Source: Marichromatium purpuratum 984 (GTDB lineage Bacteria > Pseudomonadota > Gammaproteobacteria > Chromatiales > Chromatiaceae). Taken from it: DNA of 64,000 bases. The stretch covers positions 607,501 through 671,500 of the forward strand of contig NZ_CP007031.1 in assembly GCF_000224005.2 (NCBI RefSeq). The letters are read 5' to 3'. The notes under the pieces were generated by a model that was given only the letters and a program-made list of their open reading frames with translations, was not told where the DNA came from and ran no database searches. The position numbers and the translations under genes were made by a program. Shown here piece after piece: positions 1 through 64,000 of this stretch. Each line of letters begins with the position of its first letter. The first letter of the stretch is position 1.

Positions 1-282
1 ACCTATGAGGTCCGGCTGAGATTCACCGCCGAGCCGGCACCACCGGGTGCTGCTGGGCGGTTGCGCTGGCGGGTCGGCGGCGGGCGCATCCCCGCCGATC
101 TGCTGGTGCAGCGCGACGGTGGTCTCGGGGTGTTCGTGCTTGCCGACGGCCACGCACGCTTCCAGCCGCTGCCCGAGGCGCGTGCGGGCCACCCGGCGGC
201 CACCGGCCTGGCACCGACCACCCGGCTGATCGTCGACGGGCGCTTCCGGGTCGAGGACGGTCAGGCGGTGACGGTGGACTGA
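1..282 (+). CDS. RND efflux periplasmic adaptor (membrane fusion protein), C-terminal fragment
   Basis: The window opens inside this gene; only the last 93 codons are present, ending with TGA 7 bases before the RND pump start. The visible part is beta-rich, with segments such as PADLLVQRDGGLGVFVL and RFRVEDGQAVTVD that resemble the C-terminal membrane-proximal domain of HlyD/AcrA-type adaptors. In the family this domain contacts the inner-membrane pump and links it to the outer-membrane channel. The identification rests mostly on the short spacing to the pump gene, which fits an operon, because the diagnostic lipoyl and hairpin parts lie outside the window. Confidence 0.75.
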   Translation, partial: TYEVRLRFTAEPAPPGAAGRLRWRVGGGRIPADLLVQRDGGLGVFVLADGHARFQPLPEARAGHPAATGLAPTTRLIVDGRFRVEDGQAVTVD

Positions 283-289
283 GACGACC

Positions 290-3200
290 ATGTTCGCGCA
301 GCTGATCCGCAATCACGTCCTCACCAACCTGACCTTTCTGCTGGTGGTGGTGCTCGGCGCCATCGCCTATCTGCAGCTGCCGCGCGAGCAGGATCCGAGC
401 GTCAACTTCAACTGGGTGACGGTGCGGGTGATCTGGCCCGGCGCCTCGGCCGAGGACATCGAGACCCGGGTGACCGAACCGCTGGAGGAGGGCATCGAGC
501 GGGTCGACGACACCAAGTTCGTCAGCAGCAACAGCCGTCAGGGGATCGCCTTCATCCTGGTGCGCTTCGAGGATATCGGCCCCGATGCCTTCGACAAGCG
601 CATGGACGACCTCAGACGCGAGATCCAGAGCCAGCTGCGCGAGCTGCCGGCCGAGGCGCGCCAGCCCGAGATCGTCGAGGTCAGCAGCGCCAACGCCTTT
701 CCCACCGCCACCCTGGCGCTGGTGGGGCGCGCCGCCGACGAGCAGCTGCGCCGCTCGGCGGTGCAGGTACGCAAGGACCTGCAGCGGATGTCCGGGGTCG
801 ATCGGGTCGAGACCATCGGTCAGACCGACCCCGAACTGCAGGTCGATTTCTCCCCCGAGCAGCTGGTCGGGCTCGGCGTCTCACCGGTCGATCTCGCCGA
901 CACCGTTACCGCCTATTTCCGCGACCTCGCCGCCGGCAGTATCTCGCTGGGCGATCAGCAGTGGTTCGTGCGCGTGGTCGGCACCAGTGACGATCCGCGC
1001 TATCTCGAGGACCTGCCGATCGTCACCGCGCTCGGCGAGCTGCCGCTGCGCTCGGTGGCCGAGATCGTGCGCGGTCACGACGAGCCCGACCAACTGGTAC
1101 GCTACGGCGGTCGTCCGGGGGTGCTGCTGTCGGTGTTCAAGGCCGACCAGATCAACAACATCGAGCTGCTCGCGCGCATCCGCGACTACATGGAGGGGGT
1201 CAACACCGGGTTCGCCACCCTGGGCCTGGAGCTGGTGCTGCTCGAGGACCAGACCCTGGCCACCCAGCACGCGGTGCGGGTGATGGAGCGCAACGCCCTG
1301 GTCGGGCTGGCGCTGGTGCTGGTGATGGTATGGCTGTTCCTCGGCCTGCGGGTGGCGGTGCTCACCAGCATCGGCATCCCTTTCGTGCTCGGCGGGGTGT
1401 TCATCCTGCTCGCGCTGTTCGGTCAGACACTCAACTCGACCACCCTGCTGGCGGTGGTGATCAGTCTGGGGATGCTGGTCGACGACGCGGTGGTGGTGGT
1501 CGAGGCGATCTACTACAAGCTGCGTGAGGGCTACGAGGGGGTGGCTGCCGCCCTCGCCGGGTTGCAGGAGGTGGCGGTGCCGGTGGGCTCGGCGGTGCTC
1601 ACCACCATCGCCGCCTTCCTGCCGCTGATGCTGATACCCGGGGTGCTCGGCGACTACATGAAGTTCGTCCCTGCGGTGGTCACCCTGGCGCTGTTGATCA
1701 GTCTGGTCGAGGCCTATTGGATGCTGCCGAGCCACATGCTCGAGGCGCGTGTCGATCCCGGTCATCCCGGCAAGGTACAGCGCGCCCGACTGCGCGCCAC
1801 CGACTGGTTGCGGCGGCGCTTCGCGCGGGCGCTGGTGCGTTTTCTCGGGCTACGCTGGTGGATCGCCCCGCTCGGCGTGGTGCTGCTCGGTGGTGCGGTG
1901 GCGATGGTCGGCGGCGGTCTGGTGCGGGTCGACTATTTCGCCACCGATCTCTATCGGTTGTTCTACATCAACGTCGAGATGCCGCCCGGCACCAAGGTCG
2001 AGAAGACCCTCGCCACCCTCGAGACGATCGAGCAGCGGGTGCGCGCCGAGCTGCGCGAGGGCGAGGCACGGGCGTTGATCAGCTATGCCGGGCAGCGCTT
2101 CACCGAGACCGAGCCGGTGTTCGGCGAGGAGAAGGGGCAGGTGTTCGTCAGCCTCGAGCCGGCTGCGCCCGGGCGGCGCGGGGTCGAGGCATTGATCGGC
2201 GCGGTGCGCGCGGCGGTCGAGGCGGTGCCGGGACCGCTGGAGGTCTCTTTCCTGCGGCGCAAGATCGGGCCGCCGACGCTCAAGGCGATCAACGTCAAGG
2301 TGCGTGGCGACGACGTCGCCGAGTTGCGCGCGGCCAGCGCCGAGATCAAGCGCTTCCTCGCCGCCACCCCGGGAGTGGTCGATATCAGCGACGACGATAC
2401 CCGCGGGCGCATGGAGCTGGAGGTGCGGCTCGATCCCGACGCCATCGTGCGCGCCGGGCTGAGTCCGGCGGAGGTGGTGCGGATGGTGCGCCTCTATGCC
2501 GACGGCGAGGTGGTGGCGAGCATGCAGCACCAGGGCGAGCGGCTCGAGGTGCGGGTGCGCGGCGCGCCGCGCGCGCTGCTCGACACCCGCTCCTTCCTCG
2601 ATCATCCGGTGGGGCTGCCCGATGGCAGCGAGATCGCCCTCGGCAAGCTGCTGCGGGTCGAGACCCAGCGCACCACCAGCAACATCCGTCACTACGACTT
2701 CCGCCGCGCGATCACCGTCGAGGCCGACATCGACAGTACGCTGACCGATACCGTCAGCGCCAACCTCGCCATCCGCGCCTTCTGGGTCGAGACCCGTGAC
2801 CGCTACCCCGGCGTCGACATCGACCTCACCGGGCAGAACGACGACATCGAGGAGAGTCTCAACGCCATCCTGGTGCTGTTCGTCGTCGGCCTCGGGCTGA
2901 TCTATCTCATCCTCGGTGCCCAGTTCGTCAGTTATCGCCAACCGCTGCTGGTGCTCGCCACCGTGCCGATGGCCTTCATCGGCGTGGTGGTGGGGCTGTT
3001 CGTCAGCGCCAACCCGCTCAGTCTCTATACCCTCTACGGTGTGGTGGCGCTGGCCGGGATCGCGGCCAACGACTGTATCGTGCTGATCAGCACCGCCAAC
3101 CGCTATCTCGCCGGTGGGCTGGGGGTGACGCGCGCCGCCGTCGCTGCCGCGCGTCGTCGGGTGGTGCCGATCATCATCACCTCGCTGACCACCATCGCCG

Positions 3201-3772
3201 GATTGGTGTCGCTGGCCACCGGGCTGGCCGGTGAATCGCTGATGTGGGGGCCGGTGGCCACCGCCATCGTCTGGGGGCTCGGCTTCTCGACCCTGCTGAC
3301 GCTGTTCTTCATCCCCGCGCTCTATCTGGTCTTCACCCGTCCGCCGCCCTCGCCGCTGCAGCGTCTGGCGCTGCTGCCATTGCTCGTCGAGGGTGAGCCC
3401 GGCCCCTGGGGGCGCTGGTCGGAGCGGCTCGGTGGCGGGAGCCGGCGCGCGCGCGTCCCGGCCGCGCGCATCCCCGATCTGGAGTGGCGCGAGCGCTATC
3501 GCGCCGCGGTCGCTGCGGTCGATGCCGGCGAGCTGGAACCGGCGATCCGTGAGCTGCAGTGGCTCGCCGACCAGGCCCCGGAGTCGACCCTGTTCGCTTC
3601 GGCGCTGGTACAGGCGCTGCTGCTCTATCTCCACCGCCTGGGAGGCGATGCCGGTTATGTCGAGCGCGCCCGGCGCTATCTCGCGCATGCCCGTCGGGTC
3701 GATCCTCACGCCCGTCATCTGCTCGAACTCGAACGCGTGCTGCGTGGCTTCGAGACCGGGACTGCGCCCTGA
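290..3772 (+). CDS. RND-family efflux pump permease with C-terminal extension
   Basis: Proton-driven inner-membrane pump of the AcrB/MexB hydrophobe-amphiphile class, 1160 residues. The N-terminus (MFAQLIRNHVLTNLTFLLVV) is the first membrane helix. The usual two-repeat layout follows, with a large periplasmic loop after TM1 and another after TM7. The TM4 segment LGMLVDDAVVVVEAI (around residue 396) carries the paired Asp of the proton relay. Typical pumps end near residue 1040; here about 110 soluble residues follow from roughly residue 1047, beginning PDLEWRERYRAAVAAVDAGE, helical and TPR-like in pattern. The gene starts 7 bases after the adaptor stop. The substrate cannot be read from the sequence. 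Confidence 0.93.
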   Translation: MFAQLIRNHVLTNLTFLLVVVLGAIAYLQLPREQDPSVNFNWVTVRVIWPGASAEDIETRVTEPLEEGIERVDDTKFVSSNSRQGIAFILVRFEDIGPDAFDKRMDDLRREIQSQLRELPAEARQPEIVEVSSANAFPTATLALVGRAADEQLRRSAVQVRKDLQRMSGVDRVETIGQTDPELQVDFSPEQLVGLGVSPVDLADTVTAYFRDLAAGSISLGDQQWFVRVVGTSDDPRYLEDLPIVTALGELPLRSVAEIVRGHDEPDQLVRYGGRPGVLLSVFKADQINNIELLARIRDYMEGVNTGFATLGLELVLLEDQTLATQHAVRVMERNALVGLALVLVMVWLFLGLRVAVLTSIGIPFVLGGVFILLALFGQTLNSTTLLAVVISLGMLVDDAVVVVEAIYYKLREGYEGVAAALAGLQEVAVPVGSAVLTTIAAFLPLMLIPGVLGDYMKFVPAVVTLALLISLVEAYWMLPSHMLEARVDPGHPGKVQRARLRATDWLRRRFARALVRFLGLRWWIAPLGVVLLGGAVAMVGGGLVRVDYFATDLYRLFYINVEMPPGTKVEKTLATLETIEQRVRAELREGEARALISYAGQRFTETEPVFGEEKGQVFVSLEPAAPGRRGVEALIGAVRAAVEAVPGPLEVSFLRRKIGPPTLKAINVKVRGDDVAELRAASAEIKRFLAATPGVVDISDDDTRGRMELEVRLDPDAIVRAGLSPAEVVRMVRLYADGEVVASMQHQGERLEVRVRGAPRALLDTRSFLDHPVGLPDGSEIALGKLLRVETQRTTSNIRHYDFRRAITVEADIDSTLTDTVSANLAIRAFWVETRDRYPGVDIDLTGQNDDIEESLNAILVLFVVGLGLIYLILGAQFVSYRQPLLVLATVPMAFIGVVVGLFVSANPLSLYTLYGVVALAGIAANDCIVLISTANRYLAGGLGVTRAAVAAARRRVVPIIITSLTTIAGLVSLATGLAGESLMWGPVATAIVWGLGFSTLLTLFFIPALYLVFTRPPPSPLQRLALLPLLVEGEPGPWGRWSERLGGGSRRARVPAARIPDLEWRERYRAAVAAVDAGELEPAIRELQWLADQAPESTLFASALVQALLLYLHRLGGDAGYVERARRYLAHARRVDPHARHLLELERVLRGFETGTAP

Positions 3773-3989
3773 GCGGCCATCGTCCATGCGCGGATGGCTT
3801 ATACTCCTGGGTGTGTGACCCGATTGAAGCGGGTGCGCGCCGTTGACGCCGAAGGGGTGCGCGACGGTGCGATCGAAGGGTCTCGAGCGGCGTATGCGTC
3901 CTCGGTGACCCGACCGGGCAAGCGGGCTGGGCGCGCTCCCCCTGCCACCGAGCGCGATGATGCACGATCTCCTGGTGAGGAGCCGTAGT

Positions 3990-5834
3990 ATGCGCATTCG
4001 TCTCAAGCTCATTGCCCTGGCCATGCTCATCCTGCTGGCACTGACGACGGTGCTGGGTGCCACTTGGTGGGCCTGGCAGCGGGCCGTCTCGCTCGATGAC
4101 TCGAAGGAACAGATGCTCGAACTCGCGCTCGAACTGACCGGGCTCGAGCGCGAGGCCCGTCTCTTCATCGACCAACTCGATCCGGCCTCCATCAGTCGCT
4201 GCCAGACGCATACCCAATCGCTCGCGCGGTCGCGCGCCGCGCTGCGCGCGCGGCTTGCTCGACAGGGGCTCGGAAAGGATGTCCTGAACCCCTTTGCCGT
4301 CGCGCTCGATCAGGCCACCGATGCCTTCGAGCGCTTGGTGGCGACCTACCGCGAGGTCGGGCTGGATCCGCGCTCGGGGCTCTACGGCAGTCTGCGCGAG
4401 GCCGTCCATCAGGCCGAGGCGGCGGTCGAGGCGCTGGGGCGTGACGATCTGCTGGTCGACATCCTCCAGCTCAGACGCAACGAGAAGGACTTCATGCTGC
4501 GCGACGCGCGCGACTATGTCGTCCGCTTCGAGGACAACCATGCCCGACTGCTCGCCGACCTGGGGGGGACGGAGACGATGACCCGTGCCGCGCTGGAGCG
4601 TTATCGGCATGACTTCCTCGCCCTGGTCGAGGGTCGCGAGCGGATCGGGCTCGCGCCCGACAGCGGGTTGCGTGGCACCTTCGAGACGCGACTCGCCGAG
4701 AGCCAGGCCCAGCTCAGCATGGTGATCGGCGAGGTCGACGCGTTGCTCGAAGGCGCACGCCAGCGCACCGCGCTGGCCCTGCTCGGACTGATGACGGTGA
4801 TCTCCGTGCTGGTGGTGGCGCTGGTGTTGGGGCTGGCCCGTCAGCTCGACCGTGGTCTCGGGCACAGCACCCGGGTGATGCGCCGGATCGCCGAGCGGCG
4901 CGACCTCACCCAGACCATCGCCCTCGCCGGGCGTGACGAACTGGCGCAGATGGGGCGCTATTTCGACGCCATGATCCAGCTGCTGCGCGAGTTGCTTCAG
5001 CAGGGCGGGGAGGCGAGCGCTGCGCTGCGCGGGGCGACCGCGACGCTCAGCGAGAGTTCGGCGAACACCATCGCCGGGCTGCGTACCCAGCGCGCCGAGA
5101 CCGAGCAGGTGGCCAGTGCGGTCACCGAGATGGCTGCGACCATCGAGGAGATCGCGCGCAATACCGATCTCACCGCAGAGCAGGCGCGCGAGGCCAGCGG
5201 CAATGCCCAGGCCGGGCAGCAGGCCGTCGGTGAGACGGTGGCGCGGATCGAGGCGCTCACCGAGCGGCTCGCCGAGTCGGCGCGGATCGGCGCGACCCTG
5301 GTCGAGCATGCCGAGCAGGTCGACTCGGTGCTGGCGGTGATTGGCGCCATCGCCGAGCAGACCAATCTGCTCGCGCTCAACGCCGCGATCGAGGCGGCGC
5401 GCGCCGGCGAGGCCGGGCGCGGTTTCGCGGTGGTCGCCGACGAGGTGCGCGCGCTCGCCGACCGCACCCAGGGCTCGACCCGCGAGATCGGCGAGACCCT
5501 CGAGCGAGTGCGTGCCGAGGCGCGCGCGATGATGGGCGAGATGGATGCCAGTCTGGAGCAGGGGCGAGGGAGCGTCGCCAAGGCCCGCGAGGCCGGCGAG
5601 CTGCTCGAACGCATCGCCGTGGAGGTGGCGCGGATGCTCGACATGACCACCCAGATCGCCGCCGCCGTGGAGCAACAGAGTCAGGTCGGTCGCGCGCTCG
5701 ATGCCAATCTGGTGACTATTCGCGACCTCACCGAGGAGACCGCCGCGCGCGCCGAGGACGATGCCCGTACCGCCGAGCAGGTCGCCACCCAGGCCGAGGC
5801 CCTGGCGCGCAACATCGCGCGCTTCGAGACGTGA
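3990..5834 (+). CDS. Methyl-accepting chemotaxis protein with HBM-type sensor
   Basis: Inner-membrane chemoreceptor that would signal to CheA/CheW. I choose the ATG at 3990 ([13 protein letters not shown]) because GTGAGGAG lies 8 bases upstream; an in-frame ATG at 3957 has no such site. TM1 covers about residues 7-29 and TM2 about 261-288. Between them is a long helical periplasmic domain containing [10 protein letters not shown], a hallmark of the helical bimodular (HBM) sensor. A HAMP segment follows, then the signalling hairpin tip [20 protein letters not shown] and [21 protein letters not shown] receptors are known to sense small organic acids in pseudomonads; the ligand here is unknown. 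No CheR-tethering pentapeptide is visible at the C-terminus. Confidence 0.93.
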
Positions 5835-5840
5835 GGGGCG

Positions 5841-5992
5841 GCAGCGGGCAGCGGGCAGCTGGCAGCGACCAGCTGCCAGCCACCAGCCGCCAGCGACCAG
5901 CCACCAGCCACCAGCCACCAGCGACCAGCGACCAGCGACCAGCGACCAGCGACCAGTCACCAGCCACCAGTCACCAGTCACCAGCCACTGGT
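5841..5992. repeat. Heptamer tandem array A (CCAGCNN/CCAGTNN)
   Basis: About 150 bases directly after the chemoreceptor stop consist of 7-base units of the form CCAGCGA, CCAGCCA, CCAGTCA and relatives, roughly 20 copies. The unit has no stop codon in most frames, so it generates spurious open frames on both strands. The same unit family recurs at 10272-10453, as a remnant near 12335-12350, and at 19001-19280. The array is followed by about 100 bases of ordinary spacer before rapA. Unit boundaries are by eye. Confidence 0.9.
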
Positions 5993-6092
5993 GATCGCTG
6001 GAAGCTGCTGGCTGAGCGTGTTTCCGCCCCTGGGGTTGCCGGGTGCGTCGGTGTAGCATAGCGCGCTTTTCTCCGACGACTTTGAATCGAGC

Positions 6093-8876
6093 ATGATGGA
6101 TGATTTCGTACCCGGCCAGCGCTGGCTGAGCGAGACCCAGGGTGAACTGGGTCTGGGCATCGTCTCCACCGTTGACGCGCGTTGCGTGCAGATCGCCTTT
6201 CCCGCGGTGGGCGAGACGCGACTCTATGCGCGCCAGAGCGCGCCCCTGGTCCGGGTCGAACTCGCCCCCGGTGAACGGATCCGCGACCGTGCTGGGCGCG
6301 AGTTGGTGGTGGTCGATATTCGCACCCAAGGCGGGGTCATCAACTATGTCTGCGAGGACTGTGAGGGGGCGCGTTGCGAGCTGCCCGAACTCGAACTCGA
6401 CGACCGCCAGCGCTTCAACCGTCCGCAGCAGCGCCTGCTTGCCGGGCGCATCGACAGCGACCGCTGGTTCAGTCTGCGCTATCAGACCTGGCTGCGCGGA
6501 CAGCGCGAGGCCGACTCCGAGGCGTTCGGGCTACTCGGCGCGCGGGTCGCGCCGGTGCCGCACCAGCTCCATATCGCCGCCGAGGTCGCCGAGCGCGAGG
6601 CCCCGCGGGTGCTGCTCGCCGACGAGGTGGGGCTGGGCAAGACCATCGAGGCGGGCCTGATCCTGCACCGCATGCTGCTCACCGGGCGGGCGCGCCGGGT
6701 GCTGGTGGTGACCCCGGAGCCACTGCTCAACCAGTGGCTGGTGGAGATGCGTCGACGCTTCAATCTGCGCTTCGCGCTGTTCGACCGCGAGCGCTTCGAC
6801 GCCATCGAGGAGGACAATCCTTTCCATGCCGAACAGCAGGTGCTCTGCAGCCTCGATATGATCGCCGGCGAGCCCGATGCCGCGCGCGCGGTGCTCGACG
6901 GGCAGTGGGACCTGCTGGTGGTCGACGAGGCCCATCACCTGACCTGGGACGAGGAAGAGGCGAGCCTCGAGTACGACCTGATCGCCGCGCTCGCCGAGAT
7001 CACCCCCGCGGTGCTGCTGCTCACCGCCACCCCCGAGCAGCTCGGGCGAGCCGGGCACTTCGCCCGGCTGCGCCTGCTCGACCCGGCGCGCTTCCACGAC
7101 TATGCCAGCTTCCAGGCTGAGGAGGCCGAGTACGCGCCGGTCGCCGAGCTGGCCGCGCGGTTGCTCGACGAGGCCCCGCTCGAGCCGGACCAGGCGGCGC
7201 TGCTCGCCGGGCTGGTCGGTGACATCGAAGGGGTCGAGCGCACCGAGCTGATCGAGCGCCTGGTCGACCGTCACGGCACCGGGCGGGTGCTGTTTCGCAA
7301 TACCCGCGCGGCGATCGACGGCTTCCCCGCGCGCGAGCTGATCCCGCACCCCCTGCCCGAACCCCCGGCCTTCGCCGCGATCCTGGGCACCGGCGCGCGG
7401 CTCAACCCGGAGCGTGGCTTCGGGCCCGACTGGGAGACACACGACCCCAGAGTGGACTGGCTGATCGAGACCCTGCGCGCGCTGCGCCCGGCCAAGGTGT
7501 TGCTGATCTGCGCCGATGCCGCGACCGTGCTGACCCTGCGCGAGGCCCTGCAGCGGCGCGCCGGGATCCATGCCGCGGTGTTCCACGAGGGCATGTCGAT
7601 CGTCGAGCGCGATCGCGCCGCGGCCTATTTCGCCGCTGCCGACGAGGACGGCACCCAGCTGCTGATGTGTTCGGAGATCGGCAGCGAGGGGCGCAACTTT
7701 CAGTTCGTCCACCATCTGGTGCTGTTCGACCTGCCGCTCGAGCCCGATCTGCTCGAGCAGCGCATCGGTCGGCTCGACCGTATCGGTCAGACCGAGACCA
7801 TTCGCATCCACGTCCCCTATCTCGTCGGCGGTCCGGGCGAGACCCTGTATCGCTGGTATGCTGAGGGGCTGGGCGCCTTCGAGCAGCCGCGACCGGCGGC
7901 TACCACGGTGTTCGAGTCGCTCTCCGATCAGCTGCTCCAGGTCCTGCGCGATCCCGAGGACCTGCCGGCATTGATCGACGCGGCGCGCGCGCACGGCGCG
8001 GCGCTGGAGCAGGATCTGGCCGGCGGTCGCGACCGCCTGCTTGAGCTGCACTCGCACCGTCCCGAGCGCTCCGCCGCGCTGGTCGAGGCGATCGAGTCCG
8101 AGGATGGCGGTCGTGAGGTGGCCGACTACATCGGCCGTTTCTGGGATGCCTTCGGGGTCGAGTACGAGCCCGGCAGCGGTGGCTCGGTGATCGTGCGCCC
8201 GGGGCAGAAGATGCTCCAGGAGCACTTTCCCAGGCTCGACGCCGAGGGGCTGACCGCCACCTTCGATCGCACCGACGCGCTCGCCCACGAGGATCGCGAG
8301 TTCCTCACCTGGGAGCACCCGATGGTGCGTGAGGCGATGGAACTGCTGTGCGACTCCGATCTCGGCACCTCGGCGGTGACGCTGATGCGCGACTCGCGCT
8401 TCGAGCGCACCACTATGCTGCTCGAGGTGCTCTATGTCGCCGAGTGCGTGGCGCCGCGCGAGTTCGATGTTGGGCGCTTCCTGCCGCCGACCCCCTTGCG
8501 CCTGCTGATCGACCCCGAGGGCAATGATCTGGCCGATACGCTCGCCCACGACACCCTTGCCGGCGAGTGCCTCACCCGCAACATCAAGCTCGCGCGCTCG
8601 GTGATCAAGTCGCAGACCCCGAGACTGGCGGCGATGCTGCTGCGCGCCGAGACGCTGGCCCAGCAGGCGCGCGAGCGTCTCGAGGTGGCCGCGCGGGCGC
8701 GGATGCGCGAGGGTCTCGATGGCGAGCTGGCGCGGCTTGCCGCGCTCGCCGAGGTCAACCCCAATGTGCGTGCCGATGAGCTCGAGGGGCTGGCGGCGCG
8801 GCGCGCGCAGCTCGAGCGCTATCTCGGCAAGACCCACCTGCGACTCGACGCGGTGCGGGTGGTGGTGATCGCCTAG
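6093..8876 (+). CDS. rapA: RNA polymerase-associated ATPase RapA
   Basis: SWI2/SNF2-type ATPase that binds RNA polymerase and recycles it after transcription. The N-terminus reads VPGQRWLSETQGELGLG, matching the family opening (GQRW.S..E.ELGLG), followed by a Tudor-like N-terminal domain. The ATPase core has the Walker A segment DEVGLGKTIEAGLIL near residue 175 and the DEAH box VVDEAHHL near 277. The helicase C lobe includes EQRIGRLDRIGQ. The length of 927 residues is slightly below the E. coli protein (968). Two adjacent ATG codons (6093, 6096) could start it. The stop overlaps by a few bases the stop of the convergent lipoprotein gene. Confidence 0.95.
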   Translation: MMDDFVPGQRWLSETQGELGLGIVSTVDARCVQIAFPAVGETRLYARQSAPLVRVELAPGERIRDRAGRELVVVDIRTQGGVINYVCEDCEGARCELPELELDDRQRFNRPQQRLLAGRIDSDRWFSLRYQTWLRGQREADSEAFGLLGARVAPVPHQLHIAAEVAEREAPRVLLADEVGLGKTIEAGLILHRMLLTGRARRVLVVTPEPLLNQWLVEMRRRFNLRFALFDRERFDAIEEDNPFHAEQQVLCSLDMIAGEPDAARAVLDGQWDLLVVDEAHHLTWDEEEASLEYDLIAALAEITPAVLLLTATPEQLGRAGHFARLRLLDPARFHDYASFQAEEAEYAPVAELAARLLDEAPLEPDQAALLAGLVGDIEGVERTELIERLVDRHGTGRVLFRNTRAAIDGFPARELIPHPLPEPPAFAAILGTGARLNPERGFGPDWETHDPRVDWLIETLRALRPAKVLLICADAATVLTLREALQRRAGIHAAVFHEGMSIVERDRAAAYFAAADEDGTQLLMCSEIGSEGRNFQFVHHLVLFDLPLEPDLLEQRIGRLDRIGQTETIRIHVPYLVGGPGETLYRWYAEGLGAFEQPRPAATTVFESLSDQLLQVLRDPEDLPALIDAARAHGAALEQDLAGGRDRLLELHSHRPERSAALVEAIESEDGGREVADYIGRFWDAFGVEYEPGSGGSVIVRPGQKMLQEHFPRLDAEGLTATFDRTDALAHEDREFLTWEHPMVREAMELLCDSDLGTSAVTLMRDSRFERTTMLLEVLYVAECVAPREFDVGRFLPPTPLRLLIDPEGNDLADTLAHDTLAGECLTRNIKLARSVIKSQTPRLAAMLLRAETLAQQARERLEVAARARMREGLDGELARLAALAEVNPNVRADELEGLAARRAQLERYLGKTHLRLDAVRVVVIA

Positions 8877-9388
8877 AAGCCGATACCGATGCCGCCGCCG
8901 ACCCCGTGGAAGCCGCCACTGCCGATGCCGATACTGATCCAGGGACGGGTCACCGGCCGGCTGGCGGGGCGCTGTGCGTCGGCTGTCGGCCAGAGCTGTA
9001 GCGATGCCTGATCGAGTCGTGGCGGGTCGTCCGTGACCAGGGTGACCCGTCCGGTGGCGGTGAGTGCGCGCCCCGGACGATATTCGGCCGGATCGAGGAA
9101 CCCTGGTCGACGGATCAGGAAGTGCCCGCGCGCGGGGAGGCTGGTGCGTGGACGACCGCAATCGTCGAGCGGGTGGGCCTCGACCATCAGCTCGGTGGTG
9201 GTGGCGAGGTTGCGGGTGCTGAGCAACACGCCGCCCCAGCTCACCACCGTGCCCTGATCGCTGGCGCGTGCCGTCTGTGGGGCGAGCGCGGTGTCGCCGA
9301 CGGGGTGATGACAGTGCTCGGGCGTCCCGGCGCAACCCTGTAGCAGCAAGCTCCCGAGCAAGAGCCCTGCATATCTCCCGAGGCGCAT
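8873..9388 (-). CDS. Slp-family outer-membrane lipoprotein (copy 1)
   Basis: A 171-residue lipoprotein. The signal peptide RLGRYAGLLLGSLLLQGCAG has a lipobox (LLQGC) with Cys19 as the lipidation site. The mature part has WGGVLLSTRN, TTELMVEAHPLDDCGRP and PGRALTATGRVT, which follow the Slp/YeaY pattern (WGG.I....N...T.lei...pld..G.P ... pGR.vtv.G.v). Slp proteins sit in the outer membrane and rise in starvation or stress; their activity is unknown. It has a glycine-rich tail ending GGGIGIGF. The start overlaps the stop of the upstream paralogue (TGATG), so the two are translationally coupled. It converges on rapA with overlapping stop codons. Confidence 0.88.
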   Translation of the reverse strand: MRLGRYAGLLLGSLLLQGCAGTPEHCHHPVGDTALAPQTARASDQGTVVSWGGVLLSTRNLATTTELMVEAHPLDDCGRPRTSLPARGHFLIRRPGFLDPAEYRPGRALTATGRVTLVTDDPPRLDQASLQLWPTADAQRPASRPVTRPWISIGIGSGGFHGVGGGIGIGF

Positions 9389-9957
9389 CACCACGGACCG
9401 TACCAAGGGCCTCGCCAGGGGCCGTACCAAGGGTAGGGCGCATAGACCCCGGCGGGATAGCGCGGCGCCGGGACCGGCTCCGGCCACAGGTGCGAGTGCT
9501 CGACCGCGACCACCGGGTAGCGATAGGGATAGTCGCCGACCGCGCGGGTACGGGGCGGTAGCAGGATACCGACGACGGTCAGGGTGCGCTCCTCGGGATA
9601 GCCTGCAGGGTCGACGAAGCCCGGGAACTCGGCGAGGAAGCGTCCCTCTCCGGGGGCCTCGGGATCGGGTTCGCCGCTGCTGTCGAGTGCTCGGGCGAGC
9701 AGCTCGATGGTCGTGTGCTCCGCGTGGTTGTGCACCGCGAGGATGGTGCCGCCCCAGCGGACCCGCTCGCCGAGATGGGCCATCGGGGCCTGCTGTGCCG
9801 CGGCCGGGGTGGTGGCCACCCCGGTGGCGTGGCGGATGGCCTCGGGCACACCGCTGGCGCAGCCGGCGAGCCATAGCGGCAGGCCGAGCGCGAGGATGGC
9901 GCCGAGCCGGTGAGCCGGTTCAGCCCGCCTTGGCTTCGCGGTAGGTGTCGAGTTCAT
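9388..9957 (-). CDS. Slp-family outer-membrane lipoprotein (copy 2)
   Basis: A 189-residue paralogue of the downstream gene. The signal sequence [18 protein letters not shown] contains the lipobox LAGC. The mature part has [20 protein letters not shown] and an [11 protein letters not shown] segment, again the Slp pattern, then a C-terminal tail rich in Pro, Tyr, Trp and Gly ([11 protein letters not shown]). The annotated ATG overlaps the end of the YcaR-type gene by 38 bases, so a later start is possible; the N-terminal region before the signal helix is unusually long (about 17 residues). Together the two genes form a coupled Slp pair of unknown role. Confidence 0.85.
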
Positions 9958-10126
9958 CGGCGGAGAGCCTGCGTGCCTCGTCCTCGAGCATCACCGGGAT
10001 GTCGTCGCGGATCGGATAGGCGAGCTGGGCCGAGACCGAGATCAGTTCGTTGCGCGCCTTGTCGAAGATGAGTGGCCCCTTGGTCACCGGGCATACCAGG
10101 ATATCGAGCAGTTTCTTGTCGAGCAT
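9920..10126 (-). CDS. ycaR: YcaR/Trm112-like small protein
   Basis: A 68-residue protein of the UPF0434/YcaR (Trm112-like) family, beginning [19 protein letters not shown]. It has the conserved [15 protein letters not shown] segment. Family members normally carry a zinc-ribbon-like CP.CK.PL motif; here only the first Cys (CPVTKGPL) is kept, as in most proteobacterial YcaR. In many proteobacteria the gene lies next to kdsB/lpxK, but here it precedes two lipoprotein genes. The ATG at 10126 has a good purine-rich site (GGAGAACAG) upstream. The function is unproven. Confidence 0.9.
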
Positions 10127-10271
10127 TCTGTTCTCCTCAGCAATGGATGGGGGCGGACCGCGCCGGTGCCCCAGGTTGGGCTGAGTTTACCCGCCCGATG
10201 GTTGCGCTGGCGAGCGCGACGGGCGGACGGGGACGAGCGTCACGAGGGCGTGATCCGGTTGCAGGGGGCGA

Positions 10272-10453
10272 CCGCCAGCCGCCAGCTACCAGTCGCCAGT
10301 CGCCAGCTACCAGCCGCCAGCCAACAGCCGCCAGCTACCAGCCGCCAGCCGCCAGCTGCCAGCCGCCAGCCGCCAGCCGCCAGTCGCCAGCCGCCAGTCG
10401 CCAGTCGCCAGTCGCCAGTCGCCAGTCGCCAGTCGCCAGCCACCGGTCGCCAG
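10272..10453. repeat. Heptamer tandem array B
   Basis: About 26 units of CCAGCCG, CCAGTCG, CCAGCTA and similar 7-mers run between the ycaR-type gene and the hydrolase gene. The CCAG core is kept and the last three bases vary, as expected from slippage plus point change. It belongs to the same family as arrays A and D. Confidence 0.9.
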
Positions 10454-10570
10454 TGGGTAGGCGCCCTCGACAACAGCACGGCGTGCCGTCAACCCTCGCG
10501 CACGTCCTTGAGGGCCGTGCTTGAGGACCGGCGGCCACCGGCCGGCTGATCGCTGGCAACCCCAACACCT

Positions 10571-10650
10571 CTTTGCGTTCTTTGCGGCTTGGCGGTTCAA
10601 TCCGCTGGCCGCTGGCCGCTGGCCGCTGGCCGCTGGCCGCTGGCCGCTGG
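10571..10650. repeat. Shared motif followed by (CCGCTGG)7 array
   Basis: The motif CTTTGCGTTCTTTGCGGCTT-GGCGGTTCAATC is followed directly by seven perfect CCGCTGG units. The same motif recurs at 12497-12528 (and inverted at 12370-12402) and at 19396-19428, where 14 CCGCTGG units follow within a few bases. The linkage of motif and array suggests one composite repetitive element. Confidence 0.88.
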
Positions 10651-10760
10651 CGGTGGAGATCGCGCCCGGCGTCATCTTAGAATGGGCGTTCAGCACGCCC
10701 GTCCCGGGACCTGGGGTGTCGGGGCGGTCCCTGCAACCACCGGAATCCTCGATATCGCCC

Positions 10761-12326
10761 ATGTCCATGCCATCGCTCACCCGTTGTCGGGGGCGCTGTC
10801 TGCTGCGCCTGCTCGTCGCCGTCATCGCCCTGGTCGCCATCCTCAGTTCACTGTGGCGGCTGCATGCGGCCAGCGCCGGGGTCGAGATCAGCACCCAGCG
10901 CATCGACGGGGTGCCGCTGACCCTGTACCGGCCCGCCGGGGTCGAGCGCGCACCGGCGGTGGTGATCGCCCACGGCTTCGCCGGCTCGCAGCGGATGATG
11001 CAGCCCTATGCCCTGACCCTGGCGCGTAACGGCTATGTCGCCGTCACCTTCGATTTCGCCGGTCACGGGCGCAACCCGGCGCCCTTCGTCGCCTCGCTCG
11101 AGGATCAGCAGCGGCGTCTCGCGACCCTCAGCGCCGGGCTCGCCCCGGCGGTGGCGCTCGCCCTCGAACACGCCGATCCGAGCGGGCGGGTGGCGCTGCT
11201 CGGTCATTCGATGGCCGGTGACGTGCTCGCGCGCCATGCCGCGGCCCACCCCGAGACGGTGGTGGCGAGCGTGCTGCTCTCGCCCTATCTCTCGCCCGAG
11301 ACCGAGGTCGCCTCGATCCGCAACCTGTTGCTGGTCTACGGCGCGCTCGAACCCGAGATGCTGCACGCGCAGGGGCTCGAGCGGCTCGCAGCGGTGCTCG
11401 ACACCGAGGTGGCGCCGGGCGAGATCCACGGCGCGCCGGAGACGGGCGACGGGCGCGGGCTGATGCTGGTCGAGGGCGCCGAGCACATCGGCGTGCTCTA
11501 TGCCGAGGGTGGGCAGCGTCTGGCGCTCGACTGGCTCGATCGCAGCTTCGGCCATGTCAGCCAGGGCGGCGTCGATCGGCGCGGCGGCGCGCTGGCGCTG
11601 CTCTTTCTCGGGCTGGTGACGCTCGCCTGGCCGCTGGCGGCGCTGCTGCCGCGTGCGGCCGCGACGCCACGCGGCGCCGGGCTCGGCTGGCGCCGATCGT
11701 GGCCGGTTGCGGTGGCCCCCGCGATTCTGACCCCGCTGCTGCTGTGGCCGCTGCCCACCGGCTGGCTGCCGATCCTGCTCGGTGATTATCTGTCGCTGCA
11801 CTTCGGACTCTACGGGCTGCTCACCCTGGCCGCGTTGTGGTGGGTGCGTCGAGGGGACGCGGACAGCGAGACGCGCGCCGTGCCGGTCGACTGGTCACGG
11901 CTGGCGCTGGCCACGTTCGCGGTGATGCTCTACTTCGGGGTGGCGCTGACCCTGCCGATCGATCGCTTCGTCACCACCCTGGTGCCCGACGCCCACCGTC
12001 TGCCGCTGGTGCTGGCGATCCTCTGCGGCACCGCGCTCTATTTCGGCGCCGACGAGTGGCTGACCCGGGGACAGGGCGCCGGGCGCGGCGCCTATGCCGC
12101 GACCAAGCTGCTGTTCCTGCTGTCGCTGGCGCTGGCCGTGGCGCTCAACCTCGCCGAGCTGTTCTTCCTGGTGATCATCATCCCAGCGATCCTGGTCTTC
12201 TTCTTGGTCTACGGGCTGCTGAGCGGCTGGGTCTATCGCCGCGTCAACCACCCGCTCGCCGGTGCCCTGGCCAACGCCCTGGCCTTCGCCTCGGCGGTGG
12301 CGGTGACCTTCCCGGTGGTGGGGTGA
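10761..12326 (+). CDS. Alpha/beta hydrolase with C-terminal membrane domain
   Basis: I place the start at ATG 10761 (MSMPSLTRCRGRCLLRLLV); the open frame upstream runs through repeat DNA. The N-terminal helix (about residues 12-30) is a membrane anchor or signal. The hydrolase domain has VVIAHGFAGSQRMM, the nucleophile elbow LLGHSMAGD, and a late VEGAEHIGVLY giving the likely catalytic His. From about residue 280 several hydrophobic segments follow (LALLFLGLVTLAWPLAALL, LLLWPLPTGWLPILLG, LLFLLSLALAVALNLAELFF, FLVIIIPAILVFFLVYGLL), so roughly the second half is embedded in the inner membrane. The substrate is unknown. Length is 521 residues. Only the membrane tail distinguishes it from ordinary serine hydrolases. 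Confidence 0.82.
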   Translation: MSMPSLTRCRGRCLLRLLVAVIALVAILSSLWRLHAASAGVEISTQRIDGVPLTLYRPAGVERAPAVVIAHGFAGSQRMMQPYALTLARNGYVAVTFDFAGHGRNPAPFVASLEDQQRRLATLSAGLAPAVALALEHADPSGRVALLGHSMAGDVLARHAAAHPETVVASVLLSPYLSPETEVASIRNLLLVYGALEPEMLHAQGLERLAAVLDTEVAPGEIHGAPETGDGRGLMLVEGAEHIGVLYAEGGQRLALDWLDRSFGHVSQGGVDRRGGALALLFLGLVTLAWPLAALLPRAAATPRGAGLGWRRSWPVAVAPAILTPLLLWPLPTGWLPILLGDYLSLHFGLYGLLTLAALWWVRRGDADSETRAVPVDWSRLALATFAVMLYFGVALTLPIDRFVTTLVPDAHRLPLVLAILCGTALYFGADEWLTRGQGAGRGAYAATKLLFLLSLALAVALNLAELFFLVIIIPAILVFFLVYGLLSGWVYRRVNHPLAGALANALAFASAVAVTFPVVG

Positions 12327-12696
12327 GGGGGTAGCCGCCAGCGACCAGCGGGGTGGTTGCTGGGAATTGTTGAACCGCGAAGGCGCCAAGAGCGCAAAGA
12401 GGCTCAAGTTGCAAACGATCAGTCACCAGCCGTCGCGTAGGTGTCTGGCGCCAGTGTTTGAGGGTAGGTCGCCACTGGTGGCTGGAGGCTCTTCTCTCCT
12501 TTGCGCTCTTGGCGTCTTGGCGGTTCAATCCGCTGGCGCTGTTACGGTCTTCGCACCCCGGCCGCTCTGGATGTAGACTGACCGGACGCCGGCGGACAGG
12601 ATGATGAGCCGCGATCCCACACAAACGCGGCCACGCCGGTTGTCCGTTCACGACAACGATCGCGCTTACCACCAATCGAGCCGGAGGAGCATGGCC
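12327..12696. other. Intergenic region with an inverted pair of the shared motif
   Basis: This 370-base stretch contains a short heptamer remnant (12335-12350) and two oppositely oriented copies of the shared motif at 12370-12402 and about 12497-12528. The arms, around 30 bases with a few mismatches, flank about 94 bases, giving a possible large stem-loop or a miniature element. The rest is the leader of the hemerythrin-like gene. No gene is supported here. Confidence 0.75.
12370..12528. repeat. Inverted repeat of the shared motif
   Basis: The left arm (12370-12402) has AACCGCGAAGGCGCCAAG and AGCGCAAAG; the right arm (about 12497-12528) is close to its reverse complement (CTTTGCGCTCTTGGCGTC then TTGGCGGTTCAA). 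By eye about 29 of 33 positions pair. A CGCTGGCGCTG tail after the right arm looks like a decayed CCGCTGG array. Confidence 0.8.
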
Positions 12697-13143
12697 ATGG
12701 TCGCGTTTGCCCAACTGCATGCCCAGAACCACAAGATCATCGAGCTCTCGAACGTCTTCCTGTATCTGGTGCGAGAGCGTTCGATGTGTGACACCGAGGT
12801 CGCCTGCGATCTCTTCTTCGATCTCACCACGCGTATCCGCGAGCACATGGAGCTGGTCGATCGCGAACTCTGCGGTCGGCTCATCGCCCACTCCGAGCAG
12901 CAGGTGAAGAACACCGCCAATCGCTTTCTCTCGGGTTCGATCGAGATCAAGCGCATCTTCGCCGCCTATGTGAAGCAATGGTGTTCGCAGCAGCGCCACA
13001 GCCTCACCATCGGCGATCACGCCGCCTTCCTCCAGGACACCGAGCAGATGATGGCGCTGGTGATGGACCGCATCCAACGCGAGACCGAGCACCTCTATCC
13101 GCTGATTCGTCAGGTCCAGGGCAACGACAAGGAAGTGGCCTGA
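12697..13143 (+). CDS. Hemerythrin-like helical-bundle protein
   Basis: A 148-residue all-helical protein. I choose ATG 12697 because GGAGGAG (12683-12689) is then 7 bases upstream; the ATG at 12691 is too close. It has LHAQNHKIIE, TTRIREHMELVDREL and a C-terminal IQRETEHLYPLI, spaced like the histidine and acidic ligands of hemerythrin HHE domains (H, HxxxE/D and ExxHLYP). Related proteins bind a di-iron centre and sense or buffer oxygen, which would fit an organism fixing nitrogen. The next gene leftward is nifM, in convergent orientation, with the two stop codons only 12 bases apart. The metal-binding assignment is an inference; a few ligand positions are not obvious. Confidence 0.6.
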   Translation: MVAFAQLHAQNHKIIELSNVFLYLVRERSMCDTEVACDLFFDLTTRIREHMELVDRELCGRLIAHSEQQVKNTANRFLSGSIEIKRIFAAYVKQWCSQQRHSLTIGDHAAFLQDTEQMMALVMDRIQRETEHLYPLIRQVQGNDKEVA

Positions 13144-13164
13144 GCCGAGCGGTCTTCAGGCCAC
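13135..13164. terminator. Candidate bidirectional terminator overlapping two stop codons
   Basis: GTGGCCTGA (13135-13143) and TCAGGCCAC (13156-13164) form a perfect 9-bp stem with a 12-base loop. The left arm contains the stop codon of the hemerythrin-like gene and the right arm contains the stop of nifM. A clear T-run is lacking on both sides, so termination strength is uncertain. Confidence 0.5.
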
Positions 13165-14004
13165 CGCCATGCGCCCACGCAGCACGCTGATCCAGTCGCG
13201 CTGACGGGCGCGTGCGGCCTGCTCGCGGAGCTGGACGCGCAGCTGCTCGCGGACCGTCTCGAACGACAGGGTCCTGGCCGGGTGGACATGCTCGCAGCGC
13301 AGCAGATGGAGTCCCAGCGGGCTCTCGACCACGGCGCTGATCTCACCCGGCGCGAGCGCGAACAGCGCGGCGTCGAGCGCGGGGTAGAGCTGCCCGGCGG
13401 TCAGGGTGCCGAGCCGACCCTCCTCGAGCGCGGTCGGGCATTCCGAGTGACGCCTGGCGAGCGCGCCGAAGGCGTCCGGGTCGGCGGCGAGCCGCACGGC
13501 CAGCGCCGCGATGCGCGCGCGCGCGGTCTCGGGGCGGTTCTCCGCGTAATCGGGGTTGATGGTGATGAGCAGGTGGCGGGCCTCGCGCCGCTCGGGCTGG
13601 ACGAAGCGCTCGCGGTGGCGCTGATAGAAGGCCACCAGTTCGTCCTCGCTCGGTGCCGGGGCCTGGGCGCCGATGCGACGCAGCACGGCGTCGAAGCGCA
13701 GCTCGCGCTCCAGGGCGCGGCGTAGCGCGGCGACATCCAGTCCGCCATCGGTGAGCGCCGCCTCGAAGGCGACCTCATCCTCGTAGCGCTCGCGCAGCTC
13801 GGCAAGGCTCGCGTCGAGCTGTTGGTCGGTGATCTGCGTGGCCGCCGCCTCGGCGGTGGCGAGCACCAGTGCCTCGAGCTGCTGGCTGCGCTCGGCCAGA
13901 CGCTCGGCCTCGGCGCGCTGGACGGCGTCGAGCTGGGTCGGTGGACACTGGAAGCGATTGGCCGAGGCGCGGATCAGGTGGTAGGGGTCGATGCACACCT
14001 TCAT
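13156..14004 (-). CDS. nifM: NifM, peptidyl-prolyl isomerase for nitrogenase Fe protein
   Basis: A 282-residue parvulin-type PPIase needed in the family for folding and maturation of NifH. The C-terminal parvulin domain (about residues 130-275) has REARHLLITIN, AFGALARRHSECPT, GRLGTLTAGQLYP and ISAVVESPLGLHLLRCE, in the expected order. The N-terminal region MKVCIDPYHLIRASANRF is helical and less conserved, as in other NifM proteins. It is the last gene of the leftward nifV-W-Z-M operon and its start overlaps the nifZ stop (ATGA). It converges with a hemerythrin-like gene. Confidence 0.92.
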   Translation of the reverse strand: MKVCIDPYHLIRASANRFQCPPTQLDAVQRAEAERLAERSQQLEALVLATAEAAATQITDQQLDASLAELRERYEDEVAFEAALTDGGLDVAALRRALERELRFDAVLRRIGAQAPAPSEDELVAFYQRHRERFVQPERREARHLLITINPDYAENRPETARARIAALAVRLAADPDAFGALARRHSECPTALEEGRLGTLTAGQLYPALDAALFALAPGEISAVVESPLGLHLLRCEHVHPARTLSFETVREQLRVQLREQAARARQRDWISVLRGRMAVA

Positions 14005-14468
14005 CCGGCCTCCTGGGGTTCGAGCTGGTCTTCGGGTTGGTCCAGCGCCGACTCGGGCACCAGCAGCGGCCTACGCCCGGCGAACAACACCTGATAGCAC
14101 ACCCCCTGCGGGTGATCGCGCTCGACCCGCAGCACCTCTCCGACCTCACCGGGCTCGACCAGCACCTCGCCACGCAGCGCCAGTCGGCGGGCGGCGGCGA
14201 CCCGCTCGCGCGCCTCGAAGCGGCTCGGGGTCCAGGGCGCGTCGGCTGCCTGCAGCTCCTCCTCGCGACAGCCGACCACGCGGCCCTCTTCGATGAAGTG
14301 CACCGCGTAGATGATCTGGTCCTGGAGGAAGGTGCCGACATCGCGTACATGGCCGACGGCACCGCGCCGCACCAGCAGATCGCCGCGCGAGCCCTCGGGG
14401 AAGGTGCCGTCATTGCGCAGATTGCGGGTCACTCGCACCGCATCGCCGAACTCAAAGTTGGGGCGCAT
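14001..14468 (-). CDS. nifZ: NifZ, nitrogenase P-cluster assembly protein
   Basis: A 155-residue NifZ. The start at MRPNFEFGDAVRVTRNLRND is the family-typical opening; an upstream in-frame ATG would extend it into nifW and is not credible. The body has GDLLVRRGAVGHVRDVGTFL and IIYAVHFIEEGRVVGCREEE, both characteristic. NifZ acts in formation of the second P-cluster of the MoFe protein. The start overlaps nifW by 17 bases and the stop overlaps nifM by 4, so the three genes are translationally coupled. The C-terminal quarter (to QLEPQEAG) is longer than in short NifZ versions. Confidence 0.94.
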   Translation of the reverse strand: MRPNFEFGDAVRVTRNLRNDGTFPEGSRGDLLVRRGAVGHVRDVGTFLQDQIIYAVHFIEEGRVVGCREEELQAADAPWTPSRFEARERVAAARRLALRGEVLVEPGEVGEVLRVERDHPQGVCYQVLFAGRRPLLVPESALDQPEDQLEPQEAG

Positions 14469-14790
14469 GGCTACCTCCCGCCGGGTCGAGTTGGAGGTCG
14501 ACGCGCACGCCGCTGCGCGGTCCGTGCAGATGGAAGACCCGGAACACCCGCTCGGTGCGCGCGTCGGACGCAACGAAGTCGTGATAGGCGCGGGTGAGCA
14601 GCTCGGCGCGCCGCCGGTGACGAGCCTCGGCCTGTTCGGGCAGGGGCTCGGCGTCGGCCAGATAGTCGTGGAAGCGCTGCAGGATGTGCAGCCGGTTGAC
14701 CCGGACCACGGCCGGGTTGTAGTCGATCTCGAAGTGCTCGAGGAAGTCCTCGGCGCTGACCAGGTCGTGCAGATCGCTGTCGTCGTTCAT
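14452..14790 (-). CDS. nifW: NifW, nitrogenase-stabilizing/protective protein
   Basis: A 112-residue NifW. Recognisable parts are LVSAEDFLEHFEIDYNP near the N-terminus, RLHILQRFHDYL, and a C-terminal YHDFVASDARTERVFRVFHL. NifW associates with the MoFe protein and is thought to protect it from oxygen or assist P-cluster maturation. The gene starts 13 bases after nifV ends and overlaps nifZ. I take MNDDSDLHDLVS as the start because earlier in-frame codons lie within nifV. Confidence 0.93.
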   Translation of the reverse strand: MNDDSDLHDLVSAEDFLEHFEIDYNPAVVRVNRLHILQRFHDYLADAEPLPEQAEARHRRRAELLTRAYHDFVASDARTERVFRVFHLHGPRSGVRVDLQLDPAGGSHAPQL

Positions 14791-14803
14791 CGGCGGCTCC
14801 GGT

Positions 14804-15955
14804 TCAGGCGGTGTGGGCGGTTGCAGTGGGCAGTTCGCAGAGGAAGCGCTGCAGGTCGGCGGCGACCGGTGCGCGCTTGGTCGCGGTGACGAAGCGGCGC
14901 ACCAGCGGCAGCAGTCGCTCGGCCTGATCGAGTCCGACCTCCTGGTGCAGCAACTCGGCATAGGCCTGGCGCACCGCCTGGCGGCCCGAGTGCTTGCCGA
15001 GCACCAGGCGGTGATGGCGCCCGAGTTCGGCCGGGTCGATGCCCTGGTAGTTGAGCGGGTCCTTGAGCAGACCGTCGACATGGATCCCGGCCTCGTGGGT
15101 GAAGGCACCGTCGCCGACCAGGCTCTTGTGCCAGGCCACCGGGCGTCCCGAGGCCTGGGCGACTAGGGTCGAGACCTGCTCGAAGGCATGCAGGTCGACC
15201 CCCGGGTCGATCCCCTGGGTGTGTCTGAGTCCCATCACCACCTCCTCCAGCGCGGCGTTTCCGGCGCGCTCGCCGAGTCCGTGCACCGTGGTGTTGAGGT
15301 GGGTCGCCCCGGCACGGGCCGCGGCCAGGGTGTTGGCGGTAGCCAGCCCGAGGTCGTCGTGGGCGTGCATCTCGATCTCCAGGTCGCAGGCGGCACGCAG
15401 CGTGGCGATGCGTGAATAGACGCCGAAGGGCTCCATCAAGCCGACGGTGTCGGCGAAGCGGATGCGGCGTGCGCCGGCCGCCTGGGCGACCTCGGCGGCG
15501 CGGGCGAGGAACTCGGGATCGGCGCGCGAGGCGTCCTCGGCGCCGACGCAGACCTCCAGCCCGAGCGCGCGCGCCTGGGGCACGCAGCGCGCGATCTGGC
15601 GCAGCGCCCAGTCGCGATCACGGCCGAGCTTGCGCGCCAGCTGCTGGTCGGAGAGCGGGATCGAGAGGTCGACGAGATCGGCGTCGAGCCCCGCGCAGCG
15701 GGCGATGTCGTCCGCGCGCATCCGGCACCACAGCATCAGCCGCGCTGCGAGCCCGAGTCGGGCGATGGCCTGGATCGCGTCACGCTCGTCGGCGCCCATC
15801 GCCGGGATACCGATCTCGAGCTCGGGGACGCCGAGGGCGTCGAGCGCGCGGGCGATGGCGAGCTTCTCGGCGAGCGAGAAGGCGACCCCAGCCGACTGCT
15901 CGCCGTCGCGCAGGGTGGTGTCGTTGATGGTGATCGGGCGGACTGAATCCTTCAT
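14804..15955 (-). CDS. nifV: NifV, homocitrate synthase
   Basis: Condenses acetyl-CoA and 2-oxoglutarate to homocitrate, the organic ligand of FeMo-cofactor. The protein has 383 residues. The start is [20 protein letters not shown], where [10 protein letters not shown] is the metal-binding opening motif of the DRE-TIM family. Other signatures are [17 protein letters not shown] (metal-binding His pair), [20 protein letters not shown] and [20 protein letters not shown]. It leads a nifV-W-Z-M operon and has its own sigma-54 promoter 36 bases upstream of the ATG, which separates it from nifUS. Confidence 0.95.
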
Positions 15956-15990
15956 CTGTGGGCTCCGTACAGCACTTGACGAGACTTGTT

Positions 15991-16006
15991 TGCAAAGGCA
16001 GTGCCA
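15991..16006 (-). promoter_or_regulatory. Sigma-54 (-24/-12) promoter of nifV
   Basis: On the minus strand the sequence reads TGGCAC-TGCCT-TTGCA, an exact match to the RpoN consensus TGGCAC-N5-TTGCW. It lies 36 bases before the nifV ATG and predicts a short leader. A NifA-like TGT-N10-ACG (one mismatch) is at 16093-16108 on the plus strand, about 90 bases upstream. Confidence 0.88.
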
Positions 16007-16111
16007 GCGTCGTCGATGACGTGGATTCAGCGGCTTGCGAGCGAGGAGGCTCGGGCGTTGCAGGGTTTGCGACAGGGTGGCGAGGGCAGGCGTGTCGCGG
16101 AGCCGACGCGT

Positions 16112-16142
16112 CGCGGCACCGGCATGGTGCGCCGGTGCCGCG
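16112..16142 (-). terminator. Strong hairpin after nifS
   Basis: CGCGGCACCGGC (16112-16123) pairs perfectly with GCCGGTGCCGCG (16131-16142) around a 7-base loop, eight bases after the nifS stop. It lacks an obvious U-tract. It could stop or stabilise the nifUS transcript before the separate nifV promoter. Confidence 0.55.
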
Positions 16143-16149
16143 TGTCGGG

Positions 16150-17373
16150 TCAGGCATAGGCCGGCGAGAAGCCGGGCGTGTGTGCGTCGCCGAGCGGACC
16201 GTCCTCGCCCCAGTAGGGCGAGAGTCGGCGCAGCTGTTCGATCACCGGGACGAGGGTGTCCACCGCGCGATCGATCTCGGCGGCGCTGTTGTAGCGCGAG
16301 AGCGAGAAACGGATGGTGCCGTGTGCGGCGGTGAGCGGGATGCCCATGGCGCGCATCACGTGCGAGGGCTCGAGCGAGCCCGAGCTGCAGGCCGAGCCGC
16401 TGGAGGCGGCGATGCCGTGACGGTTGAGCAACAGCAGGATCGACTCGCCCTCGATGAACTCGAAGGCGATGTTGCTGGTGTTGGGCAGACGGTTGTCGGG
16501 ATCGCCGGTGACGAAGCAGTGGGGCACGGCGGTGAGGATGCCGCGCTCGAGCCGGTCGCGCAGCGCGCGCACCGTGGTACGCTCGTGCTCGAGCGCGGCG
16601 CCGGCCAGCTCGCAGGCGAGCCCGAGCCCGACGATGGCGGCGCTGTTCTCGGTGCCGGCGCGGCGTCCGCGTTCCTGGTGACCGCCGCGCAGCAGCGGCC
16701 GGAAGCGGGTGTTGCGACGCACGTAGAGCACGCCGACGCCCTTGGGGGCGTGGAGCTTGTGTCCGGAGAGCGAGAGCATGTCGATGGCGCTGTCGGCGAG
16801 CGCGATCGGCAGCTTGCCCACTGCCTGCACCGCGTCGGTGTGGAACATCACGCCCGCCGCGCGCGCCATCTCGGCCATCTCCTCGACCGGGAACAGGGTG
16901 CCGGTCTCGTTGTTGGCCCACATCACCGAGACGATGGCGACCCGCTCGGTGAGCAGTGCGCGATAGGCATCGAGATCGAGTCGCCCGTGGTCGTCGACGC
17001 CGAGACGGTGGATCACATAACCCTCCTTGGCGAGCTGGTCGCACAGGCTCAGCACCGCCGGGTGTTCGACCTCGGTGGTGATGATCTCGCGCCGCTCGGG
17101 CTGGGCGCGCAACGCCGAGAGGATGGCGGTGGCGTCGGACTCGGTGCCGCAGGAGGTGAAGATGATCTCGGAGTCGTGCGTCGCGCCGAGCAGGGCGGCG
17201 ACCTGGGCGCGTGCGGTGCGCAGCGCGCGACCGACGCGATCGCCGTAGCGGTGGATCGAGGAGGGGTTGCCGTACTGCTCGGTGAAGAAGGGCAGCATCG
17301 CCTCCACCACCTCGGGGGCGACCATGGTGGTGGCGTTGTTGTCGAGATAGATGCCGGGGGTCTGTTCGCTCAT
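16150..17373 (-). CDS. nifS: NifS, cysteine desulfurase
   Basis: PLP enzyme that supplies sulfur from cysteine for nitrogenase Fe-S clusters, 407 residues. The start is [20 protein letters not shown] (YLDNNATT is the family opening). The PLP lysine sits in [14 protein letters not shown] and the persulfide Cys in [25 protein letters not shown] and [16 protein letters not shown] are also present. It follows nifU by 56 bases on the same strand. The C-terminus ends with [19 protein letters not shown], a short proline-rich tail. Confidence 0.96.
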
Positions 17374-17429
17374 CGGTGGCTCCTCGCTGCGGATGGGGAT
17401 GGTTGGCGATCGCGTCGCGCCGTGGGACG

Positions 17430-18308
17430 TCAGCAGGCGATCTGCTGGGGCGCGGCGGGGATCACCCGCAGCGGTTCGCCGAGCTCGGCGCTGAGCCGCT
17501 CCTGGATGCCGGAGAGGGTGAGCGAGGCCATCTGACAGCCGGCGCAGGCGCCCTTGAGGCTGACATAGACCGTGCGACCGTCGACGTCGACCAGTTCGAG
17601 GTCGCCGTGGTCGCGCTGCAGCTCTGGGCGCAGGGTGTCGATCAGCCGCTCGATGCGGCGGATGCGCTGCAGGGTGTTGACGCGAGGCGCGGCGGGTTGC
17701 GGAGGTTCGGGGGCGCGCGGTGCCTGGACCGCCACGGCGGTGGGGTTGACCCGGGCGATGATCTCCTCGATCCCTTCGTGGCAGGCCGAGCAGCCGCCGC
17801 CGGCCTTGGTGTAATGGGTGACGGCGGTCACCGAGTCGAGCCCGTTGGCGCGTACCGTCTCCTCGATCATCCCGGCGTCGACCCCGAAGCACTTGCACAC
17901 CAGCGCGCCCTCGGCGTGGTCATCGTCCGCCCAGCGCTCACCGCGATAGTTGGCGATTGCCGCCTGCAGCGCCTCGCGCCCCATCACCGAGCAGTGCATC
18001 TTCTCCGCCGGCAGGCCGCCGAGGACGTCGGCGATGTCCTGATTGGTGACCGTCAGCGCCTGATCCAGGGTCATGCCCTTGATGATCTCGGTCAGCGCCG
18101 AACTGGAAGCGATCGCCGAGCCGCAGCCGAAGGTCTGGAAACCGGCCTCGAGGATCATCTCGCGCTCGGGGTCGACCCGGAGCGAGAGCCGCAGGGCGTC
18201 GCCGCAGGCGAGCGAGCCGACCTCACCGACGCCGTTGGCGTCCTTGACCGGGCCGGCGTTGCGAGGGTTGAAGAAGTGGTCCTGGACCTGCTCGGAATAG
18301 TCCCACAT
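17430..18308 (-). CDS. nifU: NifU, Fe-S cluster scaffold
   Basis: Three-domain scaffold on which NifS-derived sulfur and iron are assembled, 292 residues. The N-terminal IscU-like domain starts [19 protein letters not shown] and has Cys in [19 protein letters not shown] and KMHCSVMG. The central [2Fe-2S] domain has VCKCFGVD and [15 protein letters not shown]. The C-terminal Nfu domain has [12 protein letters not shown] with the CxxC. The ATG at 18308 is chosen because the family begins MW(D/E)YS. A sigma-54 promoter and a perfect NifA site lie upstream. Confidence 0.96.
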
Positions 18309-18373
18309 GGATTGCTCTCCCGTGTCATTTGGCTGGGGCCGGCGCATGCTGCCCGGGGCTTGTAGAGTCTTTA

Positions 18374-18389
18374 AGCAACCTCCGCGCCA
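18374..18389 (-). promoter_or_regulatory. Sigma-54 (-24/-12) promoter of nifUS
   Basis: The minus strand reads TGGCGC-GGAGG-TTGCT, one base off the RpoN consensus with the invariant GG and GC at correct spacing. It is 66 bases upstream of the nifU ATG. Confidence 0.82.
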
Positions 18390-18451
18390 CTCTTGTGTGA
18401 CCGTGGCGGGCGAGCCGGGACGCCGGGCGGGGCGCGATCACCCTCACGGCT

Positions 18452-18467
18452 TGTCGGGTCCGGGACA
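18452..18467. promoter_or_regulatory. NifA upstream activating site of nifU
   Basis: TGT-CGGGTCCGGG-ACA is a perfect TGT-N10-ACA site about 63 bases upstream of the -24 element, the usual position for NifA. It sits between the nifU promoter and the stop of the upstream hypothetical gene. Confidence 0.75.
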
Positions 18468-18508
18468 GGGCGCGCCGCCCCGGTGGTGGCAAACCCGACA
18501 GCGACGTC

Positions 18509-18925
<417 letters not shown>

Positions 18926-19000
18926 GGCACGGCCCTCCTGAATGGCTCGGGGTGATCCGTGCGGTATTGCACGGGGCGTGCCGGGACCAGCGAGCAGGCG

Positions 19001-19280
19001 CCAGCCGCCAGTCGCCAGCCACCAGCGACCAGCCACCAGTCGCCAGTCGCCAGCCGTCAGCCGCCAGCCGCCAGCCGCCAGCCGCCAGTCGCCAGCGACC
19101 AGCCACCAGTCGCCAGCCGTCAGCCGCCAGCCGTCAGCCGCCAGTCGCCAGTCGCCAGTCGCCAGCCGTCAGCCGCCAGCCGCCAGCGACCAGCCGCCAG
19201 CGACCAGCGACCAGCCGTCAGCCGCCAGTCGCCAGTCGCCAGCCACCGGCCGCCAGCCGCCAGCTGCCAGCGATCAGTCG
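19001..19280. repeat. Heptamer tandem array D (largest)
   Basis: About 40 units of the CCAGNNN family (CCAGCCG, CCAGTCG, CCAGCGA, TCAGCCG and others) over 280 bases. It is the longest copy in the window. Local runs of identical units suggest recent slippage. It shares unit variants with arrays A and B. Confidence 0.92.
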
Positions 19281-19395
19281 CGGCCTGTCCTAGAGCGCTG
19301 ACGCCGAGAACGCTCGCTGACCGGTGCCGACAGTTGATGGGAGGTCACGCCGTCGTCGCGGCCGCACACTCACGGATGGCTGGGCGCTTGAATCC

Positions 19396-19535
19396 CTTTG
19401 CGGTCTTTGTGGCTTGGCGGTTCAATCTTCTGGCCGCTGGCCGCTGGCCGCTGGCCGCTGGCCGCTGGCCGCTGGCCGCTGGCCGCTGGCCGCTGGCCGC
19501 TGGCCGCTGGCCGCTGGCCGCTGGCCGCTGGCCGC
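19396..19535. repeat. Shared motif followed by (CCGCTGG)14 array
   Basis: CCTTTGCGGTCTTTGTGGCT-TGGCGGTTCAATC is followed almost directly by about 14 perfect CCGCTGG units. The order and orientation match the copy at 10571-10650, supporting one composite element rather than independent repeats. Confidence 0.9.
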
Positions 19536-19671
19536 CGGTCATTCATCATCCCCGCGACGGCCGTCCGCTCATGCTAGGATTTCGCCGCCGGGCGGGGGTC
19601 GTCCGGGGCGGCGGTCCGGGCTGGTCCGCGCGCGGCTTGATTTGAGGCAGGCAGTCGAGACGATCATATCT

Positions 19672-20616
19672 ATGGAATCCATCCCAGCGCGCCCCGGTGC
19701 CGCGACCGCGCCGGGCGACATCCGTCGTGTCGCCACCGCGATCCGGCGCCGGGTGCTCGAACACACCCTCGAGAACAACGGCGGTTACCTCAGCCAAGCC
19801 TGTTCCTCGGCCGAGATCCTCGCCACCCTCTATCTCGGGGTGATGCGACTCGGGCCGAGCACGGCCCCGCCGATCCCGCGCCCCTTCGCCGGGGTACCCG
19901 GCGCGGACAACCCGCACGCCTTCACCGGTGCCGACTACAACGGTGCGCCCGCGCCCGAACTCGATCGCTTCATCTTCTCCCCGGTGCACTATGCGCTGGT
20001 GCTCTACTCGCTGCTGATCGAACTCGGTCGGTTGGGGCCGGATGCGCTCGATGCGTTCAACCGCGACGGCAGCACCGTCGAGCTGATCGGCGCCGAGCAC
20101 TCGCCGGGCCACGAGGTCACCGCCGGGTCGCTGGGTCAGGCGCTGAGCCAGGCCGGTGGGATCGCGCTGGCGCGTCGGCTGCGCGGTGAGCGCGGGCGGG
20201 TGTGGGTGTTCATGTCCGACGGCGAGTTCCAGGAGGGACAGACCTGGGAGGCCTTCGCCGCCCTGGCGCATCACCGGCTTGGCAACATCGGCATCTATGT
20301 CGACGCCAACGCCCAGCAGTGCGACGGCCCGATGGACACGGTGATGACCACCGAGCCGCTGGCCGCGCGGCTGCGCGCCTTCGGCGCCGAGGTGCGCGAG
20401 GTCGACGGTCACGACCCCGTGGCGCTGGCCGCGGCCGGGGAGGGGGTCGGGGAGGACGGCCTCCCGCGGGTGGTGATCGCCCGCACCGACCCCTGTCGCG
20501 GCATCGACCGGTTGCGCGAGCGCTGGCCCAAGCTCCACTACGTGCGTTTCAAGAACGAGGCGGAGTTCAATCTGTATCGCGGCCTGCTCGCGGGCCTGTC
20601 GGAGGGGGATGCCTGA
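19672..20616 (+). CDS. Transketolase-like N-terminal subunit
   Basis: A 314-residue thiamine-diphosphate-binding half of a split transketolase. I start at ATG 19672 (MESIPARPGAATAPGD); upstream in-frame codons lie in repeat DNA. It has HTLENNGGYLSQACSSAEIL, the substrate or TPP histidine region SPVHYALVLYSLL, GAEHSPGHEVTAGSLGQALS and the ThDP/metal motif MSDGEFQEGQTWEAF...DANAQQCDG. It overlaps the C-terminal subunit gene by one base (TGATG), so a heteromeric enzyme is expected. Split transketolases transfer two-carbon ketol units between sugar phosphates; a specialised substrate is possible given the RuBisCO-like gene downstream. Confidence 0.9.
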   Translation: MESIPARPGAATAPGDIRRVATAIRRRVLEHTLENNGGYLSQACSSAEILATLYLGVMRLGPSTAPPIPRPFAGVPGADNPHAFTGADYNGAPAPELDRFIFSPVHYALVLYSLLIELGRLGPDALDAFNRDGSTVELIGAEHSPGHEVTAGSLGQALSQAGGIALARRLRGERGRVWVFMSDGEFQEGQTWEAFAALAHHRLGNIGIYVDANAQQCDGPMDTVMTTEPLAARLRAFGAEVREVDGHDPVALAAAGEGVGEDGLPRVVIARTDPCRGIDRLRERWPKLHYVRFKNEAEFNLYRGLLAGLSEGDA

Positions 20617-21623
20617 TGGAGATCGTGCAGCGGCCGCACCGCGACAACCTGGTGCGCTGGGCCGAGCAGCGCCCCGAGGTGCTGGTGCTCTCGGCCGACC
20701 TGACCAGCTCGTGCGAGGCCGACGGCTTCCGCGACGTCTATCCCGAGCGCTTCTTCTCGATGGGCATGGCCGAGCAGAACATGATGGGCTTCGCCGCCGG
20801 GTTGGCGCGCGAGGGCTTCTTCCCCTATGTCCACACCTTCGCGGTCTTCGTCTCGCGCCGCCCCTTCGACCAGGTGGCGATGTCGATCGCCTACCCGAAC
20901 CTGCCGGTGCGACTGATCGGCTTCCTGCCGGGGATCACCACCCCGGGCGGCGTCACCCACCAGGCGGTCGACGACATCGGGCTGATGCGTCTGCTGCCGA
21001 ACATGACGGTGCTCGAGTGCGGGGACGCCACCGAGGTCGAGCAGGTGCTCGACCTCGCCCAGGCGGTGCCGGGGCCGGTCTACGTGCGCATGCTGCGCGG
21101 CGAGGTGCCGCGGCTGTTCGACCCCGCCGAGCCGATGGTGCTGGGGCGGGCGCGGTTGCTCGGCGAGGGCGAGGACCTGATCGTGCTCTCCTCCGGGATC
21201 TGCACCGAGGAAGCGCTGCGCGCCACCGGCGCGCTGCGCGCCCACGGCCTCTCGGTCGGTCATCTGCACGTCTCCACCCTCAAGCCGTTCGACGATCCCC
21301 GGGTGCGCGCGGCGCTCGCCAGCGCCCGGCTCGGGGTCATCACCCTGGAGAACCACAGCATCGTCGGCGGGCTCGGCTCGGCGGTGGCCGAACTCATGGC
21401 CGAGCGCGGCATCGGCGCCCGGCTGATCCGTCTCGGGCTGCGCGACACCTATGCCCACGGCGCCAGTCGTCAGTACCTGATGCGCGAGTACGGGCTTGAC
21501 GCCATGGCCCTGGTGCGCGCCGCCGAGCGGCTGGTCGGCGAGCCGCTGGGGATCGACGAGGACGCGCTCGCTGCGGTGCGCCTTGAGACCATGGGGCGCG
21601 CCGAGCGGACCGAGGACCTCTGA
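20616..21623 (+). CDS. Transketolase-like C-terminal subunit
   Basis: A 335-residue partner containing the pyrimidine-binding and C-terminal transketolase domains. Key parts are VLSADLTSSCEADGF, FFSMGMAEQNMMGFAAGLAR (with the catalytic Glu of the AEQN motif), GGVTHQAVDDIGLMR and a C-terminal VITLENHSIVGGLGSAVAEL. Its start overlaps the stop of the N-terminal subunit. The acetyltransferase gene starts 5 bases after it ends. The two halves together equal about 650 residues, the normal size of a one-chain transketolase. Confidence 0.9.
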   Translation: MEIVQRPHRDNLVRWAEQRPEVLVLSADLTSSCEADGFRDVYPERFFSMGMAEQNMMGFAAGLAREGFFPYVHTFAVFVSRRPFDQVAMSIAYPNLPVRLIGFLPGITTPGGVTHQAVDDIGLMRLLPNMTVLECGDATEVEQVLDLAQAVPGPVYVRMLRGEVPRLFDPAEPMVLGRARLLGEGEDLIVLSSGICTEEALRATGALRAHGLSVGHLHVSTLKPFDDPRVRAALASARLGVITLENHSIVGGLGSAVAELMAERGIGARLIRLGLRDTYAHGASRQYLMREYGLDAMALVRAAERLVGEPLGIDEDALAAVRLETMGRAERTEDL

Positions 21624-21627
21624 GGCC

Positions 21628-22221
21628 GTGGCGCCCGTGCTCGAGACCGCGCGGCTGCGGCTGCGTCAGTGGCACGGGCGCGACCTCGCTCCCTTCGCCG
21701 CGCTCAACGCCGATCCTCGGGTGATGGCCTGGCTGCCGCGTCCGCTCAGTCGCGCCGAGAGCACGGCCATGGCGGCGCGCTGCCGGCGCTTGATCGCCGT
21801 CCAGGGCTGGGGCTTCTGGGCCGTGGAGAGGCGCGCCGAGGGTGCCTTCCTGGGGCTCGTCGGGCTGCATCGCTGCGGCGCGGAGCTACCCTTCGCCCCC
21901 GCCGTCGAGATCGGCTGGCGTCTGGCCCATCATGCCTGGGGTCAGGGCTACGCCGGTGAGGCGGCGCGCGCAGCGCTGGGCTTCGGCTTCACCCGTCTCG
22001 GGCTCGACGAGATCGTCGCCTTCACCAGTCTCCACAACCAGCGCTCGCTGGCGCTGATGGCGCGTCTCGGCATGCGCGCCGATCCCCAACCCTTCGCGTA
22101 TCCGGCGCTGCCGCCGGGACACCGCCTGCGCGCACACCGACTGTGCCGTCTGGGGCGCGCCGACTGGCACGGCACGGCGGCGTCTGCCCCGGAGCGCGAC
22201 CATCGGGGCGGGATCGGCTAG
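21628..22221 (+). CDS. GNAT-family N-acetyltransferase (RimJ/RimL-like)
   Basis: Transfers an acetyl group from acetyl-CoA to an amine. I use the GTG at 21628, 5 bases after the transketolase stop, giving 197 residues. It starts VAPVLETARLRLRQWHGRDL, the usual RimJ/RimL opening (LETERLxLRxw), and has the CoA-binding segment GWRLAHHAWGQGYAGEAARA (RxxxxGxA) and TSLHNQRSLALMARLGMRAD. The acceptor is unknown. It is likely cotranscribed with the transketolase pair and the RuBisCO-like gene. Confidence 0.88.
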   Translation: MAPVLETARLRLRQWHGRDLAPFAALNADPRVMAWLPRPLSRAESTAMAARCRRLIAVQGWGFWAVERRAEGAFLGLVGLHRCGAELPFAPAVEIGWRLAHHAWGQGYAGEAARAALGFGFTRLGLDEIVAFTSLHNQRSLALMARLGMRADPQPFAYPALPPGHRLRAHRLCRLGRADWHGTAASAPERDHRGGIG

Positions 22222-22256
22222 TCTATGGCCCTCGATCGTCACCGGACCCCATCGTC

Positions 22257-23396
22257 ATGCAGGACAGCACCCGGCTCGCGCTGAGCGGCGAGCGACTGAC
22301 TGCCACCTATCACCTGCGCGCGAGCGCCGCCGAGGCCGAGGCCGAGGCGCGGGCGCGGGCGATCTGTGTCGAGCAGACCGTCGAGTTTCCCCCCGAGCTG
22401 ATCGCCGAGGTCGCGATCCACGACCAGGTGATCGGCGAGGTGCGCGCGCTGCGCGCGCTCGCGCCGGGGCGCTTCGAGCTGGTGGTGGCCTATCCGGTGG
22501 AGGCGGCAGGGGCCGAGCTGACCCAGCTGATCAACCTGCTGTTCGGCAACATCAGCATCCAGCCCGGGGTGCGGCTGGTCGATCTCGAGTTGCCGCCGGG
22601 GCTCGCCGCCGGCTATCGCGGTCCGCGCTTCGGGCGCGAGGGGCTGCGCGCCTGTTGCGGCGATCCGGCGCGCCCGCTGCTCTGCACCGCGCTCAAGCCG
22701 ATGGGGCGCTCGCCCGCCGAGCTGGCCGAGCTGGCTTACCGGCTGGCGCGTGGCGGTATCGACTTGATCAAGGACGACCACGGGCTCACCGATCAGTCCT
22801 TCTGCCGCTTCGAGCCCCGGGTGCGACTGTGCGCCGAGGCGGTGGCGCGTGCCAACCGCGAGTGCGGCGGTCACACTCGCTATCTGCCCAATGTCACCGC
22901 CCCGGCCGGCGAGCTGAGGGCGCGTGCGCGGCTGGCACGCGCGGCCGGTGCCGGCGGGTTGCTGGTCTGTCCCGGGCTGGTCGGGTTCGATGCCATGCGC
23001 GCGCTGGCCGATGACGATGCCCTGGGGCTGCCGATCCTCGCCCATCCGGCCTTCCAGGGCGCGCACTGCGCCAGCCCCGACGGCGGGCTCGCGCACGCTG
23101 TGCTCTATGGTCTGTTCAATCGTCTGGCCGGGGCCGACGCGACCATCTTCCCGAGCTGGGGCGGGCGCTTTGCCTATACCGCGGAGGAATGTCGCGCGCT
23201 GGTCGCCGGGGCCAGCCGCCCCTTCGCCGGGCTGCGTCCGATCCTGCCGGTCCCGGCCGGCGGGATGCGGCTCGATCGGGTCGGCGAACTACTCGAATTC
23301 TATGGTCGCGACGCCATTCTCCTGATCGGGGGCGATCTGCATCGCGGAGACCTGAGCGCCAACTGCGCCAGGTTCGTCGCCGCCGCGACGGCCTGA
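22257..23396 (+). CDS. RuBisCO-like protein (form IV)
   Basis: A 379-residue RuBisCO large-subunit homologue. The substrate Lys motif is kept (ALKPMGRS, K147). The carbamate Lys region reads GGIDLIKDDHGLTDQSF, so the metal-binding Glu of KDDE is His175. The loop-6 lysine segment is not recognisable. ILPVPAGGMRLDRVGELLEF and ILLIGGDLHRGD match the phosphate-binding strands. These changes argue against CO2 fixation and for an enolase, isomerase or decarboxylase-type role, as known for other form IV proteins. Start at ATG 22257 (MQDSTRLALSGERLTATYHL). The neighbouring split transketolase may act in the same pathway; the substrate is not identifiable. Confidence 0.92.
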   Translation: MQDSTRLALSGERLTATYHLRASAAEAEAEARARAICVEQTVEFPPELIAEVAIHDQVIGEVRALRALAPGRFELVVAYPVEAAGAELTQLINLLFGNISIQPGVRLVDLELPPGLAAGYRGPRFGREGLRACCGDPARPLLCTALKPMGRSPAELAELAYRLARGGIDLIKDDHGLTDQSFCRFEPRVRLCAEAVARANRECGGHTRYLPNVTAPAGELRARARLARAAGAGGLLVCPGLVGFDAMRALADDDALGLPILAHPAFQGAHCASPDGGLAHAVLYGLFNRLAGADATIFPSWGGRFAYTAEECRALVAGASRPFAGLRPILPVPAGGMRLDRVGELLEFYGRDAILLIGGDLHRGDLSANCARFVAAATA

Positions 23397-23517
23397 GATC
23401 GGTGCCGGGGACGGGCACGACGACCATGCAGGCGGGGATGGAGACCCACCGCCGTCCGCTCCGTTGTCGTCATCCGGCGTGCGCCTCTGCGCACGCGCTG
23501 CCCGGAGGTGATTGCCC

Positions 23518-25458
23518 GTGATACGCTGGTTCCCGAGCCGCTCGGCTCGAACACATCCGCTGCTCGGTCGGCGCGCCCTGGTCTTCGCCCTGGCCAGCGT
23601 CCTCTGTCTGTCGCTGGCGCTGGGTATCGTCTACGGGCGCGAGCCGGTCTATCGCGCCAGCGCCTCGGTGCTCACGGTCAAGCCCAAGGCGGTCGATGCC
23701 CCGAGCGCCACCGCCGACCCCGAGCACGTGATGATCCAACGTCGGTTGCTGCTCGGCGAGTCGCTGCTCGGTCGGCTCGCCATCGATCTGGCCGAGGCCG
23801 GGGTGGCGAGCGATGTGGCGGCATTGCGCGCGCGGCTCGCCGTCGAGCCGATCCCCGAGACCAATCTGCTTGAGCTACGCGCCGAGGGTGGCGACCCGGA
23901 GCGTCTGGCGGTGATCGTCAATCACTGGGTGCGGGCCTATGAGCGGCTGCGTGCCGAGCAGGTCTCGGCCAGCGCCGGGCGCACCACCGCCGAACTCGAA
24001 GAGGAGCAGGCGCGACTGGAGCGACGCATCGAGTCGGCGCGCGCCGAACTCGAGACCTTCGCCGCCGAGCACGACATCGTCGGCATCGAGCGCGCCGAGA
24101 GTCGCGCGCTCGCCGAACTCGAGGATCTCAACGATGCGCTCGGCAAGGCGCGCAATCGCGAGGTCGAGGCACTCGCCCGGCTGCGCGCGCTCGACGAGGC
24201 GGTGGCGCGCGGCGAACGACTGATCCCGCGCGAGCAGCAGAACGACATCGCCCGGTTGCAGCGCTATGTCGAACGTGGCCGCGATCGACTCGACCAGCTC
24301 CATGCCCGCTACACCCAGGCCTATATCGATCGCGACCCGGCGCTGCGTGACCTGCCCGGCGAGCAGGCGGCGCTCGAGCAGTCGCTGGAGCGTGCGCTGT
24401 TGGTCGCGCGCATCACCGTCCGCGACGAGGCTCGCCAGGAGCTGGAGGCGGCGCGCGAGACCGTCGCTCTGCTCGAGGACGACCTCGATCGTCAGCAGCG
24501 CGCGGTGCAGACCTTCTCGCGGCATTTCACGACCTTCGAGGGGTTGCGCGAGGGGCTCGACGGGCTCGAGACGCGTTTTGCCGAGAACGCCCAGCGTCTC
24601 GCCGAGATCGCGCTGCGCGACTTCGAGCAGTATCCGCCGATCCAGGTGGTCGAGTGGGCCTATGCGCCGAGCGCGCCGATTCGTCCCGACTATGCCCGCG
24701 ACCTGCCGATCGCACTCGCCGCCGCGCTCCTCGCCGCGCTCTTCCTGACCTGGTTGACCGACTATCTCGGCGAGCGCTCCGGGGCGCCGCGGGTCTCCTA
24801 TCTCGGGGTGCGGATCGAGGGTGGCGAGGATGCTGACGGGGTACGCCTGGTCGAGTCCGCCGCGCCGGTGCCCGACGACGGCGCCGGGCAGTCGGCAGCG
24901 CTCGAGGCGCCGCGCGCGCGCGCGGCGGTGATCGATCTGCCGCGGTTGCCACGGCTGCTCGAGCCGGCCGAGATCGAGCTGCTGCTGCGCGATGTCGATA
25001 CCGAGGTGCGTGGTCACTGCGCGCTCTTGCTCTCGGGGGTCAAGCCGGCGGAGCTGATGCTGCTCGATCGCGACTGCTTCGATCCGGTCGCGGGCACGGT
25101 CTCGGTGCCGGGCGCGGGACGGCGTGAGCTGGCGCTCGCGCCCGGGGCCTGGGGCTGGCTCGAGCCGCTGCTCGATGGCCTGAGACGCGGTATCGGGCCG
25201 CTCGCCGCCGAGCGCCTCGACCGCGCGCTGGGCAAGGCCGCCGGGGCCTCGATGTTGCGTGAGCGGCGCGGGGTCGACGCCCAGGCGCTGTGGCACAGTT
25301 ATCTGGTCTATCTGGCGCACCAGGGCGCCGGTTTCGAGTGGTTGCAGCACCGGGTCGGTCCGCTGGCCCCGGAGCTGCGCTCGGCGTTGCGCAAGTTCAT
25401 GGTCGCCGGTCAGCGTGGCGAGGCGATCGACTGGGTTTATCCGGTCTTGCGTGACTGA
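23518..25458 (+). CDS. Wzz/GumC-like chain-length protein with recombinase-like C-terminal domain
   Basis: A 646-residue fusion. The GTG at 23518 is preferred (GGAGGTGA 7 bases upstream); a TTG at 23512 is too close. Residues 20-40 are TM1 (ALVFALASVLCLSLALGIVY), followed by a periplasmic Wzz-type domain, a long coiled coil (about residues 150-380) and TM2 near 396-418. This is the layout of polysaccharide co-polymerases. After it comes a cytoplasmic domain of about 170 residues. It has CALLLSGVKPAELMLLDRDC, AGTVSVPG and DAQALWHSYLVYLAHQGAGF, resembling tyrosine-recombinase boxes (TGLRxxELxxLxxxD and HxLRHxxxTxxxxxG). The catalytic Arg positions are Lys and Trp, so strand cutting is unlikely. 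No polysaccharide genes flank it. Confidence 0.78.
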   Translation: MIRWFPSRSARTHPLLGRRALVFALASVLCLSLALGIVYGREPVYRASASVLTVKPKAVDAPSATADPEHVMIQRRLLLGESLLGRLAIDLAEAGVASDVAALRARLAVEPIPETNLLELRAEGGDPERLAVIVNHWVRAYERLRAEQVSASAGRTTAELEEEQARLERRIESARAELETFAAEHDIVGIERAESRALAELEDLNDALGKARNREVEALARLRALDEAVARGERLIPREQQNDIARLQRYVERGRDRLDQLHARYTQAYIDRDPALRDLPGEQAALEQSLERALLVARITVRDEARQELEAARETVALLEDDLDRQQRAVQTFSRHFTTFEGLREGLDGLETRFAENAQRLAEIALRDFEQYPPIQVVEWAYAPSAPIRPDYARDLPIALAAALLAALFLTWLTDYLGERSGAPRVSYLGVRIEGGEDADGVRLVESAAPVPDDGAGQSAALEAPRARAAVIDLPRLPRLLEPAEIELLLRDVDTEVRGHCALLLSGVKPAELMLLDRDCFDPVAGTVSVPGAGRRELALAPGAWGWLEPLLDGLRRGIGPLAAERLDRALGKAAGASMLRERRGVDAQALWHSYLVYLAHQGAGFEWLQHRVGPLAPELRSALRKFMVAGQRGEAIDWVYPVLRD

Positions 25459-25478
25459 CAATCGATGGAGGGCAGGAG

Positions 25479-26045
25479 ATGGCACTGAGGATCAAGAGTC
25501 ACTGGTCGGACCCGGACCGCGCCCGTTCGCTCGACGAGGTCGCCGGCGCGCTGGCCTTCATCGCCTGGCGCATCGCCCTCGATCGCGCGATCAACCTGCA
25601 CTGTGAGCGCTTCGTCTATCGCGACGACGCTCAGCGTCTGGCGGTGATCGAGGAATATCTGGTGTTCCTGATCCAGATCGCCGATCGGCTCGCCCATGCC
25701 CGTCTCGACGAGGACCGGCGGCGCGATCTGATCACCGGGTTCGCGCGCCGGGTCTTCGATCATGTCCAGGACAATGCCACCGATCTGCTCGGGCCGGGGG
25801 CGCACGGTGCGGCCTTCATCGAGCGGCTCAATGCCCGCTCCGGGGAATACGCCGAGTATGGCTTTACCGACGAGGGACCGAGCTATCCGCTGCTGCGTCA
25901 TCTCGGCTTCGAGATCCAGCGGCTGATGGGTGAGGGGCAGGAGAATCGCTGGGTGATCGATCAGGTGATGGACCAGGACGGCTGGGAGGCCTATCGCCGC
26001 TTCGATCGCGCCTTCGCCGATCTGTTCGAGTCCGACCCGATCTGA
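25479..26045 (+). CDS. Conserved hypothetical protein
   Basis: I do not recognise this 188-residue protein. It starts at ATG 25479 after GGAGGGCAGGAG, 20 bases downstream of the Wzz-like gene, so the two are probably cotranscribed. It is soluble, mostly helical and rich in aromatic and charged residues (DEVAGALAFIAWRIALDRAI, YLVFLIQIADRLAHARLDED, FDHVQDNATDLLGPGAHGAA), without signal peptide or known motif. Its last 55 bases overlap the convergent EamA-type gene. A regulatory role next to the membrane protein is conceivable but unsupported. Confidence 0.78.
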   Translation: MALRIKSHWSDPDRARSLDEVAGALAFIAWRIALDRAINLHCERFVYRDDAQRLAVIEEYLVFLIQIADRLAHARLDEDRRRDLITGFARRVFDHVQDNATDLLGPGAHGAAFIERLNARSGEYAEYGFTDEGPSYPLLRHLGFEIQRLMGEGQENRWVIDQVMDQDGWEAYRRFDRAFADLFESDPI

Positions 26046-26935
26046 TCCGCTCCGGCGCCGCGCTCGCGGCGCGCCAGCGCCATGCCGCCGAGGATCAGCG
26101 CCAGGGCGAGCAGGTGGCGGGAGGCGAGCGGCTCGCCGAGCAGTCCCACCCCGACCCCCAGCGCCCACAGCGGGATCAGATAGTTGAGCTGGGAGACGAA
26201 GGCCGCGCCGGCGCGCTTGACCAGCTGCATGTAGAGGATCGCTGCGAGCGCAGTCGAACCGCCGCCGAGGGCGAGCAGCGCCAGCAGGTGGCGCCCCTCG
26301 GGCGCGCGCGCGGTCGGTGTCGCCGGCAGCGCGAGCAGTGTCGGCAGCAACATCAGGGTCGCCAGGGTGGTGGTCGCCGCGGCGCTGTAGAGGGCGTCGC
26401 TCGGTGGCCGCAGTCGCGCCAGGATGGCGGCCACGGCATAGCAGCAGACGCCGAGCAGGATCACCCCCATCGCCGGCAGTCGCGCCGGGTCGACATCGCC
26501 CCAGGCCGCCGGTCCAATCAGCACTGCAACCCCACAGAATCCGACGAGGAAGCCGCCGGCACGGTGTCGGGTCATGCGCTCGCCGGGCACGAGATAGTGC
26601 GCCATGCCGAGGGTGGCAAGCGGCATCGTCGCCATCAGGATACCGGCCTGGGCGCTGGCGATCGTCTGCTGTCCCCAGGTCACCAGCGAATAGGGCAGGG
26701 CGTTGCCGAACAGCGCGATCAGCACATAGGCGCCCCACAGCCGTGCGCTGTGCGCCGGACGGCGGGCGAACAGCAGCGCTGTCGGCAGCAGCAGGGCGCA
26801 AGCGATCAGCAGTCGGGCGGCGACCACCAGCTGAACCGGCAGTGCCTCGATGCCGATCCCGGTGAGCGCGAAGGCCGAGCCCCAGAGCGCGGTGAGCGCG
26901 AGGAGCAGCAGCCAGTCGGTCAGGCGGTGGTGCAT
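25991..26935 (-). CDS. EamA/DMT-family transporter
   Basis: A 314-residue inner-membrane carrier of the drug/metabolite transporter superfamily. It starts MHHRLTDWLLLLALTALWGS, the standard first helix (ALxWGSxF), and contains two EamA repeats, about ten hydrophobic helices in all. The repeats include LGMAHYLVPGERMTRHRAGG and YLIPLWALGVGVGLLGEP, the family's ExxxxxxxxG pattern. Substrates range from amino acids to aromatic compounds; this one is unknown. A basic tail (SAKARSKRR) follows the last helix. It overlaps the 3' end of the convergent hypothetical gene. Confidence 0.92.
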   Translation of the reverse strand: MHHRLTDWLLLLALTALWGSAFALTGIGIEALPVQLVVAARLLIACALLLPTALLFARRPAHSARLWGAYVLIALFGNALPYSLVTWGQQTIASAQAGILMATMPLATLGMAHYLVPGERMTRHRAGGFLVGFCGVAVLIGPAAWGDVDPARLPAMGVILLGVCCYAVAAILARLRPPSDALYSAAATTTLATLMLLPTLLALPATPTARAPEGRHLLALLALGGGSTALAAILYMQLVKRAGAAFVSQLNYLIPLWALGVGVGLLGEPLASRHLLALALILGGMALARRERGAGADQIGSDSNRSAKARSKRR

Positions 26936-27294
26936 GGGGTAGTGACCTGAGCGGTTCGATCAAGGGGGCGGCATGTCATGGTGCGAGTAGGGGTGCGCGT
27001 CGCCCCATTGCGGGGCCGGGCGATGCCCGCAATCGCTGATCCGGGTCATTGTCGGGGCGTGCAAATCCATTGCAAAGGCCATGGTTGGGGGTTTTGCCCT
27101 TGCTTTTCGCCGTTCTCGGCATCATGATCCACGACACTGCCGCAGTCCATCGCACCGCGTCCGTTCTCCTCCCCGGAGAAGCCCCTGAAGACGCCATCAC
27201 AGTCGATGCGGTAGCCCTCATAGCGAATCCACTCGGTCGCCGATATCGCGGTCTGTATCTTCCGCCTGGACCGAGTCTTGGGAGAAGATCAAGT
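26936..27294. other. Divergent intergenic region
   Basis: About 360 bases between the divergent EamA gene and the HPF-like gene. I see no gene, repeat or clear promoter consensus. An in-frame extension of the HPF-like gene to position 27049 exists but lacks a ribosome-binding site and family similarity. It is presumably the regulatory and leader region for both genes. Confidence 0.5.
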
Positions 27295-27654
27295 ATGTCC
27301 ATTAAGATAGGCGGCGACACCCTCGCGCTCGATGCGGATATTCGTCGCCAGATAGAATCCGAGGCCAAGAAGCTCGAGGATCGCTTCACCGATGAGCGGA
27401 TCGAGACGCAGGCCACCATCAAGGAGGAGTTCGACCGCTTGCACGGTCACCGTGTGCGCTGCGAACTCCGCATCAAACTCGCGCAGGGCCGCCAGCTGGT
27501 GGTGCGCGATGCCAGCAAGACCGCCGTCGAGGCGATCACCGGGGTGTTCGGCGCGGCGCGCCGCAGCGTGCGGCGGGTGCGCTGGCAGGGTGTGCTCGAG
27601 CGCGCCCCGGCCGGTCAGTCCGGCGAGCACGCCCCCGAGATGGCCGGTCACTGA
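27295..27654 (+). CDS. HPF/RaiA-like ribosome-associated protein
   Basis: A 119-residue small protein of the sigma-54 modulation/S30EA type. It starts MSIKIGGDTLALDADIRRQI after a GGGAGAAG site. The pattern KLEDRFTDERIETQATIKEE, CELRIKLAQGRQLVVRDASK and VEAITGVFGAARRSVRRVR parallels the beta-alpha-beta-beta-alpha fold and basic face of HPF. It differs from true HPF in sequence, so it may be a divergent paralogue. Family members bind the 30S A and P sites and hibernate ribosomes in stationary phase. A disordered tail (ERAPAGQSGEHAPEMAGH) follows. Confidence 0.7.
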   Translation: MSIKIGGDTLALDADIRRQIESEAKKLEDRFTDERIETQATIKEEFDRLHGHRVRCELRIKLAQGRQLVVRDASKTAVEAITGVFGAARRSVRRVRWQGVLERAPAGQSGEHAPEMAGH

Positions 27655-27846
27655 GCCGGCCTCGTGCCGGGATGCACGCCGCCATCCCGGCTGCTGCCTC
27701 CACCCCGCCCGGACTTCGCTCCGTCCATCACCGTCCCCACATCCTTCGCCATGGGCGGGCACGGGTGTGCGTATCCGGTGTTCGCGTCGACTTCGAGCGA
27801 CCGTCGTGCGGGGTGGTCGCGACCGTAGAACAGGAGTTCCTCGAAC

Positions 27847-28770
27847 ATGAAGGTTGCAATCATTGGCGGGACCGGCTTTATCGGTACCCATTTGATCGAT
27901 CATCTGCTCGCCGCCGGTCATGTGCCCCGGCTGTTGGTGCGCCCGGGCAGCGAGTCCAAGGTCGAGCGTGGCGCCGAGTGCGAGCTGGTGCCCGGCACCC
28001 TGGCCGAGCGCGCCGCGCTCGATGCCTGCGTGCGCGGCGCCGATGCGGTGATCTATCTGATCGGCATCCTGCGCGAGTTCCCGGCGCGTGGCATCACTTT
28101 CGAGGGGCTGCAGCACCAAGGCGTGGTCGACACCATTGCCGCGGCGCGCGCCGCCGGCGTGGGGCGTTTCCTGCTCATGAGCGCCAATGGGGTGCGACCC
28201 GATGGTACGACCTATCAACGTACCAAGTTCGCCGCCGAGGAGGCGCTCAAGGCTTCTGGGCTGACCTGGACCATCTTCCGTCCCTCGGTGGTCTTCGGCG
28301 ATCCACGCGGGCGCATGGAGTTCTGCTCACAGCTCAACAAGGACATCATCGGCGCGCCGATCCCGGCGCCGCTGTTCTACGACGGGCTGCTGCCGCAGCA
28401 GGCCGGGGCCTTCGAGCTGGCGCCGGTGCATATCGACGACGTCGCCCGCGCCTTCACCCTGGCACTCGGCGAGCCGCGCACCGAGTCCCAGACCTACAGC
28501 CTGTGTGGCCCGCAGCGGTTGAGCTGGAAGGCGATCCTCGGCACCATCGCCGCGGCCGTCGGCAAGCAGAAGGCGATGGTCCCGGCGCCGGTGTTTGCAG
28601 TCCGGGCGATGGCCGGGCTGTTCGATCGCTATCCCTGGTTCCCGATCAGTCGCGACCAGATCCAGATGCTGCTCGAGAGCAACGTCTGTAGCGAGAACGA
28701 CAGCTTCGCCCGGCTCGGTTTGACCCCGACCCCGTTCAACGTCGACCAGCTCGGTTATCTCAAGGACTAA
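27847..28770 (+). CDS. NDUFA9-like SDR (complex I-type NAD(P)-binding) protein
   Basis: A 307-residue atypical short-chain dehydrogenase. The Rossmann motif is VAIIGGTGFIGTHL at residues 3-16. It has LLMSANGVRPDGTTYQRTKF, where the tyrosine and lysine of YxxxK are YQRTK, and FRPSVVFGDPRGRMEF, as in complex I NDUFA9-like and UDP-epimerase-like proteins. In bacteria such proteins may stabilise quinone or NADH-related complexes; the reaction is not proven. The ATG at 27847 has AGGAG upstream. It converges on the glycerate kinase gene with 6 bases between the stop codons. Confidence 0.9.
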   Translation: MKVAIIGGTGFIGTHLIDHLLAAGHVPRLLVRPGSESKVERGAECELVPGTLAERAALDACVRGADAVIYLIGILREFPARGITFEGLQHQGVVDTIAAARAAGVGRFLLMSANGVRPDGTTYQRTKFAAEEALKASGLTWTIFRPSVVFGDPRGRMEFCSQLNKDIIGAPIPAPLFYDGLLPQQAGAFELAPVHIDDVARAFTLALGEPRTESQTYSLCGPQRLSWKAILGTIAAAVGKQKAMVPAPVFAVRAMAGLFDRYPWFPISRDQIQMLLESNVCSENDSFARLGLTPTPFNVDQLGYLKD

Positions 28771-28776
28771 TCCGTC

Positions 28777-30012
28777 TCAGCGCCTGAGTGCCAGCACCAG
28801 GTCCATGACATTGGTATCGGTGGGGCCGGTGCGCAGCAGCTCGCCGGTGGCGGCGAACAGGCTGCCGGCGTCGGCGCCGATGAGGTGCTCGGCGGGGTCG
28901 CGCCCGAGCCGGCGTGCTCGCGCGCAGCTCGTCCCGTCGATCAGCGCCCCGGCGTCCTCGGTGGGCCCGTCGCTGCCGTCGCTCCCGGCGCTGAGCAGGG
29001 TGACGTCGTCGCGGCCGTCGAGGGCGATGGCCGCGGCTAGCGCGAGGTGCTGGTTGCGACCGCCGCGTCCGGGGCGGGGCGGCAGCGTGACCGTGGTCTC
29101 GCCGCTCCACAGATAGAGCCCCGGCGGGGCCGTGGTCCCGAGCCGTTCGGCGAGGCGCTGCCCGGCGACGGCGGCGTCCCCGGCGAGCGGCTGGAGCTGC
29201 GGCCAGGTCGCGAGCCCGAGTGTGCGGGCGTGTGCGAGCGCGGCGGCGCGGGCGTGGGCGGCGGTGGCCACCAGCTCGATCTCCGGGCCGGGACCGGTGG
29301 GCGCGCGGCGCACGGCGAGTCCGTGGCGAACCAGCCGATCGAGCCAGTCGGGCAGCCCGCGCAGCCCGCTGCAGCGGGCCGCCAGCTCCGGTTCGGGCAC
29401 CAAGAGCCCGGAGCCGATCACCCCGGGGTCGTCGCCGGGGACGTCGGAGATCGCCAGCACCCGGGGTGTCCGCCACGCCGGACAGGCGGCGAGCAGGCCG
29501 CCGGCCTTGATCCGCGAGAGCGCCTTGCGCACCAGATTCATCGTCGCGATCGACTGGCCGCTGGCGAGCAGCCAGTCGTTGACCCGCACCAGGGTATCGA
29601 GATCGACCCCGGCGACCGGTACCTCGACCAGGCTCGAGGCCCCGCCGGAGATCAGAAAGAGTGGCTCGACCCCGGCGGGCAGCGCGGCGAGCCGCGCGAT
29701 CAGCGCCTGACCGGCAGCGAGGCTGCCGGCATCGGGCAGCGGGTGGCCGCCGCAACGGCAATCGAGTCGGGGGAAGTCGGCCGGGTCGACGTGTCCGGGC
29801 TTGGTGATCAGCAGACCGCCGGTGATCGCCTCGGCGCCGAGGGTGTCACAGGCGCCTCGGGCCATGGCGGCTGCGGCCTTGCCGATGGCGAACAGCTCGA
29901 CCGGGTGAGGCGGCGCGCGCGCCTCCAGTGCGCGGGTGACCGCCCGGGTGCCGCCGACGGCTGCGATCGCCGCCATGAAGCAGTCGATGAGCAGGCGCTG
30001 GTCGTCGGTCAT
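28777..30012 (-). CDS. Glycerate kinase (MOFRL/GckA type)
   Basis: Phosphorylates glycerate to 2-phosphoglycerate, closing the route from glycolate/glyoxylate to central metabolism. It has 411 residues. ELFAIGKAAAAMARGACD and LLITKPGHVDPADFP lie in the N-terminal domain. LFLISGGASSLVEVPVAGVD is the nucleotide-binding loop. The C-terminal MOFRL domain has SAGSDGSDGPTEDAGALIDG. It lies 8 bases after the tsaB stop. A glycolate oxidase subunit gene is nearby (32.9-34.4 kb), so photorespiratory-type glycolate salvage is plausible. The MOFRL family is also annotated as hydroxypyruvate reductase (TtuD), but kinase is the better-supported activity. Confidence 0.92.
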   Translation of the reverse strand: MTDDQRLLIDCFMAAIAAVGGTRAVTRALEARAPPHPVELFAIGKAAAAMARGACDTLGAEAITGGLLITKPGHVDPADFPRLDCRCGGHPLPDAGSLAAGQALIARLAALPAGVEPLFLISGGASSLVEVPVAGVDLDTLVRVNDWLLASGQSIATMNLVRKALSRIKAGGLLAACPAWRTPRVLAISDVPGDDPGVIGSGLLVPEPELAARCSGLRGLPDWLDRLVRHGLAVRRAPTGPGPEIELVATAAHARAAALAHARTLGLATWPQLQPLAGDAAVAGQRLAERLGTTAPPGLYLWSGETTVTLPPRPGRGGRNQHLALAAAIALDGRDDVTLLSAGSDGSDGPTEDAGALIDGTSCARARRLGRDPAEHLIGADAGSLFAATGELLRTGPTDTNVMDLVLALRR

Positions 30013-30020
30013 TCCCGGGA

Positions 30021-30698
30021 TCAGCCCTTGCGGGTGACCTGATCGCGCAGATAGACGGGGATGGCCAGCTCCGGCGCCACCTCGTGACCGAGCCGGTGCT
30101 CGGCCTCGGCGAGCACCGCCAGGTCGCGCGCCTCGCAGACCCCTTCCTCGAGGATCCCGGCGAGCGCCGCGCCGATCTGCGGGCGCAGCCGTGACTGATA
30201 GACCGTCCAGCCGGGACCGACCCCGTACCAGCCATCGCCCTCCGGCACTGGTACCGCCTCGGGGGCACAGACACGCTCGCTGTCGCGCGCCTCGGCCAGC
30301 CCGGCCTCGTTGATCTCGAAGGCCCCCCAGTAGACCTCGTCCATGCGCGCGTCGAGCGCCACCAGCAGCCGGGTCTGACCGCTGCGGCGGTAGGCGCCCT
30401 GGGCGATCGCCGCCAGGGTCGAGACCGGGATCACCGGCTGGTCGACGCCGAAGGCCACGCCCTGGATCACCGAGGCGGCGATCCGCACCCCGGTGAAGGA
30501 CCCCGGTCCACGCGCGAAGGCGAGCGCGTCGAGATCGGCGAGCCGCAGTCCGGCCTCGTCGACGAGCTGCTGCATCATCGGCAGGATGAGTTCGGCGTGG
30601 CGTCTGGGGGCGGTCTCGAGGCGCTGGGTCAGGGTCCCGTCCTGCAGCAGGGCGGCTGAACAGGTCTCACCTGAGGTGTCGATCGCGAGGAGCTTCAT
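30021..30698 (-). CDS. tsaB: TsaB, tRNA threonylcarbamoyladenosine biosynthesis protein
   Basis: A 225-residue protein of the ASKHA fold that partners TsaD and TsaE in making t6A37 in ANN-decoding tRNAs. It starts MKLLAIDTSGETCSAALLQD (phosphate-1 motif). It has FARGPGSFTGVRIAASVIQG, the most conserved segment, and LVALDARMDEVYWGAFE. It ends with AIPVYLRDQVTRKG. It is followed by glycerate kinase and preceded by a PfkB-type kinase on the same strand. Notably a t6A-substrate tRNA-Thr is encoded a few kilobases away, but this is most likely coincidence. Confidence 0.95.
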   Translation of the reverse strand: MKLLAIDTSGETCSAALLQDGTLTQRLETAPRRHAELILPMMQQLVDEAGLRLADLDALAFARGPGSFTGVRIAASVIQGVAFGVDQPVIPVSTLAAIAQGAYRRSGQTRLLVALDARMDEVYWGAFEINEAGLAEARDSERVCAPEAVPVPEGDGWYGVGPGWTVYQSRLRPQIGAALAGILEEGVCEARDLAVLAEAEHRLGHEVAPELAIPVYLRDQVTRKG

Positions 30699-30789
30699 GA
30701 TGGTGGGGTTACCGGGGTGATCGATGGTGCCCGTCGAGGACGGGCGATGACGCCGGGGCCAGGGTCCCGGCGGGCCGGGGCGGGCGGGA

Positions 30790-31779
30790 TCAGGCGAAGT
30801 CGCGCAGCACCGCCTGGGTCTGCTCCGTGGTCAGACGTGGGCCGAGGCTGGTGACCAGTCGCGCCGCAGCGGCCGAGGCCAGATCGCCGGCGCGCTGATG
30901 ATCCCAGCCCTGGCTGAGACCATAGAGGAAGGCGCCGGCGAACATGTCGCCGGCACCGAGGGTATCGACCGCCTCGACCGGCACCGGGGCGATCTCGAGC
31001 ATCTGCGCGCCGTCCCACACCAGCGCACCCTGTGGGCCGCGGGTGATGGCGAAGCTGCGACTGAGGGTCTTGAGATAGGCGACGGCGTCGCCGAGGTCTT
31101 CGCTGCCGGCCATGCCCATGGCCTCGAACTCGTTGGCGAACAGCAGGTCGACACCCGAGCCGATCATCTCCAGCAGGCCGTCCTTGAAGAACTTGACCAT
31201 GTTGGGGTCGGAGAGCGAGAGGGCGGTCTTGACGCCGGCCTCGTCGGCGAGCTGCTTGGCCGCCTTGGCCGCCTCGCGGGCGCTGTCGGAGGTGACCAGA
31301 TAGCCCTCGGTGTAGAACCAGCGCGAGTCGCGCAGCGCGTCCTCGACCAACTCGTCGGTCGATAGCCCTTGGGTGATGCCGAGGAAGGTGCACATGGTGC
31401 GGTCGCTGTCGGGGGTGACCAGCACCACGCAGCGGCCGGTGTCGCCGGCCTCTTTCTTGGTGTGGAGGTTGGTGTCGATGCCGCCCTCGACCAGATCCTG
31501 CATGTAGAAGTGACCGAGTTCGTCGTCGGCGACCTTGCAGGAGTAGAAACCGGTGCCGCCGAACTGACCGAGCGCGATCACTGAGTTGGCCGCCGACCCG
31601 CCCGAGCCGCGCTGGTGCCGGCGATCACGGAGGTGATCCATGATCGCTGCCTGTTGCTGCTCGTCGACCAGGGTCATCACGCCCTTGTCGATACCGAGGA
31701 TGCCGAGGTCGTTGGGATCGACCTCGAATTCCATGTCGACGAGTGCGTTACCGATCCCATAGATGTCGTACTTGGCCAT
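30790..31779 (-). CDS. Adenosine kinase-like PfkB carbohydrate kinase
   Basis: A 329-residue ribokinase-family enzyme. I start at ATG 31779 (MAKYDIYGIGNALVDMEFEV) with GGAG upstream; an earlier in-frame ATG at 31812 lacks one. GSGGSAANSVIALGQFGGTG is PfkB signature 1 and DTLGAGDMFAGAFLYG signature 2 with the catalytic Asp of GAGD. The GNALVDME opening resembles adenosine kinase-like bacterial members; the substrate could be a nucleoside or sugar. In the family, ATP phosphorylates a hydroxymethyl group. It precedes tsaB by 91 bases on the same strand. Confidence 0.9.
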   Translation of the reverse strand: MAKYDIYGIGNALVDMEFEVDPNDLGILGIDKGVMTLVDEQQQAAIMDHLRDRRHQRGSGGSAANSVIALGQFGGTGFYSCKVADDELGHFYMQDLVEGGIDTNLHTKKEAGDTGRCVVLVTPDSDRTMCTFLGITQGLSTDELVEDALRDSRWFYTEGYLVTSDSAREAAKAAKQLADEAGVKTALSLSDPNMVKFFKDGLLEMIGSGVDLLFANEFEAMGMAGSEDLGDAVAYLKTLSRSFAITRGPQGALVWDGAQMLEIAPVPVEAVDTLGAGDMFAGAFLYGLSQGWDHQRAGDLASAAAARLVTSLGPRLTTEQTQAVLRDFA

Positions 31780-31853
31780 AGTGTCTCCGTGCTCCTGAAG
31801 TCGAGGGGGCACATTGTACAGATGTCGCTCGGGGGTGCAGGACGGCGATGTGC

Positions 31854-32843
31854 TCAGTCGCGACCGGCGCGGTCGACACGTCCACCCTTGCAGCCGGCAG
31901 CGCGCGGTGGTGCGGTGCGCAGTAGCGCGTCGAGCCCGTGCCCGGCCTCGATCGGCCCCTTGAGGGCGAGGCGCAGCTCGCTGATCAGGCCGTCGTGACA
32001 GACCAGTTGCACCCGCTCGCCCGCGCCCTTGCCGAAGGCCCTGTCGAAGGCCGCGCGTACCTCGCTCGCGCGCAGGTGCTGGCCGATGCGCGAGACGAAG
32101 AGGTCACGGACCGGCGAAGCGTTGAGCGCGGCGAGCAGCCGTAGCGAGTCGGCGAAATAGCCCTCGGGGTCGTCGCCGTAGCAGCTGCCGTGCTTGACCC
32201 ACTCGTGACGGTGCAGCGCCGAGCGCGTGCCCGGCATCACCCGGTCGAGTTCGCGCCGGGTGTCGGGTGCGAGCGCGAGCGCCGGCAGCTGCTGCCAGTC
32301 GCCGTCGCGCGACAGCGCCCGCGCCCTCGCCGGGACGTCGCAATAGACGTTGTCGCGCGGTTGTGGCCACAGCCCGTGGAGCGAGAAGGCGCGGGCGTCG
32401 AAGCGTTGCGGGGTCTGGTCGCGGCACTCCGGCGCGCGGCCACGGCGCTCGCAGAAGGCCGGCTGCCAGCTCACCGCGAGCAGATAGCGCGGCTCGCCGG
32501 TTGGGGCCGGCGGCGTGGCCGTGTCGGCGACCTCGACCAGCCGCCCGCAGTCACGCGCCACCCAACGCTGGGACGGCTCGACGCCCTGCAGGCGCAGCAG
32601 GTAGTGGCTGGGCTGGTCGGGGCGGTTGGCACCGACCACCGGGTAGCGTGTGCCCGGGTCGAGATGGATCGCCCCGGGGTTGGCGTCGTGACGGATGGCG
32701 ACGGTGGCCGGGCAGGCGCGTTCGGCGATCAGGGTCGCCGAGAGCGGCGCGGCGCGCAGCGGCGCGAGCGCGCCGAGCGCGAGCAGCAGCGCCGCCGTCG
32801 CGCGCCATGTCGGCAGCGGTCTGATCGATGGGGTTCGGGTCAT
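31854..32843 (-). CDS. Secreted ribonuclease T2 family protein
   Basis: A 329-residue exported RNase. The signal peptide TAALLLALGALAPLRAAPLS directs it to the periplasm. Both catalytic boxes are intact: AFSLHGLWPQ (CAS-1, His) and HRHEWVKHGSCYG (CAS-2, His and Glu). Between the signal and the RNase core (which starts near residue 120 at RYLLAVSWQPAFC) lie about 90 residues with Cys in ERACPATV and VARDCGRLVE that are not part of the T2 fold. It would cleave single-stranded RNA to 3'-phosphates via a cyclic intermediate. It lies between the PfkB kinase and glycolate oxidase genes. Confidence 0.92.
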   Translation of the reverse strand: MTRTPSIRPLPTWRATAALLLALGALAPLRAAPLSATLIAERACPATVAIRHDANPGAIHLDPGTRYPVVGANRPDQPSHYLLRLQGVEPSQRWVARDCGRLVEVADTATPPAPTGEPRYLLAVSWQPAFCERRGRAPECRDQTPQRFDARAFSLHGLWPQPRDNVYCDVPARARALSRDGDWQQLPALALAPDTRRELDRVMPGTRSALHRHEWVKHGSCYGDDPEGYFADSLRLLAALNASPVRDLFVSRIGQHLRASEVRAAFDRAFGKGAGERVQLVCHDGLISELRLALKGPIEAGHGLDALLRTAPPRAAGCKGGRVDRAGRD

Positions 32844-32888
32844 GCGGTCACGTCCTCGCTGGCGCGGGCCCGGCGCGTGCCGGGCCGA

Positions 32889-34376
32889 TCAATGTCGGTG
32901 CGGGTGCGCGGGCGAGGGCAGCTGACGGTACTCCGAGCAGCGTCGTGGCGTCGGCACGCCCTTGCCGGGGTTGAGCAGTCCCGCGGGGTCGAAGGCCGAT
33001 TTTACCGCGTGGAACTGGGCCAGTTCGCGGGCGCTGAACTGTACGCACATCTGTCCGAGCTTCTCCACCCCGACCCCGTGCTCGCCGGTGATGGTGCCGC
33101 CGACCTCGACGCACAGCTCGAGCAGACGGGCGCCGAGCGCCTCGGTGCGTTCGAGTTCGCCGGGACGGTTGGCGTCGAACAGGATCAATGGGTGTAGATT
33201 GCCGTCGCCGGCATGGAACACGTTGGCCACCGCCAGGTCGTGCTCGGCGGCCAGCTCGGCGGTGCGGCGCAGCACCTCGGGCAGGGCGCGGCGCGGGATG
33301 GTGCCGTCCATGCAATAGTAGTCGGGGGAGATCCGGCCGACGGCGGGGAAGGCCGACTTGCGCCCCTGCCAGAAGCGTGCGCGTTCGGTCTCGTCGCGCG
33401 AGACCCGTACCTCGGTGGCGCCGGCGCGCGCGAGCAGGGTCTCGACCGCCTCGACCTGGGCGGCGACCTCGGCCTCGGTACCGTCGAGTTCGCAGAGCAG
33501 GATGGCGGCGGCCTCGACCGGGTAGCCGGCGCCGATGAAGTCCTCGGCGGCGCGGATCGCCGGACCGTCCATCATCTCCAGCCCCGCCGGGAGGATGCCG
33601 GCGGCGATGATCTCGCCCACCGCCGCGCCGGCGCGGCCGACGTCGTCGAAGGCGGCGAGCAGGGCGCGCGCCAGCGGCGGGCGGGGCAGCAGCCGTACCG
33701 TCACCTCGACGGTGATCCCGAGCATGCCCTCGGAGCCGATATAGAGCGCGAGCAGGTCGTAGCCGGGGCCGTCGAGCGCCTCGCCGCCGAGTTCGATCAG
33801 CTCGCCCGCGGCGCTGACCAGCTTGATCGCGAGCACGTTGTGCACCGTCAGGCCGTATTTCAGACAGTGCACCCCGCCCGAGTTCTCGGCGACGTTGCCG
33901 CCGATGGTGCAGGCGATCTGGCTGGAGGGGTCGGGGGCGTAGTAGAGCCCGTGGGCGGCCGCCGCCTCGCTGATGGCGAGGTTGCGCACCCCGGGCTGGA
34001 CCCGCGCCAGCAGCGCCTCGGGCTCGAGCGCGAGGATGCGGTCGAGCCGCGCCAGGCTGAGCACGATGCCCTCGCCGCAGGGCAGGGCGCCGCCCGAGAG
34101 TCCGGTCCCGGCGCCGCGCGCGACCACCGGCACCCGACGCTGATGACACAGCCGCATCACCTGCCGCACCTCGGCGACATCGCGCGGCAGGACCACCAGC
34201 AGTGGCGTCTGGCGATAGACCGAGAGTCCGTCGCACTCGTAGGGGCGCACCTCCTCCTCGCGCGCGAGCACCGCCTCGGCGGGGAGGAAGGTGCGCAGCG
34301 CGCGCGCCAGTTCGGCGCGGCTGGCGCACAGTTCGGGGTCGTCGAACGGGCGTCCGGGTGGCTGGATCCGACTCAT
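32889..34376 (-). CDS. glcD: FAD-linked oxidase, glycolate oxidase subunit GlcD
   Basis: A 495-residue flavoprotein of the VAO/GlcD family that oxidises glycolate (or D-lactate) to the keto acid. The start is MSRIQPPGRPFDDPELC at 34376. The FAD-binding region has VVARGAGTGLSGGALP and QIACTIGGNVAENSGGVHCL. The C-terminal cap and active site have FHAGDGNLHPLILFD and GGTITGEHGVGVEKLGQMC. It ends with an unusual His/Pro tail (LPSPAHPHRH). GlcE and GlcF partners are not in the next positions: downstream is RNase T2. The enzyme may act alone or with distant partners. With glycerate kinase it supports glycolate salvage. Confidence 0.9.
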   Translation of the reverse strand: MSRIQPPGRPFDDPELCASRAELARALRTFLPAEAVLAREEEVRPYECDGLSVYRQTPLLVVLPRDVAEVRQVMRLCHQRRVPVVARGAGTGLSGGALPCGEGIVLSLARLDRILALEPEALLARVQPGVRNLAISEAAAAHGLYYAPDPSSQIACTIGGNVAENSGGVHCLKYGLTVHNVLAIKLVSAAGELIELGGEALDGPGYDLLALYIGSEGMLGITVEVTVRLLPRPPLARALLAAFDDVGRAGAAVGEIIAAGILPAGLEMMDGPAIRAAEDFIGAGYPVEAAAILLCELDGTEAEVAAQVEAVETLLARAGATEVRVSRDETERARFWQGRKSAFPAVGRISPDYYCMDGTIPRRALPEVLRRTAELAAEHDLAVANVFHAGDGNLHPLILFDANRPGELERTEALGARLLELCVEVGGTITGEHGVGVEKLGQMCVQFSARELAQFHAVKSAFDPAGLLNPGKGVPTPRRCSEYRQLPSPAHPHRH

Positions 34377-34435
34377 CGGCGGTCTCCTCGGCGCTGGTGT
34401 CATGGTGCGCCGTCGGTCGGGACGAACGACGGCAT

Positions 34436-34465
34436 TTGAGCATCGGCTGCGCTTCGCGCTAGAAT
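34436..34465 (+). promoter_or_regulatory. Sigma-70-type promoter of tRNA-Thr
   Basis: TTGAGC (34436-34441) and TAGAAT (34460-34465) are separated by 18 bases. The predicted start is about 40 bases upstream of the tRNA, and the spacing and sequences fit a housekeeping promoter pointing at the tRNA. Confidence 0.7.
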
Positions 34466-34511
34466 CGCCTCCCCCAGCACCCTTCTTGGGTGCCGGCACC
34501 CCTACCTCAAG

Positions 34512-34587
34512 GCTGGCGTAGCTCAGTTGGCAGAGCAACTGATTTGTAATCAGTAGGTCGTCGGTTCGAATCCGTCCGCCAGCTCCA
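34512..34587 (+). tRNA. tRNA-Thr (anticodon TGT)
   Basis: A 76-base cloverleaf. The acceptor stem GCTGGCG pairs with CGCCAGC, the discriminator is T and CCA is encoded (34585-34587). The anticodon stem is ACTGA/TCAGT with loop TTTGTAA, so the anticodon is TGT for ACA codons. The T-loop GGTTCGAATCC is intact. The adjacent protein-coding genes point away on both sides; no other tRNA is clustered with it. Confidence 0.97.
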
Positions 34588-34655
34588 TCCATCGTCCTGC
34601 CTGTCCCCGGATGATCTCGCACGCCGCGCTCCGCGCGTCGTTTTCCGTCGTTGTT

Positions 34656-35252
34656 TCAGGAATATCCCGCCAGGTGCTGTTCCAGATGGGCGTCGAAGCG
34701 CATCAGGTCGTTCTCGATGTCCGGGTTCTTCATGACGTCGTGACAGACGAAGGTTTCGATCGCCTCCATGCCGAAGAAGCGGAAGGTCATGTGCATCGGC
34801 AGGAAGAGGTCGTCGACCGACTGCCCCCGGGAGAGGTATTGCGCGGGGTCGTCGAAGGCCGCGCGTGGCGCGTTGAAGGTCAGCGAGAGCATGTAGCGCT
34901 TGCCCGTCAGGGTGCCGCCGGAGCCGTACTGTCTGGAGGGCTCGCGACGGCTGCGGCCGTCGCCGTGGCAGAGGGTGCCGTCCAGTCCTGCCGAGTAGAC
35001 CTCGTCCATGTAACGCTTGAAGGTCCAGGGTACCCCCATCCAGTAGACCGGCGTCTGCAGCAGCACGACATCGGCCCAGCGATGTTTCTCCAGCTCGGTG
35101 ACGGTGTCGTAGCCGTCGTGTACCACGGTGGTGCGGATTCGGTGTGCCCGCTCGGAGAGCAGGGCGCTCGCGCGTTCGACGAGTGTGGCGTTGAGTCTGC
35201 CCGGGGACGAGGGGTAGGGCTCGTGGGCGTTGATGATGAGGATGTTCGACAT
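34656..35252 (-). CDS. Flavodoxin-fold NAD(P)H-dependent quinone oxidoreductase (MdaB-like)
   Basis: A 198-residue flavodoxin-fold protein. ATG 35252 begins [20 protein letters not shown] (phosphate-binding loop). The family signature [20 protein letters not shown] is present, followed by DEVYSAG, and a C-terminal [17 protein letters not shown]. Relatives (MdaB, Lot6-type, kefF-like) reduce quinones by two electrons using FMN or FAD. It is divergent from an HxlR-family regulator across an 81-base operator region, so it is likely repressed by that protein and induced by electrophiles or quinones. Confidence 0.9.
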
Positions 35253-35289
35253 GTGTCGGTTCCGGTCGGTGAACATGTGACCGCATGTT

Positions 35290-35334
35290 GTTACTCTTGG
35301 TAACCAACGTCAATCAGTATACTTTTAGTAACCA
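35290..35334. promoter_or_regulatory. Paired operator between quinone reductase and HxlR genes
   Basis: GTTAC-TCTTG-GTAAC (35290-35304) is a perfect palindrome, and TATAC-TTTTA-GTAAC (35318-35332) an imperfect one, 28 bases apart. The shared half-site reads ACTYTTRGTAACCA. Location between divergent genes and close to the HxlR start codon fits autoregulation by the HxlR-family protein. Confidence 0.65.
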
Positions 35335-35699
35335 TGAATGAAGAGGGGATAAATCTCGATCACATCGCTGGTGATTGCCAGGGCGGCCTCGGCACCTGCA
35401 CCGAGCCCTGTCCGATCGAGCGCGGCATGCGGATCATCGGTGGCAAGTGGAAGGGTTCGATCCTGTGGCACCTGCAGGACGGCCCCGTGCGCTTCAACGA
35501 GCTAGCACGCCAGCTCGGCGGTGCCAGCAGGAAGATGGTCGCGCAGCGGCTCAGGGAGATGGAAGAGATGGGATTGGTGGAGCGCACCGTGCTCAGCACC
35601 CGCCCGATCGCCGTCACCTACGAGATCACCGCCTTCGGGCGCTCGTCGCTGAGCGTGCTCGAGCAGCTCAAGACGTGGGCCGAGGCCAACGGAGTCTAA
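35334..35699 (+). CDS. HxlR-family winged-helix regulator
   Basis: A 121-residue repressor. The family pattern is clear: CPIERGMRIIGGKWKGSILW, then LQDGPVRFNELARQLGGAS, QRLREMEEMGLVERTVLST and a C-terminal EITAFGRSSLSVLEQLKTW. Cys22, Cys26 (TCTEPCP) could sense quinones or electrophiles, as shown for some HxlR proteins. It is transcribed away from the quinone reductase gene and the operator pair partly overlaps its leader, implying autoregulation and control of that gene. Confidence 0.92.
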   Translation: MNEEGINLDHIAGDCQGGLGTCTEPCPIERGMRIIGGKWKGSILWHLQDGPVRFNELARQLGGASRKMVAQRLREMEEMGLVERTVLSTRPIAVTYEITAFGRSSLSVLEQLKTWAEANGV

Positions 35700-35721
35700 G
35701 GGCGCGACGGATGCCGGTGGC

Positions 35722-36660
35722 TCAGGGGGTGGGCTCCGGTGCCAGGCCGTGGGCGATCCTGAGTTGCTGACGTACCCAGACGCACATCGGGTCGCGATGG
35801 GTGCGTTCGTGCCAGTAGAGATGGACCAGCGGATGCTCGAGATCGTCGAACGGGGTGTCGCGGACCACCAGCGCGCGACCGTGACTGACCGTCTCGGCGA
35901 AACGTCGTGGGAGCTGGAAGACGATGTCGCTGTGTTCGCAGAAGGCGGCGATGGCGCTGAAACTCGACAGGCGCAACGGCTCCTGGAGTCGCTCCCCCGG
36001 GGCCAGCAATCCCTGCTCGACCAGTGTCCGGGTCAGCAGCCCCTCGCCGCGACTGGTCAGGGAGACCCGCCCGTGACGGGCCGAGATGTAACGCTCGATC
36101 GTCAGTTCACCCTCGGCCAGCGGGTGATCGGCGCGCATCAACAGCGCCAAGCTCAGCGGGGCCAGTGGGGTGCTGTGGAGTTCGCCGGTCGCGGCGTCGG
36201 GGCTGAAGGTCGAGAGGACGAAGTGGACGTCGCCCCGTTCGAGTTGCCCGAAGTGTTCACGCGGTTCGCTGTGGATCTCTAGCACCATTCCCGGCGCCAG
36301 TCGGCTCAGGCGCGCGAACAGTGGGGGCAGGAACCAGCCGATCTCGGGTTCGGGGCCGTAGCAGCGGACCGTCCGGGATGCGCTTGCCGGGTCGAAGTCG
36401 GGGCCGCTGACCAGCCGCTCGGTGTCGCTGAGCAGCTGGCGCAGTCCCGGCAGCAGTTGTTCGGCGCGGGTGCTCGGCACATAGCCGCCGGCGGTGCGTA
36501 CCAGCAGCGGGTCGTCGAACAGGGCGCGCAAGCGACCCAGCGCGCGACTCACCGCCGGCTGACTCATGCCGAGTTGCTCGGCGGCGCGTGAGACGTGGCG
36601 CTCCTCCAGCAGTTGGTGCAGTACCACGAGCAGATTGAGGTCGAGATCGCGAAGATTCAT
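35722..36660 (-). CDS. LysR-family transcriptional regulator
   Basis: A 312-residue LTTR. The N-terminal helix-turn-helix is MNLRDLDLNLLVVLHQLLEE and HVSRAAEQLGMSQPAVSRAL (residues 1-42). A substrate-binding domain follows with GDVHFVLSTFSPDAATGE and a C-terminal FCEHSDIVFQLPRRFAETVS. The NLxxLDLNLLxVL opening matches NodD/SyrM-like and PcpR-like members. It is divergent from a cytochrome b561 gene; the shared 115-base region contains two ATGCAT sites. The inducer is unknown. Confidence 0.93.
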   Translation of the reverse strand: MNLRDLDLNLLVVLHQLLEERHVSRAAEQLGMSQPAVSRALGRLRALFDDPLLVRTAGGYVPSTRAEQLLPGLRQLLSDTERLVSGPDFDPASASRTVRCYGPEPEIGWFLPPLFARLSRLAPGMVLEIHSEPREHFGQLERGDVHFVLSTFSPDAATGELHSTPLAPLSLALLMRADHPLAEGELTIERYISARHGRVSLTSRGEGLLTRTLVEQGLLAPGERLQEPLRLSSFSAIAAFCEHSDIVFQLPRRFAETVSHGRALVVRDTPFDDLEHPLVHLYWHERTHRDPMCVWVRQQLRIAHGLAPEPTP

Positions 36661-36669
36661 TTAGCAAAT

Positions 36670-36700
36670 ATGCATTATCTTTTTGATGCATTGGAAGCAT
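36670..36700. promoter_or_regulatory. ATGCAT direct/inverted sites between LysR and cytochrome b561 genes
   Basis: ATGCAT occurs at 36670-36675 and 36686-36691, 16 bases apart with an AT-rich centre, and a partial GCAT follows at 36697-36700. The array sits 10 bases from the LysR start and fits a regulator site for the divergent pair. Confidence 0.45.
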
Positions 36701-36775
36701 CACGGCACACCCTCTAGGCTGTTCGTTTACAACCCAGCGACCGCCATCCCGGCGGTGCTAGATGGAGACTAAACG

Positions 36776-37348
36776 ATGCGCCTCGATACCCCCACCAGAC
36801 TGAGCGGCAGCACCATTGCGCTGCACTGGATCGTCGCAGTGATGATGATCGTGCTGACCCTCAGCGGACTCTACATGGCGCAGGCCAAGCTCTACGCCCT
36901 CTACCCCTGGCACAAGTCCTTCGGCGTGCTGATCGTGTTGTTCGTGGCACTGCGAGTGCTCTGGCGCATCCGTAACGGCTGGCCTGCGCACGTCGGGCGC
37001 TATACCCAGATCGAACAGTGGTTGGCCAGAGTGGTGCACTGGTTGCTGATCGTCGGTACGGTGCTGATGCCGGTCTCCGGCTTCATGATGTCGGCGCTGG
37101 GCGGGCACGGCGTGTCGCTGTTCGGGCTGGAGCTGGTGGCGCCGAACCCGGACCCGGCCGACCCGCAGCAGGTGGTGCCGATCAACGCGCTGTTGGCGCA
37201 GCTCGGTCACTGGCTGCACGGTCTCGGCGGTAACCTGCTGATCGGTGCCGTGGCGCTGCACCTCGTCGGCGCGCTCAAGCACCATCTGATTGATCGCGAC
37301 GGCACGCTGCGGCGGATGCTCGGTGCCGAGGTGCAGGTCGACAGCTGA
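36776..37348 (+). CDS. Cytochrome b561-family di-heme membrane protein
   Basis: A 190-residue inner-membrane protein with four hydrophobic helices. Candidate heme ligands are His in STIALHWIVAVMMI, ALYPWHKSFGVLI, VVHWLLIVGTVLMP and GAVALHLVGALKHH, the expected four-His pattern. CybB-type proteins pass electrons between quinones and other acceptors, for example superoxide. The start has a purine-rich leader (GATGGAGACTAAACG). It is divergent from a LysR gene that probably controls it. Confidence 0.92.
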   Translation: MRLDTPTRLSGSTIALHWIVAVMMIVLTLSGLYMAQAKLYALYPWHKSFGVLIVLFVALRVLWRIRNGWPAHVGRYTQIEQWLARVVHWLLIVGTVLMPVSGFMMSALGGHGVSLFGLELVAPNPDPADPQQVVPINALLAQLGHWLHGLGGNLLIGAVALHLVGALKHHLIDRDGTLRRMLGAEVQVDS

Positions 37349-37439
37349 GGCCGGTCGGTTGGCGCGACGGGCCGGGTTGGTCCGTCGTCGCCGCGCTGCT
37401 AGTGTTGCCTCGACATGACCAACTCTGGGAGTGCGAGAC

Positions 37440-38432
37440 ATGCGCGACGCGCACCATGACCTGCGAACCGTCACCCTGCACAACGGCGTGCGGATGCCGA
37501 CCCTCGCCTTCGGCACCGCCTTCGGCGACTGGGTGGGCGCGACCGCCTTCCAGGGCTTCCTCCCCGAACAGGCCTGGCGCGCCGTCGATCTGGCGCTGGA
37601 CAACGGCTATCGGGCGTTCGACTGTGCCCACGCCTATGGCACCGAGCGCATGGTCGGCACCCTGCTCGGTCAGCGCTTTGCCAGCGGCGCCCTGACTCGC
37701 GAGGCGGTGTTCATCACCACCAAGCTCGCCCATCCGGCCGCGCCGCCGCACCTCAACGTCTCGCACAAGCGGACCTGGGACGCCGATCGGGTCGAGGACA
37801 TCGCCCAGCGGGTCCGCGACGACATGGTCGACAGCCTCGATGATCTCGGGCTCGGCTATGTCGACCTGTTGCTGGTGCACTGGCCGGGGAGCTTCAGCGC
37901 GCCGCCCGGCGGCGACCCGGAGGTCTCGCGGCGCGCCCGCGCCACCATCTGGCGCGCCTTTTGTGCGCTTGCCGACAAGGGCGCGGCGCGCGCCATCGGT
38001 GTCTCCAACTTCACCATCGACCATCTGCGTCAGCTGATCACCGACGTGCCCGAGCCGGCGTACCGTCCCGCGGTCAATCAGGTCGAGATTCACCCCTATT
38101 GCCGGGACCCCGAGCTGGAGGCCTTCTGCCGCGCGCAGGGCATCGTCGTCACCGCCTATGCGCCCTTCGCCAGCGGGGCCTTCGAGCTGCTGCGCGATCC
38201 GGTCCTGGTCGCCATCGCCGGGCGTCACGGCAAGAGCCCCGGTCAGGTCGTGTTGCGCTGGCACCTGCAGCGCGGTCGCACCGCGCTGCCCAAGACCTCT
38301 AGGGCAGAGCGCATGGTCGAGAACCAGGCGATCCACGATTTCGTCCTCGACGCCGAGGAGATACGAGCGATCGATGCGCTCGGCGCCGGCGTGGCGCGGC
38401 GCACCTGCCCGGATCCCTACACGATCGTCTGA
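37440..38432 (+). CDS. Aldo/keto reductase
   Basis: A 330-residue NADPH-dependent reductase. I use ATG 37440 (GGGAG 8 bases upstream) rather than a GTG at 37431. Conserved parts are the Asp-Tyr active site (FDCAHAYGTERMVG), VFITTKLAHPA with the catalytic Lys, DLLLVHWPG with the catalytic His, and AIGVSNFTIDHLRQ. The C-terminal NADP-binding segment is ALPKTSRAERM. It reduces aldehydes or ketones; the substrate is unknown. An insertion around PAAPPHLNVSHKRTWDAD is longer than in typical bacterial members. Confidence 0.93.
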   Translation: MRDAHHDLRTVTLHNGVRMPTLAFGTAFGDWVGATAFQGFLPEQAWRAVDLALDNGYRAFDCAHAYGTERMVGTLLGQRFASGALTREAVFITTKLAHPAAPPHLNVSHKRTWDADRVEDIAQRVRDDMVDSLDDLGLGYVDLLLVHWPGSFSAPPGGDPEVSRRARATIWRAFCALADKGAARAIGVSNFTIDHLRQLITDVPEPAYRPAVNQVEIHPYCRDPELEAFCRAQGIVVTAYAPFASGAFELLRDPVLVAIAGRHGKSPGQVVLRWHLQRGRTALPKTSRAERMVENQAIHDFVLDAEEIRAIDALGAGVARRTCPDPYTIV

Positions 38433-38694
38433 GGACGCGGTCTGTGCGCCGCGCGTGGTTCATGCGCGTCGGCCTCGATGAACGGGGCAGCGACCGACGA
38501 GCTGACCGGATCCCACGTTCCTTCGACGGTTGATCGGGTCGCGAAGACGCTGCGGACGGGGTCGACCCGCAGGCCTTCCTTGGCATGGTCTCCCCGTCGA
38601 TGGGCTCACGGTTGGCGCTGCGTCTTCGTCCGTGGTGGGCTGTGGAGGAGGAGGGGATGCCCGGTCATCCGTTCCCGGGCATGGCGGGTGTGGC

Positions 38695-40929
38695 TCAGAA
38701 GACGTAGCTCAGTCCGACGCCGAAGCTGCGTGGCCGACCCGGATAGCCGATACGGGCGCTGTTGCCTCCCGGGTAGTAGGGGGCGATGTGGTAGCCGTAG
38801 AGATCGTAGTCCTCGTCGAGCAGGTTCTCGCCCCAGACATAGAATTCCACGCCCTTCTCCTGGAGCCCGATGCGCAGGTCGAGCTTGTTGTAGGCGTCGA
38901 GTTCGAAGTGGTTCTCGGGGTCGGCGGGACGTGAGCCGACGTAGCGGTTGGTCAGCTCGGTGCTCAGGGTGGGCGAGTCGAGCCCCAGGAAGGCCGGTAG
39001 CGACCTGATGTAGTTGATGGAGACGCTGGCGCCCCAGTTCGGCACCTCGGGTACCTCGTTGTCGTCCTTGACGGGACTCGCGCTGTCGTCGCCGTCGACC
39101 AGGATGTGGGCGTCGAGGTAGGTGACCGCGCCGCTGAGGGTGAGGCCGTTGCCGACCCGCCAGACGCCTTCCAGCTCGACACCCTTGCTCTCGGTGTCGT
39201 AGTTCTCGACCAGGGTCGACATCGACTGGGGATCGAAGCTCAGCAGGTGGTCGTCCTTCACCTTGTTGTAGAAGAGCGCGCCGTTGAGTCCGAAGCGACC
39301 GTCGGCGCTCTCGAACTTGAAGCCGGTCTCCAGACTGTTGACAGTCGCGGCCTTGTAGGGCGGGTCCTCGCCACCGGCGGTGAAGTTGGTGCCCTCCTGG
39401 TTGAAGCCACCGCTCTTATAGCCGCGGGCGAAGAGACCGTAGAGGTTGATCTCCTCGGTCAGCGCATAGCCCAGGGCGATGCGACCGGTCAGGTAGTCGT
39501 CGCTCAGGCTCTGCTCGTCGTGCGCCGTGCGGATCGAGCTGGGATTGCTGGGATTGGCGACCCAGTCGGCCTCGTAGTCCTTCTCTTCCCAGGTGTAGCG
39601 GGCGCCCAGGGTCAGCTTGAGGCGCTCCATGTTCGGTATGGGCATGGTCGTCTCGCCGAAGACGGCGAGCGCCTCGGTGGTGAAGTCGCGGTCGATCCTG
39701 GCGTTGTAGGGATTGTAAGGATAGAAGTTGTCGTAGTTGTCGCGGCTGTCCCAGGTGCGGTCGGAGTAATAGTAATTGACACCGGTGACCCAGAAGAGCT
39801 CGGATCCGGGTTTGGAGGATAGACGGATCTCGTTGTTATAGACGGTCTCGTCGGAGACGGTGCTCCAGCGCGCGTCCGGTTGCGTGCCGACGAGTTGCTG
39901 ATAGGTCCGTCCCTCGTAGATGGGCGTGGTGTTCTTGTTGTCCGACTCCGAGTAGCCGCTCAAGAGCGTCAGCACGGCATGTTTCAGCTCATGGTTGAGT
40001 TCGGCGGTGAAGCGGTTCATCCGGTGACTGTCGGAGAGGCTGCCCGAGGGTTGGTTCACCCTGGGGGAATCGCTGTAGGGGTAGAGTACGTAGTCGACGT
40101 CGCTGTCCTTCTGCTCCTCGTGACCGGCCGTGAGCAGCAGGCTGGTGCCGACGACGGGCTCCCACAGCAGCGAGCCGCGGACGGCCTGATCGGTCGGCTC
40201 GACGACCGGGTCGCCGTCGACCTCGTTGGTCACGAAGCTGTCGATCCGAGAGGTGCGCGCGGCGATGCGGGCGCTGAGGGTCTCGGTCACAGGCCCGCCG
40301 ACTGCCGCCTCGAGCATCCAGTAATTGTCCTCACCGACCTCGCCGCGTACATAGCCCTCGGTCCAGCGCGTCGGCCGGCGGGTGGTGATGTTGACGGCCC
40401 CGGCCTCGGAGTTGCGCCCGAACAGGGTGCCCTGTGGACCCTTGAGGACCTCGACGCGCTCGACGTCGAGCAGGTTCATCGTCGAGCTGGTCGCCGAGAG
40501 CGGCAGGCCGTCGAGGTTGATGACGACCGAGGTGTCCTCGCCGCTGACCTTCTGCAGCGAACCGACGCCGCGGATACGCAGCGTCCGGTTGCTCATACCC
40601 ATGTTCGAGACGAAGTCGACGCTCGGTGTCTGTTGCAGCATCTGGCTCAGCGTCTGCAGCCGCCGCTCCTCGAGTTGTTCGCCACTGACGGTGGAGATGC
40701 TGAAGGGGATGTCCTTGGCCAGCTCGGCGGAGCGGCGTGCGGTGACCGTCAGGGTGTCGAGGGTCACCGCAGCCTCGCTCTCCGCATCGCTGGCATCCTC
40801 GGCCAGTACGTTTGCGGTGGTGCCGAGGCACAGGGCGCCGGCGATCGCCAGGGCGACCGGGCGTCGTCGGAAGCCGTCGATTTCGGCTCGGAGGCGCGGG
40901 GTCGCGCTCCTGGTGTTACTTCGAGTCAT
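38695..40929 (-). CDS. TonB-dependent outer-membrane receptor (FyuA/siderophore-receptor class)
   Basis: A 744-residue receptor. The signal peptide is RRRPVALAIAGALCLGTTAN and the TonB box region AVTLDTLTVTARR. The plug has QTPSVDFVSNMGMSNRTLRI, VVINLDGLPLSATSS and LKGPQGTLFGRNSEAGAVNI. The 22-strand barrel ends in the canonical aromatic SFGVGLSYVF. Overall layout and motifs resemble FyuA and other siderophore receptors. It is transcribed away from the nonribosomal peptide cluster, separated by a 1.7-kb gap, and is the likely uptake partner of that product. No ABC importer follows. A Fur site directly before this gene is not evident. Confidence 0.9.
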   Translation of the reverse strand: MTRSNTRSATPRLRAEIDGFRRRPVALAIAGALCLGTTANVLAEDASDAESEAAVTLDTLTVTARRSAELAKDIPFSISTVSGEQLEERRLQTLSQMLQQTPSVDFVSNMGMSNRTLRIRGVGSLQKVSGEDTSVVINLDGLPLSATSSTMNLLDVERVEVLKGPQGTLFGRNSEAGAVNITTRRPTRWTEGYVRGEVGEDNYWMLEAAVGGPVTETLSARIAARTSRIDSFVTNEVDGDPVVEPTDQAVRGSLLWEPVVGTSLLLTAGHEEQKDSDVDYVLYPYSDSPRVNQPSGSLSDSHRMNRFTAELNHELKHAVLTLLSGYSESDNKNTTPIYEGRTYQQLVGTQPDARWSTVSDETVYNNEIRLSSKPGSELFWVTGVNYYYSDRTWDSRDNYDNFYPYNPYNARIDRDFTTEALAVFGETTMPIPNMERLKLTLGARYTWEEKDYEADWVANPSNPSSIRTAHDEQSLSDDYLTGRIALGYALTEEINLYGLFARGYKSGGFNQEGTNFTAGGEDPPYKAATVNSLETGFKFESADGRFGLNGALFYNKVKDDHLLSFDPQSMSTLVENYDTESKGVELEGVWRVGNGLTLSGAVTYLDAHILVDGDDSASPVKDDNEVPEVPNWGASVSINYIRSLPAFLGLDSPTLSTELTNRYVGSRPADPENHFELDAYNKLDLRIGLQEKGVEFYVWGENLLDEDYDLYGYHIAPYYPGGNSARIGYPGRPRSFGVGLSYVF

Positions 40930-41918
40930 GCTGAATCACCTGTCTACGGGGTTGGGTGTGGATCGTGCACTCGGCTCGATGAGCCGGCCGAGTCTCTCGT
41001 CTCTCGGTGCCGGACCACGGGGCATGCCTGCGGAGAGGACGCCGAGACGGAGTCAGTGCGCGCTCGCGATATCTGCCGTCACCTGGCTGGTCACCAGGGA
41101 GGGCGTTGTCGAGACGCGCGTGTTCGAGCCGGTCCTTGCCGCGACCGGGTGTCGCTCGACCATCTGCCGGGTGGGCGCGGCTGCGGAGCCTGTGTGGAGC
41201 GGTCTCGCGTCGCGCGCGGAGCGGGCTCCGGTGTCGCCTGGGCCTCAGCGGTGCCGGCGCTCGCCGGCGTGCCGGGCGCGTTCGGGCCGCGGACGTCGCA
41301 TGAAGGTGCCACGGTCTGAGCGATGGTGAGCACGGGGCTGGAGCGTCGTCCTGACATGGGTGGTGATCGCGTGACGGTAGGCGCGCGGGAGGCGCGTGTG
41401 CTGCTCGCGGTACCCGAGGGTTGCGGGTCGTGCCCGGGGCCGGATGGCGGTGGCTGCTGTGACGAGGTGACACATGGTGCGGCGCCTCGGCTCCAGCCGT
41501 TGTCGGTCGACCTCGAGGGAAACCGGATTAGCCGTCTGGTCAAGGTTTTGTCTGTTCCCTCGGGCATGTCGTCGGCGGGCCGTGCCCACTGGCGTCTCGC
41601 GTCGGCTGAGGGTGAACGTGGTCAGGGTTCTGCCGTCGCCTGCCGTGTCGATATGCGTCAGGGAGGCGCCACGGCCGGAGGAGGGGGGCGAGGGCGGCGT
41701 GGTGGAGGCGAATGGTGTGCGACGACTCGTCTCAGTGATGGCCGCGACGGAAACGACCGGGAATACGACCGTCCATGTCATACCGAAACCACCCCTGGCA
41801 GTTCCCCGGGGGGACGCGCGGCGGATCTGTCGGGCCACGCGCTCCAGGTCGCTGGTTGATGACTTCATGGTGTCAGGATCTCTCCGGATACAGCAGGATC
41901 TTCCCTAGATGCAAACGC

Positions 41919-41947
41919 ATCTTGATTGCATTGTCATCTAGTGTCAA
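41919..41947 (-). promoter_or_regulatory. Candidate sigma-70 promoter and operator, pointing toward the TonB receptor
   Basis: On the minus strand TTGACA (41947-41942) is separated by 17 bases from CAAGAT (41924-41919). A GATGC-AAAC-GCATC palindrome (41908-41921) overlaps the -10 and start region. The -35 is perfect and the -10 weak, as for an activated or repressed promoter. It would read leftward, about 1 kb upstream of the receptor gene. Confidence 0.4.
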
Positions 41948-42281
41948 TGTTGGCCTGCGTCCAAAGACAGGGCTGGTCACTGGCGCGGGTGCTGTCGCCG
42001 GGCTCGGCGTCCCTGGCCGAGTATCGCCATGGTGCTGGCCAGGCCATGGCAAGTACTCGATCCGGCCCGTCCCGCGCGGTGGAGTCGATTGGCGTGAGCG
42101 CGTCGACGGGGCGACCCCGGCCGCCCTCGGCTTGCTGATCGAGGCGCCTCTCGTCGTGCCGGTCGGCGCTGCCCCGGAGCCGACCGGCAGGTCCGCGCGT
42201 GGCGTCGTTGTCCGTCATCGCCCTTAAGGGGGCGAGCGCTCCAGGTCGTGGGCAGGCCGAGCGGATGTCGATGGCGTTAAT

Positions 42282-42300
42282 AATAGTGATTTTCATTATC
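42282..42300. promoter_or_regulatory. Fur box upstream of the peptide synthetase operon
   Basis: AATAGTGATTTTCATTATC read on the minus strand is GATAATGAAAATCACTATT, 16 of 19 matches to the Fur consensus GATAATGATAATCATTATC. It lies 353 bases before the synthetase start in a locally AT-rich stretch, consistent with iron repression. Confidence 0.8.
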
Positions 42301-42488
42301 GAAAAATATCTTTTCCGGGGGAAGACAGACCGCTTCGGGTGGTGGTGTCGACTCCCTCGTCCCTAAGCTTCCCCAACCAAAATCACTTCTTGAATGTCTG
42401 CGCTCGTCCTGGGCGGCAGCCTCGTCGTGCGATCGGTCATCGTGCGCGACAGCTGCCGCACCCCGGTCGTTGGCGCGAGGGGAATGCT

Positions 42489-42653
42489 ATGCAACAGGGT
42501 CGACACGGGCCTGCAGTGCTCGGGCACGCTGATCAGCAGTGGAGGTATCGGCCATGCCAGTGCCGCGGCGCGGTGCGCGCTGAGCGGATCGACGCATGCA
42601 CGGCCGTGATCGATGCTGGGACGGCCCTCGGCCCGATGCGGGAGGTCGACTGA
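42489..42653 (+). CDS. Possible small ORF coupled to the synthetase
   Basis: A 54-codon frame starting at an ATG 5 bases after GAGGGGAA and ending in a TGA that overlaps the synthetase ATG (TGATG). The product begins MQQGRHGPAVLGHADQQW and contains a CQCRG segment. It is not MbtH-like, and I find no motif. The RBS and overlap suggest translational coupling, but the sequence could also be a chance frame in the leader. Confidence 0.3.
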   Translation: MQQGRHGPAVLGHADQQWRYRPCQCRGAVRAERIDACTAVIDAGTALGPMREVD

Positions 42654-45600
42654 TGTCGCATGGCACGCATATCGATCTCACCGCCGAGCTGCAGGCTCTG
42701 CTGTCGGTTCCGCTCGCCGGGCGCGAGGACGACAACCTGATCGAACTGGGGCTGGACTCGCTGCACGTCATGCGACTGGTCGACGGCTGGCGCAAGGCCG
42801 GCGTATCGGTGACCTTCGCCAGACTGATGGAGAACCCGACCTTGGCGAGTTGGCGCACGCTGGTGGAGACGCCCGCCGCGTCGCCGGTCGAGGCCGTGCC
42901 CGAGGCCGCAGTCGTTGCGATCGAGGATGGTCGCCCCTTTCCCCTGACCGACGTCCAGTACGCCTATTGGATCGGGCGCCAGGACGAGCAGCCGCTCGGC
43001 GAGGTTGGCTGTCACGCCTATCTGGAGATCGACGGTCAGGGGGTCGAGCCGGCGCGTCTGGAGACTGCCTGGCGACGTCTCTTTGAGGCCCATGCCATGC
43101 TGCGGGCACGCTTCACCGACGACGGCATGCAGTGTATCGACGACGAGGTCGCCGCTCCGCCGCTGCAGGTGAACGACTTCAGCACCCTGTCGGCGTCGAG
43201 CACCTCCGAGCAGCTGCTGGCGGTACGCGAGCGTCTCTCGCACCGGCGTCTGGATATCCAGGCCGGTTCGGTTGCCGGGCTCGAACTGTCACTGCTGCCG
43301 GCGGGACGGACCCGTCTCCACTTCGACATCGATCTGCTGGTCGCCGACGTGCAGAGCCTGCACCTGTTGCTGCGCGATCTCGCCACGGCCTATGGCGGCG
43401 GCACCCTCTCGGCCGATCCCGCCTGGCGCTTCTCGCACTATCTGGCGCTGGAGGCCGAACGCAGCGCCGACGCCCGCGAGGCGGCCCGTCGGCACTGGCA
43501 GGCGCGCCTGCCCGAGCTGCCCTCCGGGCCGCGCCTGCCGCTGGTCAAGGACCCGCAGTCGGTCTGCAGGCCGCGCTTCGTGCGGCGGACCCATGTGCTG
43601 TCGACGGCGCGTTGGCAGGCGCTGCGCGCGCACGCCGCCGCCCATCAGCTGACCCCGGCGATGGTGCTGGTGAGCGCCTATGCCGAGGTGCTGGCACGCT
43701 GGAGCGCGGAGCCGGAATTTCTCCTCAACCTGCCCCTGTTCGACCGCAAGAGCGACCATAGCGGCATCGACCAGGTGGTCGCCGACTTCACCAACCTGCT
43801 GCTGCTGCACTGCGACTGCCGTCGACCGGCCTCCTTCCTGGAGCGCGCGCGGGCGATCCAGCGCCAGTTCCACGCCGATGTCGAGCATGCCGCCTACTCG
43901 GCGGTCAGCGTGCAGCGCGATCTGGCCAGAGAGGGCCGTGCCGACGGCGTCTCGGCCCCGGTGGTGTTCGCCTGCAACCTCGGCACGCCCCTGCTGACGC
44001 CGCAGTGCAAGGCCACCCTGGGCAGCCTGAACTTCATGATCTCGCAGACCCCCCAGGTGTGGCTCGACCACCAGGTCTACGAGGACGAGAGCGGTCTGCT
44101 GCTGGCCTGGGACGCGGTCGAGGAGCTGTTCCCCGAGGGACTGCTCGACGACATGTTCGCCGCTTATGCGGGGCTGCTGGAGCAGCTCGCGCAATCCCCG
44201 CAGCAGTGGACCCGTCCGCTGCTCGCGCAACTGCCGCCCGCGCAGCAGGCCACCCGCGCAGCGGTCAACGCCACCGCCGCGCCGCGCCGCGGGCACCTGC
44301 TGCACGCCGGTCTGTTCGAGTGGGCCGCGCGCGCCCCCGAGCGCCCGGCGCTGCTGGCCGGTGAGCACCGACTCGGCTACGGTGAGCTGGCCGCCGAGGC
44401 GCTGCGCATCGGCGCGCTGCTGCGCGCCCGTGGCGTCGCAGCGGGCGAGGCGGTGGCGGTGAGCCTGCCGCGCGGTCCGGCGCAGGTCGCCGCCGTCTAC
44501 GGCGTGCTCGCCGCCGGGGCCTGCTATGTCCCGGTGGGCGTGCGCCAACCGGCGGCGCGTCAGGCACGCATCCATGCCAGCGCCGCGATCCGCTGGGTGC
44601 TCACCGATGCCGCCCACCGCGAGGCCGCAGCCAGCCCCGGCACGGTGCCGCTCGACATCGCCGAGGCCGCGGGTCTGGAGCCGTTGGCCGCCCCCGTGAC
44701 CGTCGACCCCGAGCAGCGCGCCTACATCATCTTCACCTCCGGCTCGACCGGTGCGCCCAAGGGCGTGGAGGTGAGCCACGCGGCGGCCGTCAACACCCTC
44801 GAGAACCTCGCCGCGCGCTACGCCGTCGGCCCCGACAGCCGGGTGCTGGCCGTCTCCGCGCTCGACTTCGACCTCTCCGTCCACGACCTCTTCGGCCTGC
44901 ACGCGGTCGGCGGCGCGGTGGTGGTGCTGGAGGAGTCGCAGCGGCGCGATGCCGGAGCGTGGCTCGAACAGATCCACCGTCACGGCGTGACCCTGTGGAA
45001 CTCGGTGCCGGTGCTGCTCGACATGCTGCTGGTGATGGCCGAGCGCGACCCGCGTCCGCTGCCCTTCGAGCAGGTCTACCTCTCCGGTGACTGGATCGGG
45101 CTCGACCTGCCCGAGCGCCTGTTTGCCCGCAGCCGCCCCGGCGTGCGCCTGGTGGCGATGGGCGGGGCGACCGAGGCGGCGATCTGGTCCAACGCCCACG
45201 ACGTCGAGCTGCCGCTGCCGCCGCACTGGCGCTCGATCCCCTATGGCCGACCGCTGGCCAACCAGCGCTACCGTGTCGTCGACGCCCAGGGGCGCGATTG
45301 CCCCGACTGGGTGCCGGGCGAGCTGTGGATCGGCGGCCTCGGCGTGGCGCTGGGCTATTGCGGCGACCCCGAGCTGACCGCGCAGCGCTTCGTCGAGCAC
45401 GCCGGCGAGCGCTGGTACCGCACCGGCGACCAGGGCCGCTACTGGCCCGACGGCACGCTCGAGTTCCTCGGTCGACTCGACCACCAGGTCAAGGTGCGGG
45501 GTCATCGCATCGAACTCGGCGAGATCGAGGCGGCGCTCAACGGCCAGGCGGAGATCGCCCGCGCGGTGGCGCTCACCCACGGCACCCCGGCGGCGCTCGC

Positions 45601-45787
45601 CCGCGGTGCTGGTGCCCGCCGCCGGTGCCGTGCTCGACCAGGCGGCGATCGGCGCACGTCTGCGCGAGGCACTGCCCGACTACATGGTGCCGCACACCCT
45701 GCTGGAACTCGACGCGCTGCCGCTGAGCGCCAACGGCAAGGTCGATCGCAAGGCGCTGACGGCGCTGCTCGAGGCCCGGGTCGATGA
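42653..45787 (+). CDS. Nonribosomal peptide synthetase, first part: ArCP-Cy-A (frame broken at its end)
   Basis: Starts at ATG 42653 after GGAGGTCGACTG. Residues about 5-75 are an aryl-carrier-like protein (LIELGLDSLHVMRLVDGW, Ser at 42758), as in HMWP2-type synthetases. From about 42930 to 44240 is a heterocyclization domain with DLLVADVQS, matching DxxxxDxxS. An adenylation domain follows (44290-45600) with YIIFTSGSTGAPKG, MGGATEAAIW and WYRTGDQG. Specificity-pocket residues read by eye (Asp-Leu-His-Asn at the start, Ile-Trp near the end) are closest to the cysteine code, with differences. A one-base insertion (CCC at 45600-45602; CC in the other two copies) shifts the frame, so the tail from GARRRCRARPG onward is an artefact or a mutation. 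With the insertion removed, the protein joins the next entry into 3244 residues. Confidence 0.85.
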   Translation: MSHGTHIDLTAELQALLSVPLAGREDDNLIELGLDSLHVMRLVDGWRKAGVSVTFARLMENPTLASWRTLVETPAASPVEAVPEAAVVAIEDGRPFPLTDVQYAYWIGRQDEQPLGEVGCHAYLEIDGQGVEPARLETAWRRLFEAHAMLRARFTDDGMQCIDDEVAAPPLQVNDFSTLSASSTSEQLLAVRERLSHRRLDIQAGSVAGLELSLLPAGRTRLHFDIDLLVADVQSLHLLLRDLATAYGGGTLSADPAWRFSHYLALEAERSADAREAARRHWQARLPELPSGPRLPLVKDPQSVCRPRFVRRTHVLSTARWQALRAHAAAHQLTPAMVLVSAYAEVLARWSAEPEFLLNLPLFDRKSDHSGIDQVVADFTNLLLLHCDCRRPASFLERARAIQRQFHADVEHAAYSAVSVQRDLAREGRADGVSAPVVFACNLGTPLLTPQCKATLGSLNFMISQTPQVWLDHQVYEDESGLLLAWDAVEELFPEGLLDDMFAAYAGLLEQLAQSPQQWTRPLLAQLPPAQQATRAAVNATAAPRRGHLLHAGLFEWAARAPERPALLAGEHRLGYGELAAEALRIGALLRARGVAAGEAVAVSLPRGPAQVAAVYGVLAAGACYVPVGVRQPAARQARIHASAAIRWVLTDAAHREAAASPGTVPLDIAEAAGLEPLAAPVTVDPEQRAYIIFTSGSTGAPKGVEVSHAAAVNTLENLAARYAVGPDSRVLAVSALDFDLSVHDLFGLHAVGGAVVVLEESQRRDAGAWLEQIHRHGVTLWNSVPVLLDMLLVMAERDPRPLPFEQVYLSGDWIGLDLPERLFARSRPGVRLVAMGGATEAAIWSNAHDVELPLPPHWRSIPYGRPLANQRYRVVDAQGRDCPDWVPGELWIGGLGVALGYCGDPELTAQRFVEHAGERWYRTGDQGRYWPDGTLEFLGRLDHQVKVRGHRIELGEIEAALNGQAEIARAVALTHGTPAALARGAGARRRCRARPGGDRRTSARGTARLHGAAHPAGTRRAAAERQRQGRSQGADGAARGPGR

Positions 45788-46133
45788 GCAGGTCGTCACC
45801 CTGGAGCCGCCGCGCGGCGAGACCGAGCGGCGTGTCGCCGCGGTCTGGAGCGCACTGCTCGGGGCCGAGACGCTGGGTCGCGAGAGCAACTTTTTCGACC
45901 TCGGTGGCGACAGCCTGCTGGCGACCCGTGCGGTGACGGCGCTGCGCGAGCAGGGCCTGAGCGCGCCGCAGCCGCTGCGGCTGCTGTTCGCCCAGCCACG
46001 ACTGATGGACTTCGCCGCCGGACTGACGACGACGGAGGAGACGCGCGCACCCGTGACCATCGTCGCCGACCCCGAGCACCGTTACGAACCCTTCGCCCTC
46101 ACCGAGGTGCAGCAGGCCTATTGGATGGGGCAG
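44243..46133 (+). repeat. A-PCP cassette copy 1 (near-identical triplicate)
   Basis: DNA from the Cy-A linker (CAGCAGGCCACCCGCGC) through A and PCP to the start of the next Cy domain (TATTGGATGGGGCAG). It is almost base-for-base the same as 47403-49292 (offset 3160 before the insertion and 3159 after) and as 50538-52071. Cy domains between the copies are clearly different. Confidence 0.93.
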
Positions 46134-49100
46134 TCGCCGGGATTGCCGTTGAGCTGCGGGACCTGGTATCTGCTCGAACTCGATGGCGAGCATCTCGATC
46201 TCGAACGCTTCGAGGCCGCTTGGAACCGACTGATCCGTCATCACGAGATGTTGCGTGCGGTGGTCGACGAGGACGGTCGTCAGCGCATCCTGGCAGAGGT
46301 TGCGGAACTGCGCCTGATGCACGGCGCGGCCGCCGAACTCGCTGGCGAAGACTCCGCCGCCGCCGCGCAGCGCTATCTGCGGCGACGCTGGCGGGAACTG
46401 TCCGCACGGCGCGATGCCGCCGCCGAGTGGCCGCCGCTCGAGATCCACGCCCTGGCTTACGGCGGTACGCGCCAGCGTGTCGGCATCCTGTTCAACTATC
46501 TGGTACTGGACGGCTACAGCATTCAGCTGCTGCTCGGTCAGCTCGCCGAACTCCATGCCCGGCCGCAGGCCGAGCTGCCGGACATCGGGCTGTCCTTCCG
46601 CGACTATGTCGAGCAGTTGTCCCCCGACCCCGCCGCGCTGCTCCGTGCCGAGGCCTTCTGGCGCGAGCGTCTGCTCAGTCTGCCGCCGGGCCCCGAACTG
46701 CCGCTGGCGACCGACCCGCAGACCCTGACCGAGATGGATTTCCAGCGTCGCGAGGCGCGGCTGGACGCCGCCTGCTGGGCGCGTCTCAAGACGCGCGCCC
46801 GCGCCCACCGGATCACCCCCTCGGTGCTGCTGCTGACGGCCTATGGTCAGGTGATCCGCAGCTGGACCGGCGGGCGTGACTTCACCCTCAATCTGACCCT
46901 GTTCGATCGGCAACGCGTACACCCGGATGTCGACCGGGTGCTGGGTGACTTCACCTCGCTGGCTCCGGTGCGTTTCCTCGCCAGCCATGGCGACGCGCTC
47001 CTGGGGCAGGCGCAGGCGTTGCAGCAGGAGATCGCCGAGGCGCTGGAATACCGCGAGGTCTCCTCGATCTGGGTGCAGCGCGAGCGGGCGCGTGGCACGC
47101 ATCTCGCCAATTCCTCGCTGCCGGTGGTGTTCACCAGCACCCTGGGAATGGGTGAGCTGCTCGACCAGGCCCCCGCCGATTTCCCGCGCCTGGTCTCCGG
47201 CGGTCTCTCGGGCACGCCCCAGGTGTGGCTCGATCACCAGCTCTACGAGTACCAAGGGAGCCTGACCCTCTCCTGGGACGCGGTCGAGAGTCTCTTCCCG
47301 GCGGGACTGCTCGACGACATGTTCGCCGCCTATCTGGAGCTGCTCGGTCGACTCGCCGAGCAGGACTGGACGCAGCCCACGCTGCCGCAACTGCCGTCGC
47401 CGCAGCAGGCCACCCGCGCGGCGGTCAACGCCACTGCCGCGCCGCGCCGCGGGCACCTGCTGCACGCCGGTCTGTTCGAGTGGGCTGCGCGCGCCCCCGA
47501 GCGCCCGGCGCTGCTGGCCGGTGAGCACCGACTCGGCTACGGTGAGCTGGCCGCCGAGGCGCTGCGCATCGGCGCGCTGCTGCGCGCCCGTGGCGTCGCC
47601 CCGGGCGAGGCGGTGGCGGTGAGCCTGCCGCGCGGTCCGGCGCAGGTCGCCGCCGTCTACGGCGTGCTCGCCGCCGGGGCCTGCTATGTCCCGGTGGGCG
47701 TGCGCCAACCGGCGGCGCGTCAGGCACGCATCCATGCCAGCGCCGCGATCCGCTGGGTGCTCACCGATGCCGCCCACCGCGAGGCCGCAGCCAGCCCCGG
47801 CACGGTGCCGCTCGACATCGCCGAGGCCGCGGGTCTGGAGCCGTTGGCCGCCCCCGTGACCGTCGACCCCGAGCAGCGCGCCTACATCATCTTCACCTCC
47901 GGCTCGACCGGTGCGCCCAAGGGCGTGGAGGTGAGCCACGCGGCGGCCGTCAACACCCTCGAGAACCTCGCCGCGCGCTACGCCGTCGGCCCCGACAGCC
48001 GGGTGCTGGCCGTCTCCGCGCTCGACTTCGACCTCTCCGTCCACGACCTCTTCGGCCTGCACGCGGTCGGCGGCGCGGTGGTGGTGCTGGAGGAGTCGCA
48101 GCGGCGCGATGCCGGAGCGTGGCTCGAACAGATCCACCGTCACGGCGTGACCCTGTGGAACTCGGTGCCGGTGCTGCTCGACATGCTGCTGGTGATGGCC
48201 GAGCGCGACCCGCGTCCGCTGCCCTTCGAGCAGGTCTACCTCTCCGGTGACTGGATCGGGCTCGACCTGCCCGAGCGCCTGTTTGCCCGCAGCCGCCCCG
48301 GCGTGCGCCTGGTGGCGATGGGCGGGGCGACCGAGGCGGCGATCTGGTCCAACGCCCACGACGTCGAGCTGCCGCTGCCGCCGCACTGGCGCTCGATCCC
48401 CTATGGCCGACCGCTGGCCAACCAGCGCTACCGTGTCGTCGACGCCCAGGGGCGCGATTGCCCCGACTGGGTGCCGGGCGAGCTGTGGATCGGCGGCCTC
48501 GGCGTGGCGCTGGGCTACTGCGGCGACCCCGAGCTGACCGCGCAGCGCTTCGTCGAGCACGCCGGCGAGCGCTGGTACCGCACCGGCGACCAGGGCCGCT
48601 ACTGGCCCGACGGCACGCTCGAGTTCCTCGGTCGACTCGACCACCAGGTCAAGGTGCGGGGCCATCGCATCGAACTCGGCGAGATCGAGGCGGCGCTCAA
48701 CGGCCAGGCGGAGATCGCCCGCGCGGTGGCGCTCACCCACGGCACCCCGGCGGCGCTCGCCGCGGTGCTGGTGCCCGCCGCCGGTGCCGTGCTCGACCAG
48801 GCGGCGATCGGCGCACGTCTGCGCGAGGCACTGCCCGACTACATGGTGCCGCACACCCTGCTGGAACTCGACGCGCTGCCGCTGAGCGCCAACGGCAAGG
48901 TCGATCGCAAGGCGCTGACGGCGCTGCTCGAGGCCCGGGTCGATGAGCAGGTCGTCACCCTGGAGCCGCCGCGCGGCGAGACCGAGCGGCGTGTCGCCGC
49001 GGTCTGGAGCGCACTGCTCGGGGCCGAGACGCTGGGCCGCGAGAGCAACTTCTTCGACCTCGGTGGCGACAGCCTGCTGGCGACCCGTGCGGTGACGGCG

Positions 49101-52100
49101 CTGCGCGAGCAGGGCCTGAGCGCGCCGCAGCCGCTGCGGCTGCTGTTCGCCCAGCCACGACTGATGGACTTCGCCGCCGGACTGACGACGACGGAGGAGC
49201 CGCGCGCACCCGTGACCATCGTCGCCGACCCCGAGCACCGTTACGAACCCTTCGCCCTCACCGAGGTGCAGCAGGCCTATTGGATGGGGCAGCTACCCGG
49301 GTTGCCGCTCAACTGCGGCACTCACTATCTGCTTGAGTTCGACGGCGCGGAGATCGATCGCGCGCGCTTGCAGCATGCCTGTGACCGACTCGTGGCGCGC
49401 CACGAGATGCTGCGCTCGGTGCTCGACAGCGACGGCAGGCAACGCATCCTGCCGGCGGACGCGGTCGCGGCCGTGGAGGTCAGCGACGAGCAGGCGGGCG
49501 ATGCGACCGAGGCCGCCACCCGTGTGCTGTCCTGGTGGCGTGAGCAGACCCGTCAGCCGGTGCCGCCGGGCTTCACCCTGCATCGGGTGCGTTATCCCGC
49601 AGGGCGCTGCCGTCTCGGTCTGTTGCTCGACTACATGAGCCTCGACGGTTACAGCATCCGCCTGTTGGTGCAGGAGCTGGCGGCGCTGTACGACGACCCG
49701 CAGCGCAGCCTGCCGGAGATCGGCGTCTCCTTCCGCGACTACCTGATGCAGGTGCATCCAGACCCGCGTGATGTCGAGCGTGCCGAGGCCCACTGGCACG
49801 CGCGTCTGCACACGCTGCCACGGGCCGCGGCGTTGCCGCTCGCGCGCGATCCGTACAGTCTCTCCAATCCTCACTTCAGCCGTCGGACCCTGCGTCTGCA
49901 AGGGGATGACTGGGGACGCCTGAAGCAGGCCGCGCGGCAGCGCAACATCACCCCCTCGGTGCTGGTGCTGGCGGCCTATGGCGAGGTGCTCAGTCGCTGG
50001 AGCGGCGGTGCCGCCCACACTGTCAACCTGACCCGCTTCGACCGTCAGCCGCTGCACCCGGACATCGGCTCGCTGATCGGTGACTTTACCTCGCTCTCGC
50101 CGATCGCCTATCGGCCGGAGGCCGGGGCGAGCCTGTTCGATCGCGCCGAGGCGATGCAGCAGGAGATCGCCGAGGCACTCGATCATCGCGAGGTCTCCTC
50201 GATCTGGGTGCAGCGCGAGCGCGGCAAGACGCTGGAGCGGATGGCGGCGGCGCTGCCGATCATCTTCACCAGCACCCTGGGCATGTCCGACGGTCTGCTC
50301 GACGAGATGCCGGAGGACTTCCCCGAGCTGGTCCACGGCGGCTTGTCCGAGACCCCGCAGGTGTGGCTCGACCATCAGATGTACGAACATCGTGGTGACC
50401 TGCTGATCTCCTGGGACAGTGTCGATGCGCTGTTCCCCGATGGGTTGCTCGACGACATGCTGGCCGCGCTCGGCGAGTTGCTCGAACGGCTGGCACGGCA
50501 CGCCGATGCGTTGCCGTCGCCGCAACTGCCGTCGCCGCAGCAGGCCACCCGCGCAGCGGTCAACGCCACCGCCGCGCCGCGCCGCGGGCACCTGCTGCAC
50601 GCCGGTCTGTTCGAGTGGGCCGCGCGCGCCCCCGAGCGCCCGGCGCTGCTGGCCGGTGAGCACCGACTCGGCTACGGTGAGCTGGCCGCCGAGGCGCTGC
50701 GCATCGGCGCGCTGCTGCGCGCCCGTGGCGTCGCCCCGGGCGAGGCGGTGGCGGTGAGCCTGCCGCGCGGTCCGGCGCAGGTCGCCGCCGTCTACGGCGT
50801 GCTCGCCGCCGGGGCCTGCTATGTCCCGGTGGGCGTGCGCCAACCGGCGGCGCGTCAGGCACGCATCCATGCCAGCGCCGCGATCCGCTGGGTGCTCACC
50901 GATGCCGCCCACCGCGAGGCCGCAGCCAGCCCCGGCACGGTGCCGCTCGACATCGCCGAGGCCGCGGGTCTGGAGCCGTTGGCCGCCCCCGTGACCGTCG
51001 ACCCCGAGCAGCGCGCCTACATCATCTTCACCTCCGGCTCGACCGGTGCGCCCAAGGGCGTGGAGGTGAGCCACGCGGCGGCCGTCAACACCCTCGAGAA
51101 CCTCGCCGCGCGCTACGCCGTCGGCCCCGACAGCCGGGTGCTGGCCGTCTCCGCGCTCGACTTCGACCTCTCCGTCCACGACCTCTTCGGCCTGCACGCG
51201 GTCGGCGGCGCGGTGGTGGTGCTGGAGGAGTCGCAGCGGCGCGATGCCGGAGCGTGGCTCGAACAGATCCACCGTCACGGCGTGACCCTGTGGAACTCGG
51301 TGCCGGTGCTGCTCGACATGCTGCTGGTGATGGCCGAGCGCGACCCGCGTCCGCTGCCCTTCGAGCAGGTCTACCTCTCCGGTGACTGGATCGGGCTCGA
51401 CCTGCCCGAGCGCCTGTTTGCCCGCAGCCGCCCCGGCGTGCGCCTGGTGGCGATGGGCGGGGCGACCGAGGCGGCGATCTGGTCCAACGCCCACGACGTC
51501 GAGCTGCCGCTGCCGCCGCACTGGCGCTCGATCCCCTATGGCCGACCGCTGGCCAACCAGCGCTACCGTGTCGTCGACGCCCAGGGGCGCGATTGCCCCG
51601 ACTGGGTGCCGGGCGAGCTGTGGATCGGTGGCCTCGGCGTGGCGCTGGGCTACTGCGGCGACCCCGAGCTGACCGCGCAGCGCTTCGTCGAGCACGCCGG
51701 CGAGCGCTGGTACCGCACCGGCGACCAGGGCCGCTACTGGCCCGACGGCACGCTCGAGTTCCTCGGTCGACTCGACCACCAGGTCAAGGTGCGGGGCCAT
51801 CGCATCGAACTCGGCGAGATCGAGGCGGTGCTCAACGGCCAGGCGGAGATCGCCCGCGCGGTGGCGCTCACCCACGGCACCCCGGCGGCGCTCGCCGCGG
51901 TGCTGGTGCCCGCCGCCGGTGCCGTGCTCGACCAGGCGGCGATCGGCGCACGTCTGCGCGAGGCACTGCCCGACTACATGGTGCCGCACACCCTGCTGGA
52001 ACTCGACGCGCTGCCGCTGAGCGCCAACGGCAAGGTCGATCGCAAGGCGCTGACGGCGCTGCTCGAGGCCCAGGTCGTCGAGAGACGTGCCTACGAGCCG

Positions 52101-52388
52101 CCGCGCGACCACTTCGAGGAGCAGGTCGCGGCGATCTGGTGCGAGGTGCTGGGAGTCGAACGGATCTCCCGTGAAGACGAATTCTTCCTGGTCGGCGGCG
52201 ACAGCCTGAACGCCACGCGTATCGCCGGACTGCTCCAGGAGCGTCATGTCTGCCCGCAGCCGATTACGCTGCAGGTGTTCTTCTCGTCCCCCACTGTCGC
52301 CGCGCTCGCCGACCACGTGCGCGAGCAGTGGCAGGCGTTCGGCGTGACCGACGACAACGACGACCTCATTGAAGAAGGAATCCTATGA
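45606..52388 (+). CDS. Nonribosomal peptide synthetase, second part: PCP-Cy-A-PCP-Cy-A-PCP
   Basis: Continues the assembly line after the frameshift; its apparent GTG start at 45606 has no ribosome-binding site. Domains in order: the end of A1 and PCP1 (DLGGDSLLATRAV, about 45900), Cy2 (46080-47400, motif NYLVLDGYS with Asn for the first Asp), A2 (47440-48890), PCP2, Cy3 (49240-50530, DYMSLDGYS), A3 (50590-52040) and PCP3 (LVGGDSLNATRIAG). A2 and A3 are nearly identical to A1, so all three modules probably load the same amino acid, most likely cysteine. The C-terminus ends in an acidic tail TDDNDDLIEEGIL, a likely docking peptide. The stop overlaps the next gene (ATGA). Confidence 0.9.
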   Translation: MLVPAAGAVLDQAAIGARLREALPDYMVPHTLLELDALPLSANGKVDRKALTALLEARVDEQVVTLEPPRGETERRVAAVWSALLGAETLGRESNFFDLGGDSLLATRAVTALREQGLSAPQPLRLLFAQPRLMDFAAGLTTTEETRAPVTIVADPEHRYEPFALTEVQQAYWMGQSPGLPLSCGTWYLLELDGEHLDLERFEAAWNRLIRHHEMLRAVVDEDGRQRILAEVAELRLMHGAAAELAGEDSAAAAQRYLRRRWRELSARRDAAAEWPPLEIHALAYGGTRQRVGILFNYLVLDGYSIQLLLGQLAELHARPQAELPDIGLSFRDYVEQLSPDPAALLRAEAFWRERLLSLPPGPELPLATDPQTLTEMDFQRREARLDAACWARLKTRARAHRITPSVLLLTAYGQVIRSWTGGRDFTLNLTLFDRQRVHPDVDRVLGDFTSLAPVRFLASHGDALLGQAQALQQEIAEALEYREVSSIWVQRERARGTHLANSSLPVVFTSTLGMGELLDQAPADFPRLVSGGLSGTPQVWLDHQLYEYQGSLTLSWDAVESLFPAGLLDDMFAAYLELLGRLAEQDWTQPTLPQLPSPQQATRAAVNATAAPRRGHLLHAGLFEWAARAPERPALLAGEHRLGYGELAAEALRIGALLRARGVAPGEAVAVSLPRGPAQVAAVYGVLAAGACYVPVGVRQPAARQARIHASAAIRWVLTDAAHREAAASPGTVPLDIAEAAGLEPLAAPVTVDPEQRAYIIFTSGSTGAPKGVEVSHAAAVNTLENLAARYAVGPDSRVLAVSALDFDLSVHDLFGLHAVGGAVVVLEESQRRDAGAWLEQIHRHGVTLWNSVPVLLDMLLVMAERDPRPLPFEQVYLSGDWIGLDLPERLFARSRPGVRLVAMGGATEAAIWSNAHDVELPLPPHWRSIPYGRPLANQRYRVVDAQGRDCPDWVPGELWIGGLGVALGYCGDPELTAQRFVEHAGERWYRTGDQGRYWPDGTLEFLGRLDHQVKVRGHRIELGEIEAALNGQAEIARAVALTHGTPAALAAVLVPAAGAVLDQAAIGARLREALPDYMVPHTLLELDALPLSANGKVDRKALTALLEARVDEQVVTLEPPRGETERRVAAVWSALLGAETLGRESNFFDLGGDSLLATRAVTALREQGLSAPQPLRLLFAQPRLMDFAAGLTTTEEPRAPVTIVADPEHRYEPFALTEVQQAYWMGQLPGLPLNCGTHYLLEFDGAEIDRARLQHACDRLVARHEMLRSVLDSDGRQRILPADAVAAVEVSDEQAGDATEAATRVLSWWREQTRQPVPPGFTLHRVRYPAGRCRLGLLLDYMSLDGYSIRLLVQELAALYDDPQRSLPEIGVSFRDYLMQVHPDPRDVERAEAHWHARLHTLPRAAALPLARDPYSLSNPHFSRRTLRLQGDDWGRLKQAARQRNITPSVLVLAAYGEVLSRWSGGAAHTVNLTRFDRQPLHPDIGSLIGDFTSLSPIAYRPEAGASLFDRAEAMQQEIAEALDHREVSSIWVQRERGKTLERMAAALPIIFTSTLGMSDGLLDEMPEDFPELVHGGLSETPQVWLDHQMYEHRGDLLISWDSVDALFPDGLLDDMLAALGELLERLARHADALPSPQLPSPQQATRAAVNATAAPRRGHLLHAGLFEWAARAPERPALLAGEHRLGYGELAAEALRIGALLRARGVAPGEAVAVSLPRGPAQVAAVYGVLAAGACYVPVGVRQPAARQARIHASAAIRWVLTDAAHREAAASPGTVPLDIAEAAGLEPLAAPVTVDPEQRAYIIFTSGSTGAPKGVEVSHAAAVNTLENLAARYAVGPDSRVLAVSALDFDLSVHDLFGLHAVGGAVVVLEESQRRDAGAWLEQIHRHGVTLWNSVPVLLDMLLVMAERDPRPLPFEQVYLSGDWIGLDLPERLFARSRPGVRLVAMGGATEAAIWSNAHDVELPLPPHWRSIPYGRPLANQRYRVVDAQGRDCPDWVPGELWIGGLGVALGYCGDPELTAQRFVEHAGERWYRTGDQGRYWPDGTLEFLGRLDHQVKVRGHRIELGEIEAVLNGQAEIARAVALTHGTPAALAAVLVPAAGAVLDQAAIGARLREALPDYMVPHTLLELDALPLSANGKVDRKALTALLEAQVVERRAYEPPRDHFEEQVAAIWCEVLGVERISREDEFFLVGGDSLNATRIAGLLQERHVCPQPITLQVFFSSPTVAALADHVREQWQAFGVTDDNDDLIEEGIL
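47403..49292 (+). repeat. A-PCP cassette copy 2
   Basis: 1890 bases near-identical to copy 1, with a handful of substitutions (for example Ala to Pro in RGVAxGEAV) and without the extra C. It serves as the reference for the correct frame. Confidence 0.93.
50538..52071 (+). repeat. A-PCP cassette copy 3 (A domain only)
   Basis: 1534 bases near-identical to copies 1 and 2 through the A domain. Identity ends abruptly after GCTCGAGGCCC; the terminal PCP and docking tail that follow are unrelated at DNA level. Confidence 0.93.
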
Positions 52389-55300
52389 ACGATCAGAATC
52401 GGCTCGTGAGCGACCTCATCGACGAGCTGGGCGGGGCCGGTATCCTGCTCTGGGAAGAGGCCGGACAGTTGCGCTTCAAGGCCCCCGCGGGGGCGCTCGA
52501 CGAGCGGCGGCGGGCGGCCATCAAGAGCAACCGCGAGGCCATCATCGCCTATCTGGCGGGGGGCGAGGAGGCGCTCGGCGCGACTTCACCGGAGCGCTAC
52601 GAGCCCTTCCCGCTGACCGACCTGCAGCTGGCCTATATCGTCGGTCGTCGCGACAACTACGACCTCGGCGGCGTGGGTTGTCACAATTATCTGGAGCTTG
52701 ACCTGCCGCCGCTGGACCCGCAGCGCCTGGAGCGTGCCTGGCACGAGTTGATCGAGCGGCACGACATGTTGCGCGCGGTGATCGGGAGCGACGGTACCCA
52801 ACGCGTGCTGAGGAATGTCTCCCTGCCGCCGCTGCGTTGCGACGATCGGCGCGGGGCCTCGGCCGAGGTCTTCGAGCAGGCGGTGCTGGCGAGCCGTGAC
52901 GAGATGGCCTTCCGACGCTATGACGCCGAGCGTTGGCCGCTCTACGAGTTGCGTCTGACCCTCGGCGACGAGCGGTCCATCCTGCATTACTCGACGGACC
53001 TGCTGATCGCCGACTTCGCCAGCATCCAACTGTTGCTGGCCGAGCTGGGCGAGCGCTACGAACACCCCGAGCGGGCGCTGCCGCCGTTGTCGTTGACCTT
53101 CCGCGATCTGGTGACCGGCGAGCGCGCTCGAGGCGAGCAGGCCGACACCCAGGCACGGCGCCGGGCGCATCGCGAGTACTGGATGCAGCGCCTGCCCGAG
53201 CTGCCGGATGCCCCGGAGTTGCCGCTGTTGCCGGCGACCGTGCGCGGCAAGGTCGAGGGCGCGAGCTTCGAGCGTTTCGGCTTCGACCTGCCTGCCGCCG
53301 ACTGGCAGGCCTTCTGCGCCAGCGCCACGCGCCACCAGCTGACCCCGACCGCGGCGGTGATGGCGGTCTTCACCGAGGTCCTGCGGCGCTGGTCGCGGCG
53401 CGAGGATTTCTGCATCAACCTGACTCTTCTGAACCGCCCGGCACAGGCGCCTGAGGCGCGACGCGTGGTTGGCGACTTCATCGCCATCAACGTGCTGGAG
53501 GTGCGTGGCGACAGCGGCGCGACCTTCCTCGATCGTGCGCGTGCCGTGCAGGAGCGGCTGTGGCAGGACATGGCGCACGCCGATTTCAGCGGCATCGAGG
53601 TGCTGCGCGAGCTTTCGCGCCAGCAGCGCGAGAACCGTCTGATCCCGGTGGTCTTCACCAGTACCCTGGGGGTGAGTGGTGACGAGCTGCCGCGCAATGC
53701 GTTCATGCACGACGCCAAGCTGAACTACGGCATCACTCAGACCCCACAGGTGTGGCTGGATTGTCAGGCGACCGAGCGGCGTGGCGCGTTGCATGTCGAC
53801 TGGGACGTGCGGCGCGGGATCTTCCCGGCGGGCGTCATCGAGCAGGCCTTCGCCGCCTTCGGCGAGGTCGTCTCGCGTCTGGCGCGGGAGGAGGCGGCCT
53901 GGGGGGCCGAGCGTCCGGTGGCACTGCCCGAGTCGACCCGCTTGCAGCGCGAGCAGATCAATCACGAGCGCGACGCGCCTCTGCCGCGTGGCTACCTGCA
54001 CGGCGGTTTCTGCCGTCGCGCACTGGAGGCGCCGCAGCACCCGGCGCTGTTGTGCGGTGCTCGGGGCTGGAGCTATCGCGAACTGGCCGACTGGGCGCTG
54101 GATCTCGCCGAGCGTCTGCAGGCGGCCGGTTGCGTGGCGGGCGAGCCGGTGGCGCTGTGCCTCGACAAGGGGCCGGCGCAGGTCGCTGCCGTGCTCGGAA
54201 CCCTGCTGGCCGATGCGGCCTATGTGCCGATCGACGTCACCCAGCCGAGCGAACGGCGCGCGCGCATCCTCGCCGACGTCGGTGCCCGGGTGGTGGTGAC
54301 GGATGCCGCACGGGCCGTTGACGCCTGGCCCGAGGCGGTGGTCGTGGTGGCGATGGGCGAACCCGGCGAGGCGCGTGCGGAGGCTGCGCGGCGTGCCGCG
54401 CTGGAGGCCGCCATCGCGCGGGGCGAGGCGTGCGACACCGCCAGTCGGCTCGCCTATGTGCTCTATACCTCGGGCACTACCGGGCGGCCCAAGGGGGTCA
54501 TGCTGACCCACCAGGGGGTGCTCAACACCATCGTCGGCTTCAATCGCCAGTTTGGTCTCCATGCCGAGGATCGCGCGCTGGGGCTGGTCAACTACAGCTT
54601 CGACCTGTCGGTGCTGGACCTGTTCTGCACCTTCACCGCTGGGGCCACGCTGGTGCTGCCGGAAGGGCAGTGGCGCAGTGATCCGGCCTCCTGGGTGGCG
54701 GCCATCGAGCGCCACAAGGCGACGGTCTGGAACTCGGTGCCGGCGCACATGCAGATGCTGCTGGCGAGCCTTTCGCACGCCAGCGATCTCTCCAGCCTGC
54801 GGCTCGGTTTCGTCTCCGGGGACTGGATTCCGGTGACCCTGCCCGAGCAGGTCCGCAGGCGTTTGCCCGGCCTGCAGCTCAACAGCCTCGGCGGGCCGAC
54901 CGAGATCTCGGTGACCTGCATCCATCACCGGATCGACGAGGTGCCGGAGGGCGCGACGTCGATCCCCTATGGATCGCCCTTCAGCAATCATCGTCTCTAT
55001 GTGCTCGACCGTCGGCTCGAGTCCTGCCCGGACTGGGTGGCGGGCGAGATGTATGTCGGCGGTCCCGGCGTCGCCCTGGGCTTTGCCAACGACCCCGAGC
55101 GCACCGCGCAGCGCTTCATCACCCATCCGCGGAGCGGTGAACGCCTCTATCGCACCGGCGACATCTGCCGCTATCGCGGCGACGGGGTGATCGAGATCCT
55201 CGGTCGCGAGGACAACCAGGTGAAGATCCGTGGCCACCGCATCGAGCTGGGTGATGTCGAGGCGGCGCTCGGCGAGATCGACGGCGTGGCGCGCGGCGTT

Positions 55301-56983
55301 GCGCTGGTGCGTGCGCAGCCGCTCGACCTGGTCGCTGCAGTGGTGCCCAGCGATCCCCGGGCCGAGGCCCCGGCGGAGTTCGCCGAGCGCCTGCGGCGGG
55401 AACTCGGCGAGCTGCTGCCCGGCTACATGATCCCGGTGGCCCTGGAGGTGTTGCCGCAGATCCCCCTGAGTCGCAACGGCAAGGTCGATCGCAAGGCGCT
55501 GGCCGAGCACTTCCAAGGCGCGACGCCCCGCGAGACGGATTTCGAGCCGCCGCTGGACGACCCGCTCGAGCAGCGTCTGGCACAGGTCTGGCGGGAGCTG
55601 ACCGAGGCCGAGCGGGTCTCGCGCGACGACGACTTCTTCATGATCGGAGGTTCGAGCCTCAGCGCGGTGGGGCTGCTCAACTGGCTGATGGAGGAGGGGT
55701 TCGGGGTCAATATCGACCTGATCTTCAATCACTCCGTCTTCCGCGACATGGTTGAGGCCTTGCGTCATGCCTCGGACGCCGAGGAGCGCTTCCGCGAGGA
55801 GATCGACCTCGAGGCGCTGGCGACACATGCCATGCGTCATCTCGATGCGGCACGACCGGAGCGAGCCACTGACGGGCCGACCGAGATCTTCATGACCGGC
55901 GCGACCGGTTATCTGGGGGTCTATGTGCTGCGTCGGCTGCTGCGCGACAGCGACAACCGGCTCAATTGCCTGGTCCGGTGCCGTGATCCGCAGGACGGGT
56001 TGCAACGCATCCGTCAGGTCGCCGAGGAGAAGGGCGTCGAGCTGGAACTCGATCCCGAGCGGGTGCGTATCCTGCCCGGCGACCTGACTGCCGATCGCTT
56101 CGGCCTGTCCGACGCGGTCTATGCCGAGCTGGCCGAGCGGATCGACAAGGTGGTGCACGTGGCGGCACTGATCAGCCTGATCGCGCCGCTCTCGCGGCTC
56201 TACCCGATCAACGTCAAGGGTTCGGCGAACGCGATCGAGCTGGCCTGCACCGGGCGGCGCAAACCGATCCACTACATGTCGACCATCGGTGTTCACTATC
56301 GCCTGCCCTATGGCGAGGAGGAGCCGCCGATCCCGGAGGCGACCGGCCCGGACGCGCCCTGGCACAAGCCGGAGTTGACCTACGAGCACACCAAGTACAT
56401 GGCCGAGCAGCTCTTCCACATGGCGCGCCAGCGCGGCGTGTCGGTGAACATCTTCCGCTCCGGCGCGATCACCTGGGACAGCGAGCAGGAACGGCCCTTC
56501 ATCAACGACGACGCCTTCGTCAAGTTCTTCCGCACCTGCTCGAGTGTCAATGCCTACCCAGAGGCATCGATCCTCATCAGTGTCACCCCGGTGAACCTGG
56601 TGGCCGAGTACATCGGCATGCTGGTCGGGCGTGAGATCGGCGGTACGGGGCAGAACTACCATCTGGTCTCCGAACGCAGTCTGGGCGGCAACCAGATCTA
56701 CCGCTGGTTCAACGAGCTGGGGTGCGAGTTCGCCGCGCTCGACTTCGAGCGCTGGAACCAGCGTCTCGACGACAGCTTCGGTCGCGGCTTCATCAACCGC
56801 TATTTCCGTCACGGCATCAGTCAGGGGGGACACCACCAGTACCGTATCGACAACCTGCGCGAGGTGCTCGTCGCGCAGGGGCGAGATCCGCACCGGGTCG
56901 AGCGCGACTACTTCCTGCCGCTGCTCGAGCATTTCGGATCGCTGAAGGGCGCGGAGCGGGGGGGCGCATGTCAATCGACCTGA
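52385..56983 (+). CDS. Nonribosomal peptide synthetase, terminal module: docking-Cy-A-PCP-reductase
   Basis: A 1532-residue protein with its start overlapping the previous stop and a GAAGGA site. Residues 6-55 (LVSDLIDELGGAGILLWEE, then LRFKAPAGALDERRRAAI) are a TubC-type N-terminal docking domain. Cy4 (about 72-510) has DLLIADFAS, the intact DxxxxDxxS motif. The A domain (about 540-1040) has VLYTSGTTGRPKGVML, SLGGPTEISVT and LYRTGDICRY; its sequence is distinct from A1-A3. A PCP follows (MIGGSSLSAVGLL). From about residue 1170 is a thioester reductase domain with FMTGATGYLGVYVLRRLL (NADPH site) and YEHTK (YxxxK). Reductive release as an aldehyde or alcohol is expected. Confidence 0.92.
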   Translation: MNDQNRLVSDLIDELGGAGILLWEEAGQLRFKAPAGALDERRRAAIKSNREAIIAYLAGGEEALGATSPERYEPFPLTDLQLAYIVGRRDNYDLGGVGCHNYLELDLPPLDPQRLERAWHELIERHDMLRAVIGSDGTQRVLRNVSLPPLRCDDRRGASAEVFEQAVLASRDEMAFRRYDAERWPLYELRLTLGDERSILHYSTDLLIADFASIQLLLAELGERYEHPERALPPLSLTFRDLVTGERARGEQADTQARRRAHREYWMQRLPELPDAPELPLLPATVRGKVEGASFERFGFDLPAADWQAFCASATRHQLTPTAAVMAVFTEVLRRWSRREDFCINLTLLNRPAQAPEARRVVGDFIAINVLEVRGDSGATFLDRARAVQERLWQDMAHADFSGIEVLRELSRQQRENRLIPVVFTSTLGVSGDELPRNAFMHDAKLNYGITQTPQVWLDCQATERRGALHVDWDVRRGIFPAGVIEQAFAAFGEVVSRLAREEAAWGAERPVALPESTRLQREQINHERDAPLPRGYLHGGFCRRALEAPQHPALLCGARGWSYRELADWALDLAERLQAAGCVAGEPVALCLDKGPAQVAAVLGTLLADAAYVPIDVTQPSERRARILADVGARVVVTDAARAVDAWPEAVVVVAMGEPGEARAEAARRAALEAAIARGEACDTASRLAYVLYTSGTTGRPKGVMLTHQGVLNTIVGFNRQFGLHAEDRALGLVNYSFDLSVLDLFCTFTAGATLVLPEGQWRSDPASWVAAIERHKATVWNSVPAHMQMLLASLSHASDLSSLRLGFVSGDWIPVTLPEQVRRRLPGLQLNSLGGPTEISVTCIHHRIDEVPEGATSIPYGSPFSNHRLYVLDRRLESCPDWVAGEMYVGGPGVALGFANDPERTAQRFITHPRSGERLYRTGDICRYRGDGVIEILGREDNQVKIRGHRIELGDVEAALGEIDGVARGVALVRAQPLDLVAAVVPSDPRAEAPAEFAERLRRELGELLPGYMIPVALEVLPQIPLSRNGKVDRKALAEHFQGATPRETDFEPPLDDPLEQRLAQVWRELTEAERVSRDDDFFMIGGSSLSAVGLLNWLMEEGFGVNIDLIFNHSVFRDMVEALRHASDAEERFREEIDLEALATHAMRHLDAARPERATDGPTEIFMTGATGYLGVYVLRRLLRDSDNRLNCLVRCRDPQDGLQRIRQVAEEKGVELELDPERVRILPGDLTADRFGLSDAVYAELAERIDKVVHVAALISLIAPLSRLYPINVKGSANAIELACTGRRKPIHYMSTIGVHYRLPYGEEEPPIPEATGPDAPWHKPELTYEHTKYMAEQLFHMARQRGVSVNIFRSGAITWDSEQERPFINDDAFVKFFRTCSSVNAYPEASILISVTPVNLVAEYIGMLVGREIGGTGQNYHLVSERSLGGNQIYRWFNELGCEFAALDFERWNQRLDDSFGRGFINRYFRHGISQGGHHQYRIDNLREVLVAQGRDPHRVERDYFLPLLEHFGSLKGAERGGACQST

Positions 56984-57792
56984 CGTACGCCACGCGACCG
57001 TCGGCGGGCGCGCGTCGACGCGCCTGGTTCCGGGTCTTCCAGCCGGCCCCGAGTGCCGGGTGGCGGATGTTCTGCCTGCCGCACGCCGGGGGCGCGGCCA
57101 GCTTCTTCCGTGATTGGGCGCGGGCACTGTCCGGCGTGGGGGAGTTGGTGGCCGTCCAGTACCCCGGGCGCGAGGAACGGCTCGGGGAACCCTGTGTGGA
57201 GACCATGGCGGAGCTGGTGGAGGCGCTCGGTCAGGCGCTGGTAGGCACGCCTGAACTGCTCGATCGCCCCTACCTGCTGTTCGGGCACAGCATGGGCGGG
57301 GCCGTGGCCTACGAGCTGTGCCTGTGGTTGCAGCGTCATCAGGTGCGGCTGCCGCATCAGCTGGTGCTGTCGGCCTGCGAGGGGCCGGGGCGGGGCAAGC
57401 GCACGCGGCTCCATCAGGCCGCCGATCAGGTGCTCCTGGAGGAGATCGTGCGCCTCAACCAGAACCTGCGCCCCTTGCTCGATTCGCCCGAGTTGACGGC
57501 CATGGTGCTGCCCGCGTTGCGTGCCGACTACCGCCTCATCGAGACCTACCACGAGGCGTCCGACCTCTTCCCCCGCGTGCAGGTGCCGGTGCAGGCCTGG
57601 GTCGGGCGCGAGGACGAAGAGCTGACCGAGGACGATGCGCGCGCCTGGTCGCGGGTCGCCGGCCGTGGCTTTGAACTCCATGCCTTCAGTGGTGGGCACT
57701 TCTATCCCTCGACGCAGGCTGTGGCGATGAGCGCACGGGTGACGGCCGCGCTGCCCACCTCGCCATCCTGGCGCGCGCTGGCGCTGCCCTGA
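56968..57792 (+). CDS. Type II thioesterase
   Basis: A 274-residue alpha/beta hydrolase of the GrsT/YbtT class that removes misloaded groups from carrier domains. It starts at ATG 56968, overlapping the synthetase stop by 16 bases. Motifs are FCLPHAGGAASFFRDWARAL, YPGREERLGEPCVETMAEL, the nucleophile FGHSMGGAVAYELCLWLQR and the C-terminal FSGGHFYPSTQ with the catalytic His. It completes a standard metallophore-type assembly line and is probably cotranscribed with it. Confidence 0.93.
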   Translation: MSIDLTYATRPSAGARRRAWFRVFQPAPSAGWRMFCLPHAGGAASFFRDWARALSGVGELVAVQYPGREERLGEPCVETMAELVEALGQALVGTPELLDRPYLLFGHSMGGAVAYELCLWLQRHQVRLPHQLVLSACEGPGRGKRTRLHQAADQVLLEEIVRLNQNLRPLLDSPELTAMVLPALRADYRLIETYHEASDLFPRVQVPVQAWVGREDEELTEDDARAWSRVAGRGFELHAFSGGHFYPSTQAVAMSARVTAALPTSPSWRALALP

Positions 57793-57868
57793 GTCCCGGC
57801 CGCTCGGGCGCGGTCCGTGCCGTGCGGGGCGGGCCGCAATGCATTCCCTTTTGACACTGGAGAGCTTG

Positions 57869-57952
57869 ATGGAAACTGGCAACCTGATGCGCGCCCTCGG
57901 CCGCGCGTCGTCTCGGGCGTATGGTCGTCTCGGCCGGGTGGTCGCACGATGA
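57869..57952 (+). CDS. Possible 27-residue small ORF
   Basis: ATG 57869 follows GGAGAG at a good distance and the frame ends in TGA 57950-57952, overlapping the next ATG (ATGA). The peptide is basic: METGNLMRALGRASSRAY then GRLGRVVAR. No homologue is recognised. The downstream gene has only a weak ribosome-binding site of its own, so this may be a coupling leader or a small protein. Confidence 0.4.
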   Translation: METGNLMRALGRASSRAYGRLGRVVAR

Positions 57953-59097
57953 GCAGGCGTGATGAACGGATTCTGCTACTCGGCGGCTTCGGTCGGGTGG
58001 GGCTCGAAGCGGCGCGCTATCTGCTGGAGAACAGCGAGTTGTCGCTGCTGCTGTGCGGACGGCGCGCGCGGGCGCTGCCCGAGTGGATGAGCGCCTTCGG
58101 CGCGCGCGTCGAGTCGCGCGTGCTCGACGTCGAGGACACGGCGGCGCTCGATGCCGCCTGTGCCGCCAGTCGGCTGGTGATCGCCTGTGTCGGTCCCTCG
58201 GGGCTGATCGGCGATCGCGTGGCGCTGGCCTGCAAGCGTGTCGGCGTGCCGCTGGTGGACGCCGGTGGCTACGACCCGCTGTTGCACGCCCTGGAGGCCG
58301 ATGAGCAACGGGCCGCGGCGCGCGCGCCCCTGGTGATCAACGTTGGCCTGCTGCCCGGGCTGTCGGGGATGTTCCCGCAGTGGCTGATCGAGACCCAGGC
58401 ACGGGGACGGGCCGTCGAGCGTCTCGACCTGGCCTATGTCGGGCGCGATGCCTGGACCTATCACTCGGCCTGGGACATCGTTTCCAGCCTCGGTGGTTTC
58501 GGCGAGGACCGTGGTTTCTGCTATCTGCGCGAGCAGCAGGTGGTGAGCACCCCGATGCGCCGAGCCATGTACAAGGCCACCTTCCCCGAACCCATCGGGG
58601 CCGCCACGACCATGCTGCTCTACTCGGAGGAGATCGCACGTCTGGCGCGCACGCACGCGATCACCGAGGCCCACGTCCACGGTGCCAACATCGGTCCCCG
58701 TGCGGCGCTGGTGTGCATGCTCGCCAAGATGCTCGGCTGGCACGCCTCGCGCTCCGGGATCGAGCGTGGTGCGCGCTGGCTCGTCCGTGCCTCGGCGCGC
58801 GACATGCGCAAGCTGGCTCCGGCCTACGGTATCCGTGCCCGGCTGCGCTATCGCGACGGTGCCAGCGACACGGCGCTGTTGACCCTGACCGACACCTATC
58901 GCGCCACGGGGGCGGTGATCGCCCTCACCGCCGCCGCACTGCTCGAACAGAAGACGCCCGAGCCAGGTGTGCAACTGCTGCACGAGGCGGTGCCTGCGGT
59001 GCCCTTCATGGCGCGCCTGCGCGAGCAGGGGTTGGTCGAGATCGGGCGGGAGTCGGCGGCGGGGGCCGTCGTCGCCGCCGGGGAGGTGTCGGCATGA
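57949..59097 (+). CDS. Saccharopine dehydrogenase-like oxidoreductase 1
   Basis: A 382-residue NAD(P)-binding protein. The Rossmann opening is RILLLGGFGRVGLEAARYLL. LVIACVGPSGLIGDRVALAC and VPLVDAGGYDPLLHALEADE follow the family, as does VINVGLLPGLSGMFPQWLIE. The C-terminal half has a longer substrate domain (YRATGAVIALTAAALLEQ). Such enzymes normally reduce an imine or act on an amino-acid imine, so reduction of a thiazoline intermediate is a plausible role. I start at ATG 57949 because it overlaps the upstream small frame. It overlaps the next gene by four bases. Confidence 0.8.
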   Translation: MSRRDERILLLGGFGRVGLEAARYLLENSELSLLLCGRRARALPEWMSAFGARVESRVLDVEDTAALDAACAASRLVIACVGPSGLIGDRVALACKRVGVPLVDAGGYDPLLHALEADEQRAAARAPLVINVGLLPGLSGMFPQWLIETQARGRAVERLDLAYVGRDAWTYHSAWDIVSSLGGFGEDRGFCYLREQQVVSTPMRRAMYKATFPEPIGAATTMLLYSEEIARLARTHAITEAHVHGANIGPRAALVCMLAKMLGWHASRSGIERGARWLVRASARDMRKLAPAYGIRARLRYRDGASDTALLTLTDTYRATGAVIALTAAALLEQKTPEPGVQLLHEAVPAVPFMARLREQGLVEIGRESAAGAVVAAGEVSA

Positions 59098-60992
59098 GCG
59101 CTTCGGGTGGCATCATCGTCCTCGGTGGCAGCGGCGAGAGTGGGCGACGGATCGTCGACCATCTCGCGCGGCGTTATCCGCGGCTGCGCGTGGCCAGCGC
59201 CGCGCGCCGTCCGCACGTCGTCGAGGCAGGGCCGGGGCGGCGCGAGTGCGTTCAGCTCGACCTGCGCGAGCGCGAGGCGGCGCGGGCGACCATCGCCGAG
59301 TTCGATCTCGCGATCCTCGCCATGGGGCCGACCCCGGCCTTCGGTGCCGAGGTGCATCGTCTGTGCCTGGAGGCCGGGGTCGACTGCATCGACATCAACG
59401 ACAGCCTGGCGGTCGCCGATCAGGTGTTGGCACTGCACGCGCAGGCCCGCGATCTCGGGCGCCGGGTGTTCACCGGCATGGGCTTCACGCCGGGGCTCTC
59501 CAGCCTGCTGCTCGCGCAGCTGGCGGCGCGACGTGCCTCGCCGAGCGGTCGCTACCACATCCGCAGCTGCATGGGCGCGGCCTACGGTGGCGGCGAGAGC
59601 AGTCCGCACGCGATCCTGGCGACTTTCAGCGACCACATCGAGGTGTTCGAGGGTGGTTGTCGCCGGCGTGTGCCGACCCCCTGGCGCGACGCCCAGGGAT
59701 CCTGCCCGTTCCCCGGACAGGCCGAGGCGCTCCAGACCATCCCCTTCTCCGCGCTGGAGACGGCCAGTCTGGGCTCGGGCCGCAGTCGGGTCGCCGACGG
59801 GGTCGCCGCGCTCGACGCGCGCTATCACATCCAGTACCTGAAACCGGGGTTCGCGCGTTTCATGGCACGTTTTCGCTGGAGCGAGACCACCCTCGATCGT
59901 CTGGCGCGGAAGTTCCATGCCAGCGGTCAGACGATGAAGGCGAAGAAGGACGCCGACCCGGATACCGTGCTCTGGGTCTATCCGCACGAGGCTCCGGAGC
60001 AGGGGCTGCTGGTGCAGGGCGTGATCTCCTCCTACGATCTGACCGCGCTGATGGCCTGCGCCCTGGCCGATGCCTGGCTGGCCGACGAGTTGGCCGACTA
60101 TCAGGGGGTGTACACCGTCGACCAGCTGGAGCCGGAGAGCTGGGAGCGACTGAGCGGTCATCTGGCACGCCGGGGCATCTCCAGCAAGCCCGCCGATCTG
60201 GCGGCGCTGCGTGCCCAGGGGCTCGATTTCGGCTGGGTCGAGGCGGTGGCCGGTGATGCGGTTTCCGATCTCGCACACTATGGCGCCAACTGGTACACCG
60301 CCAAGCCGGTGCATCCCAAGATGGTGCCGCTGCAGAAGCGTTTCCTGGTCGAGTCCGAGGTCTGGGCGGCGCTGCGCGGTGCGCGGCGCGGGACGCGCTG
60401 GATCACCTTCATCCTCCTCACGCTGATGCGTTGGCGGCGTCACTACCGGGCGCTGGCAGATCTGCGTGTGCGCGACGATGCCGCCACGGCGAAGCTGTGG
60501 CAGGCGGTGACCCGCGACATCGCCATGTTCACCTCCGGCTATTCGCACGCGCGCGAGGTGCTGGGGCGCGATGAAGCGCTGCGTCTGTACGGCAAGATGT
60601 TTCTGGAGACCGGGCGCATGGAGATGCGCTGGCTGTGGCCCGATGCCAGTGTCTTCGCCGCCTTCGACCAGCCCTGGCGGGCGGTGTCCGACTACTGGAT
60701 CGCCTTCCTCGCCGGTTGCGAGGCACTCGGCGTGCTGCGCTATCGCCTGCGCGAGGAGCAGGGACGGATCAGCTGCATGATCGAGTACTGCGCCTATGCC
60801 GAGATGTTCGCGCGACTCGACTGCCCGGAGCTGGCCCTGCTGGTGCGCGAGATGGAGCGCGAGGCGCTGGAGGCGATGGCCGCGCACAGCGGTCTGCGGG
60901 TGAACTGGACGAGCCACGAGGACGGTACCGCCGAGATCGTGCTGGGCGCGCCCTCGGCGGTCGTGCAGGCAGCCCCCGCCGAAGCGGTCTGA
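59094..60992 (+). CDS. Saccharopine dehydrogenase-like oxidoreductase 2 with extra C-terminal domain
   Basis: A 632-residue protein with ATG 59094 after GGGAGGTG. Residues 1-380 repeat the paralogous fold (GIIVLGGSGESGRRIVDHLA, LAILAMGPTPAFGAEVHRLC, FTGMGFTPGLSSLLLAQLAA). After about residue 420 a second helical domain follows, including FTSGYSHAREVLGRDEALRL and ISCMIEYCAYAEMFARLD. It weakly recalls the L-2-amino-thiazoline-4-carboxylate hydrolase fold, which I infer with low confidence. Its position as the last gene suggests a tailoring step on the thiazoline chain. Confidence 0.75.
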   Translation: MSASGGIIVLGGSGESGRRIVDHLARRYPRLRVASAARRPHVVEAGPGRRECVQLDLREREAARATIAEFDLAILAMGPTPAFGAEVHRLCLEAGVDCIDINDSLAVADQVLALHAQARDLGRRVFTGMGFTPGLSSLLLAQLAARRASPSGRYHIRSCMGAAYGGGESSPHAILATFSDHIEVFEGGCRRRVPTPWRDAQGSCPFPGQAEALQTIPFSALETASLGSGRSRVADGVAALDARYHIQYLKPGFARFMARFRWSETTLDRLARKFHASGQTMKAKKDADPDTVLWVYPHEAPEQGLLVQGVISSYDLTALMACALADAWLADELADYQGVYTVDQLEPESWERLSGHLARRGISSKPADLAALRAQGLDFGWVEAVAGDAVSDLAHYGANWYTAKPVHPKMVPLQKRFLVESEVWAALRGARRGTRWITFILLTLMRWRRHYRALADLRVRDDAATAKLWQAVTRDIAMFTSGYSHAREVLGRDEALRLYGKMFLETGRMEMRWLWPDASVFAAFDQPWRAVSDYWIAFLAGCEALGVLRYRLREEQGRISCMIEYCAYAEMFARLDCPELALLVREMEREALEAMAAHSGLRVNWTSHEDGTAEIVLGAPSAVVQAAPAEAV

Positions 60993-61047
60993 CGGCTGCC
61001 CGCGCGGTCCTGCCCCGCTCGACGGGTCGCAGTGCCGAGCCCTCGGG

Positions 61048-61063
61048 CGGGGCGCTCGCCCCG
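61048..61063. terminator. Possible hairpin after the peptide cluster
   Basis: CGGGGC and GCCCCG form a 6-bp stem with a GCTC loop, 56 bases after the stop of the last cluster gene. There is no T-run, so the assignment is weak. Confidence 0.3.
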
Positions 61064-61176
61064 TCGGGTGCGTGTCGGCACCTGCCCGGGTCAGGTGCTG
61101 TCCTCCCTTGTGCGCCGCTCCGTCCGGGGCGGCGTTCCGATGTCCGTCACCGTGAGCGCGCGCCTTGTCGTCCGGC

Positions 61177-61755
61177 TCAGTCGACGACCTCGACGCGGTC
61201 GCCGAGCCGCAGGCGCTCGAAGAGAAAGCGGGCATCCTGCTCGCCGACGCGCACGCAGCCGTGAGAGTCGGGATGACCGGGCAGCCAGCCCTCGTGGAGG
61301 AAGTAGTGACCGTGGAACTGGATGGCGTAGGGCATCCATGCCTGCCAGCCGAGCTGGTTGGTGTAGCGCGAGGAGACCTTGTCGGCGTCCTTGGCGAGCA
61401 CGGCGAAGCGTCCGCGTGGGGTGGGATGACCGGCGCGGCCCGATGAGATCGGGCCGCTGTGCACCGGTGCGCCGTCCTCGATGTAGGTGAAGCGCTGCTC
61501 GCCGAGCTCGATGCGGATGGCGCGCCTGGCGGCGGTGCTCGGTCCGCTCGGTGGGCCGGGATCTGTGGCTGGAGATGTCATCGGTGCTGGCGGTTCGGCC
61601 GCGAGCGTGACGGTCGCGGTCGTCACGGGCGGGACGTCGGCCGGTTCCGGCGCAGGGCGGTCGGGTGGCGCCGCGCAGCCGCTGCCGAGCAGGGCTGTGG
61701 CGAGCAGGATGGTCATGGCGGTGGCGGGATGGGCCGTGTCGCTCGGCTGCTCCAT
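61177..61755 (-). CDS. L,D-transpeptidase (YkuD family) lipoprotein
   Basis: A 192-residue periplasmic enzyme that cross-links peptidoglycan or anchors lipoprotein. The signal peptide MTILLATALLGSGCAAPP has a lipobox (GSGC). A proline/threonine-rich linker follows. The catalytic YkuD core has SGPISSGRAGHPTPRGRFAV and FHGHYFLHEG, then GHPDSHGCVRVGEQDA, the SHGCVR motif holding the nucleophile Cys. It lies downstream of draT on the same strand, 94 bases apart, with no functional link to nitrogen fixation. Confidence 0.92.
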   Translation of the reverse strand: MEQPSDTAHPATAMTILLATALLGSGCAAPPDRPAPEPADVPPVTTATVTLAAEPPAPMTSPATDPGPPSGPSTAARRAIRIELGEQRFTYIEDGAPVHSGPISSGRAGHPTPRGRFAVLAKDADKVSSRYTNQLGWQAWMPYAIQFHGHYFLHEGWLPGHPDSHGCVRVGEQDARFLFERLRLGDRVEVVD

Positions 61756-61849
61756 GGGTCGCTCCCTCGGCGTGTCCGCCCGTCTCCGGGGCCGGCGTCC
61801 GCCGGGTTGATCTGCGTCGCGCCCCTCCCTGTCCGCGCCGCCCGGCCGC

Positions 61850-62701
61850 TCATAACACCGAGATCCGCACCTCGTAGACCCCGCCGATCACCACGTACTC
61901 GTCCTCGCCCTTGAGTAGGTCGGGGAGCAGCCGGTTGTAGAAGAACACCTTGGGGCGTGGCACCTCGGTTTCGAGGATGTAGTCGCCGAACTCGTCGGCG
62001 CGCTCGCGCTCGCTGGTGAAGCTGTTGAGGTTGTTGAGCAGTACGCGATAGCGATGGCGTCCGACCCGCTCGAGGACCTCGTGTTCGTCGATGCGGTTGA
62101 TCCCGCGATAGAGCCGCAGGTGGGTGTCTGCGGGGGCTCGGCGTCCCAACTCGTACTGGCCATAGGTATAGAGCAGGTCAAGCTGGGACTCGAGCGCGTT
62201 GGTGGCGTAGAGCCCCTGGGTGCCGGCGGCGACATAGCGCAGATAGGTCTCGCTGCCGCGTCCGTGCAGCGGACCGGCGTGGTGGCGCGCGAGCAGACCG
62301 AAGCGGCTCTCCACCCAGCGCTTGAGCACCGCACCCTCGCGACCGTCGGAGTCGAACGACCAGCCGCGCACCATGCGCTGGTAGTCGGCCTTGGCGCGTC
62401 CGCGACGTCCTCGAGTGAGCCCGGCCTCCTCGGGGAGGTCGAGCAAGAAGCGCCAGCGCATGTAGTCCTGAAAGTGACGCGCGCGTGCGCGATGACCGGG
62501 GATGGCGTCGAGGTTGCGCAGCAGTGGGGTGTGGAGCGGGGCGATGCCGTCGAGTTCGAGGTCGACGGGATGGTGCTGGTAGGTGAGGCTGCCGAGGATC
62601 ACCGCCGGCAGGTTGCAGCGGTTGAGCGTGAGTCGGGCGTGTGCCGGGAGCGAGGGTGGCGGCGGGTCGGGCGTCTGGGTCGGTTGTCTGTTGCTATCCA
62701 T
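61850..62701 (-). CDS. draT: DraT, dinitrogenase reductase ADP-ribosyltransferase
   Basis: A 283-residue enzyme that transfers ADP-ribose from NAD to Arg of NifH when ammonium or darkness signals arrive. The body has LTLNRCNLPAVILGSLTYQH, HFQDYMRWRFLLDLPEE, HLRLYRGINRIDEHEVLERV and LLNNLNSFTSERERADEFGD, all DRAT-typical. It is divergent from nifH. The usual partner draG is not in the next position downstream, where an L,D-transpeptidase lies. Confidence 0.93.
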   Translation of the reverse strand: MDSNRQPTQTPDPPPPSLPAHARLTLNRCNLPAVILGSLTYQHHPVDLELDGIAPLHTPLLRNLDAIPGHRARARHFQDYMRWRFLLDLPEEAGLTRGRRGRAKADYQRMVRGWSFDSDGREGAVLKRWVESRFGLLARHHAGPLHGRGSETYLRYVAAGTQGLYATNALESQLDLLYTYGQYELGRRAPADTHLRLYRGINRIDEHEVLERVGRHRYRVLLNNLNSFTSERERADEFGDYILETEVPRPKVFFYNRLLPDLLKGEDEYVVIGGVYEVRISVL

Positions 62702-62717
62702 ACAGCCCCTGCGGCTT

Positions 62718-62733
62718 TGTCGTGGATACGACC
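62718..62733. promoter_or_regulatory. NifA-like upstream site of nifH
   Basis: TGT-CGTGGATACG-ACC, one base off TGT-N10-ACA, with near-perfect dyad GTCGT-GGAT-ACGAC. It sits 69 bases upstream of the nifH -24 element and 17 bases from the draT start. Confidence 0.6.
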
Positions 62734-62801
62734 ATCCGGCCTCTGCCCGAGGGGGGTGGTTAATCGAGCCAAATCAATGCGGTAGGTCGTTTTATCGATG
62801 T

Positions 62802-62817
62802 TGGCACGGTGGCTGCT
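62802..62817 (+). promoter_or_regulatory. Sigma-54 (-24/-12) promoter of nifH
   Basis: TGGCAC-GGTGG-CTGCT has the invariant GG and GC 10 bases apart and one mismatch at -12. It lies 64 bases before the nifH ATG. Confidence 0.88.
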
Positions 62818-62868
62818 TGAGCCTCCGTGTGGATAACGTCGTGCAACGCTCGCCAAGCGAGCCAATGA

Positions 62869-63762
<894 letters not shown>

Positions 63763-63877
63763 GCCCAGTCTCGAGCCATCGCGCGGACGCGCCGCCGTCG
63801 GCGACGTCCAGTCCCCCAGCGTTTCTCACCGCGCGACCGTCGGCGGATTGGCCGCGGCGCCGTATAGAGGACACAGC

Positions 63878-64000
63878 ATGTCGAACATGACCCTCGAAGA
63901 GACCAAGGCCCTCATCCAAGAGGTGCTCGAGGCCTATCCCGACAAGGCGCGGAAGGATCGCGCCAAGCATCTCGCGGCCAACGACCAGTCGGTCGAGCAG
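63878..64000 (+). CDS. nifD: NifD, nitrogenase MoFe protein alpha chain (N-terminal fragment)
   Basis: The window ends in codon 41. The start ATG 63878 follows AGAGGACACAGC and gives MSNMTLEETKALIQEVLEAY, a standard NifD N-terminal helix, then PDKARKDRAKHLAAND. It lies directly after nifH, as expected in nifHDK. Catalytic residues lie outside the window. Confidence 0.92.
   Translation, partial: MSNMTLEETKALIQEVLEAYPDKARKDRAKHLAANDQSVEQ

Follow-up and report, generated by a model that had tools for sequence, protein, structure and literature searches.

The making and unmaking of polysaccharide co-polymerase (PCP) rings and the setting of chain length are understood chiefly through kinases, and the octamers of PCP-2 proteins are thought to pass through cycles of assembly and disassembly that are set by kinase-domain phosphorylation (excerpt of PMC12004946). 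The same excerpt reports that EcpK of Myxococcus xanthus, a dead BY kinase, is proposed to steer the cycles of EpsV through binding alone. Outside the PCPs, the SPbeta repressor MrpR/YopR kept DNA binding after losing recombination, according to an excerpt of PMC10516654. Here, we analyzed a window of 64,000 nucleotides from Marichromatium purpuratum 984 (the whole stretch of DNA under analysis; NZ_CP007031.1, positions 607,501 to 671,500) and describe in it an orphan gene (23518–25458 of the window, plus strand, as are all features below; 646 aa, GTG start) that encodes a PCP fused to a tyrosine-recombinase catalytic domain, which appears to be dead.

The gene encodes a predicted two-helix PCP with a cytoplasmic domain

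The reading frame runs unbroken from the GTG at 23518 to the stop at 25458, and a Shine-Dalgarno-like GGAGG can be read from the sequence ahead of the start (23504–23508). A frame or assembly artefact was ruled out, as the full-length frame was found again in many independent isolates and bins. Hydropathy and a full-length AlphaFold model indicate that two transmembrane (TM) helices flank a large, mostly helical periplasmic domain, which is the arrangement of a PCP. TM helix 1 spans residues 14–40 (23557–23637; 15–41 by hydropathy, 14–40 in the model), the periplasmic PCP domain, with a predicted alpha/beta base and long helices, covers residues 41–391 (23638–24690; delimited by model secondary structure, Foldseek, and TIGR03017), and TM helix 2 spans residues 392–418 (24691–24771; hydropathy and the full-length model). 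Across the family (n = 69), a simple hydropathy count gave two segments in 44 proteins, three in 23, four in one, and one in one. TM helix 2 is followed by a cytoplasmic linker (24772–24936) that is largely disordered in the model (pLDDT below 50 at residues 420–474) and bears a short motif just after the helix, GVRI in the window protein and GVRVY in one domain-less relative (L094). The recombinase-like domain then occupies about 170 residues on the cytoplasmic side (residues 474–646; 24937–25455) and is folded from about residue 481 to the end in the full-length model. A first-pass annotation of this DNA had put it at 24910–25458; it does lie there, but the profile, Pfam, PHROGs, AF2, Foldseek, and VIA-align results set the slightly narrower limits given above. 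The full-length model has a mean pLDDT of 82.9 and a pTM of 0.43, and we put the latter down to the predicted flexible joint.

That the protein is a Wzz-type membrane protein, as the first-pass annotation had it, is borne out by structural comparison. With the full-length model, the best Foldseek match was Wzc (E = 6.4e-9), KpsE and WzzE (9e-5) were also matched, and XerA and other recombinases appeared lower in the ranking; chain-level TM-scores were low (0.2–0.4), as the model is monomeric and contains the disordered linker. By sequence, the PCP part is closest in NCBIfam to EpsF (TIGR03017; E = 6.3e-9, 35 bits against a cut-off of 423) and then to the XrtA chain-length determinant (TIGR03007; E = 9.9e-7, 27 bits against a cut-off of 279), and the Pfam Wzz model stayed under its cut-off of 25.5 in the window protein, with 12 bits in one search and 15.6 bits in another. 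Taken together, the models support the N-terminal part as a two-helix, Wzz-type PCP.

The C-terminal domain is modeled with a tyrosine-recombinase fold

The C-terminal domain had been suggested to follow the boxes of tyrosine recombinases, with Lys and Trp at the catalytic Arg positions. Both boxes are present in the window copy: box I reads GVKPAEL, with Lys509 (25042–25044) at the place of the recombinase Arg I, and box II reads ALWHSYLVYLAHQG, with Trp592 (25291–25293) at the place of Arg II. The window copy alone is too diverged for Pfam, PHROGs, or phmmer against the PDB. By itself, it had no Pfam match and no phmmer match to PDB sequences, it was without a match in the family-wide PF00589 and PHROGs phrog_1 tests, and its sole NCBIfam match (E = 0.017) was to an unrelated family of oxidases and looked like chance. 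It did recover the XerD-like recombinase of its own genome in the correct register, with a whole-genome E of 4.8e-4; tblastn also placed it in register with XerD-like catalytic domains at E values down to 3.5e-7, a flattering figure because the database consisted of 12 loci chosen by the same search.

The family profile matched the archaeal XerC-like 4a8e (E = 4.3e-13) and XerD 1a0p (E = 6.3e-8) among PDB sequences. PF00589 was matched by 57 of the 69 family domains at E ≤ 1 (best 8.4e-13), and the PHROGs integrase phrog_1 by 49 of the 69 at E ≤ 0.01. An AF2 model of the isolated domain, built template-free on the alignment of the family, reached a pLDDT of 90.5 and a pTM of 0.89. When this model was searched with Foldseek, the best E was 8.3e-5, and the best 50 of 97 matches were all tyrosine recombinases. 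VIA-align gave Z ≥ 8 for 92 of the 404 chains preselected by Foldseek, including a Z of 10.6 to MrpR/YopR (8a0a) and a Z of 15.1 to the integrase 3nkh_A (rmsd 2.5 over 154 residues), so the match to the integrase fold on which the first-pass annotation had staked its proposal was found. The family profile, Pfam, PHROGs, and the structural matches all rule out a chance resemblance to recombinases. Collectively, modeling shows that the domain has the tyrosine-recombinase catalytic fold, and the gene is a fusion of a PCP with a recombinase-fold domain.

Catalytic residues are lost throughout the aligned family

We aligned 89 distinct fusions with 35 recombinases, which were drawn in by the fusion family's own profiles and are not a random sample, and scored the six positions that we take to be catalytic in recombinases. 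In the 35 recombinases, Arg I is present in 35, Lys in 33, His II in 34, Arg II in 35, His/Trp in 34, and Tyr in 35. Among the 89 fusions, by contrast, the Arg I position (Lys509 in the window copy) is never Arg, the hairpin Lys position (Pro531; 25108–25110) is Lys in two, and the His II position (Gln589; 25282–25284) is never His; the Arg II position (Trp592) is Arg in 69, the His/Trp position (Pro615; 25360–25362) is His or Trp in eight, and the nucleophile Tyr position (Leu624; 25387–25389) is Tyr in 67. Counted per protein, six catalytic residues are retained in 33 recombinases, five in one, and three in one; no fusion retains more than three, and the window copy retains none. Framework residues are kept, at the Glu512 position in 87 of the 89 fusions and at the Arg536 position in 88. 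The alignment thus shows a loss of catalytic residues, and the proposal of a dead recombinase fold is supported by this residue count together with the AF2, Foldseek, and VIA-align matches.

Arg II and Tyr survive jointly in 61 of the 89 fusions, with Methylotuvimicrobium buryatense (L070) as an example of a carrier of both, which could reflect a leftover nucleic-acid or phosphate-binding role. Wherever Trp replaces Arg II (ten domains), the Tyr position holds Leu, and in each of the three domains with His at Arg II it holds Phe; the ten Trp/Leu domains may go back to one event.

The fusion is old and apparently arose by a single capture

A scan of genome contigs with the full-length alignment yielded 72 loci. 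The fusion had been expected, if anywhere else, across Chromatiaceae; it was found there and also in methanotrophs and ammonia oxidizers, the carriers being Marichromatium and other Chromatiaceae, Sedimenticola, Methylobacter, Methylomonas, Methylotuvimicrobium, Nitrosomonas, Nitrosospira, Nitrosovibrio, and bins, with Chromatiaceae, Methylococcaceae, and Nitrosomonadaceae among the families. At the order level, the domain occurs in frames of at least 610 aa in 44 of 210 whole genomes, and two more genomes match solely via frames of 313 and 403 residues (50–53 bits). Phylum-wide, it occurs in such frames in 3 of 398 genomes, and eight further matching genomes carry frames of 295–426 residues (at most 54.4 bits). 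At the class level (369 genomes), strong domain matches (E ≤ 4.6e-34) and strong PCP matches share the same six genomes, the PCP search having used a profile from domain-bearing members at E ≤ 1e-40 that could miss domain-less relatives; the remaining 83 of the 89 domain-matching genomes are weaker (E ≥ 2.4e-8).

Domain scores split the 147 frames cleanly, with 107 at 114 bits or more, 39 at 53 or less, and the truncated window gene at 75. All 107 frames above 80 bits are at least 647 aa long, and each has a PCP-profile match at E ≤ 9.1e-80; among the 40 weaker frames, the window gene alone, in a copy cut at the locus end, matches that profile. Weaker frames left out of the alignment include this cut copy (L160), L011 (identical to an included row), and L008, L031, and L036 (matched span below 100 positions). 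The 69 family members were what remained of 83 frames first found after nine below 600 aa (L093, L094, L095 twice, L097, L100, L101, L102, and L112) and five duplicates were dropped, with one kept per pair (L002/L042, L003/L043, L005/L056, L014/L070, and L004/L092).

Fusion domains and recombinases fall on opposite sides of a branch with an SH-aLRT of 92, in a quick tree in which two long branches, L018 (recombinase) and L146 (fusion), meet at the dividing branch. In the PCP tree, which left out L101 and short contig-end frames and is weakly rooted with two very long outgroup branches, the 69 domain-bearing PCPs are likewise on one side of a branch (SH-aLRT 92) from four domain-less PCPs that come from three records (two Halieaceae and one bin with two). 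From these trees, a single capture of the recombinase domain is apparently the simplest account, and the fusion is an old one, common to purple sulfur, methane-oxidizing, and ammonia-oxidizing bacteria. Spread by phages and by plasmids was rejected on the basis of one family member, L062 (651 aa), for which neither 50,697 phage records (E ≤ 1e-5) nor 72,556 plasmid records (E ≤ 1e-20) gave a match.

The fusion gene is an orphan

We clustered the neighboring genes by blastp (E < 1e-8, half-length overlap) over the 72 loci; the gene itself is contained in 70 loci, 50 of which have at least 3 kb on either side. No conserved partner gene emerged, as no neighbor family, the PCP itself aside, occurs at more than nine of the 72 loci, and this clustering showed no EPS cluster that recurs next to the gene. 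The gene is therefore an orphan. Its tie to polysaccharide appears to be one of homology alone, with no recurring polysaccharide cluster nearby, and because no neighbor gene family is found at more than nine loci, the window protein may serve something other than polysaccharide polymerization. In the window, the upstream gene encodes a RuBisCO-like protein, and the next gene downstream (25479–26045), 20 bases away, has no Pfam match.

The same genome encodes four further Wzz-type proteins. A CpsD/BY-kinase-like match is found at three of these four loci, adjacent in two and in the same frame in one, all three scoring under the curated TIGR01007 cut-off. The nearest such match lies more than 100 kb from the fusion gene. 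No kinase was found near the fusion genes at the 72 loci by blastp (1e-5) with three kinase-like queries from the same genome, a search limited in reach by its sub-cut-off queries and by one of them, L169, which is cut by the locus end and for which the longest frame was taken. The recombinase-like domain occupies the position that belongs, in PCP-2a proteins, to the tyrosine kinase. A defence system was also considered and rejected, as PADLOC gave only JetC and PbeC matches in the periplasmic helices (E of 0.0014 or worse).

Proposed role of the recombinase-fold domain

By analogy with the pseudokinase EcpK, we give an even chance to the reading that the domain is a pseudo-enzyme scaffold controlling PCP assembly. 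PCP subunits would form a ring, with the recombinase-fold domain hanging beneath it on the flexible linker. The domain would act through protein–protein contact, either with adjacent subunits or with some partner, and this contact would set the timing of ring assembly or disassembly, as proposed for EcpK with EpsV; neither phosphorylation nor DNA chemistry would be needed for its action. In favor of this reading are the modeled fold, the loss of catalytic residues, and, as detailed below, the constraint on the domain, its new conserved surface, and its acidic core; the joint survival of Arg II and Tyr in many fusions and the higher dN/dS of the domain relative to the PCP part weigh against it.

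Xer and Cre recombinases form synaptic rings via head-to-tail, cyclic contacts of their C-termini. A more specific form of the scaffold reading, which we hold only tentatively, is a kinase-free switch in which the domain would reuse these contacts to zip or unzip the PCP ring, taking over from the phosphorylation cycle of the tyrosine kinase. A Tyr-Pro near the C-terminus (25438–25443) belongs to a family motif, [YH]P, that is present in 85 of the 89 fusions (Pro in 86), and HP stands at the corresponding place in 26 of the 35 recombinases; the spacing from the Tyr position is 20 residues in 83 of the 85 fusions and 17 in recombinases. Its conservation would be a weak pointer to such reuse.

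The domain might instead be a recruitment or sensing module that signals to the PCP upon binding a dedicated cytoplasmic partner or a small ligand, with no part in ring assembly. We regard this as doubtful, although the long, flexible linker and the orphan state of the genes would suit it, as would a conserved patch specific to the family, YxxYLV[RK]QG[LIV][RK]L. In this patch, Gln602 is near-invariant (69 of 69 family members; 88 of 89 in the larger alignment), positions 601 and 605 are Arg or Lys in 83 and 81 of the 89 fusions, where recombinases mostly have Glu/Asn and Asp, and the Tyr-x-x-Tyr of the preceding helix is found in 88 and 81 of the 89. What speaks against a recruitment module is that no co-conserved neighbor offers itself as the partner, none standing beside more than nine loci, but a partner could be encoded elsewhere.

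A membrane-anchored DNA binder, which would bind without cutting and tie a chromosomal site or promoter to the envelope protein, seems rather improbable to us. Its fold relative MrpR/YopR lost recombinase function yet binds DNA (excerpt of PMC10516654), fold relatives also include, by the title of the structure entry, the phage repressor SroF, and the joint presence of Arg II and Tyr in many fusions would fit. Both residues are gone from the window copy, however, the core-binding domain is absent, and the 55 residues before the domain are disordered. The charge of the domain points the same way: over the aligned core, the fusions have a median pI of 4.86 and a net charge of −6, against 9.77 and +4 in the 35 recombinases, and the pI exceeds 7 in 1 of the 89 fusions (7 or below in the other 88) but in 31 of the 35 recombinases (below 7 in four). 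An initial comparison had given a pI above 7 in 3 of 69 family domains and in 19 of 19 recombinases, the latter selected for intact boxes, and was later redone on the aligned cores. The window copy is close to neutral (pI 6.5 for the core, 7.1 for the entire domain), which makes charge a less telling argument in its case than for the family at large. Because the fusion domains are acidic, DNA binding is unlikely, and protein binding would be a better-fitting use of the domain.

We think it very improbable that the recombinase domain is a decaying passenger, fused by accident and drifting. Three catalytic residues are lost or nearly lost family-wide, with more gone in the window copy, and in 11 of 12 pairs, hand-picked and non-independent as some members are shared, Nei-Gojobori dN/dS is higher for the domain than for the PCP part (ranges 0.09–0.28 against 0.06–0.21). 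Even so, the domain ratio is no higher than 0.28 in any of the 12 pairs, which shows purifying selection; new near-invariant residues have appeared, and the domain is kept across several families in full-length form, as the 107 high-scoring frames attest. Least credible of all is a domain that still works as a recombinase or nuclease through an unusual active site: although many members have Tyr and Arg II, Arg I and His II occur in 0 of 89 fusions and Lys in 2 of 89, and the window copy has none of the six.

Comparison with known systems

Like Wzc (PCP-2a), the window protein is predicted to have a large helical periplasmic domain between two TM helices, and a folded cytoplasmic C-terminal domain. 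Unlike Wzc, it has a dead recombinase fold instead of a BY-kinase with Walker motifs and a Tyr-rich tail, and its gene lacks a recurring neighborhood. Of the curated families, EpsF and the XrtA chain-length determinant come nearest to the PCP part, but the scores fall far under their cut-offs, and no recurring EPS cluster accompanies the fusion. As in EpsV/EcpK, a PCP would be served by a cytoplasmic domain that is catalytically dead and presumably a scaffold; EcpK, however, is a separate protein with a BY-kinase fold, whereas here a recombinase fold is part of the same chain, and the PCP-2 variants with a same-chain pseudokinase have, unlike the window protein, a kinase fold (excerpt of PMC12004946). 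By this analogy, perhaps the working principle alone is shared with the EcpK type.

With XerC/XerD (PF00589), the domain shares the catalytic-domain fold, the framework Glu and Arg, and the box II register; it differs from them in that there is no core-binding domain, the catalytic set is lost, the charge is acidic rather than basic, and the protein is membrane-anchored. In MrpR/YopR, too, a recombinase fold has given up catalysis and taken on a new use, but that protein binds DNA and includes a core-binding domain, and membrane fusion is not described in the excerpt of PMC10516654.

Among the matches listed in open-licence PMC papers, there was no description of a PCP with a recombinase-type domain; each ingredient (PCPs, inactive PCP kinases, inactive recombinases) is known, and their combination as a wide, conserved family appears to be unpublished in that literature. 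The carriers include the nitrifiers Nitrosomonas and Nitrosospira, methanotrophs, and purple sulfur bacteria, some of which are culturable and open to manipulation. In this family, unusually, a recombinase fold has moved into a membrane protein, with cutting lost and DNA binding probably lost. A large PCP branch with a different dead enzyme at the place of the kinase also offers a natural way to test whether enzymatic activity or scaffolding is what counts in the cytoplasmic domain of PCPs.

Genes flanking the fusion gene

The immediate upstream neighbour of the fusion gene is a RuBisCO-large-chain-like gene (window 22245-23393; Pfam PF00016, E 5.5e-24), and this is preceded in turn by a transketolase that is split into two separate halves (window 19771-21620). 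Upstream of the split transketolase genes lie two arrays of 7-base tandem repeats, one with the unit CAGCCGC (39.6 copies, window 18995-19271) and the other with the unit CTGGCCG (15.1 copies, 100% matches, window 19430-19535). On the downstream side, 20 bases separate the fusion gene from a gene encoding a 188-aa protein (window 25479-26045), which is a possible operon partner; a Pfam search with this protein returned no match.

Carriers of the fusion and relatives without the recombinase domain

Many of the carriers among loci L042-L113, such as Nitrosomonas, methanotrophs, and Chromatiaceae, probably have intracytoplasmic membranes; Sedimenticola and Nitrosovibrio, which are also carriers, are not known as organisms of this kind. 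One copy (L077), in a record titled Candidatus Polarisedimenticolaceae (Acidobacteriota), is almost the same as a Sedimenticola copy (L074), and its contig is likely misbinned. In the scan of 210 genomes of the order, three fusion matches (L114, L142, and G437) are recorded as having one TGA within the matched stretch, which may simply be the terminal stop.

In several relatives of the PCP part (L094, L095, with two copies in tandem, and L097), the recombinase domain is absent and the chain stops shortly past TM2, the second transmembrane helix; L094 retains a GVRVY motif past TM2. The domain is likewise absent from the copy of a Bathymodiolus methanotrophic symbiont (L101, 7072-8490), where a stop falls right past the linker, whereas it is present in that of a second symbiont of this type (L107).
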